From contig JAJTEN010000021.1 in the NCBI GenBank assembly GCA_021298155.1, forward strand, positions 1 to 36,589: DNA of 36,589 bases. Direction: 5' to 3'. Below the pieces are notes generated by a model that saw nothing but the letters and a program-made list of their open reading frames with translations, was not told the origin of the DNA and searched no databases. Within the stretch, counting starts at the first letter, position 1. Each line of letters opens with the position of its first letter. Origin of the DNA: Sphingobacteriales bacterium (GTDB taxonomy: Bacteria > Bacteroidota > Bacteroidia > UKL13-3). Shown here piece by piece: positions 1 through 36,589 of the stretch. A program made the position numbers and the translations under genes.

Positions 1-197
1 TGGATTGTTACAACATCAATGTTGTGCGCTTTGTTAGCAATAATTACCGATTTAAAATTAAAAACTTCTTGTTTGAAGGTACTTAATTTTTGGTTAGCAA
101 GTTGTTGAGGAATTGTTTCACTGGTAGCGCTGCTACTCAGAATTACCCATGAACATATTAAGTATACCAACCCCCCCAAAATGATTATTCTTTTCAT
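1..197 (-). CDS. Truncated secreted or membrane-anchored protein, function unknown
   Basis: An open frame begins with ATG at 197 on the minus strand and runs off the left edge after 65 codons. The N-terminus (MKRIIILGGLVYLICSWVIL) has a basic start and a long hydrophobic core, so it is a signal peptide or membrane anchor; a Ser/Ala/Thr-rich stretch follows, and then a polar, Gln/Lys-rich part. No domain can be recognised in what remains. The start codon lies only 9 bases after the T-run of the terminator at 207-235, so the gene either has a promoter upstream of that hairpin or depends on readthrough from the PhoX-like gene. The frame has no internal stop, but because it is truncated its function cannot be stated. 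Confidence 0.6.
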   Translation of the reverse strand, partial: MKRIIILGGLVYLICSWVILSSSATSETIPQQLANQKLSTFKQEVFNFKSVIIANKAHNIDVVTI

Positions 198-206
198 GAT
201 AATAAC

Positions 207-235
207 AAAAAAACGGGGTTGGCTAACCAACCCCG
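207..235 (-). terminator. Rho-independent terminator after the PhoX-like gene
   Basis: A perfect 9-bp stem (CGGGGTTGG / CCAACCCCG, 214-222 with 227-235) with a 4-base loop is followed on the minus strand by seven T (207-213). It lies 31 bases past the stop codon of the PhoX-like gene. It also lies within the leader of the next gene, whose ATG is at 197. Confidence 0.9.
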
Positions 236-266
236 ACGCAAAAACTAAATAGAAACGAAAACAAAT

Positions 267-2123
267 TTATTCAACTACAAATTTTAAAGATTCACCCTTC
301 TCATTCATGATGATATAAATTCCACTTGACAAATTGGTAACATCAACCGTTTTTACATCACGGTGAACACTTAAACGCTTACCACTTAAATCATAAATGG
401 CTACATCCATTACTTTATCTAAGTTTAACTCACGTGCAACTGGATTAGGATATACTGAGAATGTTGGCGTACCAGCTCTTTTAATTTCACTCAATGCAGT
501 AGGTACTCCATCCCAACCACTTATTGCATAGGTTAATGAATTATTGTATGGAAAAGTATTAGTGGTTGATGGATGTTGAGAATTAATCAACATAGTTTTG
601 CTATCCAAGGCAATGGCACCTGTTATTTCTGCTCCTGGAGGACAGGCTGAGAACCTAACTAAATCATTGAAAGTTGGATTAGGAATATCCATATCTAATA
701 AAAACGACTCACAAATAGTTTGATTACTACCTTGGTATTCTGCCGGCATTCTACCCCAGTTTCTACCATTCAAATCTTCTTGAATAATCATGTAAGTTTT
801 ATTCTTAATTGTCATAAAGTTTAAGCCATCAGGATTAGAGAAATGCGTATTAGGATATTGATTAACTGGCTTAGAAGTTGCAGAACCACTGAAAGGTCCA
901 CCTTCAATATATGTTTTAACTTCATTTGTAGCTAAGTCTAACTCCAAAACGCGACCATAGTAATCTCTAAAAGCACCATTTCTAACTGAATCTGCAGCAG
1001 CTAAATCAGAATTAGGGAAGTCTGTCCCTGTTACAACTTTGTAACGATTTTTATAGGCGATTACTAAATGTGGAGCAATGGCACCGGTTGTTTTGAATGC
1101 ATTTCCTACATTATCATTACCTGTTTCAGTAACATAAACTTTACCATTGGCTTTATTGTAAGCACCCCATTCTAAACGCGTAAACATAGTGGCTCCTCTT
1201 CTTATGGCAATAGAACGAATGTTAACGAAAGAATCTAATTCGTTTTCAATGGTAATCCATTTTGTAGGCGCATCATGCTTGTATACTGAAGTAACACCTG
1301 AGGTAAAATCACCAGCTTTATCAGCTACAAACTTTACTAAAATACCAGGGGTACCATCTTCAAATAAGAAAACTGTTTTGTTATCAGGCAGAATAGCTCC
1401 GCCTTCCCATCCGCCTCTACCCCAATTATACTGCTTACGGATAGCTTTAGCTTGTCTAGGATCAATTTCTACATTCCAATTCCAATTTTGGAATTTTTTC
1501 AATGATTTTCCATTCATACCAGGGAAACCAGCAGGTGTAGAAATACCAATTGTAAAATCTGCTGTATCGCGCAATCCACCGCTAATAGAAGCATTGCTGC
1601 TTGCCATCCACTCTTCTGAAGTCCAAATTCTACCATCAGGTCCAACCAAACCACCGCAATTCATTCCCGTTTCACCAGTAATATTTGTGAAATCTACATT
1701 AAAGAATTTACCAGAGCGACCATCATTTAATGTTTGCGGAACAATTTCTAAAACGTCACCATTTAATCTGCGTAACTTAAAAACGGTCATACCACCCCCA
1801 TCACCAATCATGTCATTCTTCTGAATCATTTCATGATTTACAGAAACCCAACCTAAATCAGTTGTAGATTCTTTATCAGGTGTAAATCCAATAAAATCAT
1901 GCCATTGTTTCGCAATTGTCTTGCCAGCTGCGTTTCCGTATGTAGCTGTGGTCTCAACAGTATCCACACCACCAACGAACAACACCTGCAATTTAAGCGG
2001 TGATTTAGGCATCCATACAGTTGGTACCGACCAAGAAGTATCGATATTAACTGGAAAAGGAATTTGGGCCATTGCTGCAAAGGAGCTTACTGCAGCTAAA
2101 GCTGAAAGTAATGTTTTTTTCAT
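267..2123 (-). CDS. PhoX-like (DUF839) alkaline phosphatase-family protein with T9SS sorting domain
   Basis: 618 residues. Residues 1-20 are a Sec signal peptide ending AMA-Q. The body (about 30-545) resembles the PhoX/DUF839 beta-propeller phosphatases. NHE is at 96-98, a GG..GRIWTSEE segment at 157-171 matches the family's GGTTPWGTxLSxEE region, and GRGGWEGG is at 235-242. A GAEITG...QHP block at 497-518 corresponds to the PhoX GAEVTG...NIQHPG block. Residues about 554-618 are a Por secretion C-terminal sorting domain (FSVYPNP start, then YDLSGK, SSGIYII, KFVVE end), so the protein should be exported through the outer membrane by T9SS and kept on the surface or released. Known PhoX enzymes are Ca/Fe-dependent phosphomonoesterases; activity here is inferred. 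It is a single gene ended by the hairpin at 207-235. A 96-base gap separates it from kbl. Confidence 0.85.
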   Translation of the reverse strand: MKKTLLSALAAVSSFAAMAQIPFPVNIDTSWSVPTVWMPKSPLKLQVLFVGGVDTVETTATYGNAAGKTIAKQWHDFIGFTPDKESTTDLGWVSVNHEMIQKNDMIGDGGGMTVFKLRRLNGDVLEIVPQTLNDGRSGKFFNVDFTNITGETGMNCGGLVGPDGRIWTSEEWMASSNASISGGLRDTADFTIGISTPAGFPGMNGKSLKKFQNWNWNVEIDPRQAKAIRKQYNWGRGGWEGGAILPDNKTVFLFEDGTPGILVKFVADKAGDFTSGVTSVYKHDAPTKWITIENELDSFVNIRSIAIRRGATMFTRLEWGAYNKANGKVYVTETGNDNVGNAFKTTGAIAPHLVIAYKNRYKVVTGTDFPNSDLAAADSVRNGAFRDYYGRVLELDLATNEVKTYIEGGPFSGSATSKPVNQYPNTHFSNPDGLNFMTIKNKTYMIIQEDLNGRNWGRMPAEYQGSNQTICESFLLDMDIPNPTFNDLVRFSACPPGAEITGAIALDSKTMLINSQHPSTTNTFPYNNSLTYAISGWDGVPTALSEIKRAGTPTFSVYPNPVARELNLDKVMDVAIYDLSGKRLSVHRDVKTVDVTNLSSGIYIIMNEKGESLKFVVE

Positions 2124-2219
2124 TTGTGTTTAAATTAATATGGCACAAATGTCTAATCGCCATGTTATGAAATTCTTTGCATGGGATTAATAAAAAACAA
2201 ACTAAATGTAAATTAATTT

Positions 2220-3410
2220 CTACTGAATAACACCCAATTCTTTACCAATTTTTTTGAAAGCAGCAATGGCATGATCTAGGTGGTTACGATCGTGTGCAGC
2301 AGAAATTTGAACACGAATTCTGGCCTGTCCTTTTGGAACCACTGGATAATAAAATCCAACCACATACACCCCTTCGTCAAGTAATTTGGCAGCAAAATCT
2401 TGTGAAAGTTTAGCATCATATAGCATCACTGGAACAATTGGATGTTCGCCGGGCTTAATGTCGAAACCCGCAGCGGTCATTTCTTTTCTAAAGTACTGGG
2501 TACTTTCCCATAATTTATCACGAAGCGAAGTGGTTTCTGTAAGCATATTTAATACTTCTATGCTGGCTCCCACAATAGATGGAGCAAGGGTATTCGAGAA
2601 CAGATAAGGTCTACTGCGCTGACGTAAAATATCTATAATTTCTTTTTTACCTGAAGTAAAACCACCCATGGCACCGCCCAGGGCTTTGCCTAATGTACCA
2701 GTGATGATATCTATTTTACCCAACACATCCCTGTACTCATGGGTTCCTCTGCCATTCGCTCCCATAAAGCCACTCGCGTGACATTCATCTACCATGATTA
2801 AAGAATTATATTTTTCTGCAAGCGCAACAATATGATCCAACTGGGCAATGGTTCCGTCCATACTAAACACGCCATCTGTTACAATAATACGGTTGCGGCA
2901 ATGTTGCGTAGCCTTCAACTTCTCTTCCAAATCTGCCATGTTATTGTGCTCATACCGATGACGCTCAGCCTTACATAAACGTACCCCATCAATAATAGAA
3001 GCATGGTTTAATGCATCACTAATAATAGCATCTTCTTCATTAAACAATGGTTCAAAAACACCTCCATTAGCATCAAAAGCGGCTGCGTATAAAATGGTAT
3101 CTTCAGTGCCCAAAAAGGCAGCAATTTTTGCTTCTAATTGTTTATGTATATCTTGCGTACCACAAATAAATCTTACAGAACTCATACCAAAACCATGCGT
3201 ATCTAAAGCACGCTTCGCTGCGTCTAGCACGCGTGGATGAGAAGATAAACCCAAATAGTTATTGGCACAAAATACAGAAACTTTTTGTCCGCTTGCCATA
3301 GTTACCTCTGCCCCTTGAGGCGAAGCAATAATGCGTTCTTTTTTATATAATCCGGCCGCTTCAATTTCGGCTAATTCTTTCTGTAATTGTTGTTGTAATG
3401 CTCCGTACAT
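2220..3410 (-). CDS. kbl: Glycine C-acetyltransferase (2-amino-3-ketobutyrate CoA ligase)
   Basis: 396 residues from the ATG at 3410 (MYGALQQQLQKEL), which matches the E. coli Kbl start and length (398). An in-frame upstream start at 3446 would add an unlikely 12-residue extension. This PLP enzyme of the alpha-oxoamine synthase family splits 2-amino-3-oxobutyrate with CoA into glycine and acetyl-CoA, the second step of threonine catabolism. Kbl-specific blocks are present: FCANNYLGL (48-56), GFGMSSVRFICGTQ (73-86), SDALNHASIIDGVRLCKAER (131-150), MVDECHASGF with cofactor Asp208 and His211, and the Schiff-base Lys242 in TGTLGKALGG. The C-terminus FYYPVVPKGQARIRVQ is also typical and separates it from BioF and serine palmitoyltransferase. 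Its partner tdh lies at 28808-29752, not adjacent. An ATAATTTCG element (3428-3436) lies 17 bases before the start. Confidence 0.96.
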   Translation of the reverse strand: MYGALQQQLQKELAEIEAAGLYKKERIIASPQGAEVTMASGQKVSVFCANNYLGLSSHPRVLDAAKRALDTHGFGMSSVRFICGTQDIHKQLEAKIAAFLGTEDTILYAAAFDANGGVFEPLFNEEDAIISDALNHASIIDGVRLCKAERHRYEHNNMADLEEKLKATQHCRNRIIVTDGVFSMDGTIAQLDHIVALAEKYNSLIMVDECHASGFMGANGRGTHEYRDVLGKIDIITGTLGKALGGAMGGFTSGKKEIIDILRQRSRPYLFSNTLAPSIVGASIEVLNMLTETTSLRDKLWESTQYFRKEMTAAGFDIKPGEHPIVPVMLYDAKLSQDFAAKLLDEGVYVVGFYYPVVPKGQARIRVQISAAHDRNHLDHAIAAFKKIGKELGVIQ

Positions 3411-3477
3411 ATCATTTATATTTTGTACGAAATTATAAAAAAACAAATGCCCTGTTTAAGAATTATTTCAAAAAGCA

Positions 3478-5772
3478 TTATTCCTGAACCAAAAACCTGA
3501 AAACCTTAGCATTACCATCATCATCCATGGCCTTTATAAAATATAAACCCGCAGGTAAGGAATGAATTTGTATAGCCGTTTCATAAGCTTCCAAGTTTCC
3601 ATTTAACCAAGCTCTACCCATATTATCAAAAATAGCATAGGTCATGCCAGCGCTATTTTTATCGGTTCGAACCGAAACAATAGATTTAGCTGGATTAGGA
3701 AATAAAATCCACGATGCAGATGATGAAGACTGCTCTTTAATACTACTAATAACTCCCGTAATTTTAGCTTCATACATGCGAATTCCACCCCTGGTGTTTC
3801 CAATCAATATTTCCGGAATACTATCTCCATCCAAATCTGCACTGGATACCGAAGTACGCGATCCAAAAAATAAATTACTAGGTGTGTTAGCGGCGGCATC
3901 GGCATACAACTGCGTAAGCTCTTCACAAACCCTATTCGGATTGGCATCAAAATTTCTAAATAAAAATACGCGACCTTGTTCGCTGCCCAATAATATTTCA
4001 TAATTGCCATCGCGATCCAAATCGCACACATGCGGGATAGAATAGCCATCAAAATAATAGGGAGTGCCCCCGCTAATAACCATTTCTGCAGCGGTAATTT
4101 TTCCAATAGAATCTATGGAAGGTGTGGCAGTAAAATTAGGCATAGTAGTAGAACCTTTATTTTCAAAGTAAGCCAAACTCCCATTCTTTCTACCCATAAC
4201 GATATCTAATTTTCCATCTTTATTTAGATCTATTAATTGCGGAGCAGCAGAGGTGCCTCCATACATGTTAAAATAATCTGAACTTTCTTTGGTAAAAGAA
4301 ATACTTGTGCCCACAGAAGTGTTCAAATAAAAATGCATTTTACCATTTAAATCGCCTATCAATAAATCTTGTTTGCCATCGCCGTTTAAATCGCCAAAGC
4401 TTGGAATAATGCGTTGAATTTTAGTAGCCCCAACATTTAAATTTAGGAAATTTGTATCTACCAATTCGTAAGCTGCTTTTACCTTTGACCCTATGTTTTT
4501 AAATAGAACCAAGCGGTCATTGCTATTAAAAGTTTGCGTAAACTGGCCTTGTGTAGCCACTACTAAATCTTTATCACCATCATTATCTATGTCTACAAAA
4601 ACAGGAATACTTCCTCCTCCCAAATCAACTGTTTGTCCTACTAAAAACTGATTATTCTGATAGGTAAATATAGGTCGTTTTGCAGTTCCCGTATTTTTAT
4701 AATATAGAATTTGATCTTTATTTTTAATCGCTGCATCAGCATTGGGCGCAACAAGCATATCTTTTTTCCCATCATTGTCTACATCAATTAAATATGAAGC
4801 AGGGAATAAAGGAACACTGGCTCTTACAGAATTGGAAGGGAACAAAGTGTCTTGCCTAATCATAGAATCTCTGCGCATACTTTGAATGCTTTTGCCATTT
4901 TCTAAATATATTAAATCACTAAACTCAGGATCACCATAAATTACATCTAAATCACCATCATCATCGGCATCAAACAGAGTAATGGTACTGCCATTGTGCT
5001 TAGCTGCACGCTTATAATTGCGGTAACACGGACTATTATCTCCGAGTATAAAGGCATTGGTATTTACCAAATAACTCATATTACCCCAACACTCATCTCT
5101 AAATAAAAACGCCATCGAATCGCAGCCATGGCCGCGTTCCTGACTCATATTCTGATAATACGTAATTACATTTCTGGAAAATGGCATAATCAAAATATCC
5201 AAATCGCCATCATTATCCATGTCTTCAATAGAAGGAATATCTGTATTATTTAACCCAATATTAGCTGGGGGTAAGGAACCCAAACCCACATCCATCAATT
5301 GATTTTTTTCTTGAACCCATTTCAATTTACCCGGCTCTGTGCTTACATTTTTTATCAAACGCATACCATTTGAAGAAATAAACTTGCCCGGTTCTGGTTG
5401 TGCATTAAAATCTACCTCAGTAAAAATATCAAGCTTACCATCACAATTGTAATCACGCAATAATACCCATTTAAATAATGGAGGAAACTGACTTTCATGT
5501 TCAGGCGCATATACATATTTTCCAGCTTTCCAGAGGTAGGTAGTAAGTTTACTACCGTGCCTATCAAATACCATTAAATCTAAAACATTATCTCCATCCA
5601 AATCTATTTTATTAAATTGAGGTGCATTGTAGCCTCCTGTAAAGGGATACAATAAAGTGTCTGAACCACCTAATTTAAAAGAGGCCTTGTTGCTTAATTT
5701 AAACTGAATGGGCTGTGCAAAAAGTATCAAGGGAAGCAACACTGTTAAAAAGATTATGGACAACTTTTTCAT
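3478..5772 (-). CDS. Secreted VCBS/FG-GAP repeat protein with T9SS sorting domain
   Basis: 764 residues from the ATG at 5772, chosen because MKKLSIIFLTVLLPLILFAQ is a clean signal peptide; an earlier in-frame ATG (5841) would put 23 odd residues before it and overlap murF's start. The mature protein carries ten Asp-rich calcium-loop motifs of the DxDxDG type, starting near residues 57, 107, 184, 268, 330, 394, 461, 515, 584 and 646. This is the FG-GAP/VCBS pattern that folds as a beta-propeller of the integrin type. Residues about 688-764 form a Por C-terminal sorting domain (ILFPNPAKS, then IFDNMGR, LPAGLYFIK, FRFLVQE), so it is predicted T9SS cargo displayed at the cell surface. No catalytic domain is visible; adhesion or carbohydrate binding is the usual suggestion but is not shown by the sequence. 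It is divergent from murF. Confidence 0.87.
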   Translation of the reverse strand: MKKLSIIFLTVLLPLILFAQPIQFKLSNKASFKLGGSDTLLYPFTGGYNAPQFNKIDLDGDNVLDLMVFDRHGSKLTTYLWKAGKYVYAPEHESQFPPLFKWVLLRDYNCDGKLDIFTEVDFNAQPEPGKFISSNGMRLIKNVSTEPGKLKWVQEKNQLMDVGLGSLPPANIGLNNTDIPSIEDMDNDGDLDILIMPFSRNVITYYQNMSQERGHGCDSMAFLFRDECWGNMSYLVNTNAFILGDNSPCYRNYKRAAKHNGSTITLFDADDDGDLDVIYGDPEFSDLIYLENGKSIQSMRRDSMIRQDTLFPSNSVRASVPLFPASYLIDVDNDGKKDMLVAPNADAAIKNKDQILYYKNTGTAKRPIFTYQNNQFLVGQTVDLGGGSIPVFVDIDNDGDKDLVVATQGQFTQTFNSNDRLVLFKNIGSKVKAAYELVDTNFLNLNVGATKIQRIIPSFGDLNGDGKQDLLIGDLNGKMHFYLNTSVGTSISFTKESSDYFNMYGGTSAAPQLIDLNKDGKLDIVMGRKNGSLAYFENKGSTTMPNFTATPSIDSIGKITAAEMVISGGTPYYFDGYSIPHVCDLDRDGNYEILLGSEQGRVFLFRNFDANPNRVCEELTQLYADAAANTPSNLFFGSRTSVSSADLDGDSIPEILIGNTRGGIRMYEAKITGVISSIKEQSSSSASWILFPNPAKSIVSVRTDKNSAGMTYAIFDNMGRAWLNGNLEAYETAIQIHSLPAGLYFIKAMDDDGNAKVFRFLVQE

Positions 5773-5780
5773 AAGTAAAG

Positions 5781-5788
5781 TATTTTTG
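5781..5788 (+). promoter_or_regulatory. Candidate -7 box for the murF operon
   Basis: TATTTTTG matches the Bacteroidota -7 consensus TAnnTTTG and lies 46 bases before the murF ATG in the 62-base divergent gap. No clear TTTG -33 element is seen 19-21 bases upstream, so confidence is limited. Confidence 0.35.
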
Positions 5789-5834
5789 AGGCAAGTTAAA
5801 GCTAAATTTCTTAATTTCATATTAATCCAATTAA

Positions 5835-7094
5835 ATGACAATACCTGAATTATATCAACTGTTTGTAAAGCATCCTATTGTTTGCACAGATACGCGTAAA
5901 CTAAGTGCAGGCTGCCTATTTTTTGCACTAAAAGGTGATAATTTTAATGGCAATCTATTTGCCAAAAAAGCCATAGAAGCAGGTGCTGCATATGTTGTGA
6001 TAGATGAAAATCAAACAGAAATGAATGGCCAATATATTTTGGTTCAAAACGTATTAGAAACATTACAAAATTTGGCAAGCTACCACCGAGAGCAACTCAA
6101 TATCCCCATCATTGCCATCGTAGGTTCGAACGGAAAAACCAGCACCAAAGAATTAATTACCGCAGTATTGCAAACCCAATTTAAAGTTTTAAGTACGCCT
6201 GGTAATTTTAATAATCATATTGGCTTACCCTTAACCTTGCTTATGTTGCAAAAAAGTCACCAAATTGGGGTAATTGAAATGGGTGCAAACCATGAAAATG
6301 AAAATGCCCTATTATGCGAAATTGCCAAACCTAGTTGCGGACTCGTTACCAACAATGGCAAAGACCATTTAGAAGGTTTTGGCAGCTTAGATGGTGTTAT
6401 TAGATCTAATTCAGAATTGTATACCTACCTCGCTAAACACAATGGATTAGCCTTTGTAAATGGGAATGATTCTGTTTTGTTAAAAGAAAGTGAACCTGTA
6501 AAAGATAGAATAATTTATCAGCAAAATGGACAAGCAAAACAATTGCAACCCAGCATATTATTTAGCTATGAAGACCAAGAAATAAACAGTTGTTTAAGTG
6601 GAGATTATAACTTTGATAATATTTTAGCAGCCCTCACAATTGGTAAATATTTTGGACTAACCCCAACGCAAATTAAATCTGGCATTGAATCGTATCAACC
6701 GCAAAACTTGCGTTCGCAATGGATACAGAAAGCACACAATGCAATATTTTTAGATGCATACAATGCAAATCCAAGTAGCATGGAATTGAGTATCAAAAAT
6801 TTCATTGCTATGCCCGGAGAAAATAAAGTATTGTTTTTAGGAGATATGTTTGAGTTAGGTAAATATGAAGATGAAGAGCACCAAAACTTAGTTAATTTCT
6901 GCATACAATTGGGACTAAAGCAGGTAATACTTGTGGGTAAAGCTTTTGCTAAAACAAGCTGTAATTACATTAAATTTATAGAAACCCAAGAGGCAGCAGA
7001 TTACATAAAACAATCAAATTATATTGGATATACCTTCTTTTTAAAAGGCTCGAGAGGCATGAAAATGGAAAGTTTGGTAGATTTAATTTCTTAA
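5835..7094 (+). CDS. murF: UDP-N-acetylmuramoyl-tripeptide--D-alanyl-D-alanine ligase
   Basis: 419 residues. A cytoplasmic Mur ligase that adds D-Ala-D-Ala to the UDP-MurNAc-tripeptide, the last soluble step of peptidoglycan precursor synthesis. The N-terminal domain has the MurE/MurF TDTRKLSAGCLFFALKG pattern (about 18-34). The central ATPase domain holds the P-loop GSNGKTSTKE (97-106), then TPGNFNNHIGLPLTLL (121-136, the MurF-specific block) and EMGANHENE near 147. The C-terminal domain holds DAYNANPSSM and LFLGDMFELG, which are MurF rather than MurE signatures. Length is slightly below E. coli MurF (452). It is first in a plus-strand cluster with the Xaa-Pro aminopeptidase (39-base gap) and the HAD phosphatase. 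It is not part of a classical dcw cluster here, which is common in Bacteroidota. Confidence 0.94.
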   Translation: MTIPELYQLFVKHPIVCTDTRKLSAGCLFFALKGDNFNGNLFAKKAIEAGAAYVVIDENQTEMNGQYILVQNVLETLQNLASYHREQLNIPIIAIVGSNGKTSTKELITAVLQTQFKVLSTPGNFNNHIGLPLTLLMLQKSHQIGVIEMGANHENENALLCEIAKPSCGLVTNNGKDHLEGFGSLDGVIRSNSELYTYLAKHNGLAFVNGNDSVLLKESEPVKDRIIYQQNGQAKQLQPSILFSYEDQEINSCLSGDYNFDNILAALTIGKYFGLTPTQIKSGIESYQPQNLRSQWIQKAHNAIFLDAYNANPSSMELSIKNFIAMPGENKVLFLGDMFELGKYEDEEHQNLVNFCIQLGLKQVILVGKAFAKTSCNYIKFIETQEAADYIKQSNYIGYTFFLKGSRGMKMESLVDLIS

Positions 7095-7133
7095 ATTAAT
7101 TGTATAGATTGCACCCATTAAAATTATTGGCAA

Positions 7134-8435
7134 ATGAGAAGAACAACCAAATACGATACCATACCAAACCATTTGTTTATTGAAAACAGAAAGAAGTTTG
7201 CGGCCCAATTAAAACCAAATAGTATTGCCATTTTTCATTCAAATGATGAACATCCGTGGAATGGAGATGCCACGCATATTTTTAAACAAAATTCTGATTT
7301 ATTTTGGCTGAGTGGTGTAGACCAAGAAGATACTATTCTGGTAATTGCTCCAGATTGTGTTGTACCAGAATACCGTGAAGCTTTATTTATAAAGCGAACC
7401 AGCGATATGATGGTGGTTTGGAACGGACATAAACTAACCATTGAAGATGCACAAACCGTTAGTGGTGTTGCCCATGTTTTTTGGTACGATGAGTTTAAAA
7501 CCAAAATACATTCTGCCATTAACTATGCGCAAAATATTTACCTTACTTTAAACGAAAACGATAGAGCTGTTATTCAAACTCCCTATCAAAATTTGCGCTT
7601 TGCACACGAGATAAGAAACGCATACCCATTGCATGAATACGAGCGTGCTGCCCCAATATTGCAGCGCTTACGTTCTGTAAAGTCTGATATAGAATTAGAC
7701 TTAATGAAAACAGCTATTTCTATTAGTGAGAAGATGATTAGAAGGGTAGCAAAAATGCTGAAGCCTGGTGTTTGGGAATACGAAATTGAAGCAGAGGTAA
7801 TTCATGAATATTTGCGTAATAGGGCGCGCGGACATTCATTTCATCCGATTGTGGCCAGTGGAGCTAATTCTTGTATTTTACACTATGTAGATAACAATCA
7901 ACAATGTAAAGATGGTGATTTATTGCTATTGGATAGCGGTGCAGATTATGCAAACTATGCCAGCGACATGACGCGTACCTTGCCAATCAATGGAAAATTT
8001 AATGCGCGTCAGAAAGCGGTTTATAACGCTGTTTTGCGCGTAATGAAAGCCGCAAAAGAACGCTTAAAACCAGGCACACTCCTTATGGAATACCACGTAG
8101 AAGTTGGTCAATTAATGGAGAAAGAATTAGTAGACTTAGGTTTGTTAAGTATCAACGATATTCAAAAACAAAATCCGAAATGGCCCGCGTACAAGAAATA
8201 TTTTATGCATGGCACCAGTCACTTTTTAGGCATAGATGTACACGATGTAGGCATGCGTTATGAGCCTATGCAAGCTGGCAATACCTTTAGTTGCGAGCCT
8301 GGTATTTACATTCCTGAAGAAAGCATTGGAATACGCTTAGAAAATGAAATTTTAATAACTGCCAATGGTAGCATAGACCTGATGGCACACATCCCAATTG
8401 AAGCAGAAGAGATTGAAATGCTAATGAACGCCTAA
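7134..8435 (+). CDS. pepP: Xaa-Pro aminopeptidase (M24B, PepP type)
   Basis: 433 residues. It has an aminopeptidase P N-terminal domain (about 8-150; IAIFHSNDEHPWNGDATHIFKQ and LFWLSGVDQEDTILV) followed by an M24 pita-bread catalytic domain (about 188-430). All five metal ligands of the family are visible: Asp267 and Asp278 (LLLLDSGADYANYASDMTRTLP), His363 (HGTSHFLGIDVHDVG), Glu388 (SCEPGIYIP) and Glu403 (RLENEILI). The enzyme releases an N-terminal residue preceding proline, using two Mn ions. There is no signal peptide, so it is cytoplasmic. Its stop TAA is immediately followed by the GTG start of the HAD gene, suggesting translational coupling. The symbol is assigned by family resemblance. 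Confidence 0.92.
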   Translation: MRRTTKYDTIPNHLFIENRKKFAAQLKPNSIAIFHSNDEHPWNGDATHIFKQNSDLFWLSGVDQEDTILVIAPDCVVPEYREALFIKRTSDMMVVWNGHKLTIEDAQTVSGVAHVFWYDEFKTKIHSAINYAQNIYLTLNENDRAVIQTPYQNLRFAHEIRNAYPLHEYERAAPILQRLRSVKSDIELDLMKTAISISEKMIRRVAKMLKPGVWEYEIEAEVIHEYLRNRARGHSFHPIVASGANSCILHYVDNNQQCKDGDLLLLDSGADYANYASDMTRTLPINGKFNARQKAVYNAVLRVMKAAKERLKPGTLLMEYHVEVGQLMEKELVDLGLLSINDIQKQNPKWPAYKKYFMHGTSHFLGIDVHDVGMRYEPMQAGNTFSCEPGIYIPEESIGIRLENEILITANGSIDLMAHIPIEAEEIEMLMNA

Positions 8436-9089
8436 GTGATAAATACCATTTTATTTGATATGGATGGGCTCTTAGTAGATTCTGAGCCCCTCTGGAAAGT
8501 AGCAGAAAAGAAAGTATTTGGCAGTCTTGGATTAAACCTAAGCGATGAATTGTTGAGGCAAGTAATGGGCTTTCGTTTAAACGAAGTTGTGGCGCATTGG
8601 TATGCCTATCAAGCATGGCCTGAACCAAATTTTGAAGCAACAGAAGAGGCTATCATTTGTTGTATGGAAGAATTGCTTGCTAAGCATGCTGTTGCCCTGC
8701 CTGGTGTTATAGAGAGTTTAATTGAGGTGAAAGCGCAAGGATTTAAGATTGCATTGGCTTCTTCATCTAGCATGCGCTTAATTGAAGTGGTAGTAAATAA
8801 ATTGGGCATAAAGCCTTATTTCCAATTGCTCTATTCTGCCGAAAGCGAACCCTATGGCAAACCCCACCCAGGGATATTTATAAGTGCTGCCAAACAATTA
8901 GGTTCAGACCCAAGTGAATGTTTGGTGGTAGAAGATTCTATTAATGGTGTAATTGCAGCCAAAGCAGCCAAAATGAAGTGTATAGCCATTCCGGAACACG
9001 AAAAACAAAACGATCCAAAGTTTGCAATAGCAGATTATACCCTAAGTTCTATGCTAACTTTTGTTGATTGTTTAAAAAGAATAAGATAA
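8436..9089 (+). CDS. HAD-IA phosphatase, HxpB/YniC-like (sugar or hexitol phosphatase)
   Basis: 217 residues starting at GTG 8436, directly abutting the preceding TAA. The start is placed by the catalytic motif, which begins at residue 7 (FDMDGLLVDSEPLW; nucleophile Asp8, acid/base Asp10). Motif II is ASSSS (108-112), motif III Lys142 in GKPHPGIF and motif IV VVEDSINGV (164-172). Overall it resembles E. coli YniC/HxpB closely (GLLVDSEPLW, Y.KPHP, EDS.NG..A.KAA.M, QNDP.F..AD). That family removes phosphate from 2-deoxyglucose-6-P and hexitol phosphates; the true substrate here is unknown. It is last in the murF cluster and ends 2 bases from the convergent LpxH-like gene, with no terminator hairpin between them. 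Confidence 0.86.
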   Translation: MINTILFDMDGLLVDSEPLWKVAEKKVFGSLGLNLSDELLRQVMGFRLNEVVAHWYAYQAWPEPNFEATEEAIICCMEELLAKHAVALPGVIESLIEVKAQGFKIALASSSSMRLIEVVVNKLGIKPYFQLLYSAESEPYGKPHPGIFISAAKQLGSDPSECLVVEDSINGVIAAKAAKMKCIAIPEHEKQNDPKFAIADYTLSSMLTFVDCLKRIR

Positions 9090-9091
9090 AA

Positions 9092-9946
9092 TTATTTTTG
9101 TGCCGACTCAAACCCCATAAACTCTTCAAACAGTTTATTAAAAATTTGATCATTACTCATCATGATTAAATCGTTTGGCTCTTCACTTACTTCCTCCTCA
9201 AAATCTGCAGCATTGTATTTGTAGAGGCTCCAATTGCCTTCATGGTATTCTAATGCCGAGAGATTTTCAATCCAATCGCCAGAATTTAAATAATGAACAG
9301 ACCCCTTTTCGGTTTGAACCAATTTCATCTCAGGATGATGAATATGACCACACAATACATAATCATAGTTATTGGCTACTGCAATGTCTGCAGTAATGGT
9401 CTCAAAATCGTTAATAAATTTTACCGCTGTTTTAACGCTATTTTTTATGTTCTTAGATAAAGAAATCTTTTCTCTGCCCAATTTTGCCAATATCCAATTG
9501 CAACAGGCATTAATAAGTATTAATAAATCATATCCGTGGGAACCTAGTTTGGTTAACCATTTTGAATATTTCATGGTTACATCAAAAATATCGCCATGAA
9601 AAATCCACGTTTTTTGTCCGTTAAGATCTAATACCAGCTTATTACTTATCTGAAAAGACCCCATTTTAAATCCAGCAAATTTCCTCAACAACTCGTCGTG
9701 ATTACCTGTTATGTAATCTACTTTAACGCCTTGACTCACCCATTTGGTAATTTTCTGAATTACCTTCATATGCGATTTAGGCCAATAGCGCTTACTAAAT
9801 TGCCACATATCTATGATATCGCCATTTAATACAACCCGTTTGGGTTTGATGGAATTAAGATAATTTAGTAGGGCTTTACTCTGGCAACCATAGGTGCCTA
9901 AATGCACATCTGAGATAACCAATAAATCTATCTTACGTTTTTGCAA
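9092..9946 (-). CDS. Calcineurin-like metallophosphatase, LpxH-like (UDP-2,3-diacylglucosamine diphosphatase family)
   Basis: 284 residues from a TTG at 9946; no in-frame ATG lies between it and the first motif. It shows the complete metallophosphoesterase set: DVH (Asp13, His15), GD (Asp43 in NGDIIDMWQF), GNHD (81-84), His117 in FHGD, and GHIH (200-203). The ISDVHLGT and NGDIIDMWQF segments are typical of the UDP-2,3-diacylglucosamine hydrolase-type phosphatases common in Bacteroidota. LpxH takes UDP-diacylglucosamine to lipid X in lipid A synthesis; whether this paralogue does so is inferred. A C-terminal acidic tail (about 245-284) is extra. It probably follows the MBL and SRPBCC genes in one transcript across a 102-base gap. 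Confidence 0.8.
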   Translation of the reverse strand: MQKRKIDLLVISDVHLGTYGCQSKALLNYLNSIKPKRVVLNGDIIDMWQFSKRYWPKSHMKVIQKITKWVSQGVKVDYITGNHDELLRKFAGFKMGSFQISNKLVLDLNGQKTWIFHGDIFDVTMKYSKWLTKLGSHGYDLLILINACCNWILAKLGREKISLSKNIKNSVKTAVKFINDFETITADIAVANNYDYVLCGHIHHPEMKLVQTEKGSVHYLNSGDWIENLSALEYHEGNWSLYKYNAADFEEEVSEEPNDLIMMSNDQIFNKLFEEFMGFESAQK

Positions 9947-10048
9947 GGCTTTACCATTTATTATTACAAAAATGGAAAGCAGAGAATAGCTAAATGTTAA
10001 CTTGTGGTTATCGAATTGTAAAGAATACTCACTTTAAAGCTGTATTTT

Positions 10049-11074
10049 TTACTCAATAAATGGAAAAACTACTTCTGTTATCCATTTATTGCTGTCTGGT
10101 TCCATAGCAGGATTGACCAAATAAAACTCCATAGGTGCACCACTTGGTTTTAAATTCTGAGAAGCCAATAACTCAAATCCCTTTTGATACAAACTACTAA
10201 TGCCGCTATATCCACCCGTATATTTTACTAGCATCCATTTCCCGGCTGGCAATTGTTTGCTCACAACAGGAGCCGTGGTGCTTATAGGCGATTGAACCCC
10301 CAAAGCTACCATCATATCAAACACATTATTTCTTGCAAAATAATTGATTGTAAAGGGTGCGCCTTTGGGCACTTGATTTGCATTTTTTACTATATTTTCG
10401 AGTGTGCTATAATGCGCATTCATTTGTTGACTTAGCACTTCACCTGGAATTTTTTCGCGTATACCAATATAGTCTAAACCAGGGAAATCTCTTATTTCAG
10501 CTTCATAATCTCCAATGTGGTAATGGGGTAATTTAGCCATTATGCCCTGTAAAAGTGCCAAGCCTTCCTCAAAATCTTTCCCCAACCACTGATCCATAAA
10601 CAGGTTAAAATATTTAGAAATGGGAATAAAATAAAAAGGCATGCCTTCACCGTTAGATTCCATGATCCAAGTTACTTTTGTTCCGGCATCGGTTTCAGCT
10701 AATTTAAAATAAGAATAAGAAATACCCATTCCTTCAAATGTCATTTTGGTTTTAATAAAGGTATCAGCATACGATTCGAGTATTTTCATCTCCCCAATTC
10801 CAACCTGCGGATGCTTACTTCTCCAAGCAAAACTTGAACCTGGACCTTCCGCTAACCCACTGTAGGTATATTGCGTGGTGCTATCCTTTTTATGCCATGA
10901 ACTCCATTCAACCCATTTCCTAAAATTATTTAAGTAGGGGAAAATCTGATGCGGATGCGCTGTTATTACCATACTTCTCTCTACATGCACTTTTGAGGGC
11001 ATGAAAAAGGATACAATAACCAACAAAATAAGTAAGCCTAAGAAACTTAATAGTGTAATTTTTATCGCTTTCAT
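10049..11074 (-). CDS. Membrane-anchored SRPBCC plus GyrI-like ligand-binding protein
   Basis: 341 residues. Residues 6-25 are a single hydrophobic anchor (IKITLLSFLGLLILLVIVSF). Residues about 30-180 look like a SRPBCC/polyketide-cyclase fold: VHVERSMVITAHPHQIFPYL, WVEWSSWHKKD, and the late G.TKVTW motif. Residues about 185-341 look like a GyrI-like/AraC effector-binding domain (LDYIGIREKIPGE, PAGKWMLVKYTGGYSG, and a C-terminal PAMEPDSNKWITEVVFPF). Such SRPBCC-GyrI fusions are frequent in Bacteroidota; they probably bind a small hydrophobic ligand, but no reaction is established. It starts 5 bases after the MBL-fold gene stops. An 11-bp inverted repeat (10054-10064 with 10081-10091) lies in its last codons. 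Confidence 0.75.
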   Translation of the reverse strand: MKAIKITLLSFLGLLILLVIVSFFMPSKVHVERSMVITAHPHQIFPYLNNFRKWVEWSSWHKKDSTTQYTYSGLAEGPGSSFAWRSKHPQVGIGEMKILESYADTFIKTKMTFEGMGISYSYFKLAETDAGTKVTWIMESNGEGMPFYFIPISKYFNLFMDQWLGKDFEEGLALLQGIMAKLPHYHIGDYEAEIRDFPGLDYIGIREKIPGEVLSQQMNAHYSTLENIVKNANQVPKGAPFTINYFARNNVFDMMVALGVQSPISTTAPVVSKQLPAGKWMLVKYTGGYSGISSLYQKGFELLASQNLKPSGAPMEFYLVNPAMEPDSNKWITEVVFPFIE

Positions 11075-11079
11075 ACGTA

Positions 11080-11724
11080 TTATTCTGGTTTAACAAATGG
11101 GTTATTCTTTCTCTCGCTTGCTACTTGGGTTATCGGACCATGTCCAGAAAAAATTTGTGTAGCCTCAGGTAATTCATAGATTACCTCTCGAATGGATTTG
11201 GCAAGTATTTCAAAGTTACCACCGGGCAAATCGGTTCTGCCAATGCTATTCTGAAAAATAACATCGCCTGAAAATAAAAATTGACTTTCGGGATTATAAA
11301 AACTCAATGAAGCAATAGAGTGCCCGGGCGTACTCAATACCTCAAATCGGCTTGAACCAAAGGTAATTGGTATCCCCGCTTGTAAATAAACCAATTGTTG
11401 GGGTGGCGTAAAATTGGGCAATCCAAACATAGCGGCCCACCTATTGGCATCATTGTAGGTATATAGCTCACCCTCATGTAAATGAAGCGGCAATTGATAG
11501 TAATCTGCCACAAAACTATTCCCTAAAATATGGTCAATGTGACAATGGGTATTGAGCAATAAACTTGGTTTTAAACCCTGATTTTTAATAAAATCTTTTA
11601 ACTCCTTTTGCTCGGATGAATGGCCACATCCTGGGTCTATAATCGCACATTCCAAAGTTTCATCCCAAACCACATAGGTATTTTCCTGAAACTCATTAAA
11701 CACAAAAGTTTTCACCTGTAACAT
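11080..11724 (-). CDS. MBL-fold hydrolase, YcbL/glyoxalase II-like
   Basis: 214 residues from the ATG at 11724 (MLQVKTFVFNEFQENTYVVW), which fits the family's usual N-terminus; an ATG 33 bases upstream (11757) is less likely. The metallo-beta-lactamase zinc ligands are all present: HCHIDH (60-65), His135 (TPGHS), Asp154 (SGDVIF) and His195 (SGHGP). The IGRTDLPGG block (161-169) is characteristic of the YcbL/GloB-like branch. These cytoplasmic enzymes hydrolyse thioesters such as S-lactoylglutathione, or have unassigned esterase roles; the substrate here cannot be read from sequence. It is the first gene of the minus-strand unit with the SRPBCC and LpxH-like genes. Confidence 0.87.
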   Translation of the reverse strand: MLQVKTFVFNEFQENTYVVWDETLECAIIDPGCGHSSEQKELKDFIKNQGLKPSLLLNTHCHIDHILGNSFVADYYQLPLHLHEGELYTYNDANRWAAMFGLPNFTPPQQLVYLQAGIPITFGSSRFEVLSTPGHSIASLSFYNPESQFLFSGDVIFQNSIGRTDLPGGNFEILAKSIREVIYELPEATQIFSGHGPITQVASERKNNPFVKPE

Positions 11725-11848
11725 GCTGCAAATTTGCTCAAAGTTTGGGGCAATCAAAACTTTTTATTGGTTTGACCCAAAATTTACCAAAATTAATTTC
11801 GCCATATCGCCTTTTTGATGCATATTTGATTGCCTAAAATTTATACCA

Positions 11849-14800
11849 TTGCGTCGTTTCCTTTTATCCATCATTTTATGTCTATTTGGGTTCAGCCAAA
11901 ATACCTTGTTTGCGCAGGGTATAAATACCCCTTTTGGGCAAAATAGGGTTCAATATGGCAGATTTGAATGGAGCTTTTTACGCAGCGAAAACTATGATGC
12001 GTTTTTTTATAGCGGAGGAAGAGAGCTCGCAAATTTTTGTATCAAATATGCAGAAAACAATATAAGCGACTTAGAAAAGGTGCTAGACCACAGACTAGGG
12101 GGTAGAATTGAGATTATTTGTTACAATACCTTAAGCGATTACAAACAAGGTAATTTTGGATTAGAGGATATTAATTTAAATACTGGCGGCTATACACAAG
12201 TAGTAAATAACCGCGTTTTGGTATATTTTAATGGCGATCACGCAGACTTAGAAAGGCAATTGAAAGAGGGGCTTTCCTTGGTTTTGTTAAATGAACTACT
12301 CTATGGTGGAAATTTACAAGAACGCATTCAGAATGCTGCATTTTTAAATCTTCCTCAATGGTATTTGCAGGGATTAACTGCCTACTTAGCGAAAAACTGG
12401 GATGTTACCTTGGATAATAAAATGAAAGATGTGCTGCAATCTAAAAAAACATTTAGGTTTAATAGGTTAAGTCAGACCGACCCTGTTTTTGCTGGACACT
12501 CATTTTGGAAATTTTTAGTAGATAAATATGAAGTTGAAGTTATCGCTAATTTAATTTACATCACTAAACTAACCCGAAATTATGAAAGTGCCGTCTCTTA
12601 TGTAACCAATTTAGAGTTTCCCGAAATTATTTCAGATTACACCAATTATTTCCAAAATGCATATGCCAAAGAAGTTAGTTTATTGGCTGATTTTCCAACA
12701 GGTGAACATAAAATAAAAAAACGCTTGGCCCCATTTATTCAAGACCAAATGAAGGTGAGTCCGAAAGGAAATTATTTAGCCTTTACCTCAAACAAATATG
12801 GCAAATACAGAATCTGGTTGATGGATCTAAAAACCGGTAAATCAAAACGTATTTTTAAAGGTGGATTAAAATACAATCAACTTATAATAGACCAATCCTT
12901 TCCTATTTTATCTTGGCAAGCAGGAGGCGATAAACTGTCCTATGTTTTTGAGAAAAAAGGACAAGTATATTTGCGGATAGTAGATTTGGTAAATAAAAAA
13001 GAAGAAACAATTCGCTTTTTAAAGTTTGATAAAATTACAGGAATAGACTTCAGTGATAATGGGAGAAGCATAGTATTGTCTGCTATTCGAAAAGGACAAA
13101 GTGATCTATACATCTATGACATTCCTACGCGCAGAGAAAAACAAATAACCTCAGATTTTTATGATGATTTACATCCCAGATTTGTTGATTTCTCAGGAAA
13201 AATTTTATTTAGTTCGAATAGAATTAGTGATTCCCTGGGCGTTGGCATTCAAAGTAAGCTTGCACCTGATAATAACTTCGACATTTTTCAATACGATCTT
13301 GAAACCAATAGTCAGCGCTTAAAACGACTTACTCATACCCCAAATATTCATGAAACCCATCCTATAGATTATAATCAAAAGTACTATGCCTATTTAAGCG
13401 AATACAATGGTGTAAGAAATAGATATGCTGTTCGCTCAGAAGAAGTTTATGATTATACAGAAATTCAAATAAAATATAAAGATAGTTTTGCGCTAGAAAC
13501 AGACATACTGCAATATACAGATCAACCCAGTTGGAGTGGCACTAATTTTACCTATAAAGACAAAAAAATTATAGTAGATGAAAGAGTTGAAAGAATAGAT
13601 ACCTTCATCTATACCAAAGATATCATATACACCTATCCGCTTACTAATTATAAAAAAAGTATTATCGCTCACGATGTTTCGGTTCAGGCCAAAATGGTTT
13701 ATGATTTGGTTTTAGACAAGGGAAAATATGCCATCAAATTCCAGCCCATTACCAAACAAGTTGAAGCCGCTTCGTTCGATGTAGAAAGCTATCCTAATTT
13801 ATATCGACTAAAAACGGGATACGCAAACCATCCATTTGAGTCGGGACCAAAAGAATATAGAACCAAAGGTTTTCAAACAGATACCAATTTAACGCCAGTA
13901 GTGTTAAAAATTCCGGTAGATACCAATGCCTATTTCTTTATAACAGATTATACCCCATTAGATTTTAAACGCCCCCAATTTATAACACTTACCAAAACCC
14001 CAGAGGCGCTATTAAAACAAAAAAACATAAAGATAAATGCACCACGTTTTTACGACATAACCTTTTTTACAGATAAAGTAGTAACACAATTAGACAATAG
14101 TATTTTAAATACCTATTACCAACCAATTACCGCAGCATCACAAACGATGTTTAACCCTGGGTTAAATGGTATGTTTAAGTTGGGCATGATCGACTTATTT
14201 GAAGACTATCGAGTAACTGGAGGTGTTCGTATGGCCTTTGATTTAAGTGGATTTGACTATTTTGGTAGTTTAGAATTACTAAAAAAACGCCTAGATCATA
14301 AATTTGTATTTTACAGACAAGTGAGAGGTGGAGGGAGCATAGAACAAGAAGCATTAAGGAACTTATCTCACGAGTTTAGGTATATTTTAAAAATACCATT
14401 CAACCCAGTGCATAGTATCAGATTGGCCACATTTTACAGGCAAGATAAAGATGTAACAAGAGCTACAGATGCCAGAACACTGGAAACGCCAGATAGAATT
14501 ACCAATTGGGTGGGTGGAAAATTAGAATACGTGGCAGATAATACTGTACCTAAAGGGTTAAACCTATGGCACGGAACAAGGTTTAAAGTTTTTTATGAGC
14601 ATTATAGCCAAGTAAATAATTGGAGCACCCAATTAAACACAGTAGGCTTTGATTTAAGACATTACCAGCAAGTGCACCGCCAGATTATTTGGGCTACCCG
14701 AATCACGGCAAATACCTCTTTTGGTCCAGCCAAAGTAGTGTATTATTTAGGAGGCGTAGAAAATTGGATACCCGCCAGATTCAATACTGAAATTGCAACT

Positions 14801-15238
14801 GCCAGAGACAGAAATTATACCTTTCAAGCGCTCGCCTGTAACTTAAGAGGATTTGAACAAAACATCAGAAATGGAAATTCTTTTGCATTAGCAAATACTG
14901 AATTGCGGATACCCGTTTTTCAATATGCACTGAACAAAACATTACGAAGCGAATTTCTGAACAACTTTCAATTGGTACCATTTTTTGATATTGGAACGGC
15001 TTGGGTTGGGGATAATCCATACAGCGATGAAAACACCTTTAACCAAAAAACTTACAAGAATGGACCAATAAATGCTTATGTGATTAATGTGCGCGACCCT
15101 ATTGTGGCAGGTTTTGGAGGTGGATTAAGATCAAAAATATTTGGGTACTTTGTGCGTTTCGATACTGCCTGGGGCATCCAAGATTCTGAGGTGGCGAGTA
15201 AACCCATGTATTATCTTTCATTGAGTTTAGATTTTTAA
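11849..15238 (+). CDS. Outer-membrane protein: inactive peptidase-MA-like domain, TolB-like propeller and C-terminal beta-barrel
   Basis: 1129 residues from a TTG at 11849. It is the only start compatible with the signal peptide (RRFLLSIILCLFGF...LFAQG), and an in-frame stop sits at 11816. Residues about 30-280 resemble the gluzincin peptidase-MA-like domain (LPQWYLQGLTAYLAK at 168-182), but the HExxH position reads LSLVLLNEL and the usual Glu of the WxxEG motif is Gln174. Residues about 285-560 hold WD40/TolB-like blades (KVSPKGNYLAFTSNKYGKYR, LFSSNR). Residues about 790-1129 look like an Omp85/D15-type barrel, with GGVENW, GFGGGLRSK, RFDTAWG and a terminal aromatic residue (SLSLDF). It is probably anchored in the outer membrane with periplasmic domains. 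It ends 5 bases from the convergent recQ stop. Confidence 0.75.
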   Translation: MRRFLLSIILCLFGFSQNTLFAQGINTPFGQNRVQYGRFEWSFLRSENYDAFFYSGGRELANFCIKYAENNISDLEKVLDHRLGGRIEIICYNTLSDYKQGNFGLEDINLNTGGYTQVVNNRVLVYFNGDHADLERQLKEGLSLVLLNELLYGGNLQERIQNAAFLNLPQWYLQGLTAYLAKNWDVTLDNKMKDVLQSKKTFRFNRLSQTDPVFAGHSFWKFLVDKYEVEVIANLIYITKLTRNYESAVSYVTNLEFPEIISDYTNYFQNAYAKEVSLLADFPTGEHKIKKRLAPFIQDQMKVSPKGNYLAFTSNKYGKYRIWLMDLKTGKSKRIFKGGLKYNQLIIDQSFPILSWQAGGDKLSYVFEKKGQVYLRIVDLVNKKEETIRFLKFDKITGIDFSDNGRSIVLSAIRKGQSDLYIYDIPTRREKQITSDFYDDLHPRFVDFSGKILFSSNRISDSLGVGIQSKLAPDNNFDIFQYDLETNSQRLKRLTHTPNIHETHPIDYNQKYYAYLSEYNGVRNRYAVRSEEVYDYTEIQIKYKDSFALETDILQYTDQPSWSGTNFTYKDKKIIVDERVERIDTFIYTKDIIYTYPLTNYKKSIIAHDVSVQAKMVYDLVLDKGKYAIKFQPITKQVEAASFDVESYPNLYRLKTGYANHPFESGPKEYRTKGFQTDTNLTPVVLKIPVDTNAYFFITDYTPLDFKRPQFITLTKTPEALLKQKNIKINAPRFYDITFFTDKVVTQLDNSILNTYYQPITAASQTMFNPGLNGMFKLGMIDLFEDYRVTGGVRMAFDLSGFDYFGSLELLKKRLDHKFVFYRQVRGGGSIEQEALRNLSHEFRYILKIPFNPVHSIRLATFYRQDKDVTRATDARTLETPDRITNWVGGKLEYVADNTVPKGLNLWHGTRFKVFYEHYSQVNNWSTQLNTVGFDLRHYQQVHRQIIWATRITANTSFGPAKVVYYLGGVENWIPARFNTEIATARDRNYTFQALACNLRGFEQNIRNGNSFALANTELRIPVFQYALNKTLRSEFLNNFQLVPFFDIGTAWVGDNPYSDENTFNQKTYKNGPINAYVINVRDPIVAGFGGGLRSKIFGYFVRFDTAWGIQDSEVASKPMYYLSLSLDF

Positions 15239-15243
15239 CTAGC

Positions 15244-17388
15244 CTAGTTAACACCTGCCTCTTTCTCTTCCCGTTCTAAGTAAGCTAAACATAAACGAAT
15301 AATGGGATAGGGAACCGCCTCTTGTAAATGTAAAAACAAGGCAGTTAATTGTTGCGTTTTACCCGTTTCAATTCTTGCATTCCTTACCAATGCTAGATCA
15401 GATTCTGTAAAGTATTGATCAATGTTTGGTAGTGCTTTGGTCTGATATAAATGAGCAATATGAGAATAAATGGTACCCACATGAAGTTGCCTAGTAATAG
15501 CAATATCTTCCACTGAAAATCCTTGTTTCAACAATGCCAAAGTTTCTATATAGCTGCTTGCTTTAGGTGTTTTAACTCCATGAGATTTTTGCCAACTTTT
15601 TAGCTCCTTTAAAATCACATTTCCATATTTCTTCACTTTATATTCACCCATACCATTTACCTCCATAAATTGAGCTAAACTCTGCGGTTTCTTAGATACA
15701 ATTTCTTTAAGTGTTGCATCACTAAAAATAACATAGGCTGGAACATTCTCTTTTTCAGCCAACACCCTCCGGCTCGCGCGTAAATGCTCAAACAATAATT
15801 CTTCTTGATCTTGCTCGGGATAGCTCACAGTAGCTCTTTGTGGCTTAGGTATAAAGGCAGCCTTTTCTTCTGGTTGAACCAAATCTATTTTACGATTTTT
15901 GAATAATACCTCTTGTCCAAATGGGGTAATTTTAAGTGTATAGTTTTCATCATAAGCCATTTCTACTAAACCAATATTTAGCATTTGCATGATTAACTGT
16001 TGCCAATCTGAAAAGCTTTTATCTCTTCCAATTCCAAAGGTTTTGATCCGATCATAATTGTTTTCAATAATCTCTCTTCGGTTCGAGCCACGTAAAATAT
16101 CTATTAGTACATTAACCCCAACATTTTGATTGGTTCGAGCCAACGCAGACAAGGCTTTTTGAGCCAGCAAGGTTCCATCAAATGATTGCCTAGGCTCCTT
16201 GCACACATCACAATTTTGACAGGCCTGAAGTAGGGTTTCACCAAAATAGGCCAATAAAATCTTACGCCTGCAAATAGGCGTTTCAGCATATTGTTGCATG
16301 CGGCTAAGCTTCTCTAAATTGAGCTCTTTTTGTCCACTTTCTTCAATAAAATTTCGAAGCATAATTACATCACCCAAACTATAATACAAAAGTGTATCAG
16401 AGGGCAAACCATCTCTACCAGCCCTGCCAATTTCTTGATAATAACCCTCCATATTTTTGGGCAAACTATTATGGATTACAAATCTTACATTGCTTTTATC
16501 TATTCCCATTCCAAACGCAATAGTGGCGCAAATAACTTTGGTTCTGTCATGAATAAAATCGTCTTGTACCTTCGCCCTTTCTGTTGCACTCATGCCTGCA
16601 TGGTAAAAGTTTGCAGAAATACCATACTCGCTCAAATCTGCCGACATGTCTTCTGTTGCTTTTCTGCTTAAGCAATAGATTATTCCACTTTCATTGGCAC
16701 GCGCATGAATAAAGGAGGCAATCTCCTCCATTTTCTTTTTCTTTTTTACACCAAATCTTACCTGTAAACTTAGGTTAGGTCTATCAAAACTGGCTATAAA
16801 TACTGCATTGTCCTTTAATGCCAATTGTTGAACAATATCTTTTCGGGTAATTTTGTCTGCGGTAGCGGTAAGGGCTATAATAGGCACCTGTGGCCACATC
16901 ATTTTAAGTTGCTTTAATTTGGTATATTCAGGTCTAAAATCGTGGCCCCAAGCGCTAATACAATGCGCCTCATCAATAGCAATTAAAGAAATTTGAATTT
17001 GAGTACTGAAATAAGGCAACAATGCCAGTAACTTTTCAGGAGAAATATATAGAAGTTTAATTTTACCTGATTGTAATTCATCTAATAAGATATTTTGATC
17101 GGCATCATCCATGCTACTATTTAAAAAATCAGCAGCTATCCCATTTGCCTTAAGCGCATCTACTTGATCTTTCATTAAAGCAATTAATGGGGAAACTACT
17201 AAAGTTAGGTGGGGCAGCATTAAAGCTGGCACCTGAAAGCAAAGCGATTTACCTCCACCTGTTGGCATAAGCACCAAGGTATCTTTTTGCTGAAGAACTC
17301 CTGTAATTATTTCTTCTTGAAGTGGACGAAAGTTTTCATAACCGAAGTACTTTTTTAAAACGTAATGTGGGTTAAAAGTTGTTTGCAT
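15244..17388 (-). CDS. recQ: ATP-dependent DNA helicase RecQ
   Basis: 714 residues. A 3'-5' superfamily 2 helicase for recombination and fork repair. The Q-motif region is FGYENFRPLQEEII (15-28), Walker A MPTGGGKS (41-48) and the DEAH box Asp139-His142, with the RecQ aromatic-rich loop AHCISAWGHDFRPEY after it. Motif VI is QEIGRAGRDG. The RecQ-C zinc-binding region follows (ICRRKILLAYFGE...CQNCDVC), then a winged helix (about 400-490), an HRDC domain (about 530-605) and an extra C-terminal helix-turn-helix region typical of Bacteroidota RecQ. Length is above E. coli RecQ (609) because of that tail. It is divergent from the alkyltransferase-like gene. Confidence 0.96.
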   Translation of the reverse strand: MQTTFNPHYVLKKYFGYENFRPLQEEIITGVLQQKDTLVLMPTGGGKSLCFQVPALMLPHLTLVVSPLIALMKDQVDALKANGIAADFLNSSMDDADQNILLDELQSGKIKLLYISPEKLLALLPYFSTQIQISLIAIDEAHCISAWGHDFRPEYTKLKQLKMMWPQVPIIALTATADKITRKDIVQQLALKDNAVFIASFDRPNLSLQVRFGVKKKKKMEEIASFIHARANESGIIYCLSRKATEDMSADLSEYGISANFYHAGMSATERAKVQDDFIHDRTKVICATIAFGMGIDKSNVRFVIHNSLPKNMEGYYQEIGRAGRDGLPSDTLLYYSLGDVIMLRNFIEESGQKELNLEKLSRMQQYAETPICRRKILLAYFGETLLQACQNCDVCKEPRQSFDGTLLAQKALSALARTNQNVGVNVLIDILRGSNRREIIENNYDRIKTFGIGRDKSFSDWQQLIMQMLNIGLVEMAYDENYTLKITPFGQEVLFKNRKIDLVQPEEKAAFIPKPQRATVSYPEQDQEELLFEHLRASRRVLAEKENVPAYVIFSDATLKEIVSKKPQSLAQFMEVNGMGEYKVKKYGNVILKELKSWQKSHGVKTPKASSYIETLALLKQGFSVEDIAITRQLHVGTIYSHIAHLYQTKALPNIDQYFTESDLALVRNARIETGKTQQLTALFLHLQEAVPYPIIRLCLAYLEREEKEAGVN

Positions 17389-17392
17389 TTGT

Positions 17393-17400
17393 CAAACATA
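17393..17400 (-). promoter_or_regulatory. Candidate -7 box for recQ, possibly giving a leaderless mRNA
   Basis: TATGTTTG is an exact TAnnTTTG match only 4 bases before the recQ ATG, so transcription would begin at or next to the start codon. The -33 region 19 bases upstream reads ATTA rather than TTTG, which lowers confidence. Confidence 0.4.
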
Positions 17401-17449
17401 ATACTTGATTTGTATTTCATAATATCTATACCAATCAATAGGGTGTAAT

Positions 17450-17785
17450 ATGCCTGACAAAGATTTTTTTCAAGATGTGTATGAAGTGGTGAGATTAATC
17501 CCTTTTGGAAAGGTAACTTCATATGGAGCTATAGCTCGCTATTTAGGTGCTGCGCGCAGCTCTCGGCTGGTTGGGTATGCCATGAATGCGAGTCATACAC
17601 AAAGCAAATATGTTCCCGCGCATCGCGTAGTAAATAGAAATGGATTATTAACGGGAAAACACCATTTTGCAAACGAAAACAGCATGCAAGAATTGCTGGA
17701 AATGGAAGGATTAACAATTGAAAATGAACAAATTAAAGATTTTAAAAAATACTTTTGGGATCCAAACGAAGCCTTAAATTTATAA
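17450..17785 (+). CDS. Alkyltransferase-like protein (ATL), MGMT family without the acceptor cysteine
   Basis: 111 residues, the size of a bare MGMT DNA-binding domain. IPFGKVTSYGAIARYLG (17-33) and a recognition helix with SSRLVGYAMN (37-46) are conserved. The PCHR active-site motif reads PAHR (56-59), so the alkyl-accepting Cys is Ala57. ATL proteins of this kind bind O6-alkylguanine without repairing it and hand the lesion to nucleotide excision repair; Thermus TTHA1564, as I recall, also has Ala at this position. No other Cys is present near the site. It is first in the plus-strand run, 16 bases before the CMD gene, and divergent from recQ. Confidence 0.88.
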   Translation: MPDKDFFQDVYEVVRLIPFGKVTSYGAIARYLGAARSSRLVGYAMNASHTQSKYVPAHRVVNRNGLLTGKHHFANENSMQELLEMEGLTIENEQIKDFKKYFWDPNEALNL

Positions 17786-17801
17786 AAATTAAAAAATAAA
17801 T

Positions 17802-18161
17802 ATGGAAAACAGGAATGAAGTGGTGGCATTTAATGAATACCGCGAAAAAATGAATGAAAAAATACTTGCTGCAGACAATATTGTATTAAAACGATTATTC
17901 AATTTAGACACTAATACCTATCAAGACGGCGCCTTATCATCTGTTACCAAAGAAATGTTAGGGTTGGTTGCAAGTATGGTTTTACGCTGCGATGATTGCG
18001 TTAAATATCATCTAGGAAAATGCCATGAATTAGGCGTAAATACGGAACAGATGTTTGAGATTTTTGCAGTTGCCAATATTGTAGGTGGAACAATTGTCAT
18101 TCCGCATACAAGGAGAGCGGTGGGTTATTGGGAGGAACTTCAAGAAAATGACAAAAAATAA
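17802..18161 (+). CDS. Carboxymuconolactone decarboxylase/AhpD-like protein
   Basis: 119 residues. A small all-helical CMD-family protein with the redox motif CDDC (Cys63, Cys66) followed by His70 (CDDCVKYHL), which is the AhpD-like peroxidase centre rather than the decarboxylase site. The segment SSVTKEMLGLVASMVLRC (46-63) is the usual lead-in helix. It may act as a thiol peroxidase or disulphide reductase in the cytoplasm; the partner is unknown. No signal peptide is visible. It follows the ATL gene by 16 bases, is probably cotranscribed with it, and precedes the hybrid kinase by 49 bases. The pairing with an alkylation-lesion sensor hints at a stress role, which is inference only. Confidence 0.85.
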   Translation: MENRNEVVAFNEYREKMNEKILAADNIVLKRLFNLDTNTYQDGALSSVTKEMLGLVASMVLRCDDCVKYHLGKCHELGVNTEQMFEIFAVANIVGGTIVIPHTRRAVGYWEELQENDKK

Positions 18162-18210
18162 ATTAGTAAAAGCCCCGTCAACACTGTAATTTGCTTGCTC
18201 ATTCAGTTGC

Positions 18211-20661
18211 ATGAAACTAAAAAAAATAATATCCCTATTATTCCTCACATTTTTAGTCCTTCAAAACAATTTGAAGGCTCAAGAAGATTATGAAAAAGAT
18301 AGCTTAGAAAGTTTATTGCCCTATGCAAACGACCTTCAAAGAGCGGATATACTCAATGGTCTGGCCAATTGTATTAGGGACCTAGATTCTGCCAAAGCAT
18401 ACAGATATGCGTTTCAGGCCTATACTATATCGGCTAAACGCTCTTATTGTAAGGGAAAAGCCAATGCCATCCTAACCCTTGGACTGCTAGAAAAAAATAA
18501 AGGAAATTTGGCTCAGGCCAGAATTCATTATCTAAACGGCTTGCTGCTGGGTTTACAATGCAATGAACTTTCTGCCATTTCCTTTGCTTACAATTGTTTG
18601 GGAAATTTAAGCTTTTTAAAAAGTGATTATAAAAAAAGTATTCAATACTATATCGCATCTGTAAAAATTTCAGAACAAATTGGTGATAGAAGAAGGGCTG
18701 CAAAAACATATAATAATATTGGCTCTATCATGCTGGAACTAGAAAAATTAAGGCCAGCCGAAGAATACTTTTTGAGAGCACTAGATTTATATAAAGGAAG
18801 CGACAATAAACTTGTAATTGCCAAAATAGAAAATAACTTAGCTAATATTTATCAAAACAGAGGATACGACTTAAAAGCACTTTACCATTACCTAAATGCC
18901 TTGGAAGTATTTAGAGCCAAAAGCAGCGCATCTGATGTATCTGCTGCATTGGGAAATATAGGCCTGGTCTATCTAAAAAGGAATCAGGTAAAAAAAGCAA
19001 TGCCATTCCTACATGAGTCGTTCAATCTCGACTTGCAAATCAATAATCCTAGCTCTTTAATGATTAGCATTTCAAATTTAGTAGAAGCCTATTTATTGAT
19101 TGGAAAATACGACTCCAGCCTATATTATTTAAATCTAGGTTTACAGGTGAATAAAGCAAAACCTAATATTTCAAAAATTGCGGGATTGTATGATTCGGCG
19201 GCTGAACTATTCGGTAAGCTCAATGTAAAGGCAAAACAAGATTCTTTTTACAATCTATACCTACAAACAAAAAAAGAATATGTAGGAAGTGAGAAACATA
19301 CAGAAATTAATATTGCAACCAATCAATTTGAAAAGGAACGCAGAGAACAAAAAATTAGGTTAAGCGAGAAGGAAAAAGAGATAAATGAACTTCGCCAGAT
19401 TGAACAAACATTAAAAGATGATTTTCTATGGTTAATTGGCATTCTTAGCAGTATTTTTATTTTAATAGTATTAGGCCTTATTCTATACTTAATTCATATT
19501 GTCAAACAGAACAAAAAACTTAAGTTAAGCAACAAAACCAACAGCCGTATTTTACATCAACTTAACCATGGAATTAGAACCCCGCTAAATGGGATAGTTG
19601 GCATTAGTCGGTTAGCCAGTGATAGCCATTCAATGCTTAACTTTAAAGAAATAGCAGATTATTTAAATCTTGGTGGAGAAGAATTGGTTTTAATGTTAAA
19701 TAACCTACATGTTTATCAGCAAATAGAGCGCCATGAAGCACATCTGATTTCTGCACCTTTTGATTTAATTCAAGCCCTAGATGAGCTTTTTATGGCCTTT
19801 AAGCCTATTTGTAAGAGTAAAGGATTATTATTTAATCAGAGACCCTTATCAGGAATTCCAAGAATGGTAAATGGAGATAAGCAAAAATTGATGATATTAG
19901 TTCAAAATCTCCTTAGCCATGCTGTGCAAGAAACAAAAAAGGGCATTGTAAAAATTGAAGTTGAACAAATTGAATCATTCATTAAAGACCAAAAGAAATA
20001 TAGTACCCTTCAATTTTCAGTTACAGATGAAGGTGCCGGACTCAGTGAAAAAGAGATCAAACACATCTTTAAAGAAACTTCTAAACATATTCATTTCAAT
20101 ATTAGTTCAGGAATTGGGTTCAAAAACATAAAAACCCTGAGCGATTTAATGAAAGGCAAAATTAAAGTAGTTTCGGAAAAAGGAGTAGGTAGCACGTTTA
20201 TTTTTGAAATAGATCTTGAGCTTGCGGAAGACAATGAAGTATTAATAAATCACAATAGACTTGGCCAATTACCGCACAACCCAACTAACTGTAATATTCT
20301 TGTTGTAGAAAGCCACCCTGCAAGTCAATATCTACTCTCAAAAATCTTAGAATTAGCAGGCTACGCTGTTACGCCGGCAGATAATGGATTAAAGGCACTC
20401 AGTTTTTTAAAGAAATTTAAATTCGACCTCATTATCATGAATCTGCACATGCCCGTTTTGAATGGGATAGAAACTGCAACATTAATCAGAAATTCAAATG
20501 ATTATGAGAAGAATAGAACCATCCCAATCATCGCTATTTCGGCTCAAGATGATTCAACAGAAAAGAAAAAATGTTTTGAAATTGGAATAAATGAATGTTT
20601 GAATGAACCAATTAAAAAAGAAATTTTAACTAAAGCAATTCATAATCAGCTAAATAAATAA
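18211..20661 (+). CDS. TPR hybrid histidine kinase with degraded catalytic sites (probable pseudo-kinase)
   Basis: 816 residues. Signal peptide 1-24; about seven TPR-like helical repeats (30-330) in the periplasm; a charged coiled coil (about 365-395); one membrane helix (about 403-430, LWLIGILSSIFILIVLGLIL); then a HisKA-like region, HATPase and receiver. The H-box reads NHGIRTPLNG: His453 is kept but the usual Glu after it is Gly454. The N-box reads QNLLSHA, with His570 in place of the Mg-binding Asn. The G1 box DEGAG (606-610) and a GIGF G2 loop remain. In the receiver (about 693-815) the phospho-Asp is Asn744 (IIMNLHMPVLNG), the conserved Lys is Glu799 (LNEPI), and the acidic pair is Glu700-Ser701. 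It is flanked by the CMD gene and sucD, with no cognate regulator adjacent. Confidence 0.85.
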   Translation: MKLKKIISLLFLTFLVLQNNLKAQEDYEKDSLESLLPYANDLQRADILNGLANCIRDLDSAKAYRYAFQAYTISAKRSYCKGKANAILTLGLLEKNKGNLAQARIHYLNGLLLGLQCNELSAISFAYNCLGNLSFLKSDYKKSIQYYIASVKISEQIGDRRRAAKTYNNIGSIMLELEKLRPAEEYFLRALDLYKGSDNKLVIAKIENNLANIYQNRGYDLKALYHYLNALEVFRAKSSASDVSAALGNIGLVYLKRNQVKKAMPFLHESFNLDLQINNPSSLMISISNLVEAYLLIGKYDSSLYYLNLGLQVNKAKPNISKIAGLYDSAAELFGKLNVKAKQDSFYNLYLQTKKEYVGSEKHTEINIATNQFEKERREQKIRLSEKEKEINELRQIEQTLKDDFLWLIGILSSIFILIVLGLILYLIHIVKQNKKLKLSNKTNSRILHQLNHGIRTPLNGIVGISRLASDSHSMLNFKEIADYLNLGGEELVLMLNNLHVYQQIERHEAHLISAPFDLIQALDELFMAFKPICKSKGLLFNQRPLSGIPRMVNGDKQKLMILVQNLLSHAVQETKKGIVKIEVEQIESFIKDQKKYSTLQFSVTDEGAGLSEKEIKHIFKETSKHIHFNISSGIGFKNIKTLSDLMKGKIKVVSEKGVGSTFIFEIDLELAEDNEVLINHNRLGQLPHNPTNCNILVVESHPASQYLLSKILELAGYAVTPADNGLKALSFLKKFKFDLIIMNLHMPVLNGIETATLIRNSNDYEKNRTIPIIAISAQDDSTEKKKCFEIGINECLNEPIKKEILTKAIHNQLNK

Positions 20662-20724
20662 TTTTATTTTGGCCTAAATTTTTTGAAAAAATAGTTCATA
20701 TTTGCGAGCTCTAAAATTGAAGTT

Positions 20725-21606
20725 ATGTCAGTACTAGTAGATAAAAATTCTAAGGTGATTGTTCAAGGATTCACCGGCAGTGAGGGAAGTTTCCATGCAC
20801 AGCAAATGATTGAATATGGCACCAATTTAGTTGGTGGCGTAACACCAGGTAAAGGAGGTCAGACACACCTCGATAAACCAGTATTTAATACGGTTGCAGA
20901 CGCAGTTGAAAAGGCTGGAGCCAATGTTTCAATTATATTTGTTCCACCAGCATTTGCCGCAGATGCCATAATGGAGGCTGCAGAAGCTGGGATCAAAGTA
21001 ATTGTATGTATTACAGAAGGCATACCAGTAAATGATATGATTGCCGTAAAAGAATATATCAAGTCAAGAAACTGCACCTTAATTGGTCCGAATTGCCCTG
21101 GCGTTATTACTCCAGGTGAGGCCAAAGTAGGCATTATGCCAGGATTTGTTTTTAAACCAGGTAGAATTGGTATTGTATCTAAATCGGGCACCCTTACCTA
21201 TGAAGCCGCAGATCAAGTGGTGAAAGCAGGTTTAGGAATTAGCACTGCAATCGGTATTGGTGGTGATCCAATTATTGGAACTCCTACAAAAGATGCGGTT
21301 GAACTATTAATGAACGACCCAGAAACTGACGCAATCATTATGATTGGTGAAATTGGTGGAAGTTATGAAGCAGATGCTGCACGTTGGATTAAAGCCAATG
21401 GAAATAAAAAACCAGTAGTTGGTTTCATCGCCGGCCAAACGGCACCTCCGGGAAGAAGAATGGGACATGCTGGTGCCATTATTGGAGGAAAAGATGATAC
21501 CGCAGCAGCTAAAATGGCCATTATGGCGGAATGTGGAATTCATGTAGTGGATTCACCTGCTGAAATTGGATCGGCCATGCTTAAAGCGATACAAGCCAAG
21601 GCATAA
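20725..21606 (+). CDS. sucD: Succinate--CoA ligase [ADP-forming] subunit alpha
   Basis: 293 residues, close to E. coli SucD (289). TCA-cycle subunit that binds CoA and carries the phosphohistidine; pairs with Suc[18 protein letters not shown] (16-32) and GGVTPGKGG (37-45) form the CoA-binding Rossmann region. [12 protein letters not shown] (121-132) and SKSGTLTYE (152-160) follow, and the active-site His248 lies in [18 protein letters not shown] replaces the FHSQQ/THSEQ seen elsewhere. No sucC is next to it; the two genes are often apart in Bacteroidota. A hairpin terminator follows at 21627-21671, so this is the end of a transcription unit. The 63-base upstream gap contains a weak promoter-like CATATTTG (20697-20704). 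Confidence 0.96.
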
Positions 21607-21626
21607 TCAACGCCTATTCAAAATAT

Positions 21627-21671
21627 AAAGCCGTAAAAGATTTATTTCTCTTGCGGCTTTTTCTTTTTTGT
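21627..21671 (+). terminator. Rho-independent terminator after sucD
   Basis: AAAGCCGTAAAAGA (21627-21640) pairs with TCTCTTGCGGCTTT (21647-21660) with one G-U wobble and one mismatch, followed by a T-rich run (21661-21670). It lies 20 bases past the sucD stop. Confidence 0.88.
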
Positions 21672-21723
21672 TTTCATTTGTTCAGTAATAATCTAAATTG
21701 CATACTCGTTTTTACCCATATAT

Positions 21724-22515
21724 ATGAATCTAATTAACACAAGCTTATTTACGCCAAGCAACCTTGCCCAAATGAAATCATCATTTGCAGAGGCAAAACC
21801 ATACAAACACCTGGTAATTGATGGCATTTTAAATCCAGAATTTGCTGAAGAAATATTTGCCGCATTCCCCAAAGAAGAGGCATTTAACAAACGATATAAA
21901 GGTGTAAATGAATTTAAAGCTGAAGGTTCAAATTTTGAAGATTTCCCTGCCATTTTCAGTCAACTAAAAGAAGCATTTCATTCTAAAGAATGGTGTGAAA
22001 TAATGAGTGAAATAACAGGGATAAACGAATTATTTAGTGTGCCAGATGCACTTGGAGGCGGATTACATCAAGGTGGAAATGGCAGCTTTCTAGATATACA
22101 TATCGACTTTAATATCCATGCAGATAGAGGAATTCACCGCAGAGTAAATTTACTTATTTTCTTTAATAAAGATTGGAAAGAAGAATATGGCGGACATACA
22201 GAATTATGGAATGCAGATATGACTCATTTGGATAAAAAAGTATTTCCTGATTTTAACCGTTGTCTCATTTTTGAAACAAACGAAATTAGCTATCATGGAT
22301 ATGCAGCCATTACAGTACCCGAGAATGTTAGTCGCAAATCGTTTTATGCCTATTACTACACCCAATTGAGAGAAGATGCGGTTAAGTATCACGATACAGT
22401 TTTCAAAGCGAGACCAACGGATAGTACCCTTAAAAAAACACTCACACCTATTAAAGAAAATGCCAAAAATTTCATTAAGCGTCAATTAAGAAATTTAGGA
22501 ATTACCTTTAAATAG
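21724..22515 (+). CDS. 2-oxoglutarate/Fe(II)-dependent oxygenase, glycan-locus type
   Basis: 263 residues. A jelly-roll 2OG-FeII_Oxy_3-type domain. Iron ligands: HxD at His126-Asp128 (LDIHIDF) and distal His191 (SYHGYAAI); the 2-oxoglutarate-binding Arg is probably Arg204 (SRKSFYAYYYT). The N-terminal half (KPYKHLVIDGILNPEFAEEIFAAFP) is typical of prolyl-hydroxylase-like oxygenases that occur in LPS and capsule loci. No signal peptide is seen; it is likely a cytoplasmic hydroxylase of a sugar, lipid or protein side chain, with the substrate unknown. It precedes the LIC_10190-type membrane protein by 26 bases and opens the glycan island. Confidence 0.82.
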   Translation: MNLINTSLFTPSNLAQMKSSFAEAKPYKHLVIDGILNPEFAEEIFAAFPKEEAFNKRYKGVNEFKAEGSNFEDFPAIFSQLKEAFHSKEWCEIMSEITGINELFSVPDALGGGLHQGGNGSFLDIHIDFNIHADRGIHRRVNLLIFFNKDWKEEYGGHTELWNADMTHLDKKVFPDFNRCLIFETNEISYHGYAAITVPENVSRKSFYAYYYTQLREDAVKYHDTVFKARPTDSTLKKTLTPIKENAKNFIKRQLRNLGITFK

Positions 22516-22541
22516 TTGCATAAATATCGCTATTTCGTGCT

Positions 22542-24164
22542 ATGTTGTTGAGTTTTTTCTTACTGCTCTTTGGAATTGGCCTTAGCTATTTAATTGGAAA
22601 ATTAAGTTGGGCATTCCTAAAGCGTGGATTTAACTTACCTGAAGAATTTAATTTACATGTAAGCATTTTTCCTATCATTGGCTTGGCGGCTATGAGTCCA
22701 ATCATAGGCGTATACCATCTATTCTTCAAAATAGATTTTTACCTACATGTATTTTTTCTCTGCCTTATTTTATTCAACTATAAACTAATTCATAGTTATT
22801 TGATAGACGCTAGGGTAAATTTAAAAAAAGACCTCCCTATAATGAGTCTCTTAATACTAGGCAGCCTACTTTCTATTATTCTTAGGCCTGGAACAGGAGA
22901 TATTGCAGATTATCATTTACAAGCTATTCAATGGGCTGAACGCTATGCCAATATTCCTGGATTAGGTAATTTTAATAGGCCACTAGCAAATAATAACTGG
23001 TGGTTTAACATGCAGGCTTTTTTGGGGTGCTACCCACTTGGCATAAAATCAGTTTATGTTGGCAACGCTATATTCTTTTGCAGTGCATTTTTATGGTTCC
23101 TTCTTTCTCCTACCATCTCAAAAGCTCAGCAATGGATGCGTTATGTGTATTTATTATTTATGATACTGGCTTTTAAAACAGCTTTTATTGGTGCTGTTAC
23201 CCCAGATATTGTTATCACCTTGTGCTTATATCTATTATTCGATCTTTTCATTTTAGCCCACTTTTACAAAATACATGGCAAAGCTTATTTGGTCCTAAGT
23301 ATATTCCTAATCTGTTGGGCCCTCACGGTTAAGGCTACTGCTATAACCTATGGAATGATTTGTTTACCTGGCTTATATACATTAATCAAACAGAGAGATT
23401 TTAGTGCACTTGTAAAATTAGGATTGATTAGCTCCATTTTTCTTGTTCCATGGCTCATTGGAAATGTGATTGTAAGTGGTTATTTACTTTATCCATTTCA
23501 CCAAATAGACTTATTTAGTTACGACTGGAAATTACCAAGCGAAATCGTGCAATTTGAAACGTTTAGTATTAAAAGTTGGGGTAAAGTGCCTTTTCAAGAT
23601 ATCTATGTTACAGCTTCATTAAGCTTGATAGAATGGCTGCCACTTTGGTTTTTTAAACTAGACCTATTAAATAAATCCTTGGTAATTTCTTTTGTATTGG
23701 CCACACCCGTTATATGGACACTGGTTTGGAAACGAAAAGAAATCTTATGGTTAATGATTTTTGTTTTACTTGGTTTCCTTGTAATATTTATCAATGGCCC
23801 ACACCCACGCTTTCTATTTGGATACATGGTAAGCACATTAGCACTTTTAGCATATATATTGGCTGAAAAATGCACATTTCAATTGGCTAAACCATTTTTA
23901 TATATTCTCACCTGTATTATGGTGTTATTTGTATTGGTAAAAACGATTGTAAAAGGTGATTTGCAGCAAGGATTAATAAAACCTAAACCGTATCCAACAA
24001 GTATATTGGAACCTATTCATTTAAATGGATTTAAAGCATATACCACGCCGCAAGAGGGCATTTGTTGGGATCAATTCCCAAGTACATATTATATGGTACC
24101 TGGAACCAACTTAAGAACAAAGGATGTAGAAGATGGATTTAAGACTACTACCACTGCTTTTTAA
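22542..24164 (+). CDS. Polytopic membrane protein, LIC_10190 family (GT-C-like)
   Basis: 540 residues with about 12 hydrophobic segments through residue about 470 and a soluble C-terminal tail. It contains GDIADYHLQAIQWAERYANIPGLGN (from about residue 119), the hallmark of the LIC_10190/DUF8201-type membrane proteins, which resemble GT-C glycosyltransferases: an acidic and DYH motif in the first loop, then NNWWFNMQA. These occur in O-antigen and glycan loci; a role in transferring or exporting a lipid-linked sugar is plausible but unproven. The ATG at 22542 opens straight into the first membrane segment. Its last 17 bases overlap the convergent GT2 gene. Confidence 0.72.
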   Translation: MLLSFFLLLFGIGLSYLIGKLSWAFLKRGFNLPEEFNLHVSIFPIIGLAAMSPIIGVYHLFFKIDFYLHVFFLCLILFNYKLIHSYLIDARVNLKKDLPIMSLLILGSLLSIILRPGTGDIADYHLQAIQWAERYANIPGLGNFNRPLANNNWWFNMQAFLGCYPLGIKSVYVGNAIFFCSAFLWFLLSPTISKAQQWMRYVYLLFMILAFKTAFIGAVTPDIVITLCLYLLFDLFILAHFYKIHGKAYLVLSIFLICWALTVKATAITYGMICLPGLYTLIKQRDFSALVKLGLISSIFLVPWLIGNVIVSGYLLYPFHQIDLFSYDWKLPSEIVQFETFSIKSWGKVPFQDIYVTASLSLIEWLPLWFFKLDLLNKSLVISFVLATPVIWTLVWKRKEILWLMIFVLLGFLVIFINGPHPRFLFGYMVSTLALLAYILAEKCTFQLAKPFLYILTCIMVLFVLVKTIVKGDLQQGLIKPKPYPTSILEPIHLNGFKAYTTPQEGICWDQFPSTYYMVPGTNLRTKDVEDGFKTTTTAF

Positions 24165-24882
24165 AATCGCCGCGAGAGAAGAATTTTTCTATTAAACAAT
24201 ACAGCAAAATAAAGAAATACCGGCTTCCCATTTCTCTGATTTTAAGGTTGGAAACGCCGTGTTTTCTGTTGGTCCAGCTATTAGGTAACACCGCATAAGA
24301 ATAGCCACGAATAATTGCCTTTAAAGGAATTTCTACTGTTAGGTTAAAATGCGGCGACAAAAACGGCTTTACCCCATCAATGGTTTCACGTCGATATAAT
24401 TTAAAGGCATTGGTTACATCATTATACTTTATCCCAAATAATATTCGAACAATGGTATTAAAAAATCGGTTCAAAAATAATTTATGGCGGGGATAATCAT
24501 AGACTTTACCACCCATACTCCAACGAGTTCCAAATACACAATCGTAGCCCTCTTTCATTTTGTTATAGAACGCAACTAAATCAGCTGGCGAATCACTTAA
24601 ATCTGCCATTACAATGGCTACACAATCGCCGCTAAATCGCTCTAATCCATATCTAATAGCATAGCCAAAACCATTTGGGCCAGCATTGGTATGCACCACT
24701 AAAGTTGTAATTTCTGATTGTAGTTGAGTTAATACTGCTAAAGTATTATCCTTGGAGTTATCATTAACCACAAGAATTTCATGCACAATATTTTCTGCAA
24801 CCAGTTTACTATAAATATGCTGAATTGTTTCTGTTATACCTTCAGCTTCATTATAGGCAGGAATTACTACACTTAATTTCAT
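24148..24882 (-). CDS. Glycosyltransferase family 2, dolichol-phosphate-mannose-synthase-like
   Basis: 244 residues. GT-A fold: VVIPAYNEAEGI (5-16), EILVVNDNSKDNT (35-47), GFGYAIRYGLE (71-81) and the metal-binding region MADLSDSPADL (92-102), which takes the place of the MDADLQHP motif of DPM1/GtrB proteins. The C-terminal part has GTRW (near 118), a late NRKHGVSNLKIREMGSRYF interface region and one hydrophobic stretch. It probably transfers a sugar from a nucleotide to a polyprenyl phosphate or moves it to a glycan. It ends the minus-strand operon after the two epimerases (5-base gap) and overlaps the convergent membrane-protein gene by 17 bases. Confidence 0.87.
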   Translation of the reverse strand: MKLSVVIPAYNEAEGITETIQHIYSKLVAENIVHEILVVNDNSKDNTLAVLTQLQSEITTLVVHTNAGPNGFGYAIRYGLERFSGDCVAIVMADLSDSPADLVAFYNKMKEGYDCVFGTRWSMGGKVYDYPRHKLFLNRFFNTIVRILFGIKYNDVTNAFKLYRRETIDGVKPFLSPHFNLTVEIPLKAIIRGYSYAVLPNSWTNRKHGVSNLKIREMGSRYFFILLYCLIEKFFSRGDFKKQW

Positions 24883-24887
24883 CGATA

Positions 24888-25964
24888 CTAGCAGTCTTTT
24901 ACGATCATTCGTTCATTCATTCTATCATGCATTTCTACTAGCGTAGCCTCTAAATCATATTGCCAATTCCATGTTGGATAATGCGATTTAAATTTATTTA
25001 CATCACTTACATACCATATATGATCCCCAATTCTATTGGTTTCACTATAGCTGTAACTCATTTTTTTACCGCTAATTTTCTCGCACCAATCAATGGCTTC
25101 TAGCATACTACAATTGGCAAATCTTCCACCTCCTGCATTGTAGACCTCACCCATTTTAGGACTTTGGTAAAAATGCCAAAACATGTTTACTAAATCAGCA
25201 CTGTGTATATTATCGCGTACTTGCTTCCCTTGATACCCAAAAATGGTATAATGTGTTCCACTTATGGCACATTTCATCAGGTAGGCTAAAAAACCATGCA
25301 ATTGCGCACCGCTGTGGTTCGGACCAGTAAGACAGCCTCCTCTGAAAACACCCGTTTTCATTCCAAAATATTTTCCATATTCCTGCACCATGATATCGGC
25401 AGCTACTTTACTAGCACCAAACACACTATGCTTGGTTTGATCTATGCTCATGGTTTCATCTATACCATGTTTAAAAAATGCATGATCTTCTGCAATTTCC
25501 CAACGTTTGTCTAACTCAACTAATGGCAAGAAATTAGGCGTATCACCATATACTTTATTGGTAGATGTAAATATAAAAACAGCCTCTGCACAATACAAAC
25601 GGGTTAACTCTAACATGTTTAATGTACCTGTAGCATTAACCCCAAAATCTGTTAATGGTTCTTTGGCAGCCCAATCATGACTAGGTTGCGCAGCCGCATG
25701 TACAATTAGTTTAATGTCGGATCCAAACTCATTAAACACCTTTTCTAAACCAGCATAATCTCTGATATCAATATCGTAGGATTTAAAATTGGGGTATTTT
25801 TCTTCCAAACGATTTTTATTCCAGATAGTAGAGCCATCTGCCCCAAAAAAATACGAGCGCAGATTATTGTCTATACCAATCACCAGGTCGAATTTTTTAG
25901 TAAAAAACTCAACAGATTCTCCCCCAATTAATCCACTGCTTCCTGTTACAACTGCAATATTCAT
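24888..25964 (-). CDS. NAD-dependent epimerase/dehydratase, CDP-paratose 2-epimerase-like, with Phe at the catalytic Tyr
   Basis: 358 residues. Extended SDR. The NAD-binding loop is TGSSGLIG (7-14); the [13 protein letters not shown] segment (132-144) and [14 protein letters not shown] block match CDP-tyvelose/paratose 2-epimerases (RfbE type). The catalytic YxxxK position reads VFGASK (181-186), so Tyr is Phe182 (codon TTT at 25419-25421) while Lys186 is kept. [19 protein letters not shown] (89-107) is a distinct substrate loop. It is 4 bases downstream of the other epimerase gene and 5 bases before GT2. It probably acts on a nucleotide sugar; the direct reaction is unknown, and the Phe suggests altered chemistry or a binding-only role. 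Confidence 0.83.
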
Positions 25965-25968
25965 TCAA

Positions 25969-27042
25969 TTAATTTAAGATATTTTTCAAATTATGTTCAT
26001 TGGCACGCATCCATTCAAAGGTATCGGCCACCAAATCTTTCATTGTCTTTTGGGGTTTCCAGGCTCCATTATTTACTTGAGCTAAATAACTACAATCGCT
26101 CACATAAATTCGAATATCAGCCGCTCTATTTTCTTGGATGGCATTTATGGTAATTTTATTTCCAGTTACCTCCTCACAGAGCGCAGTAAGCTCTTGCAAA
26201 CTGAAACTACAATCTAGTCCACCACCTACATTCATGGTTTTGCCATTATATATAGCCAAGTTGTGTATTTGGTGATCGATGAGTTGCAATAAATCATCGG
26301 CATGTAATACATCACGCATTTGTTTGCCTGTACCACCATATCCAATATAGGCCAAATTCCCCTTAAAATAATGCCTAGCCAACCAAAGTACCAAAACCCC
26401 TTGATCTACCTTCCCCATTTGCCACGGACCGCTAATTACACCGCAGCGATTTATTATACTTGGTACGTTTTTAAGTTCATTATATTCGGTAATAAGTAAT
26501 TCAGAAGCCAATTTAGTAGTCCCGTAAAAACTTCTACTGCCCGAAAGCGAAAAATGTTCAGTTACTCCTCGAGAAGAAATCCCATTTAAACTTTGCTCAT
26601 TTTTCCAAATAAAACGCGTTGCTAATTCTTCAAAAGATGCCGATTCAAGATTTTTAATTGGATAAATTCTGCTTGTTGAGAGAAAAATAAAAGCAGCCCC
26701 TGTTTTTTGGGCTAATTCTAAACAATGAACAGTACCATTCAGATTAGCTTGAATGAGTGGCATAACAGGTGAATCGATGCCCGACAAAACACTTGGATCA
26801 GCCGAGGCATCAATAATAAAATCTAATTCTGTAAACCCCGACAGATCTTCTTGGTTCCGAATATCGCCATGTAAAAATTCAACACCAGCCTCCTTTAAAC
26901 GCGGCAAGTTGAGCTCAGAACCCCGCCTACGCAAATTATCTAGCGCCACAATATGATAGGCAGGATAGCGGTGCTTTAATCCAATGGCTAAAGTTGAACC
27001 CACAAAACCTGCCCCACCTGTAATTAAAATATGTTTACCCAT
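25969..27042 (-). CDS. NAD-dependent epimerase/dehydratase, CDP-paratose 2-epimerase-like
   Basis: 357 residues. Extended SDR with TGGAGFVG (8-15), ALDNLRRRGSELNLPRL (33-49), LSTSRIYP (121-128) and an intact catalytic Tyr173-Lys177 (FYGTTK). The GKQMRDVLHADDLLQLI block is shared with CDP-paratose/tyvelose 2-epimerases and with the next gene, so the two are paralogous. Differences in the substrate loop (IIDASADPSVLSGIDSP, where such enzymes usually have AAQ) suggest different substrates or a two-step conversion. It is the first gene of the three-gene minus operon. Its start is 61 bases from the divergent membrane-protein start at 27104, or 79 from the preferred ATG at 27122. Confidence 0.85.
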   Translation of the reverse strand: MGKHILITGGAGFVGSTLAIGLKHRYPAYHIVALDNLRRRGSELNLPRLKEAGVEFLHGDIRNQEDLSGFTELDFIIDASADPSVLSGIDSPVMPLIQANLNGTVHCLELAQKTGAAFIFLSTSRIYPIKNLESASFEELATRFIWKNEQSLNGISSRGVTEHFSLSGSRSFYGTTKLASELLITEYNELKNVPSIINRCGVISGPWQMGKVDQGVLVLWLARHYFKGNLAYIGYGGTGKQMRDVLHADDLLQLIDHQIHNLAIYNGKTMNVGGGLDCSFSLQELTALCEEVTGNKITINAIQENRAADIRIYVSDCSYLAQVNNGAWKPQKTMKDLVADTFEWMRANEHNLKNILN

Positions 27043-27074
27043 CTTTTTGTAAGAAGCGCAATTTTAATGAATAG

Positions 27075-27106
27075 TTGCGAATTCTTGATGTTTTTTTGTA
27101 GTATTG
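27075..27106 (+). promoter_or_regulatory. Candidate promoter for the GT-C-like membrane protein
   Basis: TTG at 27075-27077 and TAGTATTG at 27099-27106 are separated by 21 bases, matching the Bacteroidota TTTG-N19-21-TAnnTTTG layout with one mismatch in the -7 box. Confidence 0.45.
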
Positions 27107-27121
27107 GGAAACAAAAACAAA

Positions 27122-28768
27122 ATGAATCTCGCTCAGCGCCTACATATTGTTGGTTGTATGCTATTTGTTTGGTACAGCTGCATGGTAATTTTTCCTCAAA
27201 TTACCCTGTTAATTGGACTAAAATTTAGTTGGATTCAATGCATTGGTAGCAACCTCTGTTTTATATGGATTTGGCTTTTAATGCAAAGAAATTTTTTTTT
27301 AATTTCTGATTTCAAGCAGACTGGTTTTTTATTCGGCATAGGAATCTTGATCATCTATTTCTGCCTATGGTATGCAAATAACATTCTAGATAGCTCTTTT
27401 GATGGCAATTGGTATCATTTAGATGCCATACACTTACTCAACAAAGGTTGGAACCCAGTGTATGGCAGTTTACAAGAAATGGAAACCTCTTTTTCTTACC
27501 AATACTTAACCCATTTCCCAAAAGGAGCTTGGTTGTTTGGAGCCAATGTATTAGCTTTTAGCGGCGAAGCAGAACTAGGCAAAGCCAGCACCATCATTCT
27601 TTCATTCAGTTTGTTTTTCATAGGCACACACGCGATAAAAGAAACGTTTCAATTAAGTATCTATACCAGCCTCCTGATGGGCTTGCTTTTGGCCTCTAAT
27701 CCCATTCTACTTTTAAACTTTGGAAATCATTATGCCGACGGACAATTAGGCGCATTACTGAGTATTGGAATGCTTTTTTGTTTGCAATATATCGTTACAG
27801 GTGAGTGGTTTTACAGTTTACTCGGACTCTCTTCATTTTCCCTGTTAGCGAATACAAAATTTAATGGAACCGCCTATGCGCTGCTATTTACTGCCGGCTT
27901 TTTATTTTATTTATACCAATTCAAATCTCACGCAATTAAAAAAGTAGTAGGGATAGGATTAGTTTGGATTTTTATTAGCTTTATTCTATTAGGCTTCAAT
28001 CCATTTGTTACCAATTATTTAGAAAAAGGAAATCCCTTTTACCCGCTCAATACAGGCACACAATCTGTTTTTAATGTGGCACATAATTACCCTGCAAATT
28101 TTATTGAAATGAACCGATTTGAAAAATTTATGGCTAGTTTATATGCGCAACCAGATTGGGCAATTCAACCAAAATCAAGTTCAATAAAAAAGTTATTTAG
28201 ACCTATTTCATTTGAATCTTACAGCTATGGGAATAGCAATTTAGCCGGATTTGGGCCCATTCTACCCGAACTGTTGCTTTTTATTCTGCCACTTGGTTTA
28301 TGGATTATAATACAACTCAATTATACAGTTAAACAAGGGATTATTTATTTTATCGGACTCATCCTATTGAGTATTTTTATTAACCCAGAATCATGGGTAA
28401 TGCGTTATGTTCCTCAGTTCTGGCTGATCCCAATCTTATGTATTATTTTACTCATACAACACAAAAAAACCTACTTTATTGGCTTATTAACCGCAATACT
28501 ATTGCTTTTTGGAAATTGCCTATTGGCTTATCATTACTTAAAAAAATGCCAAGTTCATACCAAAGAATTAATTAACCAGGTTGAGCTGGTAAGACATAGT
28601 AAAGGGCATTTTATGTTTGATGGAGGATGGTCTAAACCCTTTCAATACAGGATAGAAAAATTGGGTCTAGACCTTAGTAAACAAGAAAAACTAAATAGTG
28701 AAGACAGCCTAGTAAAACCTTTTACTGGAGGTTTGGGCGCATATTTTAAGAAAAGAACTAACAAATAA
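27122..28768 (+). CDS. Polytopic membrane protein, putative GT-C-like glycosyltransferase
   Basis: 548 residues from the ATG at 27122; a TTG at 27104 would add six polar residues and overlap the predicted promoter. About 12 membrane segments are followed by a soluble C-terminal tail of about 65 residues. The first long loop carries FDGNWYHLDAIHLLNKGWNPVYG (from about residue 99), with an acidic residue before a YHL.AI motif, as in the LIC_10190-type protein at 22542 (DYHLQAI). Later loops hold QPDWAIQPK and SNLAGFGPI. No family can be named with certainty, but topology and context suggest a GT-C fold using a lipid-linked donor, or a related transporter. It follows divergent epimerase genes and precedes tdh by 39 bases. 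Confidence 0.65.
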   Translation: MNLAQRLHIVGCMLFVWYSCMVIFPQITLLIGLKFSWIQCIGSNLCFIWIWLLMQRNFFLISDFKQTGFLFGIGILIIYFCLWYANNILDSSFDGNWYHLDAIHLLNKGWNPVYGSLQEMETSFSYQYLTHFPKGAWLFGANVLAFSGEAELGKASTIILSFSLFFIGTHAIKETFQLSIYTSLLMGLLLASNPILLLNFGNHYADGQLGALLSIGMLFCLQYIVTGEWFYSLLGLSSFSLLANTKFNGTAYALLFTAGFLFYLYQFKSHAIKKVVGIGLVWIFISFILLGFNPFVTNYLEKGNPFYPLNTGTQSVFNVAHNYPANFIEMNRFEKFMASLYAQPDWAIQPKSSSIKKLFRPISFESYSYGNSNLAGFGPILPELLLFILPLGLWIIIQLNYTVKQGIIYFIGLILLSIFINPESWVMRYVPQFWLIPILCIILLIQHKKTYFIGLLTAILLLFGNCLLAYHYLKKCQVHTKELINQVELVRHSKGHFMFDGGWSKPFQYRIEKLGLDLSKQEKLNSEDSLVKPFTGGLGAYFKKRTNK

Positions 28769-28807
28769 TAAAAGAATTTGATAATTTCGACGCATTCAAA
28801 TACACCT

Positions 28808-29752
28808 ATGTCTACGGAAAGAATATTAATCATTGGCTCAAATGGCCAAATTGGGCTAGAGTTAGCCGAAAATTTAAGAAAATCTTATGGGTCAGATAAT
28901 GTGATCTGCAGCGATGTGCGCAGATTAGATAATCAGATCGAACCCTTTGAATCATTAGATATTTTGGATCAAACCAAATTATATGAAATTGTAAAAAAAT
29001 ACCAAATCACCCAAGTATATTTATTAGCAGCTCTGCTAAGTGCCACTGCAGAAAAAAATCCGAAATTTGCATGGGATTTAAACATGAATGGCTTGTTTCA
29101 TGTATTAGACTTAGCTAAAGAGGGTATTATCAAGAAAATTTATTGGCCTAGTTCAATAGCCGTATTTGGTCCAACTACGCCAAGAATTCACACACCGCAA
29201 TACACGGTAATGGAACCTAATACCATTTATGGCATTAGTAAACAAGCTGGAGAACGGTATTGTGAGTATTACCATCAAAAACACGGCGTTGATGTACGCA
29301 GTATTCGCTACCCTGGACTCATTGGATGGAAGAGTGCACCTGGCGGTGGCACTACTGATTATGCGGTTCACATATACCATGAAGCACTAAAGAATAAATC
29401 ATATGAATGTTTCCTAAGTGCCGAAACAGCATTACCAATGATGTATATGCCAGATGCCATTAGAGCAACCATTGAATTAATGGAGGCACCTGCAGAAAAA
29501 GTTAAAATTAGAAGTAGTTATAATTTAGGAGGTATAAGTTTTAATCCGGAAGAAATTGCAGCTAGCATTAGAAAGCATATTCCATCCTTTACAATGAGCT
29601 ACAATCCAGATTTTAGACAAGCTATCGCAGATAGTTGGCCACAAAGCATAGACGATACAGAGGCAAGAAATCATTGGGGTTGGAAGCCTGAATTTGATTT
29701 GGATGCCATGACCCAAGAAATGTTAACGAATATACAGTCTTCTCATCTGTAA
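28808..29752 (+). CDS. L-threonine 3-dehydrogenase, NAD-dependent epimerase type
   Basis: 314 residues from the ATG at 28808 (MSTERILIIGSNGQIG); a TTG start 30 bases upstream would add a non-homologous extension. An SDR that oxidises L-threonine to 2-amino-3-oxobutyrate, of the short type found in Flavobacterium frigidimaris and animals rather than the zinc type of E. coli. NAD loop GSNGQIG (10-16); active-site Ser115/Ser116 (WPSSIAVFGP) with Tyr141-Lys145 (YGISK); the diagnostic RYPGLIGWKSAPGGGTTDYAV block (167-187). Its product is the substrate of Kbl (2220-3410). The same ATAATTTCG element (28781-28789) precedes both genes at nearly the same distance from the ATG. It ends at a perfect bidirectional terminator shared with prmA. 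Confidence 0.93.
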   Translation: MSTERILIIGSNGQIGLELAENLRKSYGSDNVICSDVRRLDNQIEPFESLDILDQTKLYEIVKKYQITQVYLLAALLSATAEKNPKFAWDLNMNGLFHVLDLAKEGIIKKIYWPSSIAVFGPTTPRIHTPQYTVMEPNTIYGISKQAGERYCEYYHQKHGVDVRSIRYPGLIGWKSAPGGGTTDYAVHIYHEALKNKSYECFLSAETALPMMYMPDAIRATIELMEAPAEKVKIRSSYNLGGISFNPEEIAASIRKHIPSFTMSYNPDFRQAIADSWPQSIDDTEARNHWGWKPEFDLDAMTQEMLTNIQSSHL

Positions 29753-29778
29753 TTTTTGTGTAATTAATAGCTCTTAGA

Positions 29779-29829
29779 CCAAATAAAAATGGAGTTTAAT
29801 TATTTACATTAAACTCCATTTTTATTTGG
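29779..29829. terminator. Bidirectional terminator between tdh and prmA, overlapping the prmA stop codon
   Basis: A perfect 22-bp inverted repeat (29779-29800 with 29808-29829) and 7-base loop, with A/T tracts on both sides of the GC core, so it can work on either strand. The arm at 29808-29829 contains the last two codons and the stop of prmA (29822). Confidence 0.92.
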
Positions 29830-30646
29830 TAAATAAGGCAGCGCACCAATTATTTTGCTCCGTGCTTCCTTTGAAAACAAAACCATAAGATTGCGCTTTT
29901 TCCTGCAAATCAAATAAATCTGTAATGTAAAATCCAGAGATTAATAAACTGCCTTCTACTTTCAAAAAAGAAAAGAGCGCATCAAAACTATCCATTAAAA
30001 TATTGCGATTGATATTAGCTAATATTACATCAAACTCTTGTATGGGTACAGCCGTTAAATCACCCGATATAAACTGAATTGGTTCCGTATTATTTAAAGC
30101 TATATTCTCTAAAATATTTTCTGCAGCCCAAGTATCTATATCATTTGCCACTATCTGTGTTGCGCCTAATTTTGCAGCTAAAATAGCTAATATGCCTGTA
30201 CCACTTCCGTAATCAAAAACACGGGTATCTTGCAAGTCCATTCCCAACATTAATTGCATAATAGTATAGGTAGTTTCATGGTGACCCGTACCAAAAGATG
30301 TTTTGGGTTGAATAATAATTTCAATGGGAAATGTAGGATCAGGATTATGAAATGGGGCGCGAATGTGTAATTGATCTTCAATGCAAACTGGCTCAAAACT
30401 AGATTCCCATGCTGCATTCCAATTTTGTTGAGCTACCCTAGAAATTTCAATAGCGTGGCTAGGTATAGTATATCGTTGTAAAATCTCTTCTAGGGCATCC
30501 TTATTAAAATCAGATTCTATCAAATAGGCCTCAAATCCAGATTCATTTTCCATAAAACCCTCAAAATTCACTTCAGCCAATTCAGCAATCAACATATCTG
30601 TTAAGTCTGAAGCACATGTGATTTTGCATAAAATATAATATGACAT
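29822..30646 (-). CDS. prmA: Ribosomal protein L11 methyltransferase
   Basis: 274 residues. It methylates lysines of ribosomal protein L11 using S-adenosylmethionine. An N-terminal substrate-recognition domain (about 1-80) precedes a Rossmann methyltransferase domain. The PrmA-specific PKTSFGTGHHETT (114-126) is present; motif I is VFDYGSGTGILAILAAKLG (143-161), with NDID (168-171) after it and VILANINRNIL (208-218) as the NPP-like motif IV. Length matches Bacteroidota PrmA. Nothing is missing. Its end lies in the shared terminator stem. It diverges from the sensor-kinase gene with 38 bases between starts. Confidence 0.95.
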   Translation of the reverse strand: MSYYILCKITCASDLTDMLIAELAEVNFEGFMENESGFEAYLIESDFNKDALEEILQRYTIPSHAIEISRVAQQNWNAAWESSFEPVCIEDQLHIRAPFHNPDPTFPIEIIIQPKTSFGTGHHETTYTIMQLMLGMDLQDTRVFDYGSGTGILAILAAKLGATQIVANDIDTWAAENILENIALNNTEPIQFISGDLTAVPIQEFDVILANINRNILMDSFDALFSFLKVEGSLLISGFYITDLFDLQEKAQSYGFVFKGSTEQNNWCAALFTK

Positions 30647-30684
30647 TTATTATTTAATATTTATATTGGTAAAAATTTAAACCC

Positions 30685-33666
30685 TTGCGCACAAAAATAC
30701 TCTTAATTCTTTCAATTATTTTTTTGGGCAATGAAATATTTGCGCAAAAACTAAGCTTTGAGCATATTAATGAACAGAAAGGTTTAAATCAGATTAACAT
30801 TCTTTCTTTAAACCAAGGACCCAATCATTACATATGGATTGGCACCTATTTTGGAATAGTTAGGTATGATGGCTATGAATTTGAAAAAGTAATTGAATTA
30901 GATGGAAATATTGAAGAATCAGCCATCCTTTCCATGAGTAATAATACTAATCAAGTTATCGCATTAAATAATCAATGTTTGTATGCTTTTGATAAAAATA
31001 CACTGGCACACACCCGAATTCCCTTTCCAAAAAACTTAATTAGTAAACCTAAAAAAGTTATTGCCTTGCGGAATTGCATTTTAATTTCGGCAGAAAATGG
31101 CTTATGGCGTGCAGAAATGGGGAAAGATTTCTTTGAAAATATTCATGCAGGATCTCCTGTTACTGATATACAAAAATTACAATCAGGAAAAGTTGTTTAT
31201 AGCAATGCTGAAGGTTTTCATATCTATTATCCATTTATTAATAAACATATTCAAGTCCATCATAAACCAGCCTCTTTAATTAAGCATTTTTGGATAGGTG
31301 AAAATCAAGATATCGCTTGGTTGGAGGCAGATAACGAATTCTATTTAGGAAATTTAGCCAACAAAAATATCATAATAAAAAAATCCTTTGAAATAGATAA
31401 AATACCCTCAAGTACAGAGATTACAAAATATAAAAACAATTACTACATTGGAACAAGGAAAGGGTTACTTTCAGTAACAGAGCGCGGTACCTGGAGTTAT
31501 TTAAATCATAACGAAGAAGAATCCTATTCCTTATCTCAAGATTTCATAAGTTGTATGTTGGTTGACAATACCAATAATTTTTGGGTTGGAACAGAGTTAG
31601 GTGGACTAAATTTGCATCATCCTAATCGCTATGTATTTCCGGTTGTATCTCATTTAAAAGATACGAAAATGAAAAAGTGCAAAGAAATCTTATCTTTCGC
31701 AGAAACGCGCAAAGGTGATATACTATTTCAAAATACGCTAGGCGGAATTGGGGTATTTGACCCAAATACAATTCAAATAAAAAAATGGATTAAAACAGGG
31801 TTCATTGGAAATTGCATAATAGAAAAAACAAACTCACTAAATGATTTTTTAATTGGTACGCCAGAGGGTTTATATGAATATGATCACAACACTGAAACAA
31901 TTAATTTTATTAGCACCAAGAATAAAGTTAAACCCTTTGAAAGTGACATAAAACATATATTATCCATGGGAAACAATACCTATTGGATGGGCGGTTCAGA
32001 TGGTCTATTTTTATTTAATGCAAAAACGAAGAACATTCTCAAATATTTTAGCATTTCTAATTCAAATTTAGGTTCTAGTAATGTCAGAAATATTTGTTTA
32101 AAAAACCCTAATGAGTTATTGATCTCTACCACCAAAGGCTTGTATATACTGAATATTTCAAAGAATAGTTTTACACTTATTCCATTAAGTACAGACAAAA
32201 AAGAGCCCATGATTTCTTCCTGCAAAATAGACTCACATGGAAATATTTGGGTAGGAACAGCCGGTAAAGGATTATTTATATTACATCCAACAGGTAAAAA
32301 AACGCATTTACATTTAAATGAGGGGCTACCTAATTTGCAAATTTACGCGCTTATTTTCAACCAATCTGAGTCAGAATGCTGGGTTTCAACAAATAATGGC
32401 TTGTCTTGTATTAGTACAAAAGATTATTCAATTAAAAATTACTTTAGTTATGACGGCTTGCAAGGAAGTGAATTTTTTGAATCCTCGGTATTAAAATCAA
32501 AAAATGGTTACTTATACTTTGGCGGTGCAGCTGGCTTCAATTTTTTTGATCCAAATAAAATTGTTGTAGAAAAACAAACCTGCAGAATTGCATTAAAGGG
32601 AATTTCCGTTTTTAATAAGAAGTTACCCTTTCAAACCTATTACAATATCCCTAGCTCACAAAATTATCTTTCATTCGATTTTACAGCCCTAGATTTTAAC
32701 ACAAGTGGCAGCCACACTTATTATTGTAAAATTGAAGGAATTGATACTGGATTTAATCAAATAGGAAATAGCAGATCTGCCAGTTTCAGACAATTATTAC
32801 CCGGTGAGTATGAATTCAAAGTAAAAGCGGTAAACCTAAATGGTAATATTACGAGTAACATTGCGAGTATACCTTTTTCAATTACCCCTAGATACTACCA
32901 AACCTACTGGTTTAAGATACTCTCAAGCATACTAATTGCTTCCCTAATGGCATGGATTGTTTATCAAAGAACTCAAAAAGCTATCAATGAGGAGAAAGAA
33001 AAGGGGATTCAAAATAATTTAATTGCCCAGTTGGAATTAAAAGCATTGCGTGCGCAAATGAATCCACACTTTATTTTTAATTCATTAAATTCAATTCAAT
33101 ATTTTGTAATTAATAAAGAAAAAAACGAAGCTGCAAAATATTTGAGCAAATTTGCCAAACTGATTCGAATGATTTTAGATAGTTCTGAGCAATCTTTTGT
33201 AACTATTAGTGATAAAGTAGAATTCTTAAACTTGTATACCGACCTAGAAGCCTTACGACTAAACAATTCATTTTCAACAGAGTATTGGGTAGACCCATTG
33301 TTAGACCAGAATATTTTAATTCCAACATTACTTATTCAACCCCATGTAGAAAATGCCATTTGGCACGGATTACAGTATAAAGATGGGGAAAAGAAATTAA
33401 GCATTAAGTTTTTGTACCTTCATGAAAATATGCTTCAAGTAGCAATTGAAGATAATGGAATCGGGAGAGCGGCTGCCATAGAATTGAAAAATCAAAAAAC
33501 AAGTGTACATCAATCGAAGGGTTTTAAATTAAGTGAGGATAGAATTAACAGCTTAAAAAAACTATTTGGATCGAATCCAAAAATTGAAATAATCGACTTA
33601 TTTAATGAAAATAATTTAGCTTGCGGAACAAAGGTGATCATTAACATACCAATTATACATGGATAA
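30685..33666 (+). CDS. Reg_prop sensor histidine kinase, LytS type
   Basis: 993 residues from a TTG at 30685, which gives a good signal peptide (RTKILLILSIIFLGNEIFAQK). Residues about 25-620 are Reg_prop propeller repeats (WIGTYFGIVRYDG, YWMGGSDGLFLFN, IWVGTAGKGLFIL, CWVSTNNGLSCI). Residues about 650-730 are a Y_Y_Y domain ending in LPGEYEFKVKAVN, and residues about 742-760 a membrane helix. The cytoplasmic part is a LytS-type His_kinase: ALRAQMNPHFIFNSLNSIQYF with phospho-His795, then a HATPase domain with HVENAIWHG and EDNGIGRAAA. It senses a periplasmic signal and should phosphorylate the LytTR regulator that overlaps it by 8 bases. The input ligand is unknown. Confidence 0.92.
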   Translation: MRTKILLILSIIFLGNEIFAQKLSFEHINEQKGLNQINILSLNQGPNHYIWIGTYFGIVRYDGYEFEKVIELDGNIEESAILSMSNNTNQVIALNNQCLYAFDKNTLAHTRIPFPKNLISKPKKVIALRNCILISAENGLWRAEMGKDFFENIHAGSPVTDIQKLQSGKVVYSNAEGFHIYYPFINKHIQVHHKPASLIKHFWIGENQDIAWLEADNEFYLGNLANKNIIIKKSFEIDKIPSSTEITKYKNNYYIGTRKGLLSVTERGTWSYLNHNEEESYSLSQDFISCMLVDNTNNFWVGTELGGLNLHHPNRYVFPVVSHLKDTKMKKCKEILSFAETRKGDILFQNTLGGIGVFDPNTIQIKKWIKTGFIGNCIIEKTNSLNDFLIGTPEGLYEYDHNTETINFISTKNKVKPFESDIKHILSMGNNTYWMGGSDGLFLFNAKTKNILKYFSISNSNLGSSNVRNICLKNPNELLISTTKGLYILNISKNSFTLIPLSTDKKEPMISSCKIDSHGNIWVGTAGKGLFILHPTGKKTHLHLNEGLPNLQIYALIFNQSESECWVSTNNGLSCISTKDYSIKNYFSYDGLQGSEFFESSVLKSKNGYLYFGGAAGFNFFDPNKIVVEKQTCRIALKGISVFNKKLPFQTYYNIPSSQNYLSFDFTALDFNTSGSHTYYCKIEGIDTGFNQIGNSRSASFRQLLPGEYEFKVKAVNLNGNITSNIASIPFSITPRYYQTYWFKILSSILIASLMAWIVYQRTQKAINEEKEKGIQNNLIAQLELKALRAQMNPHFIFNSLNSIQYFVINKEKNEAAKYLSKFAKLIRMILDSSEQSFVTISDKVEFLNLYTDLEALRLNNSFSTEYWVDPLLDQNILIPTLLIQPHVENAIWHGLQYKDGEKKLSIKFLYLHENMLQVAIEDNGIGRAAAIELKNQKTSVHQSKGFKLSEDRINSLKKLFGSNPKIEIIDLFNENNLACGTKVIINIPIIHG

Positions 33667-34435
33667 CACAATAAAAACACTAATTGTTGAAGATGAAGAA
33701 AAAGGAAGAAGTGTGCTTAAAGCCATGTTGCATGAGATCCCTGAGGTAAATTTGGTGGGTGAGTCGCCTAATGTTGAAGATGCTATTCTTAAAATTCAAT
33801 TACACAACCCAGATTTAGTTCTATTAGACATTGAAATGCCATATAAAAATGGTTTTGACTTATTAGCCGCACTTCCGCAAAGAACCTTTGATGTAATTTT
33901 TACCACAGCTTATGATTCCTATGCGATAAAGGCAATTAAATTTAGTGCTGTAGATTATTTACTAAAACCAATTGACCAAGAAGAACTCAAAATTGCCATA
34001 GAAAAAACAGCTGAAAAGCGAAAAAAAATACAACATGAACCGCAAGCGCAAATCACTAATTTATTAGAAAACTTAAAGGCAATAAATAAACATAACTTTA
34101 AATTAGCTCTACCAACATCTACAGGTTCCATATATATACCAGTGGATGAAATTATAAGATGTGAAAGCGATACAAATTATACTAAATTCTATTTTAAAAA
34201 TGATGAGCGTCCTACTTTAGTATCCAAAACCTTAAAGGACTATGAAGAGTTGCTCACCGATTTTGGATTTTGTAGAGTCCACCACTCTCACCTCATCAAT
34301 TTAAAATTTATTAGGGAGTACATTAAAGGAGATGGTGGCACTATTATAATGTTTGATGGTACTGAGGTTGAGGTATCTAGAAGAAAAAAAGAAATTTTCC
34401 AGAAAGCGCTCGAAAAATTCACTACAATTCTATAA
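33659..34435 (+). CDS. LytTR-family response regulator
   Basis: 258 residues. The receiver domain (about 5-118) is complete: acidic pair Glu11-Asp12, phospho-Asp57 (LVLLDIEMP), Thr82/83 and Lys103 (LLKPI). The LytTR DNA-binding domain covers about 155-255: IPVDEIIRCESDTNYTKFY, VSKTLKDYEELL, FCRVHHSHLINLKFI. Its ATG lies inside the last codons of the kinase gene (8-base overlap), so the two are translationally coupled and form a pair. This is the AlgR/AgrA-like regulator class; targets are unknown. A 27-codon membrane-peptide gene follows 85 bases downstream, and then the shared terminator. Confidence 0.95.
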   Translation: MDNTIKTLIVEDEEKGRSVLKAMLHEIPEVNLVGESPNVEDAILKIQLHNPDLVLLDIEMPYKNGFDLLAALPQRTFDVIFTTAYDSYAIKAIKFSAVDYLLKPIDQEELKIAIEKTAEKRKKIQHEPQAQITNLLENLKAINKHNFKLALPTSTGSIYIPVDEIIRCESDTNYTKFYFKNDERPTLVSKTLKDYEELLTDFGFCRVHHSHLINLKFIREYIKGDGGTIIMFDGTEVEVSRRKKEIFQKALEKFTTIL

Positions 34436-34520
34436 GTTCCTACCACATAAACAATGAAACCGACCACTTGCTTAATTTTGATCGGGAGCTTAACTATTTT
34501 ATAGCACCTTTGAAGGGACT

Positions 34521-34604
34521 ATGAAAGCAAAGAAAATTGCCCTACTATCGTTTGTTATGTTTGTATGTATTTTAGTCTTCATCCAATTAATGATGAAATG
34601 GTAA
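34521..34604 (+). CDS. Small single-span membrane protein (27 residues)
   Basis: An ATG-to-TAA frame of 27 codons. Three lysines at positions 2, 4 and 5, then a long hydrophobic run from Ile6 to about Met25 (IALLSFVMFVCILVFIQLMM), and a Lys-Trp end. This is the classical pattern of a bacterial small membrane protein with the N-terminus inside. It sits between the LytTR gene and the bidirectional terminator, 85 bases after the regulator's stop. It could be cotranscribed with the two-component pair or come from its own weak promoter (TTTTG at 34476-34480, CACCTTTG at 34505-34512). It is not recognised as any named family. Confidence 0.5.
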   Translation: MKAKKIALLSFVMFVCILVFIQLMMKW

Positions 34605-34672
34605 AAAACGCCCTGCTGAAGCCTTAGAGTCTTACGTTCTACCCTTAATAGTCTAAGCTCATTTACCCCATT

Positions 34673-34709
34673 AAAAAAGCCTCATTAATTGAATTAATGA
34701 GGCTTTTTT
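34673..34709. terminator. Bidirectional terminator between the LytTR unit and the ABC-F gene
   Basis: A 12-bp inverted repeat (34679-34690 with 34692-34703) flanked by A6 on the left and T6 on the right. It is 18 bases past the ABC-F stop on the minus strand and follows the small-protein gene on the plus strand. Confidence 0.92.
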
Positions 34710-34727
34710 ATTTCTAACAAGCATTAT

Positions 34728-36347
<1,620 letters not shown>

Positions 36348-36367
36348 TCAATATTTTTAAAAGTTGT

Positions 36368-36375
36368 CAAAGGTA
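36368..36375 (-). promoter_or_regulatory. Candidate -7 box for the ABC-F gene
   Basis: TACCTTTG is an exact TAnnTTTG match lying 20 bases before the ABC-F ATG and downstream of the small-RNA terminator, so the ABC-F gene need not depend on readthrough. The -33 element is weak: 21 bases upstream the sequence is TTATG. Confidence 0.45.
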
Positions 36376-36399
36376 ATTATTTCTTGAGATGAATGGCAT

Positions 36400-36429
36400 A
36401 AAAAAACGGGGCCAGTTACCTGGACCCCG
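36400..36429 (-). terminator. Rho-independent terminator of the small RNA
   Basis: CGGGG + CCAG pairs with CTGG + CCCCG (36407-36415 with 36420-36429, one bulged base, loop TTAC on the plus strand), followed on the minus strand by seven T (36400-36406). The hairpin begins right after a GGCTAAAG segment that can pair with hairpin 1 of the same transcript. Confidence 0.9.
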
Positions 36430-36527
36430 CTTTAGCCTATGAAACAAATTGCATTCTACCCCTAGATGCAATTATCTTTATGTAAATTTAGCAAATGCTA
36501 AACACAAATAATTTTTATCTATCTTAC
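36400..36527 (-). ncRNA. Candidate structured small RNA, about 128 nt, upstream of the ABC-F gene
   Basis: A non-coding stretch between a promoter (36532-36561) and a terminator (36400-36429) on the minus strand. It can fold as three hairpins. Hairpin 1 is TTTAGCA/TGCTAAA (36487-36493 with 36496-36502). Hairpin 2 is an 8-bp AATTGCAT/ATGCAATT stem (36447-36454 with 36466-36473), extended by CTA/TAG around a loop that is GGGG in the RNA. Hairpin 3 is the terminator. Only a five-codon frame (36437-36454, MQFVS) begins inside it, with its ATG in the hairpin 2 stem. I do not recognise a named RNA family; it is not SRP, tmRNA or tRNA. It could be a trans-acting sRNA or, less likely, an attenuator leader. 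Confidence 0.6.
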
Positions 36528-36531
36528 CAAA

Positions 36532-36561
36532 CAAAAGTACAAAAAAAATATAACAAACAAG
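36532..36561 (-). promoter_or_regulatory. Promoter for the candidate small RNA
   Basis: The -7 box TACTTTTG (36532-36539) exactly matches TAnnTTTG. A CTTG/TTTG cluster lies at 36554-36561; the nearer TTG ends 18 bases from the -7 box, close to the usual 19-21. Predicted transcription start about 36527. Confidence 0.55.
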
Positions 36562-36589
36562 AAATTTGTTAAAAAAATACTTGACCCGC

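Follow-up and report, generated by a model that had tools for sequence, protein, structure and literature searches.

Very few small RNA (sRNA) families have been characterised in the Bacteroidota, a phylum that mostly lacks Hfq, makes hardly any use of Shine-Dalgarno (SD) sequences to lead translation initiation, and has TAnnTTTG as its -7 promoter box. Elsewhere, CpxQ and MicL are enterobacterial, Hfq-dependent envelope-stress sRNAs derived from 3' UTRs, some of them with an intragenic promoter, while the alphaproteobacterial "cuckoo"/CcsR type and LhrC are multicopy, anti-SD sRNAs that expose CU-rich motifs. Closer to the locus described here, bile salts induce the FopS family of Bacteroides (seed consensus GTGTTTTTCATAGTATTAGA...), which represses translation of susC by pairing around its start codon and to which the RRM protein RbpB binds (PMC11697453). 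Start regions are also the pairing sites of GibS (PMC7366714).

The window, i.e., the whole 36,589-nt stretch of DNA that was analysed, makes up contig C34 in the genome of a Sphingobacteriales bacterium, 2.5 Mb in size and 98.7% complete. An earlier note had marked an interval ending 28 nt short of the contig end as a possible free-standing, undescribed sRNA gene with its own promoter and terminator. All of the parts it described, i.e., a TAnnTTTG box, hairpins, a GGCTAAA word, a T7 terminator and a separate box for the adjacent ABC-F gene, were located on the minus strand. In the following list, the -7 box, GGCTAAA, the terminator and the ABC-F box were read directly from the sequence.

36561-36558, minus strand: CTTG, a possible -33 element, with an 18-nt spacer to the -7 box
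36532..36539, minus strand: -7 promoter box TACTTTTG of the TAnnTTTG type
36401..36525, minus strand: predicted sRNA transcript of ~125 nt with a conserved core of ~80 nt, placed from the promoter and terminator positions
36487..36502, minus strand: TTTAGCATTTGCTAAA (TTTAGC ATTT GCTAAA), hairpin 1 of the earlier note, in the lineage-specific 5' segment
36447..36473, minus strand: core hairpin AAUUGCAUCUAGGGGUAGAAUGCAAUU with a GGGG loop, supported by covariation and an arm-swap test
36455..36465, minus strand: conserved loop motif CUAGGGGUAGA; G[GA]GUAG in 50/54 copies family-wide
36431..36448, minus strand: single-stranded linker UUUGUUUCAUAGGCUAAA, the most conserved part and proposed seed
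36444-36438, minus strand: UUUCAUA, the invariant stretch of the linker
36437-36431, minus strand: GGCTAAA before the terminator
36400..36429, minus strand: intrinsic terminator CGGGGUCCAGGUAACUGGCCCCG-U7 with a GGGG/CCCC stem, which covaries, and T7
36368..36375, minus strand: TACCTTTG, promoter box preceding the ABC-F gene, past the sRNA terminator
34728..36347, minus strand: downstream neighbour, an ABC-F ATPase of 539 aa (start codon 36347; Pfam ABC_tran and ABC_tran_Xtn)

The window RNA is a real, conserved sRNA gene and represents a new family within an already known kind of sRNA. Its fold was more stable than those of 200/200 dinucleotide shuffles (z -4.8), and its -7 box was also present in the five nearest genomes, 54-56 nt upstream of the core. 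The suggestion that the RNA was undescribed held: Rfam 15 gave no family match at the window RNA or at ten homologous loci (tRNA elsewhere only), and the best overlap, RF04184 (BTnc060), was a weak, chance-level match at the terminator that reached 14.4 bits where the gathering score is 228.9. In alignment, the 3' two thirds of the RNA were conserved and the 5' third, including hairpin 1, was variable. The conserved core runs from a variable-armed hairpin with a (G/A)GUAGA loop through the near-invariant linker to the terminator. A short peptide reading frame inside the RNA, ATGCAATTTGTTTCATAG (MQFVS), was rejected as a candidate, the relatives having GTG or no start codon in its place.

Arm sequences of the core hairpin were wholly different between copies while their pairing was kept. 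Compensatory changes were found at 8/8 pairs of this helix, with 95% of cells paired compared to 71% in shuffles and 216 double-change cells compared to 54, although these counts are biased by the fitting of the alignment to the structure. The structure-blind counterpart was an arm-swap test on 14 mutually distinct arm classes, in which arms were assigned solely according to where they lay around the loop; own arms paired at a mean of -9.0 kcal/mol versus -4.1 kcal/mol for permuted arms, and 0/20,000 permutations were as good. The terminator stem also covaried at 8/8 pairs. The earlier note had put forward both hairpin 1 and the GGGG-loop hairpin as candidates for compensatory changes, and of these the latter covaries whereas the former is not conserved. 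Its idea of an alternative fold, in which GGCTAAA would pair with hairpin 1, fails for the same reason: the hairpin and this pairing occur at best in the nearest relatives and are not conserved in other genera or in most of the genus.

Single-stranded parts of the core were more constant than its stems. The loop followed the consensus (G/A)GUAGA, with GGGGTAG kept in 31/54 copies and TGAG in place of GGGG in several genera. The linker, which the earlier note had not singled out, retained UUUCAUA in 54/54 copies and UUUCAUAGG in 51/54. In genus g8 (L188, L191, L196, L198, and L201), loop and linker were altered together, to GGGGUAA and UUUCAUAUACUAA, respectively; this double change, GUAG to GUAA in the one and AGGC to AUAC in the other, possibly reflects co-evolution with a partner. 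A loop-linker pseudoknot was considered and discarded since the by-eye pairing amounted to just 3 bp and was inconsistent with the g8 variants.

The family occurs throughout one group of uncultured Bacteroidota and is absent from the Rfam catalogue. It was present in 19/19 genomes of the source genus, and a first covariance model built on 28 copies placed it in 50/64 genomes and 9/14 genera of the order (E<=0.01). With a second model built on 54 diverse copies and a threshold of E<=0.1, it was found in 54/64 of the order's genomes, the weakest of these matches being doubtful. Genomes carried 1-6 model matches, the weakest of six at doubtful E-values, and six genomes had two or three copies in tandem, each with its own terminator. 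Beyond the order, a strict pattern search found the sRNA in 0/395 other Bacteroidota genomes and a loose pattern matched at the control level. Model R2, run across the class with stricter filters and weak sensitivity, returned terminator-like matches only (best E 9.5e-5, inspected), and viral contigs gave 0 matches to the sRNA.

The main copy lies just 3' of an RND pump gene in genera g1, g3, g4, g5, g8, g10, g11, g13, and g14, and in many genomes the core begins directly past the RND stop codon. Wherever the whole operon was visible, this gene was the last of a tetR-tolC-HlyD-RND operon (Pfam TetR_N, OEP, HlyD_D23, and ACR_tran). In the window genome, the contig ends (36589) just before the sRNA promoter, and the RND gene, matched over residues 1-998, is cut off by the end of another contig (G000:C65:3-2996), which fits an assembly gap between the two; it is thus very likely that such a gap separates the RND gene on C65 from the sRNA on C34. 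Downstream genes varied, i.e., ABC-F, ArsC, a YjbR-like protein, a RibF-like protein, and others, often 20-60 nt away. The ABC-F gene, named in the earlier note as the next gene, adjoins the RNA in the source genus only and in none of the other genera searched; the conserved association is with the upstream RND efflux operon, and ABC-F is incidental. Paralogs lie directly 3' of hsp20 in g1 and g3, and others stand alone. At five loci (L203, L206, L208, L214, and L218), a shorter hairpin-linker-terminator variant starts from the hsp20 stop codon, with a RibF-like gene next.

TAnnTTTG was found within 95 nt upstream of 16/24 spacer-type and 9/10 free-standing copies, compared to an expected ~0.07-0.17 per search window. 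At the free-standing copies, the box mostly abutted the hairpin, and RNAs of 74-83 nt were predicted for the five that were folded. Similarly spaced TAnnTTG(C) boxes preceded most tandem copies. In g1 and g3 genomes whose core follows the RND stop codon immediately, the RND codons ACT TTG ... TTA CTT/TAT/TTT TTG themselves spell TTTG-N-TAnnTTTG. This string was present in the synonymous 3' codons of RND in 13/15 genomes without a spacer versus 0/7 with a spacer promoter (Fisher p 2e-4, indicative only, as the genomes are related and phylogeny is uncorrected), a natural promoter experiment in which the intragenic promoter is retained only where the spacer promoter is absent. Both exceptions (G001 and G018) carry further tandem copies. 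The hsp20-linked copies had a promoter box in 0/5 cases and are probably co-transcribed with hsp20. Taken together, the conservation, the covarying hairpin, the placement of the promoter, and the boxes dedicated to paralogs beside other genes strongly support the original proposal of a free-standing sRNA that has a promoter and a terminator of its own.

The reverse complement of the invariant heptamer UUUCAUA, UAUGAAA, contains a start codon and then a lysine codon, and ATGAAA occurs at 132/635 gene starts in G012, a relative for which target statistics were compiled (635 genes, 0.8 Mb). Pairing of the linker with the start regions of these 635 genes averaged -7.0 kcal/mol versus -6.1 kcal/mol for composition shuffles, none of which was as good (0/60). 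With UUUCAU held fixed and the flanks shuffled, 9/60 were as good; the flanks of the linker are no better than shuffled ones, so the start-codon signal comes solely from UUUCAU. Extended complementarity to the full linker was not enriched genome-wide (30/31/41 matches versus 24/30/32 in the control), and hardly any of the matches inspected lay at a start codon. Neither did start regions of the RND operon show consistent complementarity to the sRNA, as autoregulation would predict, and a literature search for the linker word returned unrelated papers only. One TonB-receptor-like gene (MKQKFLLL...) was among the top 25 start-region pairings in G012. From these complementarities, we favour start-codon targeting by the linker with moderate confidence.

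Considering these results, we propose a trans-acting, multicopy sRNA, linked to the RND operon, that represses translation by seed pairing with mRNA starts, and give this reading a probability of roughly 0.6. From its home site just 3' of the TetR-regulated TolC-HlyD-RND operon, the RNA would be transcribed from its own TTTG/TAnnTTTG promoter; where this promoter lies within the last RND codons, as in some genomes, the RNA could be made alone or as the 3'-terminal part of the pump transcript. The 5' hairpin with its (G/A)GUAGA loop would be protective, UUUGUUUCAUAGGCUAAA would serve as the single-stranded seed, and the terminator would close the core. The seed would most likely pair with translation starts of the (C)UAUGAAA(CAAA) type and repress translation, as the UUUCAUAG seeds of FopS do. 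In this way, induction of the efflux pump or stress on the envelope and, for the paralogs, Hsp20 stress may lead to reduced synthesis of some secreted or outer-membrane proteins. Hfq gave no PF17209 match in the 98.7% complete genome, while five control genomes did score; one RRM protein (RRM_1) is encoded, and it may assist the sRNA in place of Hfq.

Several features could also be read as those of an RNA whose loop and linker bind a protein, e.g., of the RRM type, and which sequesters that protein or keeps mRNA 3' ends stable: two separated, near-invariant single-stranded motifs stand among stems that vary freely, the genome encodes an RRM protein, and several copies terminate mRNAs (RND and hsp20). 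We consider this reading rather unlikely, given that the invariant heptamer would then be anti-start-codon by mere coincidence and, for a pure mRNA-stability tag, that free-standing copies with unrelated neighbours have dedicated promoters. The earlier note suggested that the sRNA perhaps acts through its exposed G-rich loop. It was right to draw attention to the loop, which is conserved in most copies, yet its GGGG gives way to TGAG in several genera whereas the linker heptamer never changes, making the loop a very improbable main site of action.

Two further readings are about as improbable. A structured RNA with a terminator and then a gene, often at short distance, resembles a cis-acting, riboswitch-like leader or attenuator; this is largely refuted by the unrelated nature of the downstream genes, by the ABC-F gene's own promoter box past the terminator, by terminators on each tandem copy, and by the lack of conservation of the alternative pairing with hairpin 1. 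A riboswitch or attenuator specific to ABC-F was rejected on the same differing neighbours and unconserved pairing. The position of the core directly past the RND stop codon would also suit an ordinary operon terminator or 3' UTR kept by vertical descent, a reading refuted by the free-standing copies, provided that these are transcribed: loop and linker persist in paralogs at unrelated loci although the stems are wholly replaced with pairing retained, and copies have their own promoters.

The proposed trans-acting sRNA shares several traits with FopS and GibS. All are multicopy sRNAs of the Bacteroidota, of ~65-80 nt (core) and with TAnnTTTG-type promoters; further likenesses are one known 3'UTR-derived member, the UUUCAUAG word within the proposed seed, and presumably a biology of RRM proteins instead of Hfq. 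However, the FopS/GibS seed is an unstructured 5' end, whereas UUUCAUAG of the new family lies between the conserved hairpin and the terminator, a position 3' of the hairpin that holds even in copies whose transcript is predicted to start at the hairpin. The families also differ in clade, genomic homes, and overall sequence; the longest word common to the linker and the FopS seed UUUUUCAUAGUAUUAGA is TTTCATAG (8 nt), which 423/20,000 shuffled linkers equalled (~2% chance level). Because seed position and architecture differ and no homology beyond these eight bases was detected, we do not file the new family under FopS/GibS; at most, it would work like them. Like CpxQ and MicL, it is an sRNA with a conserved seed that lies within a gene related to envelope stress or efflux or at the 3' end of such a gene, although those RNAs depend on Hfq and are unrelated in sequence and structure. 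With the "cuckoo"/CcsR type and LhrC it shares a hairpin with a conserved loop, a conserved linker, a terminator, and several paralogs, but they expose anti-SD motifs and its putative motif is anti-start-codon.

The family combines a covarying fold, a near-invariant putative seed, and paralogs with a constant association with a drug-efflux operon, and would tie efflux expression to a riboregulator, offering a precise, testable case of how an sRNA may choose its targets without an SD sequence. More tentatively, and with somewhat less than even confidence, the order-wide family may carry an invariant anti-start-codon seed (UUUCAU, pairing with AUGAAA) convergent with FopS/GibS, with efflux-pump and Hsp20 operons as RNA emitters and aiming at the start codon rather than the SD sequence as a general Bacteroidota mode.

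Some loci hold diverged elements. In genera g6, g7, g9, and g12, which lacked a strong model match, inspection by eye of the region 3' of the RND gene revealed no core. Genus g9 carries an altered GTTGTTTCTCATATAATAGG-terminator, perhaps a remnant, and its loci L290 and L291 have GTTGTTTCTCATATAATAGGTTTAGG just past the RND stop codon and upstream of a terminator, maybe a diverged linker remnant. At L254 (G063:C36), L219 (G057:C17), and L246 (G087:C17, of another family), a hairpin, UUCAUAGG, and a terminator occur without the GGGGUAG loop; these are possible distant relatives or convergent terminator-proximal elements. Finally, the first of two tandem copies in G018 (L057:831-921) is altered in its loop, linker end, and intragenic promoter codons while the second is intact, and it looks like a decaying paralog.
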